A stretch of 64,000 nt of DNA from Bacteroidales bacterium. Its GTDB lineage: Bacteria > Bacteroidota > Bacteroidia > Bacteroidales > Paludibacteraceae. The notes under the pieces were generated by a model. The model was not told where the DNA came from, did no database searches, and saw only the letters and a program-made list of their open reading frames with translations. The DNA is taken from NCBI GenBank assembly GCA_022783865.1, contig JALFYY010000013.1:1-64000 (forward strand). Direction: 5' to 3'. A program made the translations under genes and the position numbers. This document shows positions 1-64,000 of this stretch, piece after piece. How positions within the stretch are numbered: the stretch's first letter is position 1; the number at the start of each line of letters is the position of its first letter.

Positions 1-114
1 GACTTTACAGAAGAGCAAATTAAACAGATACAGGATAAGATAAACAGAAGACCAAGAGCTAAATTGAAATTTAACACACCGCTCACGGTCTTTAATAACA
101 AACTATTAACGTAG
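1..114 (+). mobile_element. 3' end of an IS30-family-like transposase (truncated by window edge)
   Basis: Frame 1 reads DFTEEQIKQIQDKINRRPRAKLKFNTPLTVFNNKLLT*, resembling the IS30-family C-terminus (INxRPRKxLxFxTPxEVF). Confidence 0.7.
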
Positions 115-161
115 TTGCATTTTGATGTGGAATGTTTAAAAAGCGGTTTTAGGAACAAATA

Positions 162-193
162 TTTGCGTATGTCAGAAAGTTGTAGTAATTTTG
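162..193 (+). promoter_or_regulatory. Bacteroidota-type promoter of acpP (TTTG 162-165, N20, TAATTTTG 186-193)
   Basis: Matches -33 TTTG / -7 TAnnTTTG with a 20-nt spacer; spacer sequence shared with two other promoters in the window. Confidence 0.7.
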
Positions 194-259
194 CTCCGTT
201 TTTTGCGGCGTAGTCGCATAAATCAATTCGATTAAGTTAAACTTAAATAAATTATTATT

Positions 260-496
260 ATGTCAGAAATCGAAGCAAAAGTAAAAGCAATTATTGTAGA
301 AAAATTAGGTAAAGACGAATCTGCAATAAACATGGATACTAACTTCATTACCGACTTGAACGCTGATTCGTTGGATATGGTGGAGTTGATTATGGAGTTT
401 GAAAATCAGTTTGGTATTCAGATCCCTGATGGTGACGAAACCAAGATTGCTACCGTGGGTGACGCTGTTGCTTACATCGAAAAGGCAATCGCTTAA
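260..496 (+). CDS. acpP: acyl carrier protein
   Basis: 78 aa with the phosphopantetheine motif [17 protein letters not shown]; upstream of fabF. Confidence 0.97.
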
Positions 497-516
497 GGCG
501 AAAGATACTTAACTTT

Positions 517-1773
517 ATGGAGTTAAAAAGAGTAGTTGTAACCGGTTTGGGAGTCGTGACTCCTATTGGCAACGATGTGCAAACCATGTGGGATGCCATG
601 TTGCAAGGGAAGAGTGGTGCCGGACCTATTACACGCTTTGATGCATCAAAGTTCCGTACGCAGTTTGCATGCGAAGTCAAGGACTTTGATGCATCTTCTT
701 TTATGGATAGGGCAGAATTGCGCAAAATGGACTTGTGTTCGGAGTTTGCGCTCTATTGTGCCAAACAGGCGATGGACGATGCCGCTTTTGATTTGGAGAA
801 TGAGAACAAGCACCGCATGGGTGTAATATGGGGAAGCGGTATGGGAGGCGTCAAATCCTATGAAGAAAACGTTTCAAGTTACGTTAGCAACGGTAATCCG
901 CGTTTCAATCCGTTCTTTGTGCCGAAAGTCATCAGTAATATGACGGCGGGGCACATAGCTATTCTATTTAGTCTGAAAGGCGTGAACTTCACTACCGTAT
1001 CGGCTTGCGCCAGTTCGAACCATGCGATTATCAATGCATACAACTATATCCGTTTGAACAAGGCGGATGTTATCCTCACAGGAGGTAGCGAAGCTGCTAT
1101 CGAGGTAACGGGTATCGGTGGTTTCAATGCCATGCATGCGCTCTCTACGCGCAACGATGAGCCGCTGACGGCTTCACGTCCGTTCTCTGCTTCGCGCGAC
1201 GGCTTTGTGCTGGGTGAAGGTGGCGGCTGTCTGGTATTGGAAGAATATGAGCATGCACGTCGCCGTGGTGCACATATCTATGCCGAGATTGTAGGTACAG
1301 GTGCCAACGACGATGCCTATCATATGACGGCTCCCGATGCCGAAGGCAAAGGGGCGGCAGAGGTAATGCAGTTGGCGCTTGAAGAGTCTGGTTTGCGTCC
1401 GTCGGATATCGACTATATCAATACGCATGGCACTTCTACACCGCTTGGCGATGTGGCGGAAGTGAATGCTATCAAAGAGGTATTCGGCGAATATGCATAT
1501 AAACTCAACATCAGTTCTACCAAATCGATGACGGGTCACCTCTTAGGCGGTACAGGAGCTGTGGAGGCAGTGGCATCTATAATGGCTATTCAGCACGATA
1601 TCATTCCGCCTACTATCAATCATCAGGAAGGCGATGAAGATGAGCATATCGATTATAAGCTGAATTTCACTTTCAACAAGCCCCAACATCGTGTCGTTAA
1701 CTATGCACTTTCTAACAATTTCGGTTTTGGCGGACACAATGCCTGCCTTATCTTCAAAAAACCGGAGGCGTAA
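517..1773 (+). CDS. fabF: beta-ketoacyl-ACP synthase II
   Basis: 418 aa; VSACASSNHA active site, NTHGTSTPLGD, NNFGFGGHN. Confidence 0.97.
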   Translation: MELKRVVVTGLGVVTPIGNDVQTMWDAMLQGKSGAGPITRFDASKFRTQFACEVKDFDASSFMDRAELRKMDLCSEFALYCAKQAMDDAAFDLENENKHRMGVIWGSGMGGVKSYEENVSSYVSNGNPRFNPFFVPKVISNMTAGHIAILFSLKGVNFTTVSACASSNHAIINAYNYIRLNKADVILTGGSEAAIEVTGIGGFNAMHALSTRNDEPLTASRPFSASRDGFVLGEGGGCLVLEEYEHARRRGAHIYAEIVGTGANDDAYHMTAPDAEGKGAAEVMQLALEESGLRPSDIDYINTHGTSTPLGDVAEVNAIKEVFGEYAYKLNISSTKSMTGHLLGGTGAVEAVASIMAIQHDIIPPTINHQEGDEDEHIDYKLNFTFNKPQHRVVNYALSNNFGFGGHNACLIFKKPEA

Positions 1774-2487
1774 GTGAACCGGCAAACGTTGATAAACAAA
1801 CTAAGGCTTCTCTTTGCAAAACAGGAGAAGCTTTATTCGTTTTGGTACGGTTTGCTCGGCTTTTATCCCAATAACCTTTCTCTCTACGATCAGGCTCTGA
1901 CACATCGTTCTTCCAAACAAGGTAACAATGAACGACTTGAATACTTAGGCGATGCCGTATTGGGTTTGGTGGTAGCGGATATTCTTTGCCGGCTTTATCC
2001 TTCCGCTTCAGAGGGCTTTCTCACTCGGGCGCGAGCCAAGATGGTTTCGCGCGAGCATCTGAATAAAGTGGCATACCGGTTGCAACTCCATCAGTATCTC
2101 AAAGTTGGGGTGAATATCCGGGAGAATGCTGATAACCTCTATGGCAATGCGCTTGAAGCTTTGGTGGGCGCTATATATGCAGATGCCGGATATCAGGCAG
2201 CGGAGCGGTTTATACGCCAGCATGTCATCACGAAAGACGAACAGCAACTCAAACATTTCTTGGAGAAGGAGATAGATTTCAAATCGCGACTGTTGGAATG
2301 GGGGCAACGCCGGCATAAGAAAGTGGAATTTGTTTTTCTCCGTGATAATTACGAAGCCGCTCACGACCGGCATGCTTTTCTGTTTGAAGTCCAAATAGAC
2401 GGGGAAGCAGTGGCGCAAGCAGCCGGCAAAACCAAACTCGAAGCACAACAGATAGTGGCAAAAAAGACTCTCCGATTGCTGAAATAG
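1774..2487 (+). CDS. rnc: ribonuclease III
   Basis: NERLEYLGDAVLGLVVAD signature plus C-terminal dsRBD; GTG start directly after the fabF stop. Confidence 0.95.
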   Translation: MNRQTLINKLRLLFAKQEKLYSFWYGLLGFYPNNLSLYDQALTHRSSKQGNNERLEYLGDAVLGLVVADILCRLYPSASEGFLTRARAKMVSREHLNKVAYRLQLHQYLKVGVNIRENADNLYGNALEALVGAIYADAGYQAAERFIRQHVITKDEQQLKHFLEKEIDFKSRLLEWGQRRHKKVEFVFLRDNYEAAHDRHAFLFEVQIDGEAVAQAAGKTKLEAQQIVAKKTLRLLK

Positions 2488-2609
2488 TTTGCTTTTTCAC
2501 TGATTTTGTCCCTTTTGGAGCGCATATTGTTCGAATTTGCTGAATTTGTGCGGTCATTCCGATTATTATTTGTAACTTTGCAACACGATTACAAAAACAA
2601 GGTATTATT

Positions 2610-2810
2610 ATGTTAACAGTTAAAATCGGTGAGAATGCCGGACTCGTCTGGAATGCACTGCAAGGTGGTGCACTCACAGCCAAAGCGTTGAAAAAAGCAA
2701 CCAAACTCAAGGAAGCAGATTTGAATATGGCTCTCGGTTGGTTGGCTCGCGAAAACAACATCAGTTTCGAGATTTCCGAAACAGATACATTTATCTCATT
2801 GCGCAAGTAA
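2610..2810 (+). CDS. winged helix-turn-helix domain protein (DUF2582-like)
   Basis: 66 aa, IGENAGLVWNALQGGALTAKALKKATKLKEADLNMALGWLAREN. Confidence 0.75.
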   Translation: MLTVKIGENAGLVWNALQGGALTAKALKKATKLKEADLNMALGWLARENNISFEISETDTFISLRK

Positions 2811-2835
2811 GCGTATTTTCAGGGATAATAAACAG

Positions 2836-2877
2836 AGAGAATGTGTCGGATTTTTATTTTGACACATTCTCTTTTTG
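2836..2877 (+). terminator. Rho-independent terminator after the wHTH gene
   Basis: AGAGAATGTGTC...GACACATTCTCT 12-bp perfect stem followed by TTTTT. Confidence 0.8.
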
Positions 2878-2996
2878 TGTAGCAGTTGTTGTATAGGTAT
2901 AGCGGATAGGTTCACATTTGTTTATCTTCCTGTTTTGCTTCTGCTTGAAGTTTCTTTGATTCAAAAATTCTTGTTGTACAACGATAATCGGGAATA

Positions 2997-3044
2997 TACA
3001 AAGCAACCGGCACTATGATTGGTGCCGGTCGCCGCTTTGTCCAG
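2997..3044 (-). terminator. terminator-like hairpin after the TPR lipoprotein gene
   Basis: ACCGGCAC...GTGCCGGT core stem inside an outer ACAAAGC/GCTTTGT stem. Confidence 0.6.
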
Positions 3045-3058
3045 GTTTTGGTAGAACC

Positions 3059-4747
3059 TTATTTTACAATAGCATTAAATTGGTCGTCGTTAGCAAACTT
3101 CGAGAATTCGATATCTTTTGCAGCTTTTGCTTTCATGCTTGCGTCACGGCTGATGGCTGTTTGCAAGTTGGAGTAAACGGCTTGACGGTCGTTGGTGCGG
3201 GCACCTACGATAGCGAGCAAATAAGCAGTGGTTGCATTCGGATTCTGTACTTTCTCCAATGTCTGACGGGCACCGGCATAGTTTTCATCCAAAATCTGTT
3301 GAACAGCAGCATTGTTGGTTGCGCTGTTGCCATAAGAACGTTGCGCATTGTTGTAGTCACCACGCATTGTATAGTAAGTACCCATAGCTGCGGACAGGTT
3401 TGCCGATGTTCCGGCAGCTTTGCCAAGATATACGTTGGCTTTGTCCAAATCGTTTTCTGCCATAGCGGCTACAGCAGCGTTGTAGTTTACATCAGGATTG
3501 TTAGGCTCGATTTCCAAAGCTTTGGCATAGCAACGGCGTGCTTCTGCCACATTGCCTTGCTCAAAATAAATCATACCCAGGTTGTTGTGAGTACGGTAGT
3601 CGTTGCCGTAAAGTTCGATACCTTTCTTATAGATGCGTGCCTTTTCGTTTTTGTCGTTGGTCAGGGTTGCGGCATACAGCAGTTCGTCAACAGAAAGTTG
3701 TACAGGATCTGTAGCAACCAACGATTGGATTTCATCGTCTGATTTTCCGATAAGGTCGGTGGTCAGAATCAGACGTGAACGGCGCAATGCGGGAAGAATT
3801 TCATCAGCGATGGTTTTATAAACGGTAGAGAGATTCTTGATTTGTGCTTCACGTTCTTCGGGGTCAGAGTACATGGAAAGCACGCGGAGTACCAACTCTT
3901 TGTCCTGAATATTGCTGTTCTCCATAAGAGTTTGGAAGCCTTCCCAGTCTTCTGCTGTGATATTGCTTTCGATACCTGTTTGGATTTTGGCTTTTTTGAG
4001 TTCGCGTTGCAGGAATTTTTGTGCAACAGCCTGGCGTTGTTCTGCCAATTTCTCATTTTGGTTTTCTTTGCCGTCAGGAGAAGCGTAGCCGGCAACTTCG
4101 ATTTTGTTGATTTCTTTGTTTTCGGCTGCATTGGCATCCAAGATGGCAGATTTCAAATCGGCGATTTTAGCAGATCTGGTTTCTGAGTAGCGCAGGTTGG
4201 CCTGGTTGATGAGGAACTTGATGTCAGCCTCTTGGATTTCTTGGATAATACGTTGGAATTTGTCGGGAGTAACAGCAGCCTTGTTGTCGCAAGCGGTAGC
4301 CAATTGAGCTGTTGCAACTACACCGTCAGCTACTTTCAAATCCGGAATTTCGATGGTCTTCTTGCCTACTACGGCATTGAAGCGCAAGTAGAGTTCTGCT
4401 TGTGCCATGTCAGGTATATAAACGCAAGAGAAAGTTTGCTTGTAAGCACCACCTGCTTTGTAGTTAACCGTTTTGCCGTTCTCTTTGGCTTTCTCACCTA
4501 CATAAACAACGGGTTCGCCCACTGTTTCTGTACCGTTGTATTTCAAGACGGGCGTAACGGTGAGGACACCTTTCTTTACAAATTTCTTCTCAGGAAAAGT
4601 TCCGTTGATGTCAGCGGTTATTTTTCCGCCGACTACGGTCAACGGGTTGGGATTAACCGTAATGTTCTCAGGTTGTTGCAACTTGTTGTTGCAAGAAGTC
4701 AGCAAGGCCACAGCCAATACTGATACAATGAATAGACCTTTTTTCAT
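3059..4747 (-). CDS. TPR-containing lipoprotein with an OmpA-like segment
   Basis: Lipobox LLTSC; TPR units (THNNLGMIYFEQGNVAEARRCYAKALEIEPNNPDVNYN); IEVAGYASPDG...NEKLAEQRQAVAQKFL. Confidence 0.85.
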   Translation of the reverse strand: MKKGLFIVSVLAVALLTSCNNKLQQPENITVNPNPLTVVGGKITADINGTFPEKKFVKKGVLTVTPVLKYNGTETVGEPVVYVGEKAKENGKTVNYKAGGAYKQTFSCVYIPDMAQAELYLRFNAVVGKKTIEIPDLKVADGVVATAQLATACDNKAAVTPDKFQRIIQEIQEADIKFLINQANLRYSETRSAKIADLKSAILDANAAENKEINKIEVAGYASPDGKENQNEKLAEQRQAVAQKFLQRELKKAKIQTGIESNITAEDWEGFQTLMENSNIQDKELVLRVLSMYSDPEEREAQIKNLSTVYKTIADEILPALRRSRLILTTDLIGKSDDEIQSLVATDPVQLSVDELLYAATLTNDKNEKARIYKKGIELYGNDYRTHNNLGMIYFEQGNVAEARRCYAKALEIEPNNPDVNYNAAVAAMAENDLDKANVYLGKAAGTSANLSAAMGTYYTMRGDYNNAQRSYGNSATNNAAVQQILDENYAGARQTLEKVQNPNATTAYLLAIVGARTNDRQAVYSNLQTAISRDASMKAKAAKDIEFSKFANDDQFNAIVK

Positions 4748-5174
4748 ATTGATTTATATTTGTTTTTATTATTAATCTTGCCACTTTGTGACCGGAGTGT
4801 TTTGTGCCTGCATATTCTGTCAAAGTGCAGGAAATATTACATGATTTGCCACTCCATACAATATGGTGCAAAGATACGAATATATTTCGGTCTGAACAAT
4901 AGTTTTGCGTGATTTCTGTGTTTTTTCTTCAAATCCGCCATATTCTATCTATAAACAATGTTCGTTTGCCGTAGAATGTGGCATGTAGGAGCTATTGTGT
5001 ATTGTCGGGAAAAGATTATTTAGATATGCTGTCTGATAAGAAACCTTTCTTTGTATTGCGAGCGAGACGTCTACATTTCGACAGGGTGTTAATGATTTTT
5101 AATAGTTGCCGAAAAAGGGGCATTTCTCAGGGGCAAAAATGGGCGGAGTTTGGTGATTTTTGGGCGTATTTTAT

Positions 5175-5284
5175 AGTGCGTTCCTGTTCAGTTGTTCTTC
5201 ATTCGTTCTTCATTGCCTGTTCAAATATAGCTTGCAAGTCAATGGTAATGGGCTACCACAGCGCTTTTTTATCTTTTTTAACGC
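5175..5284 (+). repeat. ~110-bp dispersed intergenic repeat, copy 1
   Basis: Hand alignment to the reverse complement of 50614..50723 gives about 85% identity without gaps; contains an 11-nt-period array at 5184..5227. Confidence 0.85.
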
Positions 5285-5425
5285 AGCGATTCGTTTAAAC
5301 CTGACATGCAGGTGAAAACAGCAAGATTTTACAGTGTTTTACCGGACAGTAATATTAGGATAGACACGATACAAAACCGCAAAATTTGATGTCGCTATGC
5401 TGTTGCTTTGAATTTTGAACAAATA

Positions 5426-5457
5426 TTTGTGTGAGTCAGAAACTTGTAGTACCTTTG
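5426..5457 (+). promoter_or_regulatory. Bacteroidota-type promoter upstream of the riboswitch (TTTG 5426-5429, TACCTTTG 5450-5457)
   Basis: 20-nt spacer TGTGAGTCAGAAACTTGTAG closely matches the spacers at 162 and 13958. Confidence 0.75.
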
Positions 5458-5485
5458 TCGCGTCATTGGCGAATGATACAAAATG

Positions 5486-5685
5486 TAGGTGTCGGTTCGT
5501 GTGCGCAGGTACACGATGAAAAGAGAATCAGGTGAAAGTCCTGAACAGACCCGCTGCTGTAAGTTTCTTGCGGTTGCACAGTTGCAACCCGAATGCCGGT
5601 ACAAGCAAAGCCATTGCGGAAACATCAGTCCGTGAGAAGGCGTACCAAGCAGGAAACAAGTCAGAAGAACTGCCGATACTATAGG
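5486..5685 (+). ncRNA. cobalamin riboswitch (boundaries approximate)
   Basis: GAATCAGGTGAAAGTCCTGAACAGACCCGCTGCTGTAA, CATCAGTCCGTGAGAAGG and AAGTCAGAAGAACTGCC match the conserved B12 element blocks in order. Confidence 0.85.
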
Positions 5686-5804
5686 TTCAGATATGCTTTC
5701 GAGGAAAAAGAGCAGAACCATGGCGGCAGGCATACAGCAATGCATACCCGTATCGAAAATGATACTAGGCAGCAGATAGCAAAGGCAATGCGACATGATA
5801 TTTA

Positions 5805-5855
5805 GGCACATCTTTTCCTGAAGCAGAAGGCTACGGAAAGATGTGTCTTCTGTTT
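5805..5855 (+). terminator. terminator-like hairpin between the riboswitch and the first ORF
   Basis: GGCACATCTTTTCC (5805-5818) pairs with GGAAAGATGTGTC (5835-5847), followed by a T-rich tract. Confidence 0.6.
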
Positions 5856-5916
5856 CTTGACGGGTGTTTTTTCTCGTCGGCTGTTTGACGAATAACACGC
5901 AAACAGTGATTATACA

Positions 5917-7077
5917 ATGCTAATACGTACATTCCTTTTAGGGCTTTGCCTGTCGGTGGTGATACAGACTGCTGCTGCAAATCCATGTGCAGCAACGGTT
6001 TATACCTATCAGCCGGCACCCGGGCAATTCGTAAATTTGTTGCCTGCCTACGCAGATGGCGATACTTCGGATGATATGTGCCGCAAGGTGGAAGCGGCAT
6101 GGCTACAGCAAACTCCCGTTACCTTAGGCGCATGGGGCGGCTATGTGGTATTCGGCTTCGACCATATGGTGGCGAATGTACCCGATGAATACGATTTGTG
6201 TATTTTGGGTAACGCTTCAGTTGCCAAGCAAAGTGCCGACGGACGTTATTGGGGTGCGGCAGAACCCGGTAGCGTAATGGTCAGTTACGATGCCAATGGC
6301 AACGGGCTGCCCGACGACGAGTGGTATCACTTGGCAGGTAGTGAACACGGCAATACCGCCACTGTGCACGATTATGTCTGTACCTATCATCGCCCTGCTG
6401 CCGCCCATCAGCCGGTGGCGGGTGTTTCATGGAAATATCTTACTGATTCGCTCTATATACGCTGGACGGATAACCAAGGCGGGGCAGGGTATGTTTCCAA
6501 AAACAGTTTCCATAAGCAGGACTACTGGCCCTTGTGGGTGAGTGCGGACGAGTTGGCGTTTTCGGGAGTGCGGTTGCCCGACAATGTGGAAATGCTTGGT
6601 ACCGCCGGCACCAACAATATTCTTTGGTGCTACGATTACGGTTATACCGATGTGTTTGCCAACAACGACGAGCGTAATCGCATGAAGATAGATTGGGCGG
6701 TGGACGCACAAGGTAATTCGGTCTTTTTGCCGGGAATACATTTTGTAAAGGTATATACTGCCGTCAATCAATATGCAGGTTGGACGGGCGAGGTATCTAC
6801 CGAAGTAGCCGGTGCCTTCGATTTGCACGCCACCTCCACTACGGCATGTGAACATACCGCCTCGCAACCGTCAGTCACCCTGTTATCCAATCCTGTTCGG
6901 GAAACGATGGTGATAACATCGTCAACGACACAACATGCGGCTGTGTACAACTTGCATGGGCATCTTCTGTTCAATATCAATCTGTCTGCCGGCACAAACC
7001 GTATCTCATGCTCTTTGCCCCAATGCATCTATCTTCTGCAATACGATGGCGGAGCTTTGCGATTCTTGAAACAATAA
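5917..7077 (+). CDS. secreted surface protein with T9SS-type C-terminal sorting domain, cobalamin-riboswitch-controlled
   Basis: Signal peptide MLIRTFLLGLCLSVVIQTAAA; C-terminus VTLLSNPVRETMVI...AAVYNLHGHLLFNINLSAGTN...YLLQYDGGALRFLKQ. Confidence 0.8.
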   Translation: MLIRTFLLGLCLSVVIQTAAANPCAATVYTYQPAPGQFVNLLPAYADGDTSDDMCRKVEAAWLQQTPVTLGAWGGYVVFGFDHMVANVPDEYDLCILGNASVAKQSADGRYWGAAEPGSVMVSYDANGNGLPDDEWYHLAGSEHGNTATVHDYVCTYHRPAAAHQPVAGVSWKYLTDSLYIRWTDNQGGAGYVSKNSFHKQDYWPLWVSADELAFSGVRLPDNVEMLGTAGTNNILWCYDYGYTDVFANNDERNRMKIDWAVDAQGNSVFLPGIHFVKVYTAVNQYAGWTGEVSTEVAGAFDLHATSTTACEHTASQPSVTLLSNPVRETMVITSSTTQHAAVYNLHGHLLFNINLSAGTNRISCSLPQCIYLLQYDGGALRFLKQ

Positions 7078-7096
7078 CAAACAAATTCATATTATC

Positions 7097-10000
7097 ATGA
7101 ACCGGAAATTACGTAACTTTTATTTATTGGCATGCTTGATAATGACACTGCCTTGTCTGCATGCCGAAGACCTGCTGATGCTGCAATTCGGCAAACAGGT
7201 TCTGACTGTCAGTAAGGATAATCCGCTCACTTTCTACGACATGAAAGGTACTGAGGACATCCCTTCCAACAACAACAGTAACTCTTTTTCTACAGCTATT
7301 TTTAAGCCTGCAGAAGAAGGGAATTCCATTGTCCTTAGTTTTGAGACAGTCGATGTGAGGAACGACGGGGCGTCTTATCCTGCTTACCTCAACATCTATA
7401 ATGGCGTGTTCGACACCACATCGGTGACGTATCCTGCTACGGTAGGAGATGTTTCAACCACAAAGTTCCCGACTACCGATGCTTTGCTTGCCTCGTTGGA
7501 CGGGACGTATTCCGATCTGACATACGTTTCTTCCGATGCAACGGGGGCGCTTTCGGTGTGCTACCATTACAAATATGCCAAGCGATGTGGGGGATGGAAA
7601 GCAGTAGTGTCATCCGTAAAGGTGGAAGATATGGCAATCAAGACCGCCACAGCCGACTATTCGCAAGTGAATGGCAATATCTACGCCGGCAAGCAGAATG
7701 TAGCTTTGGCAGGCCTGACTATTCAGACCGAAGGTCTTGGCAATCCCGATGCGCTTACTGGTGTAAGTTTTTCTCTTTCCTGTACGAACGTCATCGATCC
7801 CGCTACGCTGAAACTGTATGCAGGTAATGCGGCAAGCACAGCATCGCTCACAGCTATTGATGCTTCCGTCACCGGGACGAACGGCACATATAGCTTTACA
7901 CTCTCCAAGCCATTGGCGGCAGGCGATAATCAGTTCTGCATAGGTGCAGATGTCCTTTCTTCTGCTCCGTTTGATGCCACAGTGTCTCTTAATATTACCG
8001 GCATCACAACACAGAAAGGATACAGTGGTTTTCAAACCGTAACGCCTGCTTTGTTCACCGTGGCACGCATGGTGCTGATTGCCAATACGCCTGCCACTTA
8101 TACGGTGGAGCAGGAACTGGGTTTCTACGACGATGGCGGTCCCGAGGGTAAGATTAGTAATAACTTCGAAGGCACTGTCACTTTCATGCCTGCTCACGAA
8201 GGGATGAAAGTGCAAATCGACTTTTCCGATATCAGTATCTTTTACACCTCTTCTGCGGTCAGCATCGGCAATCAGGATCTGCTCAAGATATACAATGGCA
8301 CCACTGCCGCTGCCGAAAATCTGCTTTATAGTGTAGAAACCGACAAACTGCCGTCACTGACAGTAAAGAGTACTTCTGCCGACGGTGCTCTGACGGTATA
8401 TATGCGCAGCAAGACGCCTTCTTCCTATTATATAGGTACCGGCTTTGAGGCGAAAGTGTCCGAGTTTGTGCCGGAAGCAATGACGGTGGGTGCCCTGACA
8501 GTGGAGAAGACCGAGAGCCGCACTTTGTCTGCTGGCGAGAAGAACAGTCCTTTGCTCGGTTTCAACATTCAAACCGTCAATACGGAACCTGCCTTGTCGC
8601 CTGCTTCGTTTGTGTTTGTTACGAACGGTACGTTCCCGCAGATAGCAACGGCGGAAGTCTATTACACAAAACGTTCCGATGTTTTCTCCACCGCCGTCTT
8701 GGCAGGTAGTGCAACCGTAACCGGCAACGGCGTTGTCATTGCTGTTACCGATGCAATAGCGTTGCAAGAAGGCGACAACTATTTCTGGTTGGCGTGCGAC
8801 ATTGCCACTGATGCGCCTAACGGTGCAAAGGTGGAGGCGACTTTGTCAAAGGTGACTTTCCGCAACGGTACGGCGCAGGAGAATATCACTACTCCGGCAG
8901 GAGATTTCGAGATTTATAATATCGTCCGTTCCTCGTGTGGCTCGCAGGAGATAACCGTTTACGGCGATTGGGCATATACGCATACGCAGAGCTCGTATGG
9001 CAGTAATTATGCTGCAGAGAACTGCAATCAGACGGTTGTTTTCCGTCCTGCTGTGGAAGGCAATCTGATACAAATCGATTATGCGGATTTTGCCGTATAT
9101 TATTCTTCGTCAGCTTACTATGGCGTGCGTGCCAAATACGAGATTTACAACGGTTCCGGTACTGCCGGAACCAAACTGTGGGAAGTTACTGCCGACAACT
9201 GCAATGTAGGTCCCGGCAGGGTGCGTTCTTCGGCGGAGGACGGCGCACTGACGGTGGTATTCAATCCGAATACTGCCTCGTCCTATACAGACAAAGGCTG
9301 GCATGCTACTGTTTCCCAATATACACCGTTCGATATGAAAGTGACGGAAATCACAGTAGAGCAGGCTTCTGTCAAGTTGGTAAAACCCGGAGAGAAAGCG
9401 GCGGCAATACTTGCTTTCGACATACAAACCGAAGGCATGCTCAACGGATTGACACTGCAGGAAATTACGCTCGACTTGAAGGGTTCCGAAACCGATGTGG
9501 ACAGTGTGCTGCTTTTCCGTAATGGAGAAGAAATCAGTCGTGTACCGGCAGCCTCTACAGTTACATTGACGAGCGATGTTCTCTTGCAGGAGTACAGCAA
9601 TCGTTTCACGGTTCTTTTCAACCTCAAAGCCGATGCCGCGATAGGTCATTCGGTGGATGCTGCCTTGACGCATGTGAAAGTGACGGACCGGGTCTTGCAA
9701 CCTGTCAACGGTGATCCCGACGGTGCCCGGCCCGTCAAGAACGTCTATCTTTTGCAGGCGGGCGACAACGGGCAACTGAATGTAGGAACCAACTCTTTGA
9801 TGTTCTACGACGACGGAGGCGAAGATGCCGACTATTCTTCCGGTTTCGAGGGATGGGTCACTTTTGTACCTACGGTGGAGAACAGTGCCATTGAGTTGGT
9901 GTTCAACGATTTCAATTGTGCCTACGGATGCTCGTTCTATCTCTACTATGCCGATGGCAGACAGGAAAACTACGATGCAAGTTTCGGTTATTACGACAAA

Positions 10001-13000
10001 CCCGATGCCGGTGTCCCCCTTGTTTCCAAAGCCGGCAACGGTGCCCTTACCATCTATTTCAAGGCAGGTGGCTATTCGCAGATGGCAGGATGGCAGATTG
10101 AGGTACGTTGCCACGAACTGATGCCGCTGAAGATTGACAGTGTTGTTACTGCCGCCTTGGCGCCGGCGGTACAGACCATCGGTGCCGCTGACGTACAGCT
10201 GATGCAAGCCGCTGTCTATGTCTCGGGCGACCGTGGACCTTTGTCGCTGAATGCTTTCAATACCTCGTTGGAAGGTCCTGCTACTAATCTCCGTTGGTAT
10301 GCTGCCGGCCATTCGCCCGTCTTTACTTCCACCGAGCCTTTTGCAGCCCCTTATGCGCTGACAGAGAGTGGTGTGTGGTATTTCTATGCAGTGGCGGATG
10401 TTTCGCCCGAGGCGTCCGAAGGCGACAATATCACCTTCGCTTTGCAGACCGTTACGGTCGGAGAAGACAACATCGCCCCCTTGCAGACGGTGCAGACGGC
10501 TACCCGTATCGTGAGCGGTGTGCATGGCACTTTCGTTATCGGCAAGAGCGATGCTGCCGACTATCATACTTTGCAGAGTGCCGTCAACTCGTTGGCTATC
10601 GGCATTGACGGTCCTGTTACGTTCCTCTTGGAGTCGGGACGCTACGAGGAGCAGGTGATAGTGCCTGTGCTCAAGGGTGTGTCCGAAACCAACAATGTCC
10701 TTTTCCGCTCGCTTACGGGTAATCGCGACGATGTGGAAATCGTTTACAACGGTTCGTTGGGAGACAATACCGGTGTTTGGACTTTCGATGGCGCCGATTG
10801 GGTGACCTTGGAAGGATTGAGTTTTACGAGCACTTATACGCTTGTCAACCAAGCTTCGGTCGTATGTCTTCGTAACGCTTCCGAGCATATCACTCTCCGC
10901 AATTGCTATATCCACGCTGCCTCTTTCACCGAACCTGCCGCCAGTCTCAATCTGCTCCGGCTCTATGTTGTGTCCGGCTCGCAAGCTTTCAACCATCATT
11001 TCACGTTGCAGGATTCCCGCTTGGAGGGCGGCTATATTGCTTGCTACCTCACCGGACACGCGGCAGCGGCCGATCCTTGTACCGAGGGCTTGAACATTGT
11101 GGGGAATACCTTCGAGGGGCAAGGTGCGAAGATGATTTATTCCGATGGTTTCCGCCGTCCGCTCATTGCCGGCAATACAATGACTGCCACGGTACGCAAA
11201 TCCGGTTTCTATGCTATCGACAATATCAACTTTGCCGATACGCTCACGCTGACCGGCAACACTGTTACCCTCACGCTGGGAGGCAATTTCGGAGCATCGG
11301 GCATCTATTTGCGGCCTAATGGCTCGCAGGACAAAACGGCGCTCTTCGATATGTACAACAATGCCGTCAGCATCATTGCCGACAACGACTATGCCTGCAA
11401 TGGTCTCCATCTGAACAACAATCTCCCGCTTGTCCGCATCGCCTACAACACGTTCCGTGTACAGAGCAATGCCGACTACTCTGCACCTGTTTACTTCTAT
11501 TCCAAGCCGGCGGAAGGCTCTTCGCTGACCAACAATATCCTGCTTTCTGCCGTCAAAGGGCAGGCGTTGCGCTATCGCAGTGCCTCCTATGTAGGCAATG
11601 TCACCTTCCGGCACAATTGTCTGTACACTCCCGAAGGAAATAGTTTTGCCGGCACGGTGGCGGAAACTTTCGATGCGTGGAAAACGCTGGTGGGTGCCAC
11701 CGATGAGCAGGGTAATATCAGCCGGAATGTCGATTTCGTCAGTGCCGCTATGCTTATGCCCCGTACCGGAGACGGCTTGCTCAGTGCCCAACCGCTCGAC
11801 TATGTCACTACCGATATCACGGGCAGGCAGCGTGCCGCACAACCTACTGTCGGCGCCTACGAATACGACCCCGAACTCACCCGTATGCCGCTCCTCCTCG
11901 AAGGTTATCCTTCCGTTGCCAACGTCACGCACAATGCCGCCGCTGTCTTGCTGCGGGCATCTGCCAACGGTACGGCATACCTCTTGGTGCGTACTGCCGC
12001 AGAAGCGGCACCCGACAACCAGACTGTTGTCACTGAGGGTACCCGTGTCGAACTCCCCGCCGACAGAGAAGTATCCTCTTCGCTGACCGGTTTGCAGGAG
12101 CACACCGCTTATACGGTTTATGTGTTGCTTGCCAACCTTTTGGGCGAACCTGCACAAGAGGCACTCACTTGCATGTTCACCACCGAATGGGAACGTCGCG
12201 ATATTGTTATCAACGAAATCCTGCCGCAGACCGTCAATGCGGATACACCTGTCCGCTTTGTCGCCCGACTTGCTGCCACTTATCCGCAAGCCGAGCCTTA
12301 TCGTTTTGTCTGGACCGATTTCCGGGGCGACACACTCTCTACCGATAGCGTACTCACTCTCACGGCTGACCGTACACTTGCGCTTAAAGTGAGTGTCACC
12401 GATGCTTTCGGAACGCGTGCAGCGGCAGGAACACACTTGCAGGTATTGCAGCAGGAGGCGCAGACCGCTACTTTCGAGGAATATCGTTTGCCCGCCGAAT
12501 CAGTCCTTACCGACGATGAAACATGGACCGATTGGGCGTTTAACCCGATCTATAGCGGCACTTATGCTTTCGATGCTTACCTGCAGCGCGATTGGGGAAT
12601 GTGCACCGGCTTTGCTGTTTCCAACGAGACTTCTACTCTGTACGAAAACTACTCCCATCAGTTCCGTTCCGCGGCAGGTGGGGCCTATGCCGGCAGTAAC
12701 TATGCCGTCTTCTTTCCCGTCTGGGGCGAAACGGCGGCTGTCCGTCCCACTCATACCGGCCAACCTGCTACCGTGCGTGGTTTCTATCTCACCAACACTG
12801 CCTGGGTGGTCGATGCTGTACGCAACGGCGATGGAATGACGGCAGGAGGGTTTGAGCAGGGCGATTGGTTCAAACTTATTGTAGAGGGCTGGAATGGAAC
12901 GGAAAAAGCCGGTACGGTCGAAGTCTTTCTTGCCGACTACCGTTCGGAGAATGCTGCCGAACATACTCTCCTCGAACAATGGCAATGGGTGGATCTCTCG

Positions 13001-13390
13001 CCGTTGGGAGCAGTGTCTGAGATTACTTTCTCTTTCGACGGTACACGTCGCAACGCCGGCGGTCTTACTACGCCTACCTATTTCTGTATGGACAATTTCA
13101 ACGGCGTGCATGATGACATCCATACAGGTGAAGTCAATCATTGGAGCAACGATGCGGAAACTTTTATGGTGCGCACATATCCCAATCCTGTTACTGACTA
13201 TTTGCACATTGTTCTGCCACAGGCAGAAGGCACGATGGAGATATATACTACTGACGGTATTTGCGTAATGCGTCAAGACTTGACGTCTGAACAGATTGTG
13301 CTCAACGTAAGTAACTGGGATACCGGTATTTATATCTTGCGTATTTGTTCGGAAGATGCTGTGGCAACACAACGAATCTTCAAACGCTGA
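7097..13390 (+). CDS. 2097-aa multidomain T9SS-sorted surface protein (CUB-like/BNR_assoc_N-like repeats, beta-helix, FN3/PKD-like, DUF4465-like)
   Basis: Repeated FYDDGG...F.P...LKIYNG...GALTV and LQEGDNYFWLACD-type blocks; VSNETSTLYENYSHQF...GFYLTNTAWV...FCMDNFNG; C-terminal TYPNPVTDYLHI...GIYILRI...QRIFKR. Confidence 0.85.
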   Translation: MNRKLRNFYLLACLIMTLPCLHAEDLLMLQFGKQVLTVSKDNPLTFYDMKGTEDIPSNNNSNSFSTAIFKPAEEGNSIVLSFETVDVRNDGASYPAYLNIYNGVFDTTSVTYPATVGDVSTTKFPTTDALLASLDGTYSDLTYVSSDATGALSVCYHYKYAKRCGGWKAVVSSVKVEDMAIKTATADYSQVNGNIYAGKQNVALAGLTIQTEGLGNPDALTGVSFSLSCTNVIDPATLKLYAGNAASTASLTAIDASVTGTNGTYSFTLSKPLAAGDNQFCIGADVLSSAPFDATVSLNITGITTQKGYSGFQTVTPALFTVARMVLIANTPATYTVEQELGFYDDGGPEGKISNNFEGTVTFMPAHEGMKVQIDFSDISIFYTSSAVSIGNQDLLKIYNGTTAAAENLLYSVETDKLPSLTVKSTSADGALTVYMRSKTPSSYYIGTGFEAKVSEFVPEAMTVGALTVEKTESRTLSAGEKNSPLLGFNIQTVNTEPALSPASFVFVTNGTFPQIATAEVYYTKRSDVFSTAVLAGSATVTGNGVVIAVTDAIALQEGDNYFWLACDIATDAPNGAKVEATLSKVTFRNGTAQENITTPAGDFEIYNIVRSSCGSQEITVYGDWAYTHTQSSYGSNYAAENCNQTVVFRPAVEGNLIQIDYADFAVYYSSSAYYGVRAKYEIYNGSGTAGTKLWEVTADNCNVGPGRVRSSAEDGALTVVFNPNTASSYTDKGWHATVSQYTPFDMKVTEITVEQASVKLVKPGEKAAAILAFDIQTEGMLNGLTLQEITLDLKGSETDVDSVLLFRNGEEISRVPAASTVTLTSDVLLQEYSNRFTVLFNLKADAAIGHSVDAALTHVKVTDRVLQPVNGDPDGARPVKNVYLLQAGDNGQLNVGTNSLMFYDDGGEDADYSSGFEGWVTFVPTVENSAIELVFNDFNCAYGCSFYLYYADGRQENYDASFGYYDKPDAGVPLVSKAGNGALTIYFKAGGYSQMAGWQIEVRCHELMPLKIDSVVTAALAPAVQTIGAADVQLMQAAVYVSGDRGPLSLNAFNTSLEGPATNLRWYAAGHSPVFTSTEPFAAPYALTESGVWYFYAVADVSPEASEGDNITFALQTVTVGEDNIAPLQTVQTATRIVSGVHGTFVIGKSDAADYHTLQSAVNSLAIGIDGPVTFLLESGRYEEQVIVPVLKGVSETNNVLFRSLTGNRDDVEIVYNGSLGDNTGVWTFDGADWVTLEGLSFTSTYTLVNQASVVCLRNASEHITLRNCYIHAASFTEPAASLNLLRLYVVSGSQAFNHHFTLQDSRLEGGYIACYLTGHAAAADPCTEGLNIVGNTFEGQGAKMIYSDGFRRPLIAGNTMTATVRKSGFYAIDNINFADTLTLTGNTVTLTLGGNFGASGIYLRPNGSQDKTALFDMYNNAVSIIADNDYACNGLHLNNNLPLVRIAYNTFRVQSNADYSAPVYFYSKPAEGSSLTNNILLSAVKGQALRYRSASYVGNVTFRHNCLYTPEGNSFAGTVAETFDAWKTLVGATDEQGNISRNVDFVSAAMLMPRTGDGLLSAQPLDYVTTDITGRQRAAQPTVGAYEYDPELTRMPLLLEGYPSVANVTHNAAAVLLRASANGTAYLLVRTAAEAAPDNQTVVTEGTRVELPADREVSSSLTGLQEHTAYTVYVLLANLLGEPAQEALTCMFTTEWERRDIVINEILPQTVNADTPVRFVARLAATYPQAEPYRFVWTDFRGDTLSTDSVLTLTADRTLALKVSVTDAFGTRAAAGTHLQVLQQEAQTATFEEYRLPAESVLTDDETWTDWAFNPIYSGTYAFDAYLQRDWGMCTGFAVSNETSTLYENYSHQFRSAAGGAYAGSNYAVFFPVWGETAAVRPTHTGQPATVRGFYLTNTAWVVDAVRNGDGMTAGGFEQGDWFKLIVEGWNGTEKAGTVEVFLADYRSENAAEHTLLEQWQWVDLSPLGAVSEITFSFDGTRRNAGGLTTPTYFCMDNFNGVHDDIHTGEVNHWSNDAETFMVRTYPNPVTDYLHIVLPQAEGTMEIYTTDGICVMRQDLTSEQIVLNVSNWDTGIYILRICSEDAVATQRIFKR

Positions 13391-13612
13391 CAAACCCGAA
13401 TCGTCACAGACAGAGGCTACAGCGGTATCCCTGTATTAACACCTTGTTTTCTGCCAATTACCAAGTGTTTGCTGTGGCGTTTTCAGAGAGGTGTGTCCGA
13501 TGGGGCACACCTCTTTCTGTTTATTTCCTTTCCCCTTTTCCATCCTGCTGCCTGTCCTTTCTTCTCTTCACGCCTTTTCCTCATCTTTGTCTTTGTTCTA
13601 TCTTCCTACCAT

Positions 13613-13679
13613 ATTCCTTTTTCAGATGTCGGCTTGATACCGGCTGAATCACCCACTAATCACCCACTAATCACCCACT
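13613..13679 (+). repeat. 67-bp dispersed repeat ending in 3 x 11-nt units AATCACCCACT (13647..13679)
   Basis: 63 of 67 bases match 63301..63367 by hand alignment. Confidence 0.9.
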
Positions 13680-13957
13680 TATGGTTGCTTGTGGCTATTT
13701 AGACCATTAGAACAACCTAAGAGATGAATAGAGAGCAGGGCAGGTATGATGTTGGAATACAGAGTATTGCCTTCCGCTGTCATATGGTTAACGTAAATTC
13801 ATCAAACTCAGGTTAAATAGGGCTTGCCCGATAAATCGTAAATACTAATTTGTCTTTTGTTCATTGTCTTTGTCTTCGCTTCTTTGTCTAATTATAAAAT
13901 AGGTTGTAATAAATGTTTCTTGTCTGACAGCAATATTATAAATTGTCAATGAAAATA

Positions 13958-13989
13958 TTTGTGTATGTCAGAAAGTTGTTGTAATTTTG
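13958..13989 (+). promoter_or_regulatory. Bacteroidota-type promoter of the rpsF operon (TTTG 13958-13961, TAATTTTG 13982-13989)
   Basis: 20-nt spacer TGTATGTCAGAAAGTTGTTG nearly identical to the acpP spacer. Confidence 0.75.
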
Positions 13990-13993
13990 CAAA

Positions 13994-14053
13994 CCATTTC
14001 GGCGTGAAATGCGAATGCAGGTTCACCTGCAGGAGGATAGGGCGTCGGTGTGG
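13994..14053 (+). promoter_or_regulatory. structured 5' leader of the rpsF operon, candidate r-protein leader
   Basis: Outer stem CCATTTCGGCG/CGTCGGTGTGG with GU pairs; inner hairpin TGCAGG-TTCA-CCTGCA (14016..14031). Confidence 0.5.
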
Positions 14054-14090
14054 AGAATAATATTATTAACAAAATTAACTAATTTACTCT

Positions 14091-14438
14091 ATGTTAAATC
14101 ATTACGAGGCCACTTTCATCTTGACTCCCGTTTTGTCTGACCAACAGATGAAGGAAGTGGTTGACAAGTTTGAGGGTCTGCTCAAAGACAACGGAGCCAG
14201 CATTCTCAATCGTGAGGAATGGGGTTTGAAGAAACTCGCATATCCTATCAAGGGCAAAACAACGGGATTCTATGCCCTGCTGCAATTTGATGTTGAACCG
14301 TCATTCATCGCTACACTTGAGACCGAGTTCCGTCGTGACGAACGGGTTATCCGTTTCCTCACTTTCGCACTCGACAAGTACGCTTTCGAATACGCTGAAA
14401 AACGTCGCAATGTTAACTTAAATAATAAGGAGGCTTAA
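14091..14438 (+). CDS. rpsF: 30S ribosomal protein S6
   Basis: [27 protein letters not shown]; followed by rpsR and rplI. Confidence 0.97.
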
Positions 14439-14440
14439 TT

Positions 14441-14704
14441 ATGGCAGAACAAGAAATCCGTTATCTCACTCCGCAAAAACGTGAGAACCAGAAGAAGAAA
14501 TACTGCCGTTTCAAAAAGAGCGGTATCAAGTATATCGACTACAAAGACCCTGAGTTCTTGAAGAAGTTCTTGAACGAGCAAGGCAAAATATTGCCCCGTC
14601 GTCTTACCGGTACTTCGTTGAAATACCAACGCAAAGTATCTCAAGCTGTTAAAAGAGCACGCCATTTGGCATTGCTCCCATACGTAACCGATATGATGAA
14701 ATAA
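14441..14704 (+). CDS. rpsR: 30S ribosomal protein S18
   Basis: [62 protein letters not shown]. Confidence 0.97.
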
Positions 14705-14715
14705 GGAGGATAACT

Positions 14716-15159
14716 ATGGAAGTAATTTTGATTGAAAATGTAGTTAACTTGGGCTACAAAGACGATATCGTAAAAGTACGCGACGGATACGGACGTAACT
14801 ACCTTATCCCTAACCGCTTGGCTGTGATTGCCAACGAGTCGAACTTGAAAGTGCTGGCTGAGAACCAGAAACAACGTGCTCACAAGTTGGAGAAAATCAA
14901 AAACGATGCACTTGCTTTGGCAGAACAAATCAATGCTGCTGAACTCACTATCGGTGTAAAAGCAAGCGAAAACGGCAAGATTTTCGGTACTGTTACTACC
15001 GCTCAGTTGGCTGACGCATTGGCTGCCAAGGGTATTACGGTTGACCGCAAGACGATTGTTATTGCAGAGCCTATCAAAGAGTTGGGCGAATATACAGCAG
15101 TAGCCCGCTTGCACAAAGAGGTTAGTGCCGACATTAAGTTTACCGTTGTTGTTGAATAA
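14716..15159 (+). CDS. rplI: 50S ribosomal protein L9
   Basis: MEVILIENVVNLGYKDDIVKVRDGYGRNYLIPNRLAV. Confidence 0.97.
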   Translation: MEVILIENVVNLGYKDDIVKVRDGYGRNYLIPNRLAVIANESNLKVLAENQKQRAHKLEKIKNDALALAEQINAAELTIGVKASENGKIFGTVTTAQLADALAAKGITVDRKTIVIAEPIKELGEYTAVARLHKEVSADIKFTVVVE

Positions 15160-15178
15160 TTAAGAAAGGACACGCATT

Positions 15179-15433
15179 ATGAAAAACGGAATTCATCCAG
15201 ATAACTACCGTGTTGTAGTATTCAAAGACATGTCTAACGGAGAACAGTTCTTCAGCCGTTCTACCGCCGCAACGAAAGACACTATTGAAATCGACGGTAC
15301 CACCTATCCATTGATTAAGTTGGAAATCTCCAGTTCGTCTCACCCATTCTATACGGGTAACTCGAAACTGGTTGATACTGCCGGTCGTGTTGACAAGTTT
15401 ATGCAACGTTACGGCAACCGTAAACATAAATAA
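15179..15433 (+). CDS. rpmE: 50S ribosomal protein L31, type B
   Basis: [24 protein letters not shown]...[20 protein letters not shown]; lacks the zinc-binding cysteines. Confidence 0.95.
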
Positions 15434-15498
15434 TCGGGCTTGCCGCTGTTTTGTGGGACACGCTTCTCTGACAAGACAGCTACGGCTTGTAATAAATA

Positions 15499-15528
15499 GA
15501 ATAAGGGCGGAGCAATCCGCCCTTATTC
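15499..15528 (+). terminator. hairpin terminator after rpmE
   Basis: GAATAAGGGCGG-agcaat-CCGCCCTTATTC, 12-bp perfect stem. Confidence 0.7.
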
Positions 15529-15559
15529 TGTATCTAATCACTATCATATTCTATTTACC

Positions 15560-16309
15560 ATGAACCGCAATCTCTCTCTCTGGAAACAAACCGGCAAGAA
15601 TACGATTCTCTCTGTTCTGCTGTTTGCCGCCTTGTTCGGCTTGCTCTATTTAGTGGAGCACTTTTATCCTGAATTGCAACTCTTGCGCTTTTACGACGCT
15701 GCTTTTTGTGTGGGTATTCCGGCAAGTATAACCGGTGTAGCCTATGTGCTTTCCATCAAGAATCCTGAGAACTATACGGGTTTCTATGCGGGCATCGTTA
15801 TGTCGCTGTTGCTCTGCGTGCAGTTTTTCCTGCAAGGCAACTACGACCTCTGTCTGCTCTATATCGCCATCTTTGTGCCTTTCCAAATCAAATCGATTGT
15901 GCAATGGGTGAAACCGCATAGTGCCGACGCTCCTTTTGCTCCCGAGTTTTTGAGCAAGAAAGCCATGTGGATATCCGTTGCGGTATGCATGGCGGTTACT
16001 GTTCTCGATTATCTCTTTGCTACTTATGTCGTCCATTCCGACGGCTTGCTCCATAATTGGCTGTTGAAACTGATGGGCGCACTGATGATATCTTCGAGTG
16101 TGTTGGCAAATTTCTGGCTGATATACAAAAAGAACGATGCGTGGATTTATTGGGTAATCTACAGCCTTTCGGGCATCATCTTCTATGTGATATTGAATAA
16201 CGCCTTTAGTGTCGTACTCTTTGTTTTCTTTGCCGTTATCAACGGTATGGCAGGTATTGCATGGATACGCAATACGGATGAAGAACATATGGGATGGCTC
16301 AGACGATAA
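15560..16309 (+). CDS. PnuC-like nicotinamide riboside/mononucleotide transporter family membrane protein
   Basis: Seven to eight hydrophobic segments; YKKNDAWIYWVIYSLSGIIFYVI resembles the PnuC KxxExWxxW region. Confidence 0.55.
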   Translation: MNRNLSLWKQTGKNTILSVLLFAALFGLLYLVEHFYPELQLLRFYDAAFCVGIPASITGVAYVLSIKNPENYTGFYAGIVMSLLLCVQFFLQGNYDLCLLYIAIFVPFQIKSIVQWVKPHSADAPFAPEFLSKKAMWISVAVCMAVTVLDYLFATYVVHSDGLLHNWLLKLMGALMISSSVLANFWLIYKKNDAWIYWVIYSLSGIIFYVILNNAFSVVLFVFFAVINGMAGIAWIRNTDEEHMGWLRR

Positions 16310-16351
16310 AGACAGGACAAAGGAGCAAGGACAACGGAATCAGGAGGAAAG
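16310..16351. repeat. period-7 purine-rich array (agacagg acaaagg agcaagg acaacgg aatcagg aggaaag)
   Basis: GG recurs at 16315, 16322, 16329, 16336 and 16343 with exact 7-nt spacing. Confidence 0.55.
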
Positions 16352-16364
16352 AGCAAAAGGATAA

Positions 16365-16763
16365 TTAGTAGTATTTTGCAACAGGTGGAAAAGCGTCTTC
16401 GAAATGGGTAATAGTAACATCGCTTGTTTTCGCTTGTTCTGCGGGGATATCCGGTGGTAAGAGTACGGCAATAATATCGAAACGTGGAGATAAATTGATG
16501 TGCTTCAAGTGAATATAGATATTTGCAGCACGGGTCATACGCTCTTTGCGCCGCATATCAACGGCTTCTTCAGGAGAGAGAATACTGCCGGTTCGTCGTG
16601 TTTTCACTTCTACAAACACAATCTCCCGTCGTGTCCGGGCAATGATATCCACTTCCAAATGACTGCATCGCCAGTTGGTTTCTACAATGGTATAGCCTTT
16701 CCGGCGCAAGTATTCCTGCGCAAAATGCTCGCCTTGTTGCCCTACTGTGTTATGCTCCGCCAT
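16365..16763 (-). CDS. YraN family (UPF0102) endonuclease-like protein
   Basis: GEHFAQEYLRRKGYTIVETNWRC..EVDIIART..EIVFVEVKTRR. Confidence 0.9.
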   Translation of the reverse strand: MAEHNTVGQQGEHFAQEYLRRKGYTIVETNWRCSHLEVDIIARTRREIVFVEVKTRRTGSILSPEEAVDMRRKERMTRAANIYIHLKHINLSPRFDIIAVLLPPDIPAEQAKTSDVTITHFEDAFPPVAKYY

Positions 16764-16780
16764 GGATTGTTAAAATATAA

Positions 16781-16813
16781 GAAACCCAACCTGCGGTGTA
16801 CAGATTGGGCTTC
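16781..16813 (-). terminator. terminator-like hairpin after malQ
   Basis: GAAACCCAA...TTGGGCTTC inverted repeat (one GU pair) immediately past the malQ stop. Confidence 0.55.
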
Positions 16814-16819
16814 ATTGTG

Positions 16820-19489
16820 TTAGAAACGGCGTGTGACCAAACTACGCACTTTGTCGTTGAACTTGGTGTTCCTCAGAAGATCTTCTAACTGCAAGTGCAT
16901 GCGGTAGCACCAAAAATGATGCGGATTCTCAGGCAAGTTAATGCGTTCTGCATGAGGATCTGCCAGACGCACTTCGTTGTCGATAGCGAGCCAGTCTTGC
17001 AAGGGCAGGATGACCCACATGGCAGGACTGTACATGTGTTGGTTGATAATAGCTTCTGCAATCTCGGGTGTCATCACTTGCGGTGCTTCCCCCCACCATC
17101 CTAATTGCTCATTGTAGAAGCGTTGTGTTTTTTGTCTGTCCTCTTCCCACCATGCACGGAGCGGATTCATATCGTGTGTACCCGTGGTGCAGATACTCAG
17201 ATAAGGTGCATCGGCAGGATGGGCAAAGGTGAGGTTCGGATTTTTGGGCATACGCTGTATTTCGAGCGAGAGTATCTGCAATTGTGCCATTACGTGCGGT
17301 ACGCAATCGGGCACCATACCCAAGTCTTCGCCACATACCAACATATCGGTAGCATTGATGAGCGACGGCAGTTTGCGCATTGCAGACTGATACCAGAAGT
17401 CGTTGTGACGACGGTAGAAATAGTCGTTGTGTATCTGTTCCAACAAGCGTTTCTGATCGTCCCACAACTCATTGTAACTGTGTGAACTCATCAGCGAGAT
17501 ACGCGGGTGGAGCAACTGTGGATTGCTCTGGTCGTGTACGAACAGCACTTCGCAATGCAGGTAATAGAGCGCATCGCGCAAGCGGATACTGCGCTCATCG
17601 GTCAGATGGTTCTGCTCGAAGTATTGCTGCACTTTCAGCTGCGTATCGAATTCCTGTTTGAACCAATAGATATATCCGTCGTTTGTATTCAGGAATGTCT
17701 CTTTGGCATATTCGGTTTCATAGCCGAATACTTCGCCTAAGAAATTGCTGCGTATATAAGGCTTGGTGAGCCGGTCTTCGTCCACTTGTACCCCCATGTT
17801 CCACAGGTCTTGCATCGAATAGGGCATAGCGGGCGAGAAGTGTCCGGTGAGTCCCCATACGGCAGTCTTGGGCATTTGCCAAATGCGGAAGAAACCCAAT
17901 ATATGGTCAATGCGGTATGCGTCGAAATAATCCGCCATCTTGGTGAAGCGTCTGGTCCACCAACGGAATCCGTCTTGTGCCATGATATCCCAGTTGTAAG
18001 TAGGGAAACCCCAGTTTTGTCCCGAGATGGAGAAATCGTCAGGCGGTGCACCGGCACTGGCATTCAGATTGAAGAGTTGCGGATCTGTCCAAGCGTCCAC
18101 CGAGTCAGGTGAGATACCGATAGGTATATCGCCTTTCAGTGCTACGCCGATACTATGGGCATAAGCCACAGCGTCAGAGAGTTGCCGGTCGAGATGGAAT
18201 TGCAGGAAATAGTGGAATGCCACCTTGTCGTATTCCTTGGCGGCCGGTGAAGACAGCTTGGCGACATCTTTGGCGTTATATACGGAGTATTTTTTCCAAT
18301 CGTAGAAGTGCGGTGTGCCGTACTTGTCGCGCAAGTAGCAGAATACGGCGTAAGGTACGAGCCATTCTTTGTTCTTTTCAAAGAAAGTCTTATAGGCTTC
18401 CGATGAGAACACTGCTTCTTTTTCTGCCTTGTACAATGCCGTGAAGAAGCGCATCTTTTCGTCGTAAACTGTCTGGTAGTCGCTTATTGTTTTTGCATTG
18501 AGTTCTTTTTTCTTCGTTTCGTATTGCTTGCGCTGTGCGGGCGTGAGATGTCCCATACGCTCAATGTTGAGGTAGATAGGGTGCAAGGCAAACACACTCA
18601 CGGCATTGTACGGATACGAGTCACGGTTGGTGTGGAGCAGGGTAGTGTCGTTGATGGGCAAAGTCTGTATCATCTTTTGTCCTGTGAGTGCCGCCCAGTC
18701 AGCTAACTTCTTCAAATCTTGAAACTCGCCGATACCGAAGCCTTCGTCGGTACGGAGCGAGAAGACGGGTACGGCAACGCCGGCACCTTTCCAGCGGGGT
18801 TGTGTGCGGCGGAATTGGCGGTCGCACTGCATTACTACGGCATCCTTTTGCAATCCCCATACGTGGCGGTTCTCACCCGATTCCATATCTACAATGCGTC
18901 CGGACCTGAGGTCGTAGATGACATATTTGTATTCTATCACTTGGTCGGTCTTCACCTTGATATCGGCATGCCATATAGGAAAGCCGGTGTCCGACATAAG
19001 CAGTTTGCCCGATTCGGACCATGAGCCTAATTCCGGTATATTGCCCATTACGGCTACGCCTTGGGTAGGCAGAATCTGCGGCAAATCGATAGAGAAGCGC
19101 AAGTTGCCCTTGGGTGTATAGGGACGGTTCTTATGTTCGGGTCGGCGGAACAGACTCTTGAGGAAAGCCGTAGAGTAGAACGACTTCTCGTAGTCGTTAA
19201 CCTGCCAAAAGTCGTGCAGTACGAGTTGCTTATCCGATGAGTGGAGCGTAATATGCCGTTCTTGTCCTGATTCGTAGAGCAAACCGCCGTTTTCCAAACG
19301 GATAGCATAACGATAAGTCAGTACGCCTGCAAAATCGGTAACTGGTACGGTAGCTGTCCAATAGTCGGTACCTTGGCACGAGAGTTCCAATGGCGTCTTG
19401 TCTGTCCAGCCTAACAAAGGATTGTCAGAGACGACACAAATGCTTTGTCCCCAAGGGGTACGATAGTTGATAGAAAATGTAAGTGTCAT
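16820..19489 (-). CDS. malQ: 4-alpha-glucanotransferase with N-terminal starch-binding (CBM20-like) domains
   Basis: 889 aa; KMIQTLPINDT, DAYRIDHILGFFRIW, CGEDLGMVPDCV, TGTHDMNPLRAWWEED. Confidence 0.93.
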   Translation of the reverse strand: MTLTFSINYRTPWGQSICVVSDNPLLGWTDKTPLELSCQGTDYWTATVPVTDFAGVLTYRYAIRLENGGLLYESGQERHITLHSSDKQLVLHDFWQVNDYEKSFYSTAFLKSLFRRPEHKNRPYTPKGNLRFSIDLPQILPTQGVAVMGNIPELGSWSESGKLLMSDTGFPIWHADIKVKTDQVIEYKYVIYDLRSGRIVDMESGENRHVWGLQKDAVVMQCDRQFRRTQPRWKGAGVAVPVFSLRTDEGFGIGEFQDLKKLADWAALTGQKMIQTLPINDTTLLHTNRDSYPYNAVSVFALHPIYLNIERMGHLTPAQRKQYETKKKELNAKTISDYQTVYDEKMRFFTALYKAEKEAVFSSEAYKTFFEKNKEWLVPYAVFCYLRDKYGTPHFYDWKKYSVYNAKDVAKLSSPAAKEYDKVAFHYFLQFHLDRQLSDAVAYAHSIGVALKGDIPIGISPDSVDAWTDPQLFNLNASAGAPPDDFSISGQNWGFPTYNWDIMAQDGFRWWTRRFTKMADYFDAYRIDHILGFFRIWQMPKTAVWGLTGHFSPAMPYSMQDLWNMGVQVDEDRLTKPYIRSNFLGEVFGYETEYAKETFLNTNDGYIYWFKQEFDTQLKVQQYFEQNHLTDERSIRLRDALYYLHCEVLFVHDQSNPQLLHPRISLMSSHSYNELWDDQKRLLEQIHNDYFYRRHNDFWYQSAMRKLPSLINATDMLVCGEDLGMVPDCVPHVMAQLQILSLEIQRMPKNPNLTFAHPADAPYLSICTTGTHDMNPLRAWWEEDRQKTQRFYNEQLGWWGEAPQVMTPEIAEAIINQHMYSPAMWVILPLQDWLAIDNEVRLADPHAERINLPENPHHFWCYRMHLQLEDLLRNTKFNDKVRSLVTRRF

Positions 19490-19642
19490 GATATTGTATT
19501 TTCAGTCCTACGGCAGTGCCATAGAGAAGGTTACTAATGGTAAGTAATTTACCTTGCAAAGGTACTAAAAACTTTGCAGAATAGAAAGCTTTACCGACGA
19601 ACGGCAGTATTTTTCAGGACGAACCGCTATAAAATGTACTTT

Positions 19643-20596
19643 TTATTGCTTTCTTATGCCCAATGCACTTCCTGTCAACATCGGCAGCACTGTGTTGAGT
19701 ACCCATACCATTACAGCAGCCAGAGCGATAGCTGCCGTATTGTCTGTAAAGAAGGAAAACACCGCTATCGCCCACGATCCTCTTACTGCAGGATCGGCAA
19801 TCGTTACGGACGGTGTCAGTGTAATGAGCAGATAGTAGGTCGGAATACTCAGCAGTGCACAAGGGAGCGGAAGTTTGATGCCGCAGAAAGCCAATATCAA
19901 GTAGAGTTGCACGGCAAAAGTAAGATAGCGCAGCATACTCCAACCTGTTGTTGAAAGGAAACGCTTGTGACTGAATCGGGCAATGGCTTGCAACACTTCT
20001 TTTGTCTTTCCGCCGGTCTGAACTTTACCTAACAGCCAATGTGCTATTTGCGGATAGAAAACAATGAGCAGTACCAATACAGCTATACTCACGCTGCCCG
20101 CTATCCATGCCCAATGGCTTTCTGTGGCGGTAACGGCTTGTTGCTCCACGAAAGCAAAGGCAGCAGGAAGTCCGATGAATACGATGGTGAAATCCAACGC
20201 CAATGTACCGATAAAGCCCAATGCAACTGCTGTCAGCCAATGCTCTTTGTGTTGCAATTGTGTCACGCGGGCAGGATAGTCGCCTAACCGTGCCGGTGTA
20301 AGGAAAGCCCCGACAAAGCCGAAGTATGTCTGCCGCTGTGCTTCACCATAGGACATCGGTTCGACATCCGTCAGGAGTTGCCGCCATTTGCCTGCCTCGA
20401 AGAATATATTGAGCGGTACCAGGCATAGGGCAACCGCCAAGTATGCATATTGCCAACCGGCTTTCGTTAACAGTTCTCCCAACTCGGCGTAATGGTCGTA
20501 CTGCACCAACCGATAAATCAGATAAGCGTATGCCCCTGCAATAAGCAGGTATTGCAGTACGGTCCAAATGCTATATTTGTGCGTTGGTCTTGTCAC
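19643..20596 (-). CDS. lysylphosphatidylglycerol synthase TM-region / UPF0104 family membrane protein
   Basis: Polytopic; PLNIFFEAGKWRQLL, FGFVGAFLTPARLGDYPARV, TIADPAVRGSWAIAVF. Confidence 0.8.
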   Translation of the reverse strand: MTRPTHKYSIWTVLQYLLIAGAYAYLIYRLVQYDHYAELGELLTKAGWQYAYLAVALCLVPLNIFFEAGKWRQLLTDVEPMSYGEAQRQTYFGFVGAFLTPARLGDYPARVTQLQHKEHWLTAVALGFIGTLALDFTIVFIGLPAAFAFVEQQAVTATESHWAWIAGSVSIAVLVLLIVFYPQIAHWLLGKVQTGGKTKEVLQAIARFSHKRFLSTTGWSMLRYLTFAVQLYLILAFCGIKLPLPCALLSIPTYYLLITLTPSVTIADPAVRGSWAIAVFSFFTDNTAAIALAAVMVWVLNTVLPMLTGSALGIRKQ

Positions 20597-22574
20597 TCTC
20601 CACTAAACTGAAATCCAACTGTTTCTTCCGTAGGTCAGCCCGTTTGACGCGTACCGTCAGGCGGTCGCCCAATTGATAGCGTTTGCCCGTCCTGGCTCCC
20701 TCTACGCAATACTCTTTCTCGTCGAAGATGAAATAGTCGTGGGGGTCTAACTCGCGGATGGATATCATACCTTCACATTTGTTCTCCTCCAACTCTACAT
20801 AAATGCCCCATTCGGTTACGCCGGAAATAATACCGCTGTAGGTGTTGCCGATGCGCTCCGACATATATTCCACCTGTTTGTATTTGTTGCTGGCTCTTTC
20901 TGCCGAAGCCGCCAATTGTTCACGGTCGGAACAATGCTTGCACTTCTCCTCGTAATCGTTCTTGCTGACCGAACTGCCGCCTGCCAGATATCTTTCCAAC
21001 AAGCGGTGTACCATCATATCCGGGTAACGGCGGATGGGCGATGTGAAATGCGTATAGTAACGGAATGCCAAACCGTAGTGACCGATATTGTCGGTGGAAT
21101 AGACGGCTTTTGCCATACTGCGTACCGCCAAAGTCTCAATGAGGTTCTGCTCTGCACTGCCTTTGGCTTGGTGAAGCAGTTTGTTGATGTTCTTTGAGTT
21201 GGTCTCAGCCTTCGCTGAAGTCTTCAGATTATACCCGAAGCGTTTGATAAACTGAGAGAAGTTGCGCAGTTTCTCGGGGTCAGGCAAATCGTGTACGCGA
21301 TATACAAAGGTCTTGCTCATATCCCGACGTATTGCCGTTTGTCGCGGACTGCCGATATGTTGTGCCACCGTCCGGTTGGCAAGCAGCATAAATTCTTCGA
21401 TAAGTTGGTTCGACTCCTTAGGTTCTTTGTAATATACCGAAAGGGGTTTGCCTTTTTCGTCTATCTCAAAACGTACTTCCTCCCGCTCGAAGGCAATGGC
21501 ACCCTGGTCGAAACGGCGTTGCCGAAGTATCTGAGCCAAACGGTTGAGCGTCAGTATTGCTTCGGTATAGTCGCCTGTCCCGGTCTCAATGATGGCTTGT
21601 GCTTCTTCGTAGGTAAACCGCCGGTTGCTCCTGATAACCGTTCGGCATATTTCATAATTCAGCACTTCCGCTTTGTCGTTCATGGTGAACACTACGGAAA
21701 AGCAGAGTTTGTCTTCGTCAGGGCGGAGCGAACATACCTCATTGCACAGGTGTTCGGGCAGCATGGGTATTGTGCGGTCCACCAGATAGACCGATGTGGC
21801 GCGCTTATACGCTTCGTTGTCGATACCCGAACCGGGGCGCACATAATGCGTTACATCGGCAATATGTACACCTATCTGATAGCGTCCGTCGCCCGTCTTT
21901 TCTATCGAGAGTGCATCATCGAAATCTTTCGCATCGCGAGGGTCGATGGTAAATGTCACCGCTTTGCGCATATCCTTGCGCTGCCGGATCTCCTTCGGTG
22001 TTATCTCATTGGGGATAAGGTCTGCTTCGGCTTCCAATTCCTTGGGATAAGAGTAGGGCAGTCCGAACTCTGCCAAGATGGCGTGCATCTCCGTGTCGTT
22101 CTCACCCTCAATGCCCAAACAGTCGATAATCTCGCCTTCCGGATTGCGCATGTTGCGGCTCCATTTCGTAAGGCGAACCACAACCTTCTCGCCGTGTTGC
22201 GCATTCCCGAGTTGGGCGGTCGGGATAAAGATGTCGTCCTTAAGCAATTTGTGATTGTCGATTACCACATAACCGCCGCGTCGTGTCCATTCCAATCGCC
22301 CGACGAAAGTGTTCTCCTCCGATTCGGTCAGTGCATTCTTTTGCGGACGCAACCGGTAGAATCCGGGTTCCGGCTCTATGATGAAATCGAAATCTGCCAG
22401 ATTGCTCAGTATTTCTTTGATTGCCAATCGGTCTTGTACCTCTCTCAGTCGCAAAACAGATGCCATCTTCTTGGCTGTGTAGTATTTGTCGGGATTGTGC
22501 AGGAACTCTTTCTGTATCTTCTCTACCAACTGTGTCAAACGTGGTTTGCTGCTGCTCATGTCTTTCTTTCTCAT
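20571..22574 (-). CDS. rnr: ribonuclease R
   Basis: TIDPRDAKDFDDALSIEK, HYTHFTSPIRRYPDMMVHRLL, C-terminal S1 domain. Confidence 0.95.
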   Translation of the reverse strand: MRKKDMSSSKPRLTQLVEKIQKEFLHNPDKYYTAKKMASVLRLREVQDRLAIKEILSNLADFDFIIEPEPGFYRLRPQKNALTESEENTFVGRLEWTRRGGYVVIDNHKLLKDDIFIPTAQLGNAQHGEKVVVRLTKWSRNMRNPEGEIIDCLGIEGENDTEMHAILAEFGLPYSYPKELEAEADLIPNEITPKEIRQRKDMRKAVTFTIDPRDAKDFDDALSIEKTGDGRYQIGVHIADVTHYVRPGSGIDNEAYKRATSVYLVDRTIPMLPEHLCNEVCSLRPDEDKLCFSVVFTMNDKAEVLNYEICRTVIRSNRRFTYEEAQAIIETGTGDYTEAILTLNRLAQILRQRRFDQGAIAFEREEVRFEIDEKGKPLSVYYKEPKESNQLIEEFMLLANRTVAQHIGSPRQTAIRRDMSKTFVYRVHDLPDPEKLRNFSQFIKRFGYNLKTSAKAETNSKNINKLLHQAKGSAEQNLIETLAVRSMAKAVYSTDNIGHYGLAFRYYTHFTSPIRRYPDMMVHRLLERYLAGGSSVSKNDYEEKCKHCSDREQLAASAERASNKYKQVEYMSERIGNTYSGIISGVTEWGIYVELEENKCEGMISIRELDPHDYFIFDEKEYCVEGARTGKRYQLGDRLTVRVKRADLRKKQLDFSLVESDKTNAQI

Positions 22575-22744
22575 TGTGCTTTCTCGTTTATAGGGTTATT
22601 ATCTTCGTTTCGCCCGCTGTCCGCATCTTTTTGCAAAGGTACACAATTATTTCCGCTTGGCGAAATCCTGCCCGAAAAAAAACGGGAGAGCTGACTCCGC
22701 TATAACAGAATCACCTCTCTCGTTTGCCGATTGTATCATCCGGT

Positions 22745-23362
22745 TTATATCTCTTCGAAGGTAGCGTCTTCGATGATGTTCTTTTTCACGAAGGTATGAA
22801 TCTTGCGCAAGTGGAAAGCCGTTATACATGCAGTCAAACCTGCCAAAAGCAGACCACAACCTGCCAAAACGATAACCATCGATGCGCCCAAGCGGAACGG
22901 ATTGAACAGGATACATACCGACAGTAAGAGCAACAATACGCCCACCACTATCTGCCAGGTGCTGTTCGGAACGTCGAACATACGCATACGGCTCCAGAAA
23001 TCGATGAACTGGATACTGCGGAACAAGAGCCATACGCCGAGCATGATGGGCAGAATGATAGCCGATATGCCGACATGGGCACAAAGGATAATACCCAATA
23101 CCAGGTCCAGGATACCGCCCAGTAAGTTGAAACCCGATCTGACGAAATAGCTTCGCGAACCGAAGAACAACGCTATCTCTACGATACCGCTCACCAGCAT
23201 TACGATACCCAGCAACACGCTTAAAGTGAGATAGAACTCTGCGGGAAAGCAGAATGCCGATATACCGGCAGCAATACAAGCGATGCCGCCAATCAGGATA
23301 AGCCACCAGTTTCTTACGGTTGCCGTGGCTTTGTCGGACAACCTTTGTAATGTAGTTTTCAT
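22745..23362 (-). CDS. HdeD/DUF308 family membrane protein
   Basis: Start refined to MKTTLQRLSDK (CAT at 23360-23362) within ORF 22745..23590; six hydrophobic helices. Confidence 0.8.
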   Translation of the reverse strand: MKTTLQRLSDKATATVRNWWLILIGGIACIAAGISAFCFPAEFYLTLSVLLGIVMLVSGIVEIALFFGSRSYFVRSGFNLLGGILDLVLGIILCAHVGISAIILPIMLGVWLLFRSIQFIDFWSRMRMFDVPNSTWQIVVGVLLLLLSVCILFNPFRLGASMVIVLAGCGLLLAGLTACITAFHLRKIHTFVKKNIIEDATFEEI

Positions 23363-23509
23363 AATAACTATGGTTTGGTTAATGGATGAGGTTTTCTGTA
23401 TAGCATGCAAATCCTGTGCCAATCCCTTGGGCGCTGTTCCGGACATGGCAACGCCTTGTCTGCAAAACGCTGTCTGCATACCTGCTGCATAACGGGCAAT
23501 GTCGCCTGC

Positions 23510-23586
23510 AAGGATCATACAAGGCTTACACAAGGATGATACAAGGCTCATACAAGGATGATACAAGGGGCGCACAAAGGGCATAA
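23510..23586 (+). repeat. 11-nt-period tandem array, unit AAGGATSATAC (6 units plus 1 degenerate)
   Basis: Units start at 23510, 23521, 23532, 23543, 23554 and 23565, exactly 11 nt apart. Confidence 0.9.
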
Positions 23587-23605
23587 GCATACCCTATCCA
23601 TATGC

Positions 23606-23649
23606 TATCCCTAAGGTATCCCTAAAGTATCCCTAAGGTATCCCTAAAG
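23606..23649 (+). repeat. 11-nt-period tandem array, 4 x TATCCCTAARG
   Basis: Units start at 23606, 23617, 23628 and 23639, followed by GAAACGG. Confidence 0.9.
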
Positions 23650-23806
23650 GAAACGGCAAGTGACGACCTCTCTCTGAAAGCAAGACGAAATGGCAGAAAA
23701 CAGACGGAGCCAGTGCCCGTAGATATAAATAAGATTGGCTTCTCAGACAGAAGTCAACCCGCTCAGGAGTAATTTGCCCGTGTCTTTTTACTCCTTTGTC
23801 CGATGG

Positions 23807-23857
23807 CCCGATTGTCAAATAGGGCTTGTCCCTTCAAATCGGGCAATCGTCAAATCG
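23807..23857 (+). repeat. dispersed motif CCCGATTGTCAAATAGGGCTTG, copy
   Basis: Shares GTCAAATAGGGCTTG with 50946..50978 and AAATAGGGCTTGCCCG with 13813..13837. Confidence 0.7.
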
Positions 23858-23859
23858 CT

Positions 23860-24294
23860 CTATTTCCGTATCCAGTATTGGGTCCGTCCCAAGAAGCCGC
23901 GTTTGTCCAGCGAACCGCGCAGTTTCAGTTTCCCGTTCTCATACGAAATCTTGCCGTAGTAGAATTTGCCGTTGTCGGGGTCCAATACCTTGCCGCCTGT
24001 CAACGCACCGTCTTTCTCCACCATGTCGCGAATGATAACCAACCCTGTTACAGGCTTGTTCTTGTCCTCGCCCTCACATGCAATGCATACGGCGTCTTCT
24101 TCGCCCGGCACCAACAGACGCACAATCTTACCGTAGTATTTGCCGTTGTCGGCTTGGTAGATATTGACGATGGATAGTTCCGCACCGGTATTGTCGTCCA
24201 CCGTGCGCCATTCGCCTATGATATGCTTCACTTGGGCATTTGCGCTGAGCAACCCGCTGATGGCAAGTGTTGCCAATAGAAAAACTTTCTTCAT
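23860..24294 (-). CDS. DUF2147 domain-containing protein
   Basis: Signal peptide; GEWRTVDDNTGAELSIVNIYQADNGKYYGKIVRLL; DPDNGKFYYGKISYENGKLKLRGSLDKRGFLGRTQYWIR. Confidence 0.88.
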   Translation of the reverse strand: MKKVFLLATLAISGLLSANAQVKHIIGEWRTVDDNTGAELSIVNIYQADNGKYYGKIVRLLVPGEEDAVCIACEGEDKNKPVTGLVIIRDMVEKDGALTGGKVLDPDNGKFYYGKISYENGKLKLRGSLDKRGFLGRTQYWIRK

Positions 24295-24303
24295 ATTGTA
24301 TCT

Positions 24304-25185
24304 TTATTTGGTATATATATTGTCTTGTTCGAACCGTACGCAGTCCTCTGTCACCTCTATCGTGCAAGGGGCGTTCATCATCATGGGCAGGTTCAGATCC
24401 ACATGCCCTGCAGGGAAACCGAAGACAACGGGGAAGCCGTATGGTTCCACCGCTTGACGAACCGACTCCTGGATAGTGCACAGGAAACGCGGGTCGTCCT
24501 GACAGTCGGTGAATTGCCCGACAATCAAGCCCTGCAGTTGCGGCAATATGCCGCTCAGGCGCAGATTCTGCAGCATGCGGTCGATTGCGTGATGCGGCTC
24601 GCCTATATCTTCAATAAAGAGGATGGTGTCCCGTCGGGTGTTGACTTGCAACGGCGTACCTTGCAAACCGTACATTACCGACAGATTGCCGCCCCGCAGC
24701 CTGCCTGTGGCTTTACCTGTTCTGTTCAGCGGATGAGGCGCAACGGTGTAGCGGATAGGTGCGCCCTCCAAGGTTTGGCGCAAAGCTGTAAGCGCTTCTG
24801 CACCTTCCGGCAAACGGGCGATATGCTTCGCCATGATGGCATGAAGCGAGGGCGTGTCGGTCTGTCCCAATAGGTTGTGCAGACAGGTGATATCGCTGAA
24901 GCCGATGAGCAGTTTCTGTTTTTCTGCGGGCAATTGCACTCGGTCGATAATCTGTGCCAATCCGTAGCCGCCACGACTGCAGAGTATGGCGTCTGTCTCG
25001 GGATCAGCGAAGGCCTTGTTCAGGTCTTCCAAACGTTCTTCTTGGGTGCCTGCCGATCCGCCGTGTGCGCCTTTGGCATACTTGCCTATCGACACTGTGT
25101 GCCCCCAACTCTCCAATACCGCTTTTGCTCCGTCGATATAATGCGGATCAATAGCCGCTGACGGTGATACAATTCTGATACGCAT
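24304..25185 (-). CDS. LD-carboxypeptidase (peptidase S66 family)
   Basis: Start refined to MRIRIVSPSAAID; CSRGGYGLAQIIDR, GFSDITCLHNLL, IEDIGEPHHAIDRML, GFPAGHVDLNLPM. Confidence 0.9.
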   Translation of the reverse strand: MRIRIVSPSAAIDPHYIDGAKAVLESWGHTVSIGKYAKGAHGGSAGTQEERLEDLNKAFADPETDAILCSRGGYGLAQIIDRVQLPAEKQKLLIGFSDITCLHNLLGQTDTPSLHAIMAKHIARLPEGAEALTALRQTLEGAPIRYTVAPHPLNRTGKATGRLRGGNLSVMYGLQGTPLQVNTRRDTILFIEDIGEPHHAIDRMLQNLRLSGILPQLQGLIVGQFTDCQDDPRFLCTIQESVRQAVEPYGFPVVFGFPAGHVDLNLPMMMNAPCTIEVTEDCVRFEQDNIYTK

Positions 25186-25210
25186 AGTGTTTTGTTTATT
25201 GATTTTGTCC

Positions 25211-25242
25211 TCATCTCCCCATCTCCTCATCTCCTCAACTCC
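25211..25242. repeat. 8-nt-period array (TCATCTCC) x4 in the leader of the LD-carboxypeptidase gene
   Basis: tcatctcc ccatctcc tcatctcc tcaactcc. Confidence 0.75.
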
Positions 25243-26655
25243 TCAAATAATTATTCCTTTCTCTTTCGCCAACTGCATCAGATACGCTTTCGCCGGCTCA
25301 TATTCATTGGGAATGATTCCGTCTAATATGGCGTCTTTGATGGCGGCTTTCAGTTCTCCCACCGCTTGGCAAGGCGGCAGATGAAGCAACTGCATTATCT
25401 CCTCGCCGTGTACCGGCGGTTGGAAATTCCTGATGCGGTCTTTCTCCTCTATTTCGTGCATCTTCTGACGGACCAACTGATAGTTCTCTCTGTACTTGCG
25501 CACTTTCTCCGCGTTCTTTGAGGTGATGTCCGCATCGCAGAGCAGCATCAGGTCTTCTATGTCGTCGCCCGCCTCAAAGAGCAATCGCCTGATTGCAGAA
25601 TCTGTCACGGTGTCTTCTATCAGATTGATAGGGCGCATGTGCAGATCCACCATTTTCTGCACGTACTTCATCTTTTCGTTCTGCGGTAGTTTCATCCTGG
25701 CAAAGATACCCGGTATCTGCTTTGCACCCAAGTAGTTGTGGTTGCGGAATGTCCATCCCGTACCGGGTTCCCATTTCTTTGAACGGGGCTTGCCGATGTC
25801 GTGCAGCAGTGCCGCCCAGCGGAGCCATAGGTTGTCCGACTTTGCGGCTACGTAGTCCAATACTTGCAGCGTGTGGTTGAAAATATCCTTGTGTCCCCTT
25901 CCGTCCTTTGTCTCTACGCCTTTCAAGGCTGCCAACTCCGGAAAAATAAGGGGCAGTAGTCCCGTTTTGTCCAATAGTGTCCAGCCCACCGACGGACGGC
26001 GCGACAGCATTATTTTGTTCAGTTCGTCGGCTATGCGCTCTTTGGTGATGATATGGATGCGCTCTTTGTTGCGCTCGATGGCTTCGAACGTAGAGAGGTT
26101 CAGATAGAAGCCCAACTGACTTGCAAAACGTATACCCCGCATCATGCGCAGTGGGTCGTCCGAGAATGTGATGTCGGGGTCAAGGGGTGTGCGGATAATG
26201 CAGTTCTCCATATCGTTCAATCCGTCGAACGGGTCAAGTAATTCGCCGTAGCGGTCGGCATTCAGACAGATAGCCATGGCGTTGATGGTGAAATCGCGCC
26301 GGTTCTGGTCGTCTTCCAGCGTGCCGTCTTCTACTATCGGATTACGCGATTCTTTGCGGTAAGACTCTTTCCGCGCGCCCACGAACTCCAACTCGATATC
26401 GCCTTTCGTCACTTGTGCCGTGCCGTAGGTCTTGAATACCGACAAATGGCTGTGCCGTCCTAAGGCTTTGGCGACGGCTCGTGCCAGCTCTATTCCGCTA
26501 CCCACTACCACTATGTCGATATCCTTGCTCTCGCGGCGCAGGAACAGGTCTCTTACGAAACCGCCTATCACGTAGCATTCCATACCCAGTTTGTCGGCTT
26601 CTTCGCCTATCAAACGGAATACCGGAGTATCTATTTTTGCTGATTCTACTATCAT
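25243..26655 (-). CDS. CCA tRNA nucleotidyltransferase / poly(A) polymerase family with HD domain
   Basis: YVIGGFVRDLFLRRESKDIDIVVVGSG, RDFTINAMA, LLHDIGKP; start refined to MIVESAKIDTPVF. Confidence 0.92.
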   Translation of the reverse strand: MIVESAKIDTPVFRLIGEEADKLGMECYVIGGFVRDLFLRRESKDIDIVVVGSGIELARAVAKALGRHSHLSVFKTYGTAQVTKGDIELEFVGARKESYRKESRNPIVEDGTLEDDQNRRDFTINAMAICLNADRYGELLDPFDGLNDMENCIIRTPLDPDITFSDDPLRMMRGIRFASQLGFYLNLSTFEAIERNKERIHIITKERIADELNKIMLSRRPSVGWTLLDKTGLLPLIFPELAALKGVETKDGRGHKDIFNHTLQVLDYVAAKSDNLWLRWAALLHDIGKPRSKKWEPGTGWTFRNHNYLGAKQIPGIFARMKLPQNEKMKYVQKMVDLHMRPINLIEDTVTDSAIRRLLFEAGDDIEDLMLLCDADITSKNAEKVRKYRENYQLVRQKMHEIEEKDRIRNFQPPVHGEEIMQLLHLPPCQAVGELKAAIKDAILDGIIPNEYEPAKAYLMQLAKEKGIII

Positions 26656-26680
26656 AATATATTCTCCTGTCGCTTTTTTG

Positions 26681-26704
26681 CATCTTCTCATCTCCTCATC
26701 TCCT
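26681..26704. repeat. 8-nt-period array (CATCTCCT) x3 upstream of the CCA-transferase start
   Basis: catcttct catctcct catctcct, 26 nt upstream of the minus-strand ATG. Confidence 0.7.
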
Positions 26705-26874
26705 CAATCACCTGCAAAATTACTGCTTTTAATTAAAAGAACAAAATCGCATATCCTCCTTCGGAAGATTGCCGTAGTGTTTTGTGCCGATATGTTTGTA
26801 TTGCTGCCTGATGACTGTCTTGCAAAAATAGCAGAACAATCAAGAAGCGATGAAATGTCCGTCTCTATAAAAAA

Positions 26875-26904
26875 GAACTATCCTGTCGTAAAACAGGATA
26901 GTTC
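26875..26904. terminator. hairpin terminator-like element
   Basis: GAACTATCCTG-tcgtaaaa-CAGGATAGTTC, 11-bp perfect stem. Confidence 0.5.
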
Positions 26905-27060
26905 CACATAAAAGACGAAATGTGCGGTGCTTATACCATCGTTTATCAGAATAAGTAAGAAAGACAAATGCTGAATGGTTTATTGCGAGTATAGGTTATT
27001 GCCGTTCCCCGATTTTTTTGTACCTTTGCACCCGATATCGCATATTCTCGAAACTAAACA

Positions 27061-27933
27061 ATGCAGCAACTCATCAATATAGTCGAAAATCTTCTCTTGG
27101 AGCACGATTGCGTGATAATACCCGGTTTCGGAGGGTTTCTGTTGCAGCGGCAATCGGCGCAACTGCGCAATGGCGCACTCCTGCCACCGCGCATTGTTGT
27201 CGGTTTTAACCGTCAACTCACGCACGACGACGGTTTGCTCGTCTCCCTCTATGCACGGCAGTATGCGCTGACCTGGCAGCAAGCCAAAACGGAAGTTGCC
27301 CGGAAGGTAAAGCGGATGCAACAATGCCTGTGCGATAGCGGACATCTCTCTTTGGGGCGTCTGGGCGAAATGTACCTCAATGGCGATATCCTGTCATTTT
27401 CGCCTGCTGCGGCATTGTTCCTGCCGCAGAACTTGGGTTTGGTTACGCTTTATCCTGAGAAACGGCAAGAAGAACCCGTTGTCACCATCCGTCTCCGCCG
27501 CCGGACGCTCCACTACGCTGCCGCCTGTGCGTTGGGCTTCTGTCTGCTCGCTTTCCCGCCCAAAAGTGGCGATGATGGATTTGAGCAATATGCAGCCATC
27601 AATCCTGTCAATTATACCGCTATCCTGACGGAACGCCAAGCCGCCATTGAGGCGGAACAAGCCCGGCAAGCCGAAGAAGCGGCGCGAATTGAACGCCGCA
27701 AGCAATGCCGCTTCCATATAGTAGTCGCGTCGCTCGACAAACAAGCAGCCCACCAATATGCCGCACGTTTGCAAAACGAGGGTTATAACGATGCTTTTGT
27801 CCTGCCCTACAAGCGCAATCAATATCGGGTGATACTCTCATCCTATTCTTCCAAAAACACTGCCCTCCGACAAATGCAGCAGTTGCGCCAGCAGCCTGCT
27901 TATCGCCGTGCGTGGGTATATTGTGAACACTGA
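27061..27933 (+). CDS. HU-CCDC81-like DNA-binding domain plus TM plus SPOR domain protein
   Basis: N-terminal NIVENLLLEHDCVIIPGFGGFLLQR; central hydrophobic segment; C-terminal HIVVASLDKQAAHQYAARLQNEGY...YRVILSSYSSKNTALRQMQQLRQ. Confidence 0.85.
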   Translation: MQQLINIVENLLLEHDCVIIPGFGGFLLQRQSAQLRNGALLPPRIVVGFNRQLTHDDGLLVSLYARQYALTWQQAKTEVARKVKRMQQCLCDSGHLSLGRLGEMYLNGDILSFSPAAALFLPQNLGLVTLYPEKRQEEPVVTIRLRRRTLHYAAACALGFCLLAFPPKSGDDGFEQYAAINPVNYTAILTERQAAIEAEQARQAEEAARIERRKQCRFHIVVASLDKQAAHQYAARLQNEGYNDAFVLPYKRNQYRVILSSYSSKNTALRQMQQLRQQPAYRRAWVYCEH

Positions 27934-27945
27934 TAACTGGCATCT

Positions 27946-28596
27946 ATGAAAAAACTCATTATCTTCGACCTCGATGGTACGCTCCTCAATACGATAGCCG
28001 ACCTCGGTGCGGCTTGCAACCATGCTTTGGCTCAGGGGGGGTATCCGTTGCACGATTTTGCCGAATACCCCCGTCTGGTGGGCAATGGCGTCAACAAACT
28101 CATCGAACGTGCTTTGCCCGAAGATGTCCGTACCGAAGCCGAAGTGCTTCGCTTGCGTCCGGCATTCGTCGAGTACTACAACCTTCATTCCGCAGTACAT
28201 ACCCGTCCCTACGATGGAATAACGGAACTGTTGCAGGCACTGCATAAACAAGGGTGGCTCTTGGCAGTATCCTCGAACAAATATCAGCAGGCTACCGAAC
28301 ATTTGGTCAATCACTATTTTCCAGGGCTCTTCGATATTGTCTTGGGAGAACGCGAAGGTTGTTCCCGTAAACCGGACCCGCAGATTGTGGAAGATATCCT
28401 TTCTTCTTTGGATGTTGACAAACAAACCGACCGTGTGGTTTATGTAGGCGATTCCGATGTGGATATGATTACTGCACGCAATGCGGATATAAAGGCTATA
28501 GCTTGCACATGGGGCTTCTGCGAACAAGGCAAATTGCAGCAGTATCCACATTGGAAGATGGTTTCTTTCCCCCGTCAAGTACTCGATGTTCTATGA
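27946..28596 (+). CDS. gph: HAD-family hydrolase (phosphoglycolate phosphatase-like)
   Basis: IIFDLDGTLLNTIADL, AVSSNKYQQA, YVGDSDVDMITARNA. Confidence 0.85.
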   Translation: MKKLIIFDLDGTLLNTIADLGAACNHALAQGGYPLHDFAEYPRLVGNGVNKLIERALPEDVRTEAEVLRLRPAFVEYYNLHSAVHTRPYDGITELLQALHKQGWLLAVSSNKYQQATEHLVNHYFPGLFDIVLGEREGCSRKPDPQIVEDILSSLDVDKQTDRVVYVGDSDVDMITARNADIKAIACTWGFCEQGKLQQYPHWKMVSFPRQVLDVL

Positions 28597-29399
28597 AAAA
28601 AACAATCATTTTCCCTACGCTCTTTCTCGCTTTTTGCCTTTTGGCAGCGTGTCATCGCCCCACCGATACCGAGCTTTCTGCACAGCGTATTGCTTATGCC
28701 CGGCAATTGGCCGGTAGCGGCAATTTCAACCAAGCCAAGTTGGAACTCGATTCAGTCCATCTTCTCTATCCGAAAGAAGTCGGTATGCGCCGTCAGGCAA
28801 AGCGGCTTAACGATAGTATTGTTTATCTCGAATCCGTCCGCACGCTCCACTATTCCGACAGCGTGCTTCAAACGCTTTTGCCCCAAACTGACCAATTGTT
28901 AAAGTCGTTCCGCTATCAGAAAGACGAGGCGTACGAAAAGAGGGGAAAGTATGTGCACCGCCTGCTCTACACCAATTCCAATATTGCCCGTTGCTATCTT
29001 CAAGCCTACGTCACTGACAACAGGCAGACTATCCTCAAGAGTTATTACTATGGCGCAAAAGCCATCAACCACACCGCAGTGGATCTTGCTGCCGGCGATA
29101 TCCGTTGCGATATCAGCGGTACACTCCATTCTTTTGAGGCGGAAGGGCACTACGAGATACTGACTATGTCGGAAGAATCCGCTTTGCAAGCACTGCTTTT
29201 TATTTCCAACAACAAAACCGAAAGACTGAAGGTAACTTTGCAAGGAAAAAGCAATTATGTCTATTATCTGCAGCCCAACGAGAAAGAGGCTTTGGAGCAA
29301 ACCTACCGTTTGGGTATCCTTATGAAAGATATCCGCCTCTTGGAGGAAAATATGCGTCTTGCACAGGCAAGAATCTCCAAATGGGAAACGAAACACTGA
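28593..29399 (+). CDS. hypothetical lipoprotein
   Basis: ATGA overlap with the upstream gene; MKKTIIFPTLFLAFCLLAACHRP lipobox. Confidence 0.75.
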   Translation: MKKTIIFPTLFLAFCLLAACHRPTDTELSAQRIAYARQLAGSGNFNQAKLELDSVHLLYPKEVGMRRQAKRLNDSIVYLESVRTLHYSDSVLQTLLPQTDQLLKSFRYQKDEAYEKRGKYVHRLLYTNSNIARCYLQAYVTDNRQTILKSYYYGAKAINHTAVDLAAGDIRCDISGTLHSFEAEGHYEILTMSEESALQALLFISNNKTERLKVTLQGKSNYVYYLQPNEKEALEQTYRLGILMKDIRLLEENMRLAQARISKWETKH

Positions 29400-29512
29400 A
29401 AATGCAGAAAAATATGTTGTACAACATGTTTTCCGGTAGTGGCAGAATGATAAATTCGTAGTATCTTTGCAATCTGGAAAATATTGTACAATAAAACTAA
29501 CAAACCATACGT

Positions 29513-30154
29513 ATGAAGCAGTTAAATGATTTTGTTGCCTCTAAATTATTACGGATGAAGGCTATCAAACTCCAGCCGCACAATCCCTTCTTGTGGGCTA
29601 CAGGTTGGAACTCACCTATATATTGCGACAATCGCAAGATTCTTTCTTATCCCCAAGTGCGCAATGTCATCAAAGTGGAATTGGCGCGTATCGTAGCGGA
29701 AGAATATCCCGATGTGGACGTCATTGCCGCTGTGGCTACCAACGCTATTGCCATGGGCGTATTGCTCGCACAGGAATTGGGCTTGCCTTTTATCTATGTA
29801 CATTCATCGCCTAAAGACCATGGTTTCGAGAATATGATTGAAGGCGATTTGCGTCCCCGTCAGAACGTATTGGTGGTCGAAGACCAAGTCAGCGTCGGTA
29901 AGAACAGCATGAAAGTGGTGGAAACGATCCGCAAAAACGCCTGCAAAGTAGTAGGCATGCTTGCCATCTTCGATTACCAGCTTTCGGCTACACGCCAGCA
30001 ATTCAAGAAAGAAGAAATCAACCTCACAGCGCTTACCAACTTCGAAGCGGTCATCCGTCATGCCCTCGAAGAAGGTTATATCCACGAGGAAGATGCCGAA
30101 ATACTGCAAACGTGGCAAAAGAACCCCGAGAAGTGGAGTATGGATAATAAATAA
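29513..30154 (+). CDS. pyrE: orotate phosphoribosyltransferase
   Basis: 213 aa; LLRMKAIKLQPHNPFLWATGWNSPIYCDNRKILSYP, VLVVEDQVSVGKN. Confidence 0.95.
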   Translation: MKQLNDFVASKLLRMKAIKLQPHNPFLWATGWNSPIYCDNRKILSYPQVRNVIKVELARIVAEEYPDVDVIAAVATNAIAMGVLLAQELGLPFIYVHSSPKDHGFENMIEGDLRPRQNVLVVEDQVSVGKNSMKVVETIRKNACKVVGMLAIFDYQLSATRQQFKKEEINLTALTNFEAVIRHALEEGYIHEEDAEILQTWQKNPEKWSMDNK

Positions 30155-30163
30155 GAATATTGT

Positions 30164-30604
30164 ATGTCAGAACAGAAATACGAATCAGGTGTCAAACAAA
30201 TTACTGCCAATGCCGATAAGGTTTATGCCGTACTCGGCAATCTCAACAACATAGGGCGTGTCATGGACCTTATCCCAAAAGACAAGGTGCAGGACATCAC
30301 CTGCGACCATGACTCCGTGCGTTTCAAAGTGGACGGATTGGGGCAGAAACTCACCGTCCGCATTGTTGACCGTGAAGAGAACAAGACCCTCAAATTCGGT
30401 ATCGACAATGTGCCGGTTCAAATGAACTTTTGGGTACAGCTCAAGCAGGTGGCAGAGGGCGATACGCGTCTCAAACTCACCATCAAAGCGGAACTCCCCA
30501 TGATGTTCAAGATGATGTTCGACAAGAAACTGCAAACCGGTATCGAACAAGCCGCCGATATGCTCGCACAAATGCCGTACAACCAATGGGCTGAAACTGT
30601 ATGA
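30164..30604 (+). CDS. SRPBCC family protein
   Basis: 146 aa with START/SRPBCC-like pattern; overlaps the psd start. Confidence 0.65.
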   Translation: MSEQKYESGVKQITANADKVYAVLGNLNNIGRVMDLIPKDKVQDITCDHDSVRFKVDGLGQKLTVRIVDREENKTLKFGIDNVPVQMNFWVQLKQVAEGDTRLKLTIKAELPMMFKMMFDKKLQTGIEQAADMLAQMPYNQWAETV

Positions 30605-31320
30605 AACGCTTCAGAATACATAAAGAGGGACGTACCATCATCGTATCCTTGGTGCTGGTTATCTTTGTTATCAATGTGCTGGTGTTTTTTTATACCTCCC
30701 ATTGGGCATTTGCTATCACCCTCATTCTTACGGCTATTCTGCTTTGTTTCGTCACTTATTTCTTCCGTAATCCGGTGCGCATTTTGGAGTTGGACAACCC
30801 CAATTTTCTCATTGCACCTGCCGACGGGCATGTTGTCGTTATCGAAGAAGTGGATGAATTGGAGTATTTCCACGACCGCCGCTTGCAGGTGTCTATCTTT
30901 ATGTCGCCGTTCAACGTACATGCCAACTGGTATCCTATAGAAGGAAAGATTATCTGCTCCGAGCACCAGAGCGGACGCCACAAAGGTGCATGGTTGCCCA
31001 AGTCAAGTACGGAGAACGAACGCTCTTTGGTGGTTATCGAAACGGAAAACGGTATTCAGATTGCAGTGCGTCAGATTGCCGGAGCCATGGCACGCCGTAT
31101 CGTCACTTACGCCAAACCCGGTAAACAGGCGCAGCGCAATACCCACTTGGGTTTTATCAAGTTCGGTTCCCGTGTGGATATGTACTTGCCTTTGGGTACG
31201 GAACTCTATGTCGAATTGGGCGATTTGGTGCGGGGTAACGAAACCGTTATGGCGCGTATCCTCAATGCCGAAGATGCCGCTGCCGCCGTACAAAGCGAGA
31301 AAGACAGTTATAAACACTAA
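30601..31320 (+). CDS. psd: phosphatidylserine decarboxylase family protein
   Basis: FLIAPADGHVVVIEEV, SIFMSPFNVHANWYPIEG, LGFIKFGSRVDMYLPLGTEL. Confidence 0.92.
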   Translation: MKRFRIHKEGRTIIVSLVLVIFVINVLVFFYTSHWAFAITLILTAILLCFVTYFFRNPVRILELDNPNFLIAPADGHVVVIEEVDELEYFHDRRLQVSIFMSPFNVHANWYPIEGKIICSEHQSGRHKGAWLPKSSTENERSLVVIETENGIQIAVRQIAGAMARRIVTYAKPGKQAQRNTHLGFIKFGSRVDMYLPLGTELYVELGDLVRGNETVMARILNAEDAAAAVQSEKDSYKH

Positions 31321-31358
31321 AAACCGAGTATAAGTATAATCCTTAAACAACTATAGAT

Positions 31359-32237
31359 ATGGAAAAGTTTGAAGAACTCTTTGCACAATACGATTGCAGT
31401 TGTACCAACGAACAAGTCAGTGCGGCTGTAAAAGAAATCCTTGATGCACATTTCGAGGAGAACAACAATGTAGAAGTATGGAAACAGTGCTTGCACCAGA
31501 TTGACCTCACCACGCTCAGTGTTGATGATACTGTGCAGCGTGTACAACGTATGGCTACGGCGGTCAATGAGTTCCCCGGGCATTTCCCTGATGTGCCTAA
31601 TGTGGCTGCCATTTGTGTCTATCCCGCTATGGTCGCTTCCGTGCGTGAAGCACTCAAAGCCGATATCGGTATAGCCGCCGTCAGCGCAGGTTTTCCCGCT
31701 TCCCAGACATTCTTGGAAGTGAAAGTAGCCGAAACCCTTTTGGCTATCCAGGCGGGAGCTACCGAAATCGATGTCGTTCTCTCTGTGGGCAAGTTCCTGG
31801 AAGGGCGCTATCAGGAAGTCTATGACGAACTCACCGAATTGCGTGAGGCTTGCAAGAATGTCTACCTCAAAGTTATTCTCGAAACCGGTGCGCTCCAAAA
31901 CGCAGAGAATATCTACAAAGCCTCTATTCTTGCTATGCAGGCAGGTGCAGATTTCATCAAGACCAGTACGGGCAAGATTGCCGTCAACGCCACTCCAGAA
32001 GCTACCTATATCATGTGCCGGGCTATCAAAGACTGGTATGCGAAAACGGGTATCAAGGTCAACTACAAACCAGCAGGCGGGGTATCCACTACCGAAGACG
32101 CCGTCAAGCACTATACTTTGGTGAAAGAAATCCTGGGCAGTGAGTGGTTGAATAACGAGAGTTTCCGTTTTGGTGCTTCCCGCCTGGCGAACAATCTGCT
32201 TACCAGCATAACGGGCAAAGAAATCAAATATTTCTAA
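31359..32237 (+). CDS. deoC: deoxyribose-phosphate aldolase
   Basis: GATEIDVVLSVGKFLEG, LKVILETGAL, ADFIKTSTGK, GIKVNYKPAGGVS. Confidence 0.95.
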   Translation: MEKFEELFAQYDCSCTNEQVSAAVKEILDAHFEENNNVEVWKQCLHQIDLTTLSVDDTVQRVQRMATAVNEFPGHFPDVPNVAAICVYPAMVASVREALKADIGIAAVSAGFPASQTFLEVKVAETLLAIQAGATEIDVVLSVGKFLEGRYQEVYDELTELREACKNVYLKVILETGALQNAENIYKASILAMQAGADFIKTSTGKIAVNATPEATYIMCRAIKDWYAKTGIKVNYKPAGGVSTTEDAVKHYTLVKEILGSEWLNNESFRFGASRLANNLLTSITGKEIKYF

Positions 32238-32344
32238 CCAGTTTATAATATTCCATCAGGCAAGAAAGGTGCAAGCCTTTCTTGTTCTGTATTTACCAAA
32301 ACAAGGTCGCTATGCCGTACCTCCCAAATCCGATACAACAGCCT

Positions 32345-34678
32345 ATGAATACTATTCTCTCCAAACGCCACTTTTCCGAAAATGTGGTAGAACTCGTTAT
32401 CGAAGCTCCTCTCATTGCCAAAGCACGCCGTGCGGGACACTTTGTCATTGTGCGTGTTGATCCGCAGGGTGAACGTATGCCGCTCACCATTGCCGATGCC
32501 GACCCTGAGAAAGGCACTATTACCCTCGTAGTACAGCAGATGGGTGTTTCTTCTGCCAAACTCTGCCGTTTGACCGAGGGGGACGCTGTAGCCGATATTG
32601 TCGGACCATTGGGTAAGGCGACCAAGATAATGAACTACGGTACCGTCGTATGCGCCTGTGGCGGAGTGGGGGCAGCTCCTATGTTGCCCATTGCACAGGC
32701 GCTCCACCATGCCGGCAACCGGGTCATTACAGTGCTGGCTGCACGCACCAAAGACCTCATTATCCTCGAAGAACAACTCCGCCGATACTCCGATGAAGTC
32801 ATCGTCATGACCGACGACGGCTCTTATGGCACCAAGGGTTTGGTTACGCAGGGTGTTGAGAGTGTTATCCAACGGGAAAAAGTGGATAAGTGTATCACCA
32901 TCGGACCGGCTGTCATGATGAAGTTCGTGAGCCTGCTGACGAAGAAATACGATATCCCTACCGAGGCGAGCCTCAATACTATCATGGTCGATGGTACGGG
33001 TATGTGCGGTGCCTGCCGTGTTACGGTAGGCGGACAAACGCGTTTTGTCTGTGTTGACGGACCCGAGTTCGATGCCCACCAAGTGGATTTCGACGAGATG
33101 ATCAAGCGCTTAGGCGGCTATCGTCCGTTGGAGAAAGAAGCCTACGAGCATTACACCAAGGGTGAAACCGCCACAGCGGACGCTCCGGCTGTTAAGGAAC
33201 AAACATTGCAATCTGTTGACGGTGCTATTCTCACCGATGACAGTCGTGACGCCGAATGGCGGACCGCTTTGCGCACGGCGATGAAAGCCAAAGAGCGTAC
33301 TGCTATCCCCCGTGTTGTCATGCAGGAGTTGGATCCGCATTACCGTGCGACATCTCTCTTTGAGGAAGTCAACCGCGGGCTCACCCGTGAGCAGGCGCTT
33401 ACCGAAGCCCGGCGCTGTTTGGATTGTCCCAATCCTACCTGTGTGCAGGGGTGTCCCGTCAATATCAACATTCCTACCTTCGTCAAACACGTGGAGGCGG
33501 GCGATATCCTGGGTGCGGCGCGCGTCATCAAGCAGAGTAGTGCGCTACCGGCTGTGTGCGGCCGTGTATGCCCGCAGGAAAAACAATGCGAGAGCCAATG
33601 TATTCACAATAAGATGGGGCACAAGCCGGTGGCTATCGGCTATCTCGAACGCTATGTGGCGGACTATGAACGCGAGTCGGGACAGATGGCCTTGCCCCAG
33701 TGCGCTGCGCCCAACGGGAAGAAGATTGCCGTAGTCGGCTCGGGTCCTGCAGGGCTCACTTTTGCGGGCGATATGGCAAAATACGGCTATGAGGTTGTGG
33801 TCTTTGAGGCGCTCCACGAGATTGGCGGTGTACTCAAATACGGCATTCCCGAATACCGTTTGCCCAATGCCATAGTGGATGTGGAGATTGACAATCTTCG
33901 CAAGACGGGTGTCCGTTTTCTTACCGATACGGTGGTGGGCAAAACACTTACTATTGACGATTTGCTGCAGCAGGGTTTTGCGGGTATCTTTGTTGCTTCG
34001 GGAGCGGGACTGCCGCGCTTTATGAATATACCGGGCGAGAACCTTATCGGCGTGATGAGCAGCAACGAGTATCTTACCCGTGTCAATCTGATGAACGCTT
34101 CTTCTGACGCTACGGATACGCCTGTGTTGCGTGGGCACAATGTTGCCGTCATCGGTGGTGGCAATACCGCTATGGATGCGGTGCGTACCGCCAAACGGCT
34201 GGGAGCGGAGCACGCCGTTATCGTTTATCGCCGCAGCGAGGAAGAGATGCCTGCCCGTGTGGAGGAAGTGCGTCATGCCAAAGAAGAGGGAGTGGAGTTT
34301 CTGACGCTCCATAATCCGTTGGAATATCGCGGCAACGAAGCGGGACAAGTCACCTCTATGCTGTTGCAAGTGATGACGTTGGGTGAGCCCGACGAGTCGG
34401 GTCGCCGTTCTCCCGTGCCGGTAGAGGGCAAGACGCTGGAAGTGCCGGTTGACTTGGTGATTGTGGCGGTAGGTGTGAGTCCTAACCCGTTGATTCCGCA
34501 TAGTGTAGAGGGTTTGGAAGTGAGCCGCCGAGGTACGATTGTGGTGAACGACGAAATGCAGTCATCGTTGCCCGTTCTCTTTGCCGGAGGTGATATTGTC
34601 CGTGGCGGAGCCACCGTGATTCTTGCCATGTCGGACGGTCGCAAAGCCGCTGCAGCCATGCACCGCCACTTGTCGTAG
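32345..34678 (+). CDS. fused sulfide dehydrogenase/ferredoxin-NADP reductase subunit and NADPH-dependent glutamate synthase small-subunit-like protein
   Basis: N-terminal half: FAD/NAD reductase ending in a DGTGMCGACRVTVGG Fe-S motif. C-terminal half: RRCLDCPNPTCVQGCPVNINIP, VGSGPAGLTFAGDMAK, VIGGGNTAMDAVRTAKRLGA. Confidence 0.9.
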   Translation: MNTILSKRHFSENVVELVIEAPLIAKARRAGHFVIVRVDPQGERMPLTIADADPEKGTITLVVQQMGVSSAKLCRLTEGDAVADIVGPLGKATKIMNYGTVVCACGGVGAAPMLPIAQALHHAGNRVITVLAARTKDLIILEEQLRRYSDEVIVMTDDGSYGTKGLVTQGVESVIQREKVDKCITIGPAVMMKFVSLLTKKYDIPTEASLNTIMVDGTGMCGACRVTVGGQTRFVCVDGPEFDAHQVDFDEMIKRLGGYRPLEKEAYEHYTKGETATADAPAVKEQTLQSVDGAILTDDSRDAEWRTALRTAMKAKERTAIPRVVMQELDPHYRATSLFEEVNRGLTREQALTEARRCLDCPNPTCVQGCPVNINIPTFVKHVEAGDILGAARVIKQSSALPAVCGRVCPQEKQCESQCIHNKMGHKPVAIGYLERYVADYERESGQMALPQCAAPNGKKIAVVGSGPAGLTFAGDMAKYGYEVVVFEALHEIGGVLKYGIPEYRLPNAIVDVEIDNLRKTGVRFLTDTVVGKTLTIDDLLQQGFAGIFVASGAGLPRFMNIPGENLIGVMSSNEYLTRVNLMNASSDATDTPVLRGHNVAVIGGGNTAMDAVRTAKRLGAEHAVIVYRRSEEEMPARVEEVRHAKEEGVEFLTLHNPLEYRGNEAGQVTSMLLQVMTLGEPDESGRRSPVPVEGKTLEVPVDLVIVAVGVSPNPLIPHSVEGLEVSRRGTIVVNDEMQSSLPVLFAGGDIVRGGATVILAMSDGRKAAAAMHRHLS

Positions 34679-34702
34679 TTATCTCTTTGTCCGCCAGTAC
34701 CA

Positions 34703-34732
34703 GTAGAGACGGGACGTACTCTGTCTGAATTG
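34703..34732 (+). repeat. dispersed motif GTAGAGACGGGACGTACTCTGTCTGAATTG
   Basis: Related to 50895..50926, 53195..53223 and 63064..63093. Confidence 0.65.
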
Positions 34733-34869
34733 CCGTCCGCCCGTGCCCTGTCGGGGTGAACGGGATTTCCGTATACCTTTGTTCGTACGGGGTGTCAGTC
34801 GGGCGCTTCGCCTGCGATAAGAGCCATATATCCTTTTGCTTCCTCTTTACTTTCATCTCATAGGGTTTC

Positions 34870-34913
34870 CTTTAGGGATACTTTAGGGATACTTTAGGAA
34901 TAGTGTAGGGATG
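34870..34913. repeat. 11-nt-period tandem array, CTTTAGGGATA x4 (last unit degenerate)
   Basis: Exact reverse complement of the array unit at 23606..23649 (TATCCCTAAAG), including the flanking TTTCC. Confidence 0.9.
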
Positions 34914-34998
34914 GATAGCGGGCAAGGTGTGGAAAAGAGAGACGCGGCAGGGTGTGTCTGTTGCCGCGTCTTCGTTTATCGTTGATGAGGGGATATGT

Positions 34999-36447
34999 TT
35001 ACAATTTCCTGAGCGTAGCGATCAGGAATCGGTAGAACTTCCCGACGGAACCGATATTGACTTTTTCTTCGGGGGAATGGGGGTGTTTGATGGTGGGTCC
35101 GAAAGATATCATATCCATATCGGGATAGTTTCGTCCGATGATACCGCATTCCAATCCTGCGTGTATGGTAATGATGCGTGGGTTTTGTTTGAACTCTTGG
35201 TAGTATGTTTCTTGCATGAGCCTCAGTATATTGGAATGGAGATTGGGTTTCCATCCTGGGTAAGATCCGGAGAACACTACTTTTGCGCCCGCCAAAGCGA
35301 AACAGCTCCCGATGATTTCCTGCACTTCTTCTTTGCGGCTCTCAACGGAACTGCGTGTCAGACATGAGATGACCACTTGCTTATCCGAAGTGGCAATCAT
35401 GGCAAGGTTGTTGGATGTTTCCACCACATCGGGCATTTCGGGAATCATGCGATAGACGCCGTCGGGGCAAGCGTTAACGCTGTGAATGATTGCGTCTTGA
35501 ATCTCTTCGGGAATCAGCTGTGTTGGGCATTCTGTGGGTTCGGCATAGAAACGGATATCGTTTTCCACGCCGTCGTATTCTCGGATGAAAAGGTCTTCGT
35601 AGTCCTCCACAAGGTTGATGATATCGTCAACGCCGTCTTTTGGTACTGTGAGTATGGCTTCGGCTTCCCGTGGGATAGCATTTCTCAGTGTGCCGCCTTG
35701 TACTGAGGCAATGCGCGCATCGTATTCCGCCACCGCTTTTTTCAAGAACCGGAACATAAGTTTGTTGGCATTGGCTCTCTGTAGGTTGATATCGCACCCC
35801 GAATGTCCGCCTTTGAGTCCTGTGAGGGTAATCCGCAGGGCCGTATCTCCTTCGGGAACGGGTACGGGGAAGTATCCGAAAGTAACGGTTGTGTCCACTC
35901 CTCCGGCACAGCCGACATAGAGTTCTCCTTCCGCTTCGGAATCCAGATTGAGTAGTATCTTTCCCTGTAGCCAAGCGGGTTGTAGGTCGAAAGCGCCGTA
36001 CATGCCGGTTTCTTCGTCAACGGTGACAAGTACTTCCAACGGCGGATGTACGAGCGACTTGTCTTCGAGAACCGCCATAGCCGTAGCGACACCGATGCCG
36101 TTGTCTGCGCCTAAGGTAGTACCCTGGGCAGTAACCCATTCTCCATCGACGCAGGCGCGTATAGGGTCGGTAGTGAAATCAAAATCGATATCGTTGTTTT
36201 TCTGCGGCACCATATCCATGTGCCCTTGCAGGATGACCCCCGGATGGTTTTCCAACCCCGGAGAAGCGGGTTTGCGGATAAGGACATTGCCGATGTTATC
36301 TTGTAGCGTTTCCAAACCGAGCGCTTTGCCGTATGCTACGAGGAAATCGCCGATTTGTTTTTTTTGTCCGGACGGACGCGGAATTTGCGTAAGGCTGAGG
36401 AAATGTTTCCATATAGCCGCCGGTTGCAGCGTTTCAAATTTGTTCAT
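34999..36447 (-). CDS. pepD: aminoacyl-histidine dipeptidase (peptidase M20)
   Basis: VILQGHMDMVPQKN, LGADNGIGVATAMAVLED, TVDEETGMYGAFDL, HAGLECGIIGRNYPDMDMISFGPTIKHPHSPEE. Confidence 0.95.
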   Translation of the reverse strand: MNKFETLQPAAIWKHFLSLTQIPRPSGQKKQIGDFLVAYGKALGLETLQDNIGNVLIRKPASPGLENHPGVILQGHMDMVPQKNNDIDFDFTTDPIRACVDGEWVTAQGTTLGADNGIGVATAMAVLEDKSLVHPPLEVLVTVDEETGMYGAFDLQPAWLQGKILLNLDSEAEGELYVGCAGGVDTTVTFGYFPVPVPEGDTALRITLTGLKGGHSGCDINLQRANANKLMFRFLKKAVAEYDARIASVQGGTLRNAIPREAEAILTVPKDGVDDIINLVEDYEDLFIREYDGVENDIRFYAEPTECPTQLIPEEIQDAIIHSVNACPDGVYRMIPEMPDVVETSNNLAMIATSDKQVVISCLTRSSVESRKEEVQEIIGSCFALAGAKVVFSGSYPGWKPNLHSNILRLMQETYYQEFKQNPRIITIHAGLECGIIGRNYPDMDMISFGPTIKHPHSPEEKVNIGSVGKFYRFLIATLRKL

Positions 36448-36474
36448 GATAATATTTGATATTAGATATTTGTA

Positions 36475-37518
36475 TTAATTATCTTCCACGCTCATTTCTC
36501 CGCAGAGCGAAGTGCGAAGCAAATCGCGCACTGTATCGATGTTGTCGCCCTCTTCACCGAGCAGATACATCATCTTGGTGGTAAGTGCTTCGGTGGTGAT
36601 ATCATATCCGCTTATAACTCCGGCTTTGAGCAGGTTTATGCTGGTTTGATAGCGCCCCATCTCCACCGATCCCTTGCTGCATTGCGTCTTGCTAACAATG
36701 ATGATACCGCGGTTGTATGCGCTTTGCAGTGTCTCATACAGCCATTCGTCGCTCGGAGCATTGCCCGCACCGAAAGTCTCTAATACAACGGCTTTCAGAT
36801 GGGGTATATTGAGGATTGCCTCGACTGTCTGTTGCGAGATACCGGGGAACAGCTTGAGTATAACCACATGGCGGTTGATACGTGTGCGCAGGCGTAGCGG
36901 CAGGTCAGGTTGCGGATAGCGTATGACGGAAGTATTGTATTTGATGTGTACACCGGCTATTGCCAAAGGCGGGTAGTTGTACGAGCGGAACGCCTCGAAA
37001 CGTTCGGCGTCTTTCTTGGTAGTACGGTTGCCGCGAAGCAGTTTGTCTTCGAAGAAGATACAGACTTCCGGTACAATGGCTTTCCCGTTGCTGTCTTGTG
37101 CTACTGCAATCTCAATAGCGGTGATAAGGTTCTCTTTCGCATCGCCGCGCAGTACCCCCATGGGCAGTTGCGAACCGGTAAAGACAACCGGCTTGCTCAG
37201 ATTGTCGAGCATAAAACTGAGCGCAGAAGCTGAATAAGCCATTGTGTCCGTACCGTGAAGAATGACAAAGCCGTCGTATTCGGTATAGTTGTCGTAGATG
37301 ATATGGGCCAGTTTGCTCCACGTTTCCGGATTGACGTCTGAGGAATCAATGAGCGGCGTAAAAGGTAGCATATCGATATGGATGTTATACTCGAAGAGTT
37401 CCGGAATATATGCTTTAAACTGCTCGATGTCAGCAGGATGCAAGACGCCCGTCTTAGGGTCTTGAATCATCGAAATAGTGCCGCCTGTGCATATCAAAAG
37501 TACTGCTTTCTGCTTCAT
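36475..37518 (-). CDS. ansA: type I L-asparaginase
   Basis: LLICTGGTISM, FVILHGTDTMAYSASALSFML; start refined to MKQKAVLLIC. Confidence 0.93.
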   Translation of the reverse strand: MKQKAVLLICTGGTISMIQDPKTGVLHPADIEQFKAYIPELFEYNIHIDMLPFTPLIDSSDVNPETWSKLAHIIYDNYTEYDGFVILHGTDTMAYSASALSFMLDNLSKPVVFTGSQLPMGVLRGDAKENLITAIEIAVAQDSNGKAIVPEVCIFFEDKLLRGNRTTKKDAERFEAFRSYNYPPLAIAGVHIKYNTSVIRYPQPDLPLRLRTRINRHVVILKLFPGISQQTVEAILNIPHLKAVVLETFGAGNAPSDEWLYETLQSAYNRGIIIVSKTQCSKGSVEMGRYQTSINLLKAGVISGYDITTEALTTKMMYLLGEEGDNIDTVRDLLRTSLCGEMSVEDN

Positions 37519-37657
37519 AGCCATTTCTGCTGTAGTTAGTTGCTGCAAAGGTACTGAATGTTTTTCGGAAAAGCAAGAGATAAGACCATTTATTTGTATA
37601 TATCGGAAATAAATAGTACCTTTGCAGGCACTTTTCGGCGTATATGCAGGAAGAGTC

Positions 37658-37731
37658 GGCTTGGTAGCTCAGCTGGATAGAGCAACAGCCTTCTAAGCTG
37701 TGGGTCTCGGGTTCGAATCCCGACCGAGTCA
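37658..37731 (+). tRNA. tRNA-Arg (anticodon UCU)
   Basis: Cloverleaf: GGCTTGG/CCGAGTC acceptor with GU pairs, ACAGC-CTTCTAA-GCTGT anticodon arm, GGTTCGAATCC T-arm. Confidence 0.95.
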
Positions 37732-37797
37732 CGGGATGATAGTAAAACAAAAAGCAGGAAAACTTATTGCGAATAGCAATAGATATTACTATCAAAA

Positions 37798-37836
37798 GAA
37801 ACAGACAAAGATTGAATCCTTGTCTGTTTCTGCTTT
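37798..37836 (+). terminator. terminator downstream of tRNA-Arg
   Basis: GAAACAGACAA...TTGTCTGTTTC, 11-bp stem followed by TGCTTTTT. Confidence 0.75.
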
Positions 37837-37893
37837 TTCAGTCAATCATTTTCATACGGAGTACACTCCGTTTCTGCAACCTGCGGATTGTTT

Positions 37894-38208
37894 TCAGAGC
37901 AGTGCGTCCAATTTGGCTTGGAGGTCGGCTTTGCGTGTAGCGCCTACTTGGCGGTCAACCATTTCGCCATTCTTGAAGAAGAGCATAGTCGGTATATTCA
38001 TAATACCGAATTTGGCGCATGTCTCGTCGTTTTCATCGACATTGAGTTTGCCGATAACGACTTTGTTTTCGTACTCGTTTGCCAGTTCTTCGACGATAGG
38101 CAGCATCATCTTGCAGGGACCGCACCAAGGCGCCCAGAAATCAACCATCACGGGTTGTCCCGACGACAACACGTCGTTGATGTTGGAATCAGTAATTTCT
38201 TGTATCAT
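37894..38208 (-). CDS. trxA: thioredoxin
   Basis: VMVDFWAPWCGPCKMMLPIVEELA. Confidence 0.96.
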   Translation of the reverse strand: MIQEITDSNINDVLSSGQPVMVDFWAPWCGPCKMMLPIVEELANEYENKVVIGKLNVDENDETCAKFGIMNIPTMLFFKNGEMVDRQVGATRKADLQAKLDALL

Positions 38209-38283
38209 AATCGTATAAGTTTAATTTTTGTTTGTTTTTGTAGGTGTGCAAAGATAGAAATAAGTTTTGTTATGTGCAAGTCT

Positions 38284-40767
38284 TCAAGCAGGAATTATTG
38301 TTAGTTTTCCATCAACGAGTTCCGCTTTGATGTTGTTGCCGGATGAAGGTGATGATGTACACATTGTTTCTGCTGACAGCAGAAATTCCGTAAGGGCGTC
38401 TTCCAGGTCGTTTTGCAGTGTACGTTTCAACGGGCGGGCACCGTATTGCACATCATATCCTTTCTTTATGAGCCACTCTTTGGCTTCGTCGGAAACAGCA
38501 AGCGTATAGCCCAAGGTACTCAGACGGGCGGTTACGGCACGGAGTTCGATATCGAAAATCTTCGAAAGCGACTCGTGGGAGAGTTGCGCAAAAGTCACTA
38601 TATTATCAATACGGTTCAAGAATTCCGGTGAGAATGTTTTCTGTAGTGCCTTCTGAAGGATAGCCTTTGTTTCCTGCTCCGAGAGCGTATCTGTATTGGT
38701 GAATCCGATACCCCGACTGAAATCTTTGAGTTGGCGCGTACCGACATTGGAGGTGAGAATGATAACGGTATTTTTAAAATCGACTTGGTGTCCCTGGCGG
38801 TCGGTTAGCCGTCCTTCGTCGAGCAACTGCAAAAGGATATTGAATACGTCGGGATGTGCTTTTTCTATCTCATCGAAAAGAACGATGGAATAGGGTTTGC
38901 GGCGTACAGCTTCTGTAAGTTTGCCGGCTTCTTCGTGACCGACATATCCGGGAGGCGCTCCCACTAAAAGCGAAACGGTGTGTTTCTCCATATATTCCGA
39001 CATGTCAATCCGTATCAGTGCATCGCGCGAACCGAACATCTCCTCAGCCAGGCATTGTGCCAAATAGGTTTTGCCCACGCCCGTTGGACCAAGAAAGAGG
39101 AAGGAACCGATGGGACGATTAGGGTCTTTGAGTCCTACACGGTTACGCTGGATACTGCGCACAACGCTGCGAACGGCTTCGTCTTGTCCTATCACACGGT
39201 TCGTCAATGTATCTGCCATATTGCGCAAACGGACATTCTCCGATTGGGCAATACGTTGTACCGGTACGCCCGACATGACGGATACTACCTTTGCCACATC
39301 TTCCACCGTGACGGTTTGCGGCAAATCGGTTTGTTGCGTTTCTAATTGTTGCAATTGGTTTTGCAACTGTATTTCGAGTTCTTTCTCTTGGTCACGCAAC
39401 GCCACAGCCCGTTCATAGTTTTGTTCGGCCAATACGGCCTCTTTCTCCTGGCGTATATCTTTGATCTGTTGTTCCAACTGACGGATAGGCATAGGTATAT
39501 CCGGTATTTGGATATGTGTGCGTGCTCCCACTTCGTCCATGGCATCAATGGCTTTGTCAGGGAAGCAACGGTCGGAAATATATTGGTTGGTGAGCCGTGC
39601 ACATGCTTCCAATACCTCGTCGGTATAGACAACGTGGTGGTGCTCCGCATATTTGGGAGCTATCTGCCGGAGCAGTTCGATAGTTTGTTCCAAAGTGGTA
39701 GGCTGCACCGTTACTTTTTGGAAACGGCGTTCCAATGCTCCGTCTTTCTCGATGGAAGTGCGGTATTCGTTGATGGTGGTAGCACCAATGCACTGTACTT
39801 CACCTCGTGCTAATGCCGGTTTGAGGATATTGGCGGCATCTAATTGTCCTGCCTGATTGCCGGCACCGATAATGGTATGGATTTCATCGATAAAGAGGAT
39901 AACTTCGGGGTGTTGCCGTAGTTCCTCGATAACGGCACGCATACGTTCTTCAAACTGACCGCGATACTTCGTACCGGCGACCATAGAGGCTATATCCAAA
40001 GTAAGGATACGCTTGTTGAAGAGCAAAGGCGACACTTGCCGGTTGACAATCCTGAGTGCCAATCCCTCAACGATAGCCGATTTTCCCACACCTGGTTCAC
40101 CGATGAGGATAGGGTTGTTTTTCTTTCGTCTGGAAAGGATTTGCATTACACGTTCTATCTCCTCTGTACGCCCCACTACAGGGTCAAGGTCGCCATCGGC
40201 AGCGGCACGGGTAAGGTCGTTGCTGAAATTGTCAAGTGCCGGTGTATCCGAATTGGAGGGACGGCGTTGTGTGGTCATCGACGTCTGTCCGGGCATCATG
40301 TCTTCGTCTTCTTCATCGGAAGCGAAACCAGCATCAGCACGCGGTTGTTGCACCTTTGGATAGAGACGTTCCATCGTGTCGTAGTTAACTTCGTATTCGT
40401 TTTCCAACAAGCCGGCAGCGGCATTGTCGTGTTCTTTCAGGATAGCAAGCAAAAGATGTTCTGTGTCGGATGTTTGCATGTGGTAGGCTTTGGTTTCTAA
40501 ATCAAGAATACGCAAAATCCGCTCCGACTGCCGGTCGTAAGCGGGTTGTTGCGCCAATAGTTCTTGTGTGCGGTTGCGATCTTCTATTTTGTTTTTGATA
40601 TTGACGGGATTGACACCGCTGCGGAGCAGCATTTCGTAGGCTTGTCCTTTTCCCAAACGGAGGATACCCAATAGCAGGTGGTCGGGCAGAATCTTTGTAT
40701 TGCCCAAGCGCTCTGCCTCTTGACGGCTGTATTGCAGTACCTTGTATAAGTTCTCTGAATAAGTCAT
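38284..40767 (-). CDS. clpC: ATP-dependent Clp protease ATP-binding subunit ClpC
   Basis: Clp_N, two AAA+ domains ([35 protein letters not shown]), UVR-like middle domain, ClpB D2-small domain. Confidence 0.93.
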
Positions 40768-40789
40768 AGTTATTGTTTTCAGGTTGTGG

Positions 40790-42844
40790 TTATTTATAGA
40801 AATGCCATGCTAATCCGGCTCTGAAGACAGGAGGATTCAATGGATAACCGGACATGGAGTAGTAGTTTTTATGCTTCATAAAATACTGGTTGAAATGCGT
40901 AAAGTGCGCAAATAGTTTCAGTCTGAGCGAGCGTACATAGAAGTTGGCATAGACATTCAGAATAGGGTAGTTTCCCACCTTCTCTTTGTGCTGAATGCAG
41001 AACTGTCCCGTAGCGGGATTGAGGAGCGGTGCATAGTAGGCTGTGTGGTAACGCATATCTACGCCTATTTGCACATCCAGTGCTTTGAACCAGCAATCGC
41101 GATAGTAGATATTGTGATAGAGGGCAACAGATGGCAACGGAAGCGCCTTGTCGGACGAGAGTTGATAGACAACATTGTTGTCCATACCGAAACGTTTGGT
41201 GCGGAAATTGAGTTGTGCATCAACTGCCAACACTTGGATATTGCCTTCGTGTTGCACAGGTAGTCCGTCTTCGCCGAAATAGATATAATGTGTCAGGTTC
41301 TCAAAGCCTACATTAATGCTCGGTTGCACATATTTAGTGGGATATGCCCATTCACCGCCGACATAGAAGCGGTAGGTTTTCCTGAAGTCGTTGTTCCAAT
41401 AGTAGTGATTGGAGCGATAGTGTTGCAAGAAATAGTCGGGTTGCTCGTTTTTGACGTAGGCATTGGCGCTGATGCGCATGGTGTCTTTGCCGACACGGAA
41501 ATCCGTATTGATATGTCCGTTGACTTTGAACTCGCCCAATTTGTATCCTACCACGCATACATCACCCGTAAAACCATAGCGGATATATTTGCCGGTGTTC
41601 TTGTAGATAGAGCCGCCTACCCACGTATTGTTCACCCACTGATGCCCTGTCAGACTGTCAGAATGCAACAGCAATGGATTGGCAAGCATGAAGTCGTAGT
41701 CGTTGTTGATAATATTGACTGTGCTGTCTGTTGTCTCCGGTACGGAAAAAGCGTATCGCTGGCATTCGTTCACGGCATAGACCATGGCGCCGAACCGCAA
41801 CCATTTGTTGAACTCTTCTTCGAAGGTCACTGCCAAAGTGTTGCGGATATTCAGTACATTAGCCGTATCGCGTGTGTCACGACGGTCGAAATACCGATGG
41901 GCGTAGAATCCCTGATCGGCTTGCTGCTCTACATAACGTTTGGTGGACTGGTTCACCTCGAAAGTGTGCATAAAGGTTGTGACGGGTATATAGTCTATTG
42001 TCACCGAATCGGGCGTCACGCGTCGTTCTCGCTCTACGCAGATACTATAGTGATGATTCAGGAAGCCGGAAATATACTTGTATTCCGACATCGCTTCCAA
42101 GTTCACCGGTATGTCTTCGGTCTTGAGCGAACTGCTCAGGTAGTCCACTGAGTCGCTTACTATACCGCCGTTCTCGAAGTTGCTGAGTGTGTTGAAAGTC
42201 ACTGCCCCCCGGCATCCGTAATGAGTGCCGTCATACGAACCGAATACCGAGCCGTTGAACCGCTTGCCCGATTGCGAATTGTAGTGTCCTACGGCATTGA
42301 GATAGTTGAGCGTCAAGCCCAGATTGAAATCGGGTGTAAGGTTAGCCGTAAAGGAGAAATCCAAATCGTTCTCTTCCCGATAGGTCGTGAATCCTTTTTT
42401 GTAAGCAATAGTGCTGTAGGGTGTAGTCGTATTGTAGAACCGCACATCGCCAGGTGTGAGGATATAAGGCATATAGGCTCTCGCAAAGAGGAAATCGATT
42501 TTGTCCTGGCGGTCGAAATATATTTTCGACTCGATGGGCGATACCAAGTTGCCGTTATAACTGTTGGCGATAGAATACGTATGCGGCATTTCTTTCATTG
42601 GAAGGTTCAGGAAAGAACTGTCAATCACTACCGTATCCGCTACTCCCAAATCGTTAGGCAAACGCCATGCGCGAATCACTGTTTTCACATCCTTATCGCT
42701 CGTTTGCGCTGCCATAGGAACGGTTGTATTCATCAGTAAAGCACAGATAACCACAACCAACCGCACCCCGAAAAGAGGTGTGTTGGAGACGTTCTCGCAG
42801 TTTTTGCCGAAGAAACAATGTGCTATGTCTTTGAATAATCGCAT
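40790..42844 (-). CDS. putative beta-barrel porin
   Basis: Start refined to MRLFKDIAHC; signal-like segment, alternating aromatic beta-strands, C-terminal aromatic (AGLAWHFYK). Confidence 0.75.
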   Translation of the reverse strand: MRLFKDIAHCFFGKNCENVSNTPLFGVRLVVVICALLMNTTVPMAAQTSDKDVKTVIRAWRLPNDLGVADTVVIDSSFLNLPMKEMPHTYSIANSYNGNLVSPIESKIYFDRQDKIDFLFARAYMPYILTPGDVRFYNTTTPYSTIAYKKGFTTYREENDLDFSFTANLTPDFNLGLTLNYLNAVGHYNSQSGKRFNGSVFGSYDGTHYGCRGAVTFNTLSNFENGGIVSDSVDYLSSSLKTEDIPVNLEAMSEYKYISGFLNHHYSICVERERRVTPDSVTIDYIPVTTFMHTFEVNQSTKRYVEQQADQGFYAHRYFDRRDTRDTANVLNIRNTLAVTFEEEFNKWLRFGAMVYAVNECQRYAFSVPETTDSTVNIINNDYDFMLANPLLLHSDSLTGHQWVNNTWVGGSIYKNTGKYIRYGFTGDVCVVGYKLGEFKVNGHINTDFRVGKDTMRISANAYVKNEQPDYFLQHYRSNHYYWNNDFRKTYRFYVGGEWAYPTKYVQPSINVGFENLTHYIYFGEDGLPVQHEGNIQVLAVDAQLNFRTKRFGMDNNVVYQLSSDKALPLPSVALYHNIYYRDCWFKALDVQIGVDMRYHTAYYAPLLNPATGQFCIQHKEKVGNYPILNVYANFYVRSLRLKLFAHFTHFNQYFMKHKNYYSMSGYPLNPPVFRAGLAWHFYK

Positions 42845-43020
42845 TTGGGTACAAAGGTAGTAAAAAAATATGACTTGTGTGCAATGATTCCGATTTTCTC
42901 GCTCTGCTTTGTGATATAATGCGGAAAGCAACCTTTCTGCCCGCTTCTGACAATCATCTCGTCTTCCTTGTATATTGCTTTCGTGCAGCACCCTTCACGC
43001 ACTTCTCGTGTACCCCTCGC

Positions 43021-43053
43021 AAGGGTCATACAAGGGTTATACAGGGGTCATAC
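43021..43053 (+). repeat. 11-nt-period tandem array, AAGGGTCATAC x3
   Basis: aagggtcatac aagggttatac aggggtcatac; unit resembles the array at 23510. Confidence 0.85.
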
Positions 43054-43094
43054 AATGACAATGGAAATAATCTGCGATAGTGCAATCACGAGGA

Positions 43095-44783
43095 TTATCG
43101 TACGGTCTGCCCGAAGGAAGTAAACGTATGGGAAGGTGTTTTCATATAGAGCAATCCGTTGTTGTAGAACCAACGGACACTTTCAGAACCGGCTGCTTTG
43201 GGTTCGGCAAGAGAGGTGATGACTTGCTCTATACTGTTGATATACAGCTCTAAATTCGAATAGCCGCTTTCTGTAAGCAATGCTCCGTCGTTCGGGTTAT
43301 GCGGGTCTAGGCCATGTGCTGTTTCCCATTCGTCGGGAATACCGTCCAGGTCGCTGTCTTGATAGGGTGTTCCGTTTAATACGGGCCATCCGCCTACCGC
43401 TGTCGGGTCGTCGATAATGCCGTCTGTGCTCTTCGAACCTTTGCCCGAAGCTGTTCCTGCAATCGTTTCCTGTACAATGCGGGCGTCTTGTCCGTCGCGT
43501 TTGGGAGCACAAGCACCAACATGTGTCATCACTTGCTCAAAGGTTTCCTCGGCACTGGGCAATTCTGCCGGCAGTACTTCCAATACCTCGGGCGAAAAAT
43601 CGGCAGCACGGAAAACGGCTTTTGCTTGTGCCGTGTCGGAATAACTGTTAAACTGCACGCCGCAATACCAATTGTCAGCAGCAATCTCCGGATAATGGGT
43701 GATAAAGTTGCCGGTGATATAGTGCTGCGAGCGGTAACCTTCGTCCACTGAAGCTTTGCTCTGGTCGATACGCACCAAGCGGTGCACTTTGTTTGTCGGG
43801 CTGATTTTGCTCCCCGTATTGCCCGATGCCGGACCGTGTTTGTAATAGTTGTTCACCATGTTGAGTTCGTTGCGTGTGGCAGGTGTTTTCACCTCCACTT
43901 CCAATCCGTAACCCGAATTATTGGTGCCCCAGTTATATACCACATTGTTCCTGAAATCCACCACTGCAATCGTATCGTGTGCCCGGGCGCCGTTGAAGCG
44001 GATATTGCGGCTGTCGTTGTGCGCAATCAGGTTATGGTGATACGAAGCAAACTGTCCGCCCCACACGCCGCAATACGAACGGTTGCCTTTCGGGTGGTTG
44101 GCATGGTACAATCCTTCCGCTACCAGACACCACTGAACCGTGGTGTATTTCGTATCGTAGATAGCCAGGCATTCCTCGTTTGCCCAAGTCATCGTACAAT
44201 GGTCGAAAATCACATGTTCGTAGTTCTCCACATCCGTTCCGTAGGTGATAAACTTGTTTTCCGCTGTAGGAGTTGATGGGCGGAAGCGCATATAGCGCAC
44301 TATCAGATGCTTGCGTCGTGGCCCCCAGTACCACATCTCGCCGCCTGTTGCACCGTTGAAGGTCATGCAATGTCCTGTAATGCAAACGCCGTCGCCGGGT
44401 GCTGTCTGACCGGCAATAGTCAGATAGTCACGCTTTACTTTCAAGTCTTCTTTCAGTTCTATATTGCCTGCCACATTGAATACTATTGTCAACGGTTCAT
44501 ATACCGTGATAGTCTGTTTCACCACCGAATCTGCTCCATGGATATCTTTCAATACTCTGTCCGCCTGTTCCGTCCGTACATACTGGTTCAATGCCCAACG
44601 CAGCGAACCTTCTATCGGAGTTTCCGTTGCACTGTAATCCTCCAAAGTGGTTACAGTCAGTACTTTGCCGCCTCTTCCACCTTGCGCATAACGCCCAAAG
44701 CCTTCGGCTTCAGGAAAAGCAAGGGTCTGTGCACCGGTGGCGATAGCAGAAAAGAGGAATAGCACAGATAAGAAATTTCTCAT
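43095..44783 (-). CDS. pectate lyase-like polysaccharide lyase
   Basis: FPEAEGFGRYAQGGRGGKVLTVTTLEDY, VFNVAGNIELKEDLKVKRDYLTIAGQTAPGDGVCI, EHVIFDHCTMTWANEE. Confidence 0.92.
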   Translation of the reverse strand: MRNFLSVLFLFSAIATGAQTLAFPEAEGFGRYAQGGRGGKVLTVTTLEDYSATETPIEGSLRWALNQYVRTEQADRVLKDIHGADSVVKQTITVYEPLTIVFNVAGNIELKEDLKVKRDYLTIAGQTAPGDGVCITGHCMTFNGATGGEMWYWGPRRKHLIVRYMRFRPSTPTAENKFITYGTDVENYEHVIFDHCTMTWANEECLAIYDTKYTTVQWCLVAEGLYHANHPKGNRSYCGVWGGQFASYHHNLIAHNDSRNIRFNGARAHDTIAVVDFRNNVVYNWGTNNSGYGLEVEVKTPATRNELNMVNNYYKHGPASGNTGSKISPTNKVHRLVRIDQSKASVDEGYRSQHYITGNFITHYPEIAADNWYCGVQFNSYSDTAQAKAVFRAADFSPEVLEVLPAELPSAEETFEQVMTHVGACAPKRDGQDARIVQETIAGTASGKGSKSTDGIIDDPTAVGGWPVLNGTPYQDSDLDGIPDEWETAHGLDPHNPNDGALLTESGYSNLELYINSIEQVITSLAEPKAAGSESVRWFYNNGLLYMKTPSHTFTSFGQTVR

Positions 44784-44796
44784 ATTGATGGTGATG

Positions 44797-44819
44797 TTTT
44801 GTTTGTTTGTTTGTTTGTT
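44797..44819. repeat. tetranucleotide repeat (GTTT/AAAC) in the 5' leader of the pectate lyase gene
   Basis: gttttgtttgtttgtttgtttgtt lies 14-36 nt upstream of the minus-strand ATG at 44783. Confidence 0.85.
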
Positions 44820-45123
44820 AACACTCGTAATCCACGGCGGCACGGGCGGATTTGCATTTGCCGATATAGCCCGCCACTTTCAAGTGTTCGGGGTGATTGG
44901 CGTAGATGTTCAAGTCTTCCCACGTGTCGAATTCGCATTGCAGACAGATGTCAAAGTCCGTTTTTGTCGCATTCGGAATATTCAGTCCCACTTCTGCATG
45001 TTTCAGTCCGGGCACAAGGTGAATAAGGTTCTCCAATCCCTCTTTGATAATCAGTGCGTTCTCTGTTTTGGTCTTTCCTTCTGCTTCATCGAGCAGTCGG
45101 AAGAATACGATGTGTTTTACCAT
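44818..45123 (-). CDS. Dabb family (stress-responsive A/B barrel) protein
   Basis: MVKHIVFFRL...LKHAEVGLNIPN...DICLQCEFDTWEDLNIYANHPEHLKVAGYI. Confidence 0.88.
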   Translation of the reverse strand: MVKHIVFFRLLDEAEGKTKTENALIIKEGLENLIHLVPGLKHAEVGLNIPNATKTDFDICLQCEFDTWEDLNIYANHPEHLKVAGYIGKCKSARAAVDYEC

Positions 45124-46718
45124 ACTTCCTGCGTATTGTTGTTAGGGTTTTTCGGGTAGTCTGTTGTATAGTGCAATCCTCGGCTCTCTTTCCGCTCGAG
45201 GGCATGACGGGTAATGAGATACCCTACGTTAATCATATTCCGCAATTCGCATATGTCGCGTGTGGCTTTCACCCTTTTGAAGAGGTCTTCCGTCTCTTCG
45301 TAGAGCAAATCCAATCGTTCCCATGCACGGCGCAAGCGCAAGTCAGAGCGTACAATCCCCACGTATGTTGACATGATTTGTCCCACTTCTTTGACGTCTT
45401 GACTGATAAGAATCTGTTCCTCGTTCGACATAGTGCCTTCGTCGTTCCATTCGGGCACTTTGTCATTGAAACTGTAGGTATCCACCACAGTCAAAGCGTG
45501 TTTGGCTGCCGCGTCGGCATATACTATTGCCTCTATTAATGAGTTCGAAGCCAATCGGTTGCCGCCGTGAAGTCCTGTGCAGGAGCATTCCCCTACGGCA
45601 TACAGACGGTTGATCGACGATTGTGCGTCTAAGTTCACTTTGATGCCGCCGCACATATAGTGCGCACACGGAGCCACAGGAATATAGTCTTTCGTAATAT
45701 CGATGCCGATGCTGAGGCATTTGGCATAGATGTTCGGAAAATGGTGTTTCGTCTCTTCTGCGTCTTTGTGCGTTACGTCCAGACACACGTGGTCCAAAGC
45801 GTGAATCTTCATCTCGTTGTCGATGGCACGCGCCACAATATCACGTGGTGCAAGGCTCAGACGTTCGTCGTATTTCTGCATAAATTCTTCGCCGTTGGGC
45901 AAACGCAGAATACCGCCGTAACCGCGCATTGCCTCCGTAATCAGATATGCAGGATGTGTCTCGCCCGGATGGTAGAGAGCCGTCGGGTGAAATTGCACAA
46001 ACTCCATATCCTTCACTTGCCCTTTGGCACGATACACCATTGCGATGCCGTCGCCCGTTGCGATGTTCGGATTGGTCGTGGTGGCATATACGGCTCCTGT
46101 TCCTCCGGTTGCCATTAGGGTTACTTTGCTCAGATAAGTGTCTATCCTGCCCGTTTCTGGGTTTAATATATATGCGCCGTAGCATTCGATATCGGGCGTA
46201 CGGCGGGTAATGCGTTGTCCTAAATGGTGCTGGGTGATGATTTCCACTGCAAAATGGTTTTCCAGTACTTCGATGTCAGGGTGATTGCGTACGGCTTCCA
46301 TTAAGCCCCGTTGTATCTCTGCACCGGTGTCGTCAGCATGGTGCAGAATACGGAATTCCGAGTGTCCTCCTTCTCGGTGCAAATCGAAACTTCCGTCGGT
46401 TTTGCGGTCGAAGTTAACGCCCCAGTTGAGCAGTTCCTTTATCTGTGCAGGGGCATTGCGTACCACTTGTTCCACAGCGGCAGGGTCGCTTATCCAATCG
46501 CCTGCCACCATTGTGTCGTGGATATGCTTTTCGAAGTCGTCCACCAATAGGTTTGTCACCGAAGCGATACCTCCTTGCGCTTTGGCTGTGTTGGCTTCAT
46601 CAAGAGTTGTTTTGCAGCATAGGGCAATCTTGTACTTGCCTGCACGTGCCACTTTCAAGGCAAAACTCATACCGGCAACACCACCGCCGATAATGAGAAA
46701 ATCGTATTTGCGTATCAT
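45117..46718 (-). CDS. nadB: L-aspartate oxidase
   Basis: FLIIGGGVAGMSFALKVA, CPHYMCGGIKVN-type motif (CAHYMCGGIKVNLDAQSSINRLYAVGECSCTGLHGGNRLASNSLIEA). Confidence 0.94.
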   Translation of the reverse strand: MIRKYDFLIIGGGVAGMSFALKVARAGKYKIALCCKTTLDEANTAKAQGGIASVTNLLVDDFEKHIHDTMVAGDWISDPAAVEQVVRNAPAQIKELLNWGVNFDRKTDGSFDLHREGGHSEFRILHHADDTGAEIQRGLMEAVRNHPDIEVLENHFAVEIITQHHLGQRITRRTPDIECYGAYILNPETGRIDTYLSKVTLMATGGTGAVYATTTNPNIATGDGIAMVYRAKGQVKDMEFVQFHPTALYHPGETHPAYLITEAMRGYGGILRLPNGEEFMQKYDERLSLAPRDIVARAIDNEMKIHALDHVCLDVTHKDAEETKHHFPNIYAKCLSIGIDITKDYIPVAPCAHYMCGGIKVNLDAQSSINRLYAVGECSCTGLHGGNRLASNSLIEAIVYADAAAKHALTVVDTYSFNDKVPEWNDEGTMSNEEQILISQDVKEVGQIMSTYVGIVRSDLRLRRAWERLDLLYEETEDLFKRVKATRDICELRNMINVGYLITRHALERKESRGLHYTTDYPKNPNNNTQEVW

Positions 46719-46747
46719 ATTGTTGGTTCAATCAGAATGTTATCTGT

Positions 46748-47731
46748 TTAGATAGAAAGTATCTGCAATGCCGTTACTTTGTCGCTTTGCACATCTTTCC
46801 GTTGATGAATGGCTTTGGCAAGCGGTACATATACGATTTCTTCGTTCTGCACACCCACCATGATACTGCGTTGTTCTTCGAGCAAAGCATTGATGGCTGC
46901 CACACCCAATCGGCTTGCCAGAATACGGTCGTTAGCAGTAGGCGAACCACCACGCTGCAGGTGTCCTAAGATAGTGACACGCACATCGTATTCGGGATGT
47001 CGCTCTTTGAGCGTATCAGCCAACACCTGTGTCCCTCCCGGAACGCTATTTTCTGCCACGATGACAATACTGGAGTTCTTCGACTTGCGGAAACCGCTGC
47101 CTATAAAGTGTTCCAACTGTTCTTCTGCTGTTTTGCGTTCGGGAATGATAGCAGCCTCGCAACCGCAGGCAATGGCGCTGTTCAGGGCAAGGAAACCTGC
47201 ATTGCGTCCCATTACTTCCACGAAGAACACACGCTCGTGGCTCGTAGCCGTATCACGGATTTTATCCACGCAATCCATAATCGTATTGAGCGATGTATCG
47301 TAGCCGATAGTGGCATCTGTGCCCCAAAGGTCGTTGTCCACCGTGCCGGGAATGCCTACAATAGGGATATTATACTCCCGTGCAAGGAGCGTACCGCCGG
47401 TGAAAGTGCCGTCGCCGCCTATCACGATGAGTGCATCAATCTCTTCTCTGCGAAGAGTTTCGTATGCCAACTGTCTGCCCTCCGTAGTCTTGAATTCATC
47501 ACTGCGGGCGGTTTTCAGAATAGTGCCGCCGCGTTGAATGATATTGCTTACGTCTTCAGTATGAAATTCTTTGACTTCGCCCGTAATCAGACCTTTGTAT
47601 CCACGAAAGATAGCTTTGACACGGATGTTGTTGTTGAGTGCCGCACGTGTCACTGCACGGATTGCGGCATTCATGCCGGGTGCATCACCGCCTGAGGTGA
47701 GCACACCTATTGTTTTAATGGTATATTCCAT
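46748..47731 (-). CDS. pfkA: 6-phosphofructokinase
   Basis: [67 protein letters not shown]. Confidence 0.97.
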
Positions 47732-47745
47732 AGTTATGTTGGTAC

Positions 47746-48615
47746 TTATATCGTTTTATTCTCTATTTTTTCGGCGCATCGCTGCATAAGCCATAGCGGT
47801 GTGGAAGTGGCGCCGCAAATGCCTACGTTTTTGCCTTTGCAAGCGGCTATATAGTCGTCGGTTATCTCCTTTTCGTCGGAGATAAAGATTGTATCCGGAT
47901 TCACTTTCCGGCAATGTTCAAACAATACCTTGGCATTCGACGAGTTGCGTCCGCCTACAAATACAATGCGGTCGTTGCTCCTTGCAAATTCTTGCAAATG
48001 CTGCACCCGGTTGCGCACCTGTCCGCAAATAGTGTCGTGCCACTCGAATACCGCTTCTGTATGCTGTTCTTTTCGGCGCTGTTCTATCTCTTCCACTAAA
48101 CGGCGGAAGTCGTCTGCCGATTTGGTGGTTTGCGAAAAGAGGTAGATATCATTTGTCACATCCAGTTTGTCCGCATCTTCGGCATGCTCCACCACGATAG
48201 CATTATTGTCGGTTTGCCCTTGCAAACCTACCACTTCTGCATGTCCTTGTTTGCCGAAAATAACTGTCTGTGCATGGGGTGTGAGTTGGTACTGACGGCG
48301 TATTTTTTGTTGCAAATTCCGTACCACAGGGCAACTTGCATCCACTATCTCAATATCGTTTTCGGCAGCAATCCGGTAAGTTTCGGGGGGCTCGCCATGT
48401 GCACGAAGCAGTACTTTGGCATGGTGAAGAGTTGCGAATTGCTGGTGGTCGATAGTTTTCAGCCCGAGTCGGGTCAATCGCTCCACCTCTTGCTCGTTGT
48501 GCACAATGTCGCCCAAGCAGTAGAGTTGGTTGCCCTTTTGCAGTTCTTCTTCGGCTTTGCGAATGGCGGTAACCACACCGAAGCAGAATCCCGATTGTTT
48601 ATCGATTGTGACCAT
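47746..48615 (-). CDS. ispH: 4-hydroxy-3-methylbut-2-enyl diphosphate reductase
   Basis: [69 protein letters not shown]. Confidence 0.95.
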
Positions 48616-49279
48616 CGAAAATGGCTGTTATATATTTCATTTGTTGCTCGCGCGTCATATCGGAATTGTCCACCACAATGGCGTCGTCGGCTTGGCGAAG
48701 TGGACTCTCCGCACGGTGCGTATCGCGATAATCGCGGTCTTCTACATCTGCCAAAACGGCAGCAAAGTCGGGTTGTTCGCCTTTGGCTGCGAGTTCGTTG
48801 TACCGCCTTTGGGCACGGATTTGGGGCGAAGCCGTGAGGAAGAGTTTGAGCTCCGCTTCTGGAAATACCACTGTCCCTATATCGCGACCGTCCATTACGA
48901 TGCCTTTTTCTTTACCCATCAGTTGCTGTTGTGCCACTAAGAAGCGCCGTACAAAGCCGATAGTGCTTACGCGTGAAGCCCCGTTGCCCACCTCGAGCGT
49001 GCGGATTTGTGTTTCTACATCTTCGCCGTTAAGGCAGACATGCTGAGCACCGTCCACAAAGCGGAAACTGATATGTATGTTATCCAATTGATCTTGCAAA
49101 GCCTTCTCATCGATACTTTTGTCAGTGATGATGCCATGTCGCAATCCGTACAAAGCCACGGCACGGTACATTGCACCTGTATCCACATATGTATAGCCGG
49201 CATATTGTGCCAATGCCTTGGCAATCGTGCTTTTCCCGCAAGAGGAATAACCGTCGATAGCAACTATTATCTTTTTCAT
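48599..49279 (-). CDS. cmk: (d)CMP kinase
   Basis: IVAIDGYSSCGKSTIAKALA, YVDTGAMYRAVALY, VMDGRDIGTVVFPEAELKLFLTA. Confidence 0.95.
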   Translation of the reverse strand: MKKIIVAIDGYSSCGKSTIAKALAQYAGYTYVDTGAMYRAVALYGLRHGIITDKSIDEKALQDQLDNIHISFRFVDGAQHVCLNGEDVETQIRTLEVGNGASRVSTIGFVRRFLVAQQQLMGKEKGIVMDGRDIGTVVFPEAELKLFLTASPQIRAQRRYNELAAKGEQPDFAAVLADVEDRDYRDTHRAESPLRQADDAIVVDNSDMTREQQMKYITAIFDGHNR

Positions 49280-49320
49280 TATTGTAATTTCTAATTTGTC
49301 CTTCGTCCGAGTACTATTCA

Positions 49321-50442
49321 CTATTTCAAGAACTCGTTAATATCTGTCGATAGCGTAACTTGATAGACATATTGCCCCCGTAGGTGTTGCGAGAAGGCAA
49401 AGCCCACACGGAACTGCTTTATCTTCACACCGGCACCCACTGCAAATCCGGCGAAAGAGCGTTGGTCCTGTATGGTCATTTCCATTCTCCGCCGATGGTT
49501 GTACGAAAGTGTCAGGTAGTATTTGTCGGTCTTCGGCACCAAATCGATAAAGAAGATGGTGTGGCGGAACATCATATCGTACCAAGCGATTGTGCCGTCG
49601 TCGGTTGCTGCACTTTTGTCGTTGAGTAACGTGCTGCCCGTCTTTTGGTTGGTGCTTTGGTAGCTCAACTGCCATCGCTGCATGTTGTGGATAGTCATAC
49701 CGATGCGGATAGGGGCATGGCGGAAGCGGTAGTTCAATCCTAATTGCAGATTGAGCGGCAGTGTCTCACGGTGTTGTCCGTTCTCGTCTGAATAGAAACC
49801 TTTGAGTTGCCAACCGATGTTCTGCAGCGATAAGCCCAATTGGAACGATTTGTCTTTGGTTTGGAAATGCCCGCCCACATCGGCTGCCAAAGCAAAACTA
49901 TAGTACGACTCATAGTGCGAATAGATGGGCTTGAGCGATACGCCCACCGAGAACATTTCACCCAACTGACGGGCATACATCAGGTTCACGAGTACATCGC
50001 GTGCTGAGAAACTGCCGCCTGTCAGGTTGCCGTATTCATCGGCGTATGGCATCTTGCCATAGTCTAAATAATGAATGGCAACGCCGAAATAGTTTGCCTT
50101 GTAGTTGTGACCGTAGAGGACAGAGCCGAGGTTGATGCCCTGCATATAGTAGGCATAGTTGAGTTGCAGTACCTTGTCGGTTTGTTCGTTAAGCAAGGCA
50201 GGATTGCTTAGCGACATACCCAAATCACCGTCTCTTACGCTCACATTTGTACCGCCGTACGAATTGAGCCGTGCCGTCATCGGGATATCCATAAAGGCAA
50301 AAACGCTGCTTCCCGTCTGCGCCTTTGCAGGAAACGCAAACAACACGTATAGTACAAGGACCAATATAGTTTTGACCTTCGTTAACTGCGTGTTAGTCGT
50401 TATAACTGCAGATGATGGGGATGCAAGATACGTTTTGCTCAT
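49321..50442 (-). CDS. porQ: type IX secretion system protein PorQ
   Basis: FAFMDIPMTARLNSYGGTNVSVRDGDLGMSLSNPALLNEQ...HYLDYGKMPYADEYGNLTGGSFSARDVLVNL; adjacent to cmk and ispH. Confidence 0.88.
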   Translation of the reverse strand: MSKTYLASPSSAVITTNTQLTKVKTILVLVLYVLFAFPAKAQTGSSVFAFMDIPMTARLNSYGGTNVSVRDGDLGMSLSNPALLNEQTDKVLQLNYAYYMQGINLGSVLYGHNYKANYFGVAIHYLDYGKMPYADEYGNLTGGSFSARDVLVNLMYARQLGEMFSVGVSLKPIYSHYESYYSFALAADVGGHFQTKDKSFQLGLSLQNIGWQLKGFYSDENGQHRETLPLNLQLGLNYRFRHAPIRIGMTIHNMQRWQLSYQSTNQKTGSTLLNDKSAATDDGTIAWYDMMFRHTIFFIDLVPKTDKYYLTLSYNHRRRMEMTIQDQRSFAGFAVGAGVKIKQFRVGFAFSQHLRGQYVYQVTLSTDINEFLK

Positions 50443-50613
50443 ATGTACAAACTTTACCGCTACAAAGATACTGCAAATTTCGCTTTCCTGCAAATAGGGC
50501 GAATTTTATCAAGGTACAATCGCCTCAGGTTGTTTTGTACTATGTCATCCTATACTTGCCGTTCGGTAAAATCCGGCTGTTTTTAGCCCCGTTTCGGGCT
50601 TGATTAAAACATC

Positions 50614-50723
50614 GCCTTAAAAAAGATAAAAAAGCGCTCTTGTAGCCGATTGCTATTGATTTGCAGCGTATATTTGAACAGGCAATGAACAACGAATGAA
50701 CAGGGAATGAACAGGAACGCACT
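50614..50723 (-). repeat. ~110-bp dispersed intergenic repeat, copy 2 (inverted relative to 5175..5284)
   Basis: Same length and about 85% identity by hand; 4 x 11-nt units at 50671..50714. Confidence 0.85.
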
Positions 50724-50894
50724 CCAAAAATGCCCAAGATTACCCTAAAAATGCCTTCTTTTGCCCTTGAAAAACGCCTTGATTTTGATGATTATTAAAA
50801 AGTGTTAATGCTTTGCAGGGCTGTACGGAGTTCCCATAGAACTTGTTCGTATAGGGTGTCAGTTGGGCGTTCTCGCCCGCAATATTAACATCGT

Positions 50895-50926
50895 GTAGAA
50901 ACGGGGCGTTCTCCGTCTAAAAACTC
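50895..50926 (+). repeat. dispersed motif GTAGAAACGGGGCGTTCTCCGTCTAAAAACTC
   Basis: Related to 34703..34732 and 63064..63093. Confidence 0.6.
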
Positions 50927-50978
50927 AATCGTCAAATTGTGAAATCGTCCAATTGTCAAATAGGGCTTGCCCGGTAAA
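50927..50978 (+). repeat. 8-nt array (AATYGTCA) x4 running into the TAGGGCTTGCCCGG motif
   Basis: aatcgtca aattgtga aatcgtcc aattgtca aatagggcttgcccggtaaa; abuts the transposase remnant. Confidence 0.75.
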
Positions 50979-51119
50979 AAGGTTGGGAATGTCTGACTTA
51001 TATTCTTCTAACAAGGAGAATAGATAAGACTCACTATCCACACTAAATTTCTCAGCTGTAAGGCTAAGTGCGATAACTTCTAGGTCAGAGAAACGGGGAA
51101 CAACTCCTCTACGAGGCAT
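50979..51119 (-). pseudogene. truncated IS982-family-like transposase remnant
   Basis: MPRRGVVPRFSDLEVIALSLTAEKFSVDSESYLFSLLEEYKSDIPNL, then homology is lost; in-frame TAA just upstream of the ATG (NLVD*RGNMPRRG). Confidence 0.75.
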
Positions 51120-51463
51120 GTTTCCACGTTAGTCTACCAGATTTTTTGAAAATTTCTTGCGTATGTCAAGAATTTTTTCCGAAATTTGCAGCCAAGTTGC
51201 GCATGATGAAGATGTTTAGTTATAAAATTTTGTTTTTTAGAGCACTACAAAGTTACTAAAAATCAACGATATGTGCAACTTTTTTTGTTACTTATTTTTA
51301 TTCAAAGAACACTTAATTTAATTCCGCCAACAAGTTAACCATAGAATAGTTATAGCAACATCCGTTGTTTTCGGACGACCAAAACCGCAATAATAACAAC
51401 TATTGTTTGTAAAAAAGTTTCCGGTTATAGAGAATTTTTCCCTTCGGGGGGGGGAATGCCATA

Positions 51464-51491
51464 TATCAACAACTTATTAAAATTGTTGATA
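51464..51491. repeat. inverted repeat TATCAACAA-N10-TTGTTGATA
   Basis: 9-bp perfect arms within an AT-rich non-coding stretch. Confidence 0.6.
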
Positions 51492-51708
51492 CCCCTTGGC
51501 AATATGTAAGGCTCTTTTTCTCATTTTGAGATTACGACCTGTAAAATTAGGCTTTTTCTTTGGAATATGCAAACTCTTTGTGAAAAAAATATTGTTGTCC
51601 GATAAGACTTTGTTTGCAATGATAAAAAAGGTAAGTCTTTATGTCGTTCAACAAAAATTAATGGTCAATTAACGGCAATAAATGGGAATTACAATGTAGG
51701 TGGGCAAT

Positions 51709-52698
51709 TCATTCAGTGCAGTTTTGGCAGATACCGATTTCTTTGCGGTGGTGGAGCAGTTGGCGACGGAAAGCGTCGGCTTGTCGGCTGTGCCAAATTT
51801 CTCGCAGGGTAGTGTCGTCTTTGAGTGTGCCGAAAGCGTGTGCTGCATCTTTGTCGAAACAGCAGGGCAGCACTTGTCCGTCGGTGGTTACAACCGCACC
51901 GCTCCAGAGACGGTAACAACGGTTGCGGAGTCGCTTTCGGAGATGGTAATGCCCGTCCTTCGTTTGGCGGTAACGCGAATAACGCTCGTTGGTGGGCATA
52001 AGCGGATGACCCTCTGCATAATCGTAGAACTGTGCCGTCTTCAGTACCAACCGGTCTGCACCCCACTTGCGGTAATGCTTCCGGGCATAAGTCCATTGCT
52101 GTTCGTTACTGCTCAGACGCAGGCATTGCAATTCTATGCAGATGTTTGCTTCCTGTCTTTGTTTGGCTTCCTGCAAAAAGCGCAAAGCTGCGATGGCTTT
52201 CTGCAAACTGCCGCCGATGCGGTACTGCTCGTAAGTCTCTTGCGTAAAGCCGTCGATAGAAACGATAATCTTGTCGAGTCCTGCCGCTACCAAACGTTCG
52301 GCATAGTTGCGGTCCAAGAGTTGCGCATTGGTAGATACGATGGTATAGAGCCGCTGTTGGTGCGCCATGCGTATCATTTCGGGCAAGTCTTTGTGCAACA
52401 GCGGTTCGCCTTGAAAATAGAAGATGAGTGTATGGCAATAGGGTGCCCCCTCGCTGAGTATCTTGGCAAATAGTTCCATTGACATTTGTTGCGCCTCCCG
52501 CTGTTCTTGCCGCATACCTACGGGGCAGGCGGGACAACGGAGCATACAATAGTTAGCCGGCTCAACTGAAAGGAAAGTCGGCATGTGCGGAACATGGACA
52601 ATACGGAATCGGCTGAGGCAATAACTCAATCGGCATTGCACTGCATTGAGGCAACGCCGTAGGGTCAAGGGGCGGAGATAGGGGCGGAGCCGCTTCAT
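51709..52698 (-). CDS. radical SAM/SPASM domain-containing protein
   Basis: SVEPANYCMLRCPACPVG (CxxxCxxC), C-terminal SPASM cysteines (LWSGAVVTTDGQVLPCCFDKDAAHAFG). Confidence 0.9.
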   Translation of the reverse strand: MKRLRPYLRPLTLRRCLNAVQCRLSYCLSRFRIVHVPHMPTFLSVEPANYCMLRCPACPVGMRQEQREAQQMSMELFAKILSEGAPYCHTLIFYFQGEPLLHKDLPEMIRMAHQQRLYTIVSTNAQLLDRNYAERLVAAGLDKIIVSIDGFTQETYEQYRIGGSLQKAIAALRFLQEAKQRQEANICIELQCLRLSSNEQQWTYARKHYRKWGADRLVLKTAQFYDYAEGHPLMPTNERYSRYRQTKDGHYHLRKRLRNRCYRLWSGAVVTTDGQVLPCCFDKDAAHAFGTLKDDTTLREIWHSRQADAFRRQLLHHRKEIGICQNCTE

Positions 52699-52713
52699 CA
52701 GTCTGTCTGGCTG

Positions 52714-53166
52714 TTAGCAACTGCAGGCAATCTTCCTGACACGGCGCTCGTGGCGACCGCCTTCAAAATCTGTTTTGAAGAAGGTATCTACTATTGCTAA
52801 TGCGGTTTCTTCAGAGATGAAGTTAGCCGGCAAACCCAATACGTTGGCGTTATTGTGCTGCCGTGCCAATTCTCCCAAACGGGGTTCCCAGCAGAGTGCG
52901 GCACGGATACCGGCATGTTTGTTGGCAGTCATGCAGATACCGTTGCCGGTGGAGCAGATGGTGATGCCGAAATCGTAGTCGCCATTTTCTACGGCTGTTG
53001 CCAACGGATGGGCATAGTCGGGATAATCGCAACTCTCGGTGGAGTAGCAGCCGAAATCGTGCAGGGTGGCACCTTTCTCTTTGAGGAATGCGATGACGGT
53101 TTGTTTGAGTGCATAGCCGGCATGGTCGCTTGCCAGAGCTATGCTGAGTTCTGTGTATGGTTTCAT
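52714..53166 (-). CDS. rpiB: ribose 5-phosphate isomerase B
   Basis: IALASDHAGYALKQTV, DYPDYAHPLA, GITICSTGNGICMTANKHAGIRAALCW. Confidence 0.95.
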   Translation of the reverse strand: MKPYTELSIALASDHAGYALKQTVIAFLKEKGATLHDFGCYSTESCDYPDYAHPLATAVENGDYDFGITICSTGNGICMTANKHAGIRAALCWEPRLGELARQHNNANVLGLPANFISEETALAIVDTFFKTDFEGGRHERRVRKIACSC

Positions 53167-53194
53167 ATCGTATTATATTATTTGATAATGCCTT

Positions 53195-53223
53195 GTAGAG
53201 AGGCGGTTTATCGCGTCTAAATG
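53195..53223 (+). repeat. dispersed motif GTAGAGAGGCGGTTTATCGCGTCTAAATG
   Basis: Same family as 34703, 50895 and 63064. Confidence 0.55.
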
Positions 53224-53248
53224 CCCAATATCTAATATTAACTGTCAA

Positions 53249-54127
53249 CTACTTTGCCAAGCGGTGGAGCAAACGCTGTTTCTGCCGCCGTGAGGTGCTT
53301 TCCCAATCGGCTTTAGTCATGGTGAGGAAAGCTGGGTTGGCAACTAATTCTTCATGCCCGGCAGGTTGCAGCCCTTGGTTGTAGGGGCAGGCTGTTTGAC
53401 AGCAGTCGCAGCCGTAGAGCACATCTTTTACAGCAGGTAGCCATTGTTCCTCTAACGGCTCTTTGCGCTCTATCGTGAGATAGGATACACAGCGTCGTGC
53501 ATCGAACATCTCGCATCGCAAAGCACCTGTCGGACAAGCCCTGAGGCAGGCTCGGCACTCGCCGCATTGGTCAGCTGTCGGCTCTGAGTAATCCTCCATC
53601 GGGGCATTCATCACCAATATGCCGATATGGACGAACGAACCTAAAGTGGGGTGGATAAGCAGTTTGTTGCGTCCTATCCAACCCAAGCCTGCTCTCTGTG
53701 CCCAACGGCGTTCAAACACGGGAGCCGAATCACAGAAGAGGTGTTGGCGTTCGTTGTTGAAACCGTTGTCTCCTACTCTCGTCTTCAATAGCTGTTCCAA
53801 CAGGGAGAGGCGGTGTTTCACAACTTCGTGATAGTCGTTTTTCGATAGTCCGCACATCGCTATGTGTGGCGCGCCGGCAGGCTGCCGCTCGGTCTTGTAG
53901 TAACTCAAGAGACAAACAATCACCGTTGTTGCTCCCGGCACCAATTGGCGGATATCTTCTCTTAACGGGGCGTTGCGGGCAAGGTAATCCATTGTGCCGT
54001 GATGTCCTGTTCTAATCCACTTGGCAACGAAAGCGCTGTCATCCGGCAAAGGGCAGGCGGCTGTGGCACCGCAAGCGTCAAAGCCTGCTTGCTGTGCCAA
54101 TTCTTGTAGTTCGTTTAGCGCAAGCAT
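53249..54127 (-). CDS. queG: epoxyqueuosine reductase
   Basis: FVHIGILVMN, CGECRACLRACPTGAL and YGCDCCQTACPYNQG [4Fe-4S] motifs. Confidence 0.93.
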   Translation of the reverse strand: MLALNELQELAQQAGFDACGATAACPLPDDSAFVAKWIRTGHHGTMDYLARNAPLREDIRQLVPGATTVIVCLLSYYKTERQPAGAPHIAMCGLSKNDYHEVVKHRLSLLEQLLKTRVGDNGFNNERQHLFCDSAPVFERRWAQRAGLGWIGRNKLLIHPTLGSFVHIGILVMNAPMEDYSEPTADQCGECRACLRACPTGALRCEMFDARRCVSYLTIERKEPLEEQWLPAVKDVLYGCDCCQTACPYNQGLQPAGHEELVANPAFLTMTKADWESTSRRQKQRLLHRLAK

Positions 54128-55188
54128 TGCTCTATAGCGGCAGGTAGCTTGTCGAAACTCTGTACGCGTTGCACCACTTCGCCCTGACGGTTAATCAAAA
54201 ACAATGTCGGTAATGCGCTCACATTGTATTGGCGGAAGCACATGGCATTCACACCGTGTTCGCTGCGCACGGTGGTCCAGGGTAGTTCGGTTGTGGCTTG
54301 TTCCCAGCGGAGACGGCTGTTGTCGGCACTCACTTGATAGATTTCCAATCCCTTTTGGTGATAGCGGTTGTAGAGTTCGCGCAATTCGAAGATATAGGCA
54401 AAATAGTTGTCTATATCCGTTGTGGAGAAATCGAGCAGGATGACCTTGCCTTTGTAGTCGGACAGACGGCGTTCTGTACCGTTTTGGTCGGGCAGGATAA
54501 TATCAAGAAAAGTGTTGTCCGCTTGGGCAATAAACTCACGGATAGCGGCTTCCTGTTTGGCTGTGCGCTCCGTGGTGATGATATCCGTCACTAAGTTATA
54601 GAGGGCTTTGCTGCGCTCGTACTCTGGCATGAAAGCGTGGAAAGCAGTAGCTACGGCAGAGTAGTATGGACGGTCCGCTTTGTCGTATGGGTCGAACACC
54701 AAACGGTTGTCTTTGGTCTGGAAAAGAGCATAGTAAGCCGCAATGCTGCGCGGGTTGCTGAGTATCACTTTGCGGGCATACTCTTTATGTTCCGCCAAAG
54801 GCTTGCTTCTGAGCGATTGGCGCAATTCTACTATCTGCAGGGTGGCGTCCGAACCGCTGATACAGGGGGAATATGCCATATTGTCGAGTGTGGTCTCCAC
54901 GCTGATGTGTTCTGTGGAATCCACTGCCAGTACCACACTCTTTTTGCCGATACGCAGACGGTAAAGTTCGGGATATTCGGGTGCTTTGGCGGTAAAGCGG
55001 AACTTGCCCTCTTGGGTGAGACGCACCGAGTCGATGGTTCTTGTGCTGCGGAGTGAGGTCTCCTCAAGATAGAGTATTTCGTTCTCGGCACCTGTGATAG
55101 TGCCGCTTGTCTGAAAGGTCTCGGAGTCTCGGCAGCCTGCAAGTAGGGCAACTAAGAGGAGCAAGCCTGCTGTCTGAAGGCGTTTCAT
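54115..55188 (-). CDS. TlpA-family thiol-disulfide lipoprotein with DUF4369-like N-terminus (lacks a CxxC motif)
   Basis: Lipobox LLAGC; ADNTFLDIILPDQNGTERRLSDYKGKVILLDFSTTDIDNY; the usual WxxxC site reads FSTTDID. Confidence 0.82.
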   Translation of the reverse strand: MKRLQTAGLLLLVALLAGCRDSETFQTSGTITGAENEILYLEETSLRSTRTIDSVRLTQEGKFRFTAKAPEYPELYRLRIGKKSVVLAVDSTEHISVETTLDNMAYSPCISGSDATLQIVELRQSLRSKPLAEHKEYARKVILSNPRSIAAYYALFQTKDNRLVFDPYDKADRPYYSAVATAFHAFMPEYERSKALYNLVTDIITTERTAKQEAAIREFIAQADNTFLDIILPDQNGTERRLSDYKGKVILLDFSTTDIDNYFAYIFELRELYNRYHQKGLEIYQVSADNSRLRWEQATTELPWTTVRSEHGVNAMCFRQYNVSALPTLFLINRQGEVVQRVQSFDKLPAAIEQCLR

Positions 55189-55766
55189 AGATTGATGATG
55201 TTTACAATGTTGGTAGTGAAGAGTTTGACGGCAATGGCGAGCAGTACGATACCGAAGAACTTACGGATGATGTAGATACCGCCTTCGCCTAATACTTTTT
55301 GTATCCAGCGGGTGGAGCGCAACACAACATAGACACATATCATATTGAGTAGTAGTCCAATAATGATGTTGATGGTGCTATACTCGGCGTGGAGCGAGAT
55401 GAGTGCAGTAAAAGCTCCCGGACCGGCAAACAAGGGGAATGCCAAAGGCACAATTGATGAAGCGCCTTCCGGGCCGTTGTTCTTGAAGATTTCAATGTCG
55501 CACACCATTTCCAATGCCATAATGAAGATGATGATGGCACCGGCAACGGCAAACGAGCCGATATCCACATGGAAGAGTCTTAATATCCATTCACCCACGA
55601 AAAGAAATAAAATCATAATGGCGAAGGCGATAACCACAATTTTGAGTGGGTAGAGTTTCTCTCCCTTCTTCTCCAAGTTCAGTATGATAGGAATACTTCC
55701 TAACGGGTCGATGATAGCGAAAAGTACGATGAACGCACTGGCTATCTGCATCAAGTCAAACTGCAT
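55185..55766 (-). CDS. MarC family membrane protein
   Basis: AFIVLFAIIDPLGSIPIIL, VPLAFPLFAGPGAFTALISL. Confidence 0.9.
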   Translation of the reverse strand: MQFDLMQIASAFIVLFAIIDPLGSIPIILNLEKKGEKLYPLKIVVIAFAIMILFLFVGEWILRLFHVDIGSFAVAGAIIIFIMALEMVCDIEIFKNNGPEGASSIVPLAFPLFAGPGAFTALISLHAEYSTINIIIGLLLNMICVYVVLRSTRWIQKVLGEGGIYIIRKFFGIVLLAIAVKLFTTNIVNIINL

Positions 55767-55825
55767 ATACGATATAGTATTTAATTATGTTGCAAAGATA
55801 ACGTATTTCCCCAAAATGTGCAAGT

Positions 55826-55865
55826 TCATCTCCTCATCTCCTCATCTTCTCATCTCCTCATCTCC
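55826..55865. repeat. 8-nt-period array (TCATCTCC) x5 in the marC leader
   Basis: tcatctcc tcatctcc tcatcttc tcatctcc tcatctcc. Confidence 0.85.
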
Positions 55866-55869
55866 TCAA

Positions 55870-56712
55870 CTAACTGTTCCTATACGCTTTCGGCGTCATC
55901 CCTGTATGGGCTTTGAAGAAACGGTGGAAGGCACCGATACTCTGAAAACCCAGCGATACGGCTATCTCTTTGGCTTGCAGATTAGTTATCTTCAGTTGTG
56001 CTTTGGCATCGGTGATGATGGCGTCGATGATGAGGTCGCTTGCCGTTTTGCCGCTCACCGACTTGACGGTGGAACACAGATGGGGCAGACTGATACGCAT
56101 CTCCTCGGCATAGCGGGCAACGGAGCGCCATTCGTGGTAATGCTCAAGCACCATGGTGCAATATGTCTGATAGATTTCTGTCTTGCGGTCGATGGGTTGG
56201 ATGACGTTCTTGTTGACTTGCATGGCATATTCTTTCCACTGCAGTTGCAGAATGCTGTAGATGTGTACCATCTTTGCTGACGACAGCATCGACGGCTCGC
56301 AGTTCGAAGCTTCCATAAGCAGATCGATAAAATGCTTCATCACTGCGCCCATTTCCGTAGTGAGATGGAGAATAGGGCTCTTGATTTGCAAACTCTCCAT
56401 CGGAATACGGCTGTTGAAAGTGTTCTTTTCCAAGAACGACGACGAGAACAATATGTAATATACCAACGCATCGTCCGTAAACTCGTGAATCAGGAGAAAA
56501 CTGCCGGATTCGATGAGCAGGAAGTCGTTCTCGTGGAACTCGTATTGGGTGATATTGATAGTGGCTTTCGCACTGCCGCGTACCATATAAGCATATACTC
56601 CGCACTTGATTTTGCAGGGGAAAGTGCCGTATTCGTTCATTGTTTTGCCGCTGGCGTCGCCTATCAGGAAGTCGATAGGGCAGTCGAGCAGCGGAATGTT
56701 TTTTGTTGCCAT
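55870..56712 (-). CDS. AraC family transcriptional regulator
   Basis: C-terminal HTH_18: YAEEMRISLPHLCSTVKSVSGKTASDLI...IAVSLGFQSIGAFHRFFKAHTGMTPKAYRNS. Confidence 0.93.
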   Translation of the reverse strand: MATKNIPLLDCPIDFLIGDASGKTMNEYGTFPCKIKCGVYAYMVRGSAKATINITQYEFHENDFLLIESGSFLLIHEFTDDALVYYILFSSSFLEKNTFNSRIPMESLQIKSPILHLTTEMGAVMKHFIDLLMEASNCEPSMLSSAKMVHIYSILQLQWKEYAMQVNKNVIQPIDRKTEIYQTYCTMVLEHYHEWRSVARYAEEMRISLPHLCSTVKSVSGKTASDLIIDAIITDAKAQLKITNLQAKEIAVSLGFQSIGAFHRFFKAHTGMTPKAYRNS

Positions 56713-56889
56713 AAATATCGGTTCTTGTTTGCGGCTGTAAAATTACTGCTTTATTTTCAAATATTCATCATCTGCGTAAAATAATGGCACTTTTTCAGCT
56801 TGAAACAGGCAGAATCTTATGTGTTCCGATAACTTTCATACTGTTGTCATATCACCTGTTTACCACTATCGGCTCACCTACCTTCCGTT

Positions 56890-56933
56890 ATTTGGTGATT
56901 ATTTGGTGATTACTTGGTGATTACTTGGTGATT
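56890..56933. repeat. 11-nt-period tandem array, A(T/C)TTGGTGATT x4
   Basis: Reverse complement AATCACCAAGT resembles AATCACCCACT at 13647 and 63335, with the same GCTG preamble. Confidence 0.9.
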
Positions 56934-57085
56934 CAGCACATCATACGCATTCCTTGTGCTATCTTTATAGCTACTCTGAGATATTTGCTGTTAATTATTA
57001 ACTATCAACTAAGCCCCCGTCGTGCTACCGACTCCCGTATCATTATATGCCCCGTATATCCTCTGTGTGTCCCTTGTATGTAGTA

Positions 57086-59485
57086 TTACAAGCCGAGATT
57101 CAATCGGAAGCGTATGCCCCAGTAGGGGGCGTTGGGGTCTTTCAGATGGGTCACCCGTCCCACAGCGTAGAGGTCGAGCACACGGAGAATATTGCCTATA
57201 CCGACACCTATTTCCACATACGGTATCCTGAGCGACTGCATTTCTGCAGGAAAAGGCACTACGGCCTGGTGGTTGGCGGACAAACTGCCGTACGCCATCT
57301 TCAGTTCGAGCAATTCTCTCAGACGCAGATACCTGATACCGGGAATACGGTTGAAAATCAGTCCTTGCATGTTCCAATGGGCGTGAAGCAGGAGATATTT
57401 GTCGGCAGCGAATTGGTATTGGTTCATCAGCGTAAAGCGGTACGGGTCGAACGAATACGATTGGTTGCCGTTCATGATTTCGAGCAAGGGGTATGGCACT
57501 TTGCCGACGATGATGCCTGCTTGCGCCATATAGTCCAATTCGCCGCAGATACCGAGGTTCACTTTTTGCCGTACCATCAGACTGAGTTTGCCGTATAGTT
57601 CTTCCTGCACCATCTGTGCCGTCTGGTAACTGCCGCCTTCTATATAGGCATACACCGTCGGGTAGCGCCCCGCTATATGCACACGGCGGAAGTAGCCGTC
57701 CACTTTCCTTTCTTGCCAACCCAATCGCACCATGCCGCTCAGTGTCTTGAACTTGTAACTCGGAATCTTGTGGTAGCCTGCCATAGGGTCGCCGTAGCCC
57801 ATATGCCCCACTTGCACCGAAAAGCGGGTTTCTATATTGTCGGTCCAGTCGTTCTCTGTCCAGAGCATCAGTTCCCTTCGGCGTGTGGCGGAGTTGACGG
57901 CGTGCGGATTGGTATAGAGGTTCTCCATAAGCCAGGTGGTGAAACTCATATCACCGTAGCCTATGCTGTTTTCGTAACTTAATCGGGTCATTTCGTTGAC
58001 CTCTGACCGTACGTATCGGTCGTGGTATTTAGCCCCGATGATATGCCTCCGGTCGGTGGGCAGTTGCACTTGTATCTGCCCTTTCCCTTTCCAGGCTTGG
58101 TCACGGAATCCATAGCTTGCATATGCTTCTAACGATACGTTTTTCCATAACTTGGCGTTGGTGCGCAGCGGCAAACCTATTCCTACGGTCTCTTGTGGAT
58201 TGAAGCTCGCAATGTCGGTGATGTTGCCTACATCTATGCAGGTGCCGGTCGGTATATAGCCCGTGTTAATAATCTCTGCTGCGAACTTTACTATTTTCAC
58301 TATTGGTAGGCGGCTCAGACTGTCCATTGCCGCCACTGCCGTCGAATCCGCAAAGGCGGAACGCAGTGTATCTGTGGATAGGACAGGCTGCGTAAATGGA
58401 ATCTCCTGCACTGTTCCTCTCAGGTGTTTGGTGAGGAGTACCGTAGGAAAGATATGCGAGGTGTCGCTCTTGACGGCAAAGTCGAAAATGGTGGAAAAGT
58501 CTTCGGTGGCGAGGGCATTGTGCTGATTGTAGGTCTGCTGTATTTGCAATGCACTTAGGTAGTTGATGCTCACTTCGCGCGGTACGCTCACGCTGATATG
58601 CCTCAGAGCATAAGTGGCGGAGTCAATAAGCATTTCGCCGTTGAATGAGAGCAGATAGGGGTTCTTGCTCTTGAAATGGAGCAGATAGTTCTTTTCTGTT
58701 CCCGAGCCGATACTGTCTGCCAAATAGTAGCGGTAGTAGCTGTTGCCCGTGCTTGACAGCGGACTGACGAAAGTCTTGCCGAAGATAGTGAGCGTATTGT
58801 GGTAGAAGTTGAGTGGTTTGTCGTTGCCGCCCAATAATACGGAATAATCGGTTTCGGTGAGCAATGTGCTTTGTTCTTCGGGTTGCTCTATTGCTATCCG
58901 TTGGTTGTGTGTCAGGCGATAGGTGCCGCGGGAGCGGTAGAGCGGAAGCAGATAAGTGGAGTCTTCGGTTTGGAGCATACCTTTTTGCAGGCTCTTCCAT
59001 AGGTAACGCTGCAAGTGCCGTTGCCGGATATCGCTGATGTAGAGTTGCTTGTCCTCTGTGAGGTCGTAGGTATAGCCGGTGTTCTGCGTGATGTCGTTCT
59101 GCCCGCGGTGACGCCGTACTTGTTCCATCAAGGGCAAAGCGGGATTGTTGCCCGGCACTAACAGTACTTCGTCCAGGATAGTGTTCTTCTCCTCCATAAG
59201 GATTTCCACGCCCATATAACTTTCCGGCTCTATTGGATAGTGCTGCGACTTGTATCCCACTGCCGAGATTACCAAAGTGCGTTTCTTGGTGAGCTCTGTG
59301 CGGAGCATGAAGAGCCCTTCGCTGTTGCTTGCGCATCCCGTTTGCGTGCCGCGATAATAGATATTGGCATTCTCGATGGGTTGCCCTGTTTGTGCGTCTG
59401 TCACGGTGCCGACAACGATGGTCTCGGCAATGGTGAGGGGCAGAAAGCCCAACAGCAGCACGATATGACAGAGCAGGCGTTTCAC
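57086..59485 (-). CDS. DUF5686 / carboxypeptidase-like regulatory domain outer-membrane protein
   Basis: VVGTVTDAQTGQPIENANIYYRGTQTGCASNSEGLFMLRT N-terminus; long beta-barrel region. Confidence 0.88.
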   Translation of the reverse strand: MKRLLCHIVLLLGFLPLTIAETIVVGTVTDAQTGQPIENANIYYRGTQTGCASNSEGLFMLRTELTKKRTLVISAVGYKSQHYPIEPESYMGVEILMEEKNTILDEVLLVPGNNPALPLMEQVRRHRGQNDITQNTGYTYDLTEDKQLYISDIRQRHLQRYLWKSLQKGMLQTEDSTYLLPLYRSRGTYRLTHNQRIAIEQPEEQSTLLTETDYSVLLGGNDKPLNFYHNTLTIFGKTFVSPLSSTGNSYYRYYLADSIGSGTEKNYLLHFKSKNPYLLSFNGEMLIDSATYALRHISVSVPREVSINYLSALQIQQTYNQHNALATEDFSTIFDFAVKSDTSHIFPTVLLTKHLRGTVQEIPFTQPVLSTDTLRSAFADSTAVAAMDSLSRLPIVKIVKFAAEIINTGYIPTGTCIDVGNITDIASFNPQETVGIGLPLRTNAKLWKNVSLEAYASYGFRDQAWKGKGQIQVQLPTDRRHIIGAKYHDRYVRSEVNEMTRLSYENSIGYGDMSFTTWLMENLYTNPHAVNSATRRRELMLWTENDWTDNIETRFSVQVGHMGYGDPMAGYHKIPSYKFKTLSGMVRLGWQERKVDGYFRRVHIAGRYPTVYAYIEGGSYQTAQMVQEELYGKLSLMVRQKVNLGICGELDYMAQAGIIVGKVPYPLLEIMNGNQSYSFDPYRFTLMNQYQFAADKYLLLHAHWNMQGLIFNRIPGIRYLRLRELLELKMAYGSLSANHQAVVPFPAEMQSLRIPYVEIGVGIGNILRVLDLYAVGRVTHLKDPNAPYWGIRFRLNLGL

Positions 59486-60381
59486 TGATGACGGTTGGCA
59501 GGGTGGTATTTGAGTATGGCTTGGCGCAAGTCTTGGATATCTATATGGGTATAGATTTCCGTCGTAGTGATGCTCTCGTGCCCGAGCAGTTGTTGGATTA
59601 CTCTGAGGTCGGCGCCGTTCTGCAGAAGGTGGGTGGCAAAACTGTGGCGCAATGTGTGCGGCGATATCTGTTTCTGGATACCGGCTTCCCGTGCCAGGGT
59701 CTTGGTGATATGGAAAATCATCGAGCGGGTCAGTTGTCTGCCGTAATGGTTCAGAAAGGCGATATCCACATACTCGGGTTTGATATCCAATTGATTTCTG
59801 TCTTGCAGCCAGTAGCCGAATTGTTTCATCGCTTCGGGCGAGATAGGTACTAAGCGTTGTTTGCTCCCTTTGCCCTCAACGAGCATATAACCTTCTTTCT
59901 GATAGATGTTCGAGAGTTTGAGGTTGACCAGTTCGCTTACGCGCAGCCCGCTGCCGTACAGCATTTCGATGATGGCTCGGTTGCGGTGCCCTTGCGCCGT
60001 GCTCATATCGATCTGTGCTATCATGTCGTCTATTTCCTCTACGGTCAGCACTGACGGCAGGCTGTAGTCCTGCTTGGGCATCTCTAACAGTTCTGACGGG
60101 TCGTTGTCGATATAGCGGGCATATACCAAAAAGCGGTAGAACGAGCGTACACCTGATAATATACGGGCTTGCGAACGGGGCTTGTTGGTGCTCTTGAACT
60201 GTTCGAACACGAAGGCTTGCAGGTCATCGAAAGTGGCGTCTTTAGGTTCTTTGCCTATTATAAGGAAATAGTCACGCAACTTCGTGAGGTCCTGTTCGTA
60301 GCCTGAGATAGTGTTCTCCGACAGCGATTTCTCTAACTTCAGATACGTATGATATTCTTTGTATATAGGCTCTTGGCTCAT
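59482..60381 (-). CDS. xerD: site-specific tyrosine recombinase XerD
   Basis: MLYGSGLRVSELVNLKLSN, HTLRHSFATHLLQNGADLRVIQQLLGHESITTTEIYTHI. Confidence 0.95.
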   Translation of the reverse strand: MSQEPIYKEYHTYLKLEKSLSENTISGYEQDLTKLRDYFLIIGKEPKDATFDDLQAFVFEQFKSTNKPRSQARILSGVRSFYRFLVYARYIDNDPSELLEMPKQDYSLPSVLTVEEIDDMIAQIDMSTAQGHRNRAIIEMLYGSGLRVSELVNLKLSNIYQKEGYMLVEGKGSKQRLVPISPEAMKQFGYWLQDRNQLDIKPEYVDIAFLNHYGRQLTRSMIFHITKTLAREAGIQKQISPHTLRHSFATHLLQNGADLRVIQQLLGHESITTTEIYTHIDIQDLRQAILKYHPANRHQ

Positions 60382-60992
60382 TGTCGTGTAGGTAGTTGTT
60401 TCCGCTTTGCGGCTTTCAGTTGTCCTCCTGTATCGTCAGGGTCAGGCTGCCGCATATCATACATGGGTAATATGCCTCTGAACTGTGCAGCATACGTTTT
60501 GCCGCCCTCGGTCTTCATTCGAATATCTATCAAGGCGGAGTCGCCTTTGTATTGCAATGTGAATCCGCCTTCGGTGAGGATGGTGATACGGCTGATTTGT
60601 GAATCGACGATATCCAGCAGGTATGCCCCCGATACATTGCCTTCGTAATTCATACCGGGTAGGAAGGTGAGAGGTGCAGCAGTCGTATCACTCTTGTAGG
60701 TGGTAGCCGGCAAGAGAGTGTCTTTGGGCGGAAGGAAAATATCGGAGAGATAGAAATTGGTGCCTGTCCCTCGGATAACTCCCAAAGAGTCCAGACCCAA
60801 TTTGGGTGAGTAGAGGTCGAGTACCACCACGTTGCGGTCGATATCGTCTTCGGCATAATAGGCGCCGTAGAAGAAGGCATAGCCCGTATTGAACTCCGTA
60901 GCGGAGTTGAGTTCAGGATGATTGACGGTATTGTTGCAACCTGCCATGCCGAGCAGACTGCAGATAGAGAGAATATAGGCGATACGTTTCAT
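60378..60992 (-). CDS. DUF4738 domain-containing lipoprotein
   Basis: Start refined to MKRIAYILSICSLLGMAGCNN. Confidence 0.75.
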   Translation of the reverse strand: MKRIAYILSICSLLGMAGCNNTVNHPELNSATEFNTGYAFFYGAYYAEDDIDRNVVVLDLYSPKLGLDSLGVIRGTGTNFYLSDIFLPPKDTLLPATTYKSDTTAAPLTFLPGMNYEGNVSGAYLLDIVDSQISRITILTEGGFTLQYKGDSALIDIRMKTEGGKTYAAQFRGILPMYDMRQPDPDDTGGQLKAAKRKQLPTRQ

Positions 60993-62239
60993 ATCTTTTG
61001 TTTTAATTGTCGTGTCGGATACCATGCTGCTACGAAACCGAGCAACAGTACTACCGCAGCGATAATGAGGATGTCCAACGCCTGCACTTCTACCGGGTAG
61101 GCACTGATGATATAGTTAGTGCCGTTGCCCAATTTGAGCCAGCCGAAATGCTCCTGACCGAGACAGACAATCAATCCCAGTACCAAGCCGATAGCAGAAC
61201 CCAAGGCGGAGATGAGCCAACCCTCGAAAAGGAATACCTGCTGTATCTGTTTGGGCGTTGCGCCTAAGTTGCTCAGGGTGCGGATGTCCTCCTGTTTGTC
61301 AATCATCAGCATAGAGAGCGAACCGATAATGTTGAAAGAGGCAATCATCAGGATAAAGACCAATAGTAGCGCTGTCATAGCCTTCTCTATCTTCATGATG
61401 CGGAAGAAGTCTTCCTGTTGCTCATAGCGGTTGCGGACGACAAAGTCATCGCCCAATAGCGTGCTGATTTTCTTTTGTGCCTGTTTGGTATTGGTGCCTT
61501 TCTGCAGCGACAGCTCTACGGCTGTAGCTTCCGTTTCGTCGTATTCGAACAGTTCACGGGCTAAAGGCAGTGATACGAGCATATAGCTGTCGTCGTATTT
61601 CGTTTGGTTGACGGCAAAGACACCCGAAATGAACACCCCTGCCTGATTGAAACTCTTGTCGGGACGTAGCATGTTTACGCGTCCCGTACGCTTGGGGGCG
61701 TAGAGTTTGATACCCGATACGAAGTGCGCACCGATACCGATATTATTGGCAAGCCCTTGTCCGAAAACGGCTCTCTCGAAGGCTCTTTGGGGAGGTGCAC
61801 CGCTGCCGTCATCGAAATAGTCGCAGACCGAGAAACTGCCGTCCACGATGATAGAGTCGATGGCGGTCAGTTGTTCGAAATTGTCGTCCACACCTTTGAG
61901 CAGGGCAGGCACTTGTTTGTCGTTATAGATGATGAGTGCCGTTTCTTCGACGGTCTCCGAATAGACAGCCACTTCGTCCATTGTCCTGAGTTGGCGGAAT
62001 GCTTCTGTGTCGGTGCGGAATGTTTTGCCCGTTGCAGGAGTTATTTTCAGTTCGGGGTCGAAGGCGGAGAACATCTGCTCCACCAGACTGCCGAAGCCGT
62101 TCATCACTGATAGCACGCACACCAAAGCCATGGTCACTACGCACACGCCGGCGGCACTCACGCCCGATACGATGTTGATGGCATTGTGACTTTTTCTGGC
62201 AAACAGATAGCGCCATGCTATGCGCAGCGACGGGTTCAT
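60989..62239 (-). CDS. FtsX/LolC-like ABC transporter permease
   Basis: RIAWRYLFARKSHNAINIVSGVSAAGV; MLMIDKQEDIRTLSNLGATPKQIQQVFLFEGWLISALGSAIGLVLG. Confidence 0.92.
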   Translation of the reverse strand: MNPSLRIAWRYLFARKSHNAINIVSGVSAAGVCVVTMALVCVLSVMNGFGSLVEQMFSAFDPELKITPATGKTFRTDTEAFRQLRTMDEVAVYSETVEETALIIYNDKQVPALLKGVDDNFEQLTAIDSIIVDGSFSVCDYFDDGSGAPPQRAFERAVFGQGLANNIGIGAHFVSGIKLYAPKRTGRVNMLRPDKSFNQAGVFISGVFAVNQTKYDDSYMLVSLPLARELFEYDETEATAVELSLQKGTNTKQAQKKISTLLGDDFVVRNRYEQQEDFFRIMKIEKAMTALLLVFILMIASFNIIGSLSMLMIDKQEDIRTLSNLGATPKQIQQVFLFEGWLISALGSAIGLVLGLIVCLGQEHFGWLKLGNGTNYIISAYPVEVQALDILIIAAVVLLLGFVAAWYPTRQLKQKI

Positions 62240-62251
62240 GCTCTTGCCGGC

Positions 62252-62587
62252 TTAGTGTTTGAGCAGTTCATCGATGTGCTCCATGCGCTCCATGGTCTCA
62301 TCGTTGTGGAATACGAGTTCCGGAATGATGCGCAGTTGATGGCGTTCGCGGTTGCCCATCTCGCCGCGTATCTTGCTTTTGTCGCTGTTCACTTTTTCCA
62401 ACACTGCCTCTTGCCGGTCTGTGGGGAAAATGCTCAGATAAACGTGTGCTATGCTTAAGTCGGGAGATATGCGCACTTCGCTCACCGAGATGAGTGTGCC
62501 GTGCAGACTGCGGGCATATTGCAGAAAGATGTCGCCCAGGTCCTTCTGTAGCAGACGGGCTATTTTTTGTTGTCGTGTTCCTTCCAT
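62252..62587 (-). CDS. rbfA: 30S ribosome-binding factor RbfA
   Basis: RQQKIARLLQKDLGDIF...ISVSEVRISPDLSIAHVYLSIFP...ELVFHNDETMERMEHIDELL. Confidence 0.9.
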   Translation of the reverse strand: MEGTRQQKIARLLQKDLGDIFLQYARSLHGTLISVSEVRISPDLSIAHVYLSIFPTDRQEAVLEKVNSDKSKIRGEMGNRERHQLRIIPELVFHNDETMERMEHIDELLKH

Positions 62588-62735
62588 AATGGTATGTATT
62601 ATATGTAAATTGTCAGATTGTCAAATCTATATGTAGCAAAACAAGGGAAAGGAGACGTATCTCTTTTCCCGGCTGTATTGTTTTTAGCGAATAGTTGATA
62701 CGGGGCAATCTGTCTCGTATCTGATATCCGATAAA

Positions 62736-62894
62736 TTAGAATTTGTGACGACCTTCGTCAGCTACGGTCAGTTTGGCACGACCTTTAGCGCGACGAGCAG
62801 CTAATACACGGCGACCATTAGCGGTAGCCATTCTTTCGCGGAAACCGTGTTTGTTACGTCTTTTGCGTTGTGAGGGTTGAAATGTTCTTTTCAT
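62736..62894 (-). CDS. rpmH: 50S ribosomal protein L34
   Basis: Manual translation [52 protein letters not shown]; absent from the ORF track because of its length. Confidence 0.97.
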
Positions 62895-63063
62895 TGTTCA
62901 ATTCCTTTTAGTCCTTCTCCCGAAGGATGTGTTATTATCTCGTAATAGAGCCTTTTCTGAAAGGCGGGTGCAAAGGTACGGCAAAAAAATCAATCTCGCA
63001 AGTCTTTCGCCAAAATAAAGAGTAAAAAATCTTCCGTTTGCCGCTCAAACCTGACTGTGCAAT

Positions 63064-63093
63064 GTAGAGACGGAGCGTGCTTTGTCTAAATTG
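63064..63093 (+). repeat. dispersed motif GTAGAGACGGAGCGTGCTTTGTCTAAATTG
   Basis: Best match to 34703..34732. Confidence 0.65.
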
Positions 63094-63300
63094 TCCGATA
63101 TGCGACAGCTGTCGGAGCGTGGGAGTTTCGCCTGCGTTGTGTTTTCATGTGCCCGTCATCTCCATGCTTTTCCTTTAGGGTGAAGGAAGCCCGGTGGGCT
63201 TCCGATAGAGAGCGCGCCGCATAACTCCTATGCGGCGAAAAAGCGAACGGGAGAACAAAGGGATAGCGTACGGATATTTGCTCCGTATCGTTGCTGTCGT

Positions 63301-63367
63301 ATTCCTCTTTCAGCGGTCGGCTTGATATCGGCTGAATCACCCACTAATCACCCACTAATCACCCACT
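63301..63367 (+). repeat. 67-bp dispersed repeat, second copy, with 3 x AATCACCCACT (63335..63367)
   Basis: 63 of 67 bases match 13613..13679. Confidence 0.9.
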
Positions 63368-63524
63368 CTTGCAGGCTTATGGTTAGTTAACGGATAAGGT
63401 GAGGTGGCTTACTTTGTAGTATTCTGTCTTTTGTGTTTTGTCCTTATTCCTTTGCCCGATTGTCAAAGTTTTCGTATCTTTGCAGTCTCAAACTGCGATA
63501 ATGCATTATGATACATACTAATCT

Positions 63525-64000
63525 ATGAAGAAGATTCAATCCTTATTCTTAATGGCACTAACGATTATGTCAGTAAGTTGCAAACATCAGCAAGACACCG
63601 GTATCCGCTTGGAGAACCTTGATACGACCGCTGTCGCACAAAACGATTTTTATCAGTACGCTTGTGGCGGATGGATGGCTCTGCATCCTCTCACAGCTGA
63701 ATACAGCCGCTTCGGCTCGTTCGACAAATTAGCGGAAGACAACCGCGAACAAATCAATGGCTTGATTGGCGAAATAGCCCAAACTGCTCATACCGCAGGC
63801 ACAGTGGAGCAGAAGATAGCCGACCTATATTCTTTGGCTATGGATACTGCACGACGCAATCAGGAAGGTATAGCACCTGTGATGCCCGTCCTCATGGAAA
63901 TCGAAGCGTTGCAAAGCCGTTCTGAACTCTCTGCCGCTTTGGGACGGAGCATGCATTATGGCATGTTTGCGGTATATGTGGACGCTGACGAAATGAACAG
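63525..64000 (+). CDS. M13 family (neprilysin/PepO-like) metallopeptidase, N-terminal part (truncated by window edge)
   Basis: Lipoprotein signal MKKIQSLFLMALTIMSVSCK; NDFYQYACGGWMALHPLTAEYSRFGSFDKLAEDNREQI. Confidence 0.85.
   Translation, partial: MKKIQSLFLMALTIMSVSCKHQQDTGIRLENLDTTAVAQNDFYQYACGGWMALHPLTAEYSRFGSFDKLAEDNREQINGLIGEIAQTAHTAGTVEQKIADLYSLAMDTARRNQEGIAPVMPVLMEIEALQSRSELSAALGRSMHYGMFAVYVDADEMN

Follow-up and report, generated by a model that had tools for sequence, protein, structure and literature searches.

The B12-binding accessory proteins studied so far in Bacteroidota are lipoproteins, kept on the outer membrane or on vesicles, and canonical cobamide operons of this phylum consist of a riboswitch, btuB, btuG, and accessory genes. 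In Bacteroides thetaiotaomicron, BtuH2 (BT_1956; PDB 7BIZ) and BtuG1, with its H-domain (BT_1490; 8BLW), are both lipoproteins encoded in btuB operons, and their N-terminal domains are of the PKD or beta-propeller type (PMC8941943, PMC10404256). BtuJ1 and BtuJ2, of the DUF4465 family (9FCT, 9QPM, 9I2L, and 9HMU), are small lipoproteins, and work of 2025-26 demonstrated B12 binding in this family, including eight divergent DUF4465 members (PMC13398666). Type A cargo of the type IX secretion system (T9SS), such as RgpB and HBP35, combines a signal peptide with a C-terminal seven-stranded sorting domain; neither vitamin nor cobalamin cargo figures in a 2023 review of T9SS effectors. We found no paper linking T9SS with B12 binding, nor any report of a T9SS-sorted BtuH or of a btuB-less satellite operon of the kind described below. 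The idea is not wholly new, since a 2025 paper counted the T9SS sorting domain IPR026444 on 229 of 824 DUF4465 proteins (PMC12751083), and the present locus extends, rather than overturns, the known B12 scavenging of Bacteroidales.

In the 64-kb stretch of DNA from a gut-type Bacteroidales bacterium that we analyzed (the window), a cobalamin riboswitch lies behind a Bacteroidota-type promoter and upstream of two genes, 19 nt apart, that share one terminator (Table 1). A first-pass annotation of the same DNA had proposed the promoter, a B12-riboswitch-like leader, and a hairpin, and all three held up. The promoter pattern occurs nine times in the window, versus 1.29 expected, a count that was reached in 0 shuffles. 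The covariance-model match to RF00174 covers the full model length, with a score far above the gathering threshold of 31.5 bits. The hairpin, with arms at 5804 to 5815 and 5837 to 5848, is retained in a Paludibacter relative (L068) despite divergence of the flanking leader. That annotation had also noted the lack of an adjacent BtuB, and a search of the window's ORFs returned no btuB homolog. The operon shares its riboswitch class and accessory domains with canonical cobamide operons but, unlike these, contains neither btuB nor btuG, and its predicted binders all carry T9SS tails. The combination of riboswitch and ORF1/ORF2-type pair recurs in L068, and comparable satellite loci are present in several other Bacteroidales.

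Table 1. Features of the two-gene operon and of related loci in the same genome (nucleotide positions refer to the window unless another sequence is named)
Feature	Position (nt)	Residues	Strand	Evidence
Promoter, Bacteroidota type, TTTG-N20-TAnnTTTG	5426-5457		+	Pattern search with shuffles; both boxes kept in L068
Cobalamin riboswitch aptamer	5476-5691		+	RF00174, 92.8 bits, E 9.6e-22
Expression-platform hairpin, terminator-like, T-rich tail	5804-5857		+	Inverted repeat, MFE fold, conserved in L068
ORF1, 386 aa	5917-7077		+	Signal peptide, BtuH-type domain, T9SS type A-like tail
ORF1 BtuH-type B12-binding domain (predicted)		23-305	+	PDB matches 8blw_B, 7biz_A; Foldseek
ORF1 T9SS type A-like tail		~320-386	+	TIGR04183, own-genome tail profile, predicted structure
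ORF2, 2097 aa	7097-13390		+	N-terminal repeats, beta-helix-like region, DUF4465, T9SS type A tail
ORF2 DUF4465 (BtuJ-type) domain	12590-13099	1832-2001	+	Pfam PF14717, PDB DUF4465 structures, Foldseek
ORF2 T9SS type A C-terminal sorting domain	13178-13384	2028-2096	+	TIGR04183, PF18962, fold
Intrinsic terminator, end of two-gene operon	13485-13516		+	14-pair stem, T-rich tail
porQ, T9SS component, outside operon	49324-50493		-	NF033711, 309.5 bits
btuB and btuG of second operon	L003 12650-15780			Genome search
btuB, TonB-dependent receptor	L003 13732-15780			Best-matching model TIGR01779; under second riboswitch

By sequence and fold, ORF1 is a BtuH-type B12-binding protein, which the first-pass annotation had not seen and which makes the case stronger. 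Sequence comparison with the PDB returned 8blw_B (E 2.6e-71) and 7biz_A (E 2.4e-39), and Foldseek placed BtuH structures at ranks 1 to 3 (E 7e-30 and 3e-24); the C-terminal B12-binding domain of ~270 residues, homologous to BT_1956/BT_1490, by which BtuH proteins are recognized is thus found in ORF1. An alternative identity as a PKD or zinc-finger protein was rejected, with a zf-HC2 match under its cut-off and an overwhelming BtuH match. While ORF1 shares the domain fold and the riboswitch link with BtuH2 and BtuG1, it differs from them in having a signal peptide without a lipobox, no extra N-terminal domain, no btuB neighbor, and a T9SS tail at its C terminus. Lipidation, for that matter, is a trait of the studied B. 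thetaiotaomicron BtuH proteins and not of the BtuH domain as such. In ORF2, the DUF4465-like domain suspected at first pass is firmly recognized by PF14717 (160.7 to 167.6 bits; cut-off, 25), and its fold resembles those of 9hmu, 9qpm, and 9fct in Foldseek, with a TM score of up to 0.79 on the target.

That both adjacent ORFs encode secreted proteins ending in T9SS-type tails had likewise been proposed. The ORF2 tail exceeds the cut-offs of both TIGR04183 (39.3 to 44 bits; cut-off, 23) and PF18962 (39.7 bits), and structurally it corresponds to the T9SS substrate tail in 8glk_D; ORF2, too, is devoid of a lipobox. The ORF1 tail scored 20.4 bits with TIGR04183, slightly below the cut-off. When the profile was derived from 29 further tails encoded in this genome, its score was 31.4 bits; in the predicted structure, residues 320 to 384 form a separate seven-stranded domain. 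Both proteins share their signal peptide and sorting domain with type A cargo such as RgpB and HBP35, from which they are set apart by their predicted ability to bind cobamides. The genome encodes Sov (2733.6 bits), PorV (480 bits), PorU (1077 bits), and PorQ, the last at the site in the window where it had been annotated, along with about 35 sorting-domain proteins. In 70 relatives, proteins that combine a sorting tail with a lipobox are rare: a lipobox was found in 0/11 tailed versus 8/11 untailed DUF4465 proteins (P = 0.001) and in 1/12 tailed versus 13/22 untailed BtuH proteins (P = 0.009), where the P values ignore shared ancestry and the lipobox regular expression overlooks some true lipoproteins. 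A comparison by presence or absence of Sov is weakly informative, because Sov was found in 42 of 50 genomes and lipoprotein-type loci occur in Sov-positive genomes as well. We rejected coincidence as an explanation for the tails, given that they form separate domains, seldom stand alongside a lipobox, and occur in a genome that encodes the T9SS.

A genome-wide search for btuB, btuG, and btuH located all three under a second cobalamin riboswitch, which heads a canonical btuB-btuG-btuH-DUF4465 operon, and the TonB-dependent receptor encoded there rules out that BtuB is missing from the organism. In this operon, BtuG and BtuH are lipoproteins, whereas the DUF4465 protein has a T9SS-like tail. The earlier suggestion that B12-regulated proteins are exported through the T9SS instead of as lipoproteins apparently applies to the pair in the window, which is tailed and without lipoboxes, but "instead" does not describe the organism. 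Since the canonical btuB operon is present in the same genome, we regard the window operon as a btuB-less satellite, and since that other operon supplies btuB and lipoprotein BtuG and BtuH, we regard the T9SS-tailed pair as an addition to the standard system.

On the basis of these findings, we consider it likely that the riboswitch-controlled satellite operon serves B12 capture, with T9SS-exported, anchored binders handing cobamides to BtuB-BtuG. A drop in cellular cobalamin would lead the riboswitch to permit expression of ORF1 and ORF2, which would cross the inner membrane via their signal peptides and the outer membrane via the T9SS, with the C-terminal sorting domain as the signal. PorU would then cut off this domain and the new C terminus would be joined to A-LPS; because the linkage would be made at that end, the BtuH and DUF4465 domains would come to lie beside the membrane anchor, with the long N-terminal part of ORF2 projecting outward. 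Cobamides bound by the two domains would be passed to the canonical BtuB-BtuG of the second riboswitch operon, and the acquired B12 would be used at least by methylmalonyl-CoA mutase, the only enzyme with a PF02310 B12 domain found in the genome. If true, riboswitch-controlled T9SS export of binders would constitute an extra route in gut and rumen B12 competition, overlooked by lipoprotein-based surveys, and the T9SS would gain a nutrient-capture class of cargo.

This raises the question of whether the cell keeps the binders anchored or releases them, in which case they might be shared. Both proteins might be set free in the medium as soluble B12 scavengers, hemophore-like for cobamides, or be shed on vesicles, to be recaptured at BtuBG. 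Anchoring and release are both possible for T9SS cargo after PorU cleavage (PMC10202324), BtuJ and BtuH lipoproteins are abundant on B. thetaiotaomicron vesicles (PMC12751083), and a satellite operon without btuB resembles a free-standing scavenger. However, no sequence rule distinguishes released from anchored cargo, an adhesin-like protein of 2,097 residues makes an awkward diffusible carrier, and the attachment-complex members PorU and PorQ are encoded, so that we judge release improbable. A wider proposition, that in Bacteroidales B12 capture gains from the T9SS a second layer independent of lipids, through riboswitch-controlled btuB-less satellite operons, and that at least some of the binders are true extracellular cobamide carriers recovered through BtuBG by the cell or its neighbors, is a tentative one that we hold to be doubtful.

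Unlike the small BtuJ lipoproteins, ORF2 has a long N-terminal extension, and about 1,800 of its 2,097 residues consist of CUB-like and BNR_assoc_N repeats (BNR_assoc_N, 71.4 bits in Pfam) and other non-B12 domains. The region between the repeats and DUF4465 reads like a beta-helix. Since AlphaFold, run on residues 1640 to 2097, yielded no usable model before residue ~1795, the long N-terminal part is described here from Pfam and sequence reading. Giant DUF4465 proteins with varied N-terminal parts are present in many relatives, and together with the bulk of non-B12 sequence this could mean that ORF2 works chiefly as an adhesin or in glycan binding, with an incidental B12 domain, holding cells by B12-rich material, for example, or binding B12 carriers of the host such as haptocorrin or intrinsic factor. 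Against such a role, which we likewise think unlikely, the riboswitch and the BtuH partner indicate B12 as the main theme, and DUF4465 is the part most widely common to the giants.

As for binding by the satellite pair itself, the reported B12 contacts of BtuH2 include Gln333, Asn399, Phe401, His476, Tyr510, Trp511, Trp577, and Leu578 (PMC8941943). In the alignment with ORF1, Gln333, Asn399, His476, and Trp577 are retained as Q37, N99, H199, and W289; the position of Phe401 is taken by Y111, Tyr510 and Trp511 lie opposite nonaromatic residues, and Leu578 lies opposite a threonine. ORF1 would be expected to bind B12, and the DUF4465 domain of ORF2 very probably does so. The hallmark HI-loop tyrosine of the latter family (BtuJ1 Tyr245) is kept as Y1995 in the motif TTPTYF, and the DE-helix tyrosine (BtuJ1 Tyr146) is replaced by Trp1903. 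That binding was lost from both domains, with the operon under B12 regulation for another reason, might be read from the exchange of Tyr146 and the loss of Tyr510 and Trp511 but is very improbable, as the majority of contact residues are retained and all eight divergent DUF4465 proteins mentioned above bind B12. These pocket changes, including that at Leu578, may mean that affinity or ligand preference differs. Tyr146 is a contact residue that does not define the DUF4465 family, and its replacement looks like a lineage feature, because tryptophan recurs at this position in the giants of L068, L073, L075, and L085 and in 4jqr.

The leader ahead of ORF1 (386 aa) had been read in the first-pass annotation as resembling a B12 riboswitch, and the cobalamin riboswitch model (RF00174) bore this out with a full-length match. 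The promoter before it is of the Bacteroidota type, TTTG-N20-TAnnTTTG, found by a pattern search that returned nine sites in the window versus 1.29 in shuffled sequence. Between the riboswitch and ORF1 lies a hairpin followed by a T-rich stretch; its arms are nearly identical in L068, a Paludibacter locus with the same gene pair, where the preceding sequence has diverged, and we read it as consistent with an expression platform that probably acts as a terminator. ORF2 (2,097 aa) starts after a gap of 19 nucleotides. Since the pair is closed by a 14-pair terminator and the downstream neighbors, rpsF-rpsR-rplI-type ribosomal genes (names read from the sequence), have their own promoter at position 13958, ORF1 and ORF2 form a two-gene operon.

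Features of the ORF1-ORF2 operon (nucleotide positions in the window or residues of ORF2)
Feature	Position	Strand	Score
Bacteroidota-type promoter	5426-5457	+	
Cobalamin riboswitch (RF00174)	5476-5691		92.8 bits
Hairpin	5804-5848	+	
ORF1	5917-7077	+	
ORF2	7097-13390	+	
DUF4465 domain of ORF2	residues 1832-2001		160.7 bits
T9SS tail of ORF2	residues 2028-2096		39.3 bits
Terminator	13485-13516	+	

Three promoters, one upstream of acyl-carrier-protein/fabF genes (153-207), one of the B12 operon (5417-5471), and one of the rpsF-like ribosomal operon (13949-14003), share the spacer GTCAGAAAsTTGTnGTA in addition to the TTTG and TAnnTTTG boxes. With at most one mismatch, the whole genome contains only these three sites, all within 14 kb, for a pattern derived post hoc from the same promoters; local promoter copying is a possible explanation.

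By sequence and predicted structure, ORF1 is a BtuH-type protein. Its closest named relative, from a Paludibacter metagenome-assembled genome, is 58% identical over the full protein, so that the host is probably a Paludibacteraceae-type Bacteroidales. Residues 23 to 305 align with the BtuG1 H-domain (8blw_B, E = 2.6e-71) and with BtuH2 (7biz_A, E = 2.4e-39). An AlphaFold model built from 30 homologs (mean pLDDT, 88) again returned the 8blw and 7biz proteins as top structure matches (46% and 31% identity). Of the BtuH2 contact residues (PMC8941943; chain offset verified on the alignment), Gln333, Asn399, His476, and Trp577 are kept as Q37, N99, H199, and W289, Phe401 corresponds to Y111, and Tyr510, Trp511, and Leu578 are not conserved. 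In the model, the C-terminal 65 residues form a seven-stranded domain of their own after a disordered linker, a predicted architecture that matches T9SS type A cargo (PMC10202324). This tail scored 20.4 bits against the curated TIGR04183 model, slightly under the cutoff of 23, and 31.4 bits against a profile of 29 other tails from its own genome.

In ORF2, BNR_assoc_N repeats sit N-terminal of the DUF4465 domain. The C-terminal model, reliable only from about residue 1795, matches the B12-bound DUF4465 structures 9hmu, 9qpm, and 9fct, with TM-scores on the target of up to 0.79; the tail matches that of the T9SS substrate in 8glk_D. The HI loop retains its hallmark tyrosine (Y1995), and Trp1903 stands in place of the other conserved tyrosine, Tyr146 of BtuJ1, as in other giant DUF4465 proteins. 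B12 binding has been demonstrated for eight divergent DUF4465 proteins (PMC13398666). Giant proteins of this family (1,250 to 2,380 aa) recur across Bacteroidales (among others, L070 1619-8752, L085 10072-17061, and L109 12144-18260), the one in L085 carrying two DUF4465 domains.

The first-pass annotation had described a B12 locus lacking an adjacent btuB, and a genome-wide search placed btuB, btuG, and btuH elsewhere in this genome (1.92 Mb, 98.8% complete; window on contig C16): a second cobalamin riboswitch (C19:40870-41086) heads btuB, BtuG, BtuH, and DUF4465 genes. Here, btuB matches TIGR01779 best, with a score under that model's strict cutoff; BtuG is a lipoprotein with a DUF5074 beta-propeller; and BtuH has a lipobox, LLDSC, read by eye and not called by the scripted pattern. 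Since the DUF4465 protein (L003 10454-11362, 302 aa) has no lipobox and carries a weak T9SS-like tail (18.9 bits), T9SS routing may extend to this canonical operon too. The genome holds exactly two copies each of BtuH and DUF4465, one of each per riboswitch operon. A single FecCD permease and a single periplasmic binding protein are plausible candidates for BtuC and BtuF, and the sole PF02310 enzyme is methylmalonyl-CoA mutase (identity read from the sequence). Of the T9SS, Sov, PorV, PorU, and PorQ were detected, along with about 35 sorting tails above the TIGR04183 cutoff.

Sampling 150 genomes of the family turned up BtuH homologs in 90 of them. In 70 named loci, btuB or btuG precedes 56 of the BtuH genes, and 15 lack both in the 3.5 kb upstream. 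L068 has the riboswitch and a partner protein of 2,183 aa. A riboswitch directly 5' of a BtuH gene whose upstream 3.5 kb contain neither btuB nor btuG was found in L072, L073, L087, L091, L092, and L098, and also in L069, where the contig start is too near to judge the upstream genes; a scan of L093, L125, L101, L111, and L117 gave no riboswitch at threshold. By a pattern that overlooks some true lipoproteins, a lipobox was called in 1 of 12 sorting-tailed BtuH and 0 of 11 sorting-tailed DUF4465 proteins, versus 13 of 22 and 8 of 11, respectively, of those ending at the domain (Fisher P = 0.009 and 0.001, shared ancestry ignored). Of the 16 genomes with tailed loci, 15 encode Sov; only L079, whose tail is the weakest, does not.

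The individual components are already known: T9SS tails have been tallied on 229 of 824 DUF4465 proteins, and their mutual exclusivity with lipoprotein signals has also been published (PMC12751083). T9SS goes unmentioned in the BtuH paper, and our search of the open-access literature returned no paper linking type IX secretion to B12 binding. New here are BtuH as a predicted substrate of the T9SS and, alongside a canonical operon, a riboswitch operon without btuB that consists solely of putative T9SS-tailed binders.

We propose that B12 scarcity would release the riboswitch so that both proteins are produced, that the T9SS would carry them out, and that PorU would then cut off their tails. If they were linked to A-LPS after cleavage, the B12 domain of each would adjoin the anchor, a polarity opposite to that of the N-terminally lipidated BtuH and BtuJ. 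By analogy with a published model (PMC10404256), we infer that they might pass B12 to BtuBG. Release into the medium rather than anchoring stays the main alternative, since T9SS cargo can take either fate (PMC10202324).

Among the relatives, BtuH and DUF4465 occur in single polypeptides of 587 to 785 aa in L073 (8929-11283), L082 (937-2820), L100 (8890-10773), L134 (7398-9281), and L112 (8992-10752), the DUF4465 part being explicit in all except L082, which was assigned by its likeness in length and tail to L100 and L134; such fusions probably provide two different B12-binding sites per secreted protein. The fusion genes of L073, L082, L100, and L134 are preceded by their own cobalamin riboswitch; that of L112 is located behind btuB-btuG. 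In L103, L115, L119, L126, L128, and L129, a dockerin-like calcium-binding repeat pair (DVNGDGxVDVSDVTALINxIL) replaces the T9SS tail or lipobox of BtuH. Finally, many lipobox-less BtuH and DUF4465 proteins (in L054, L072, L073, L075, L087, L089, L096, L110, and others) end in a short tail of 40 to 60 aa, NGxxYIxRxGxxYxxxG, which falls outside known sorting-domain models and is possibly a shortened T9SS signal.
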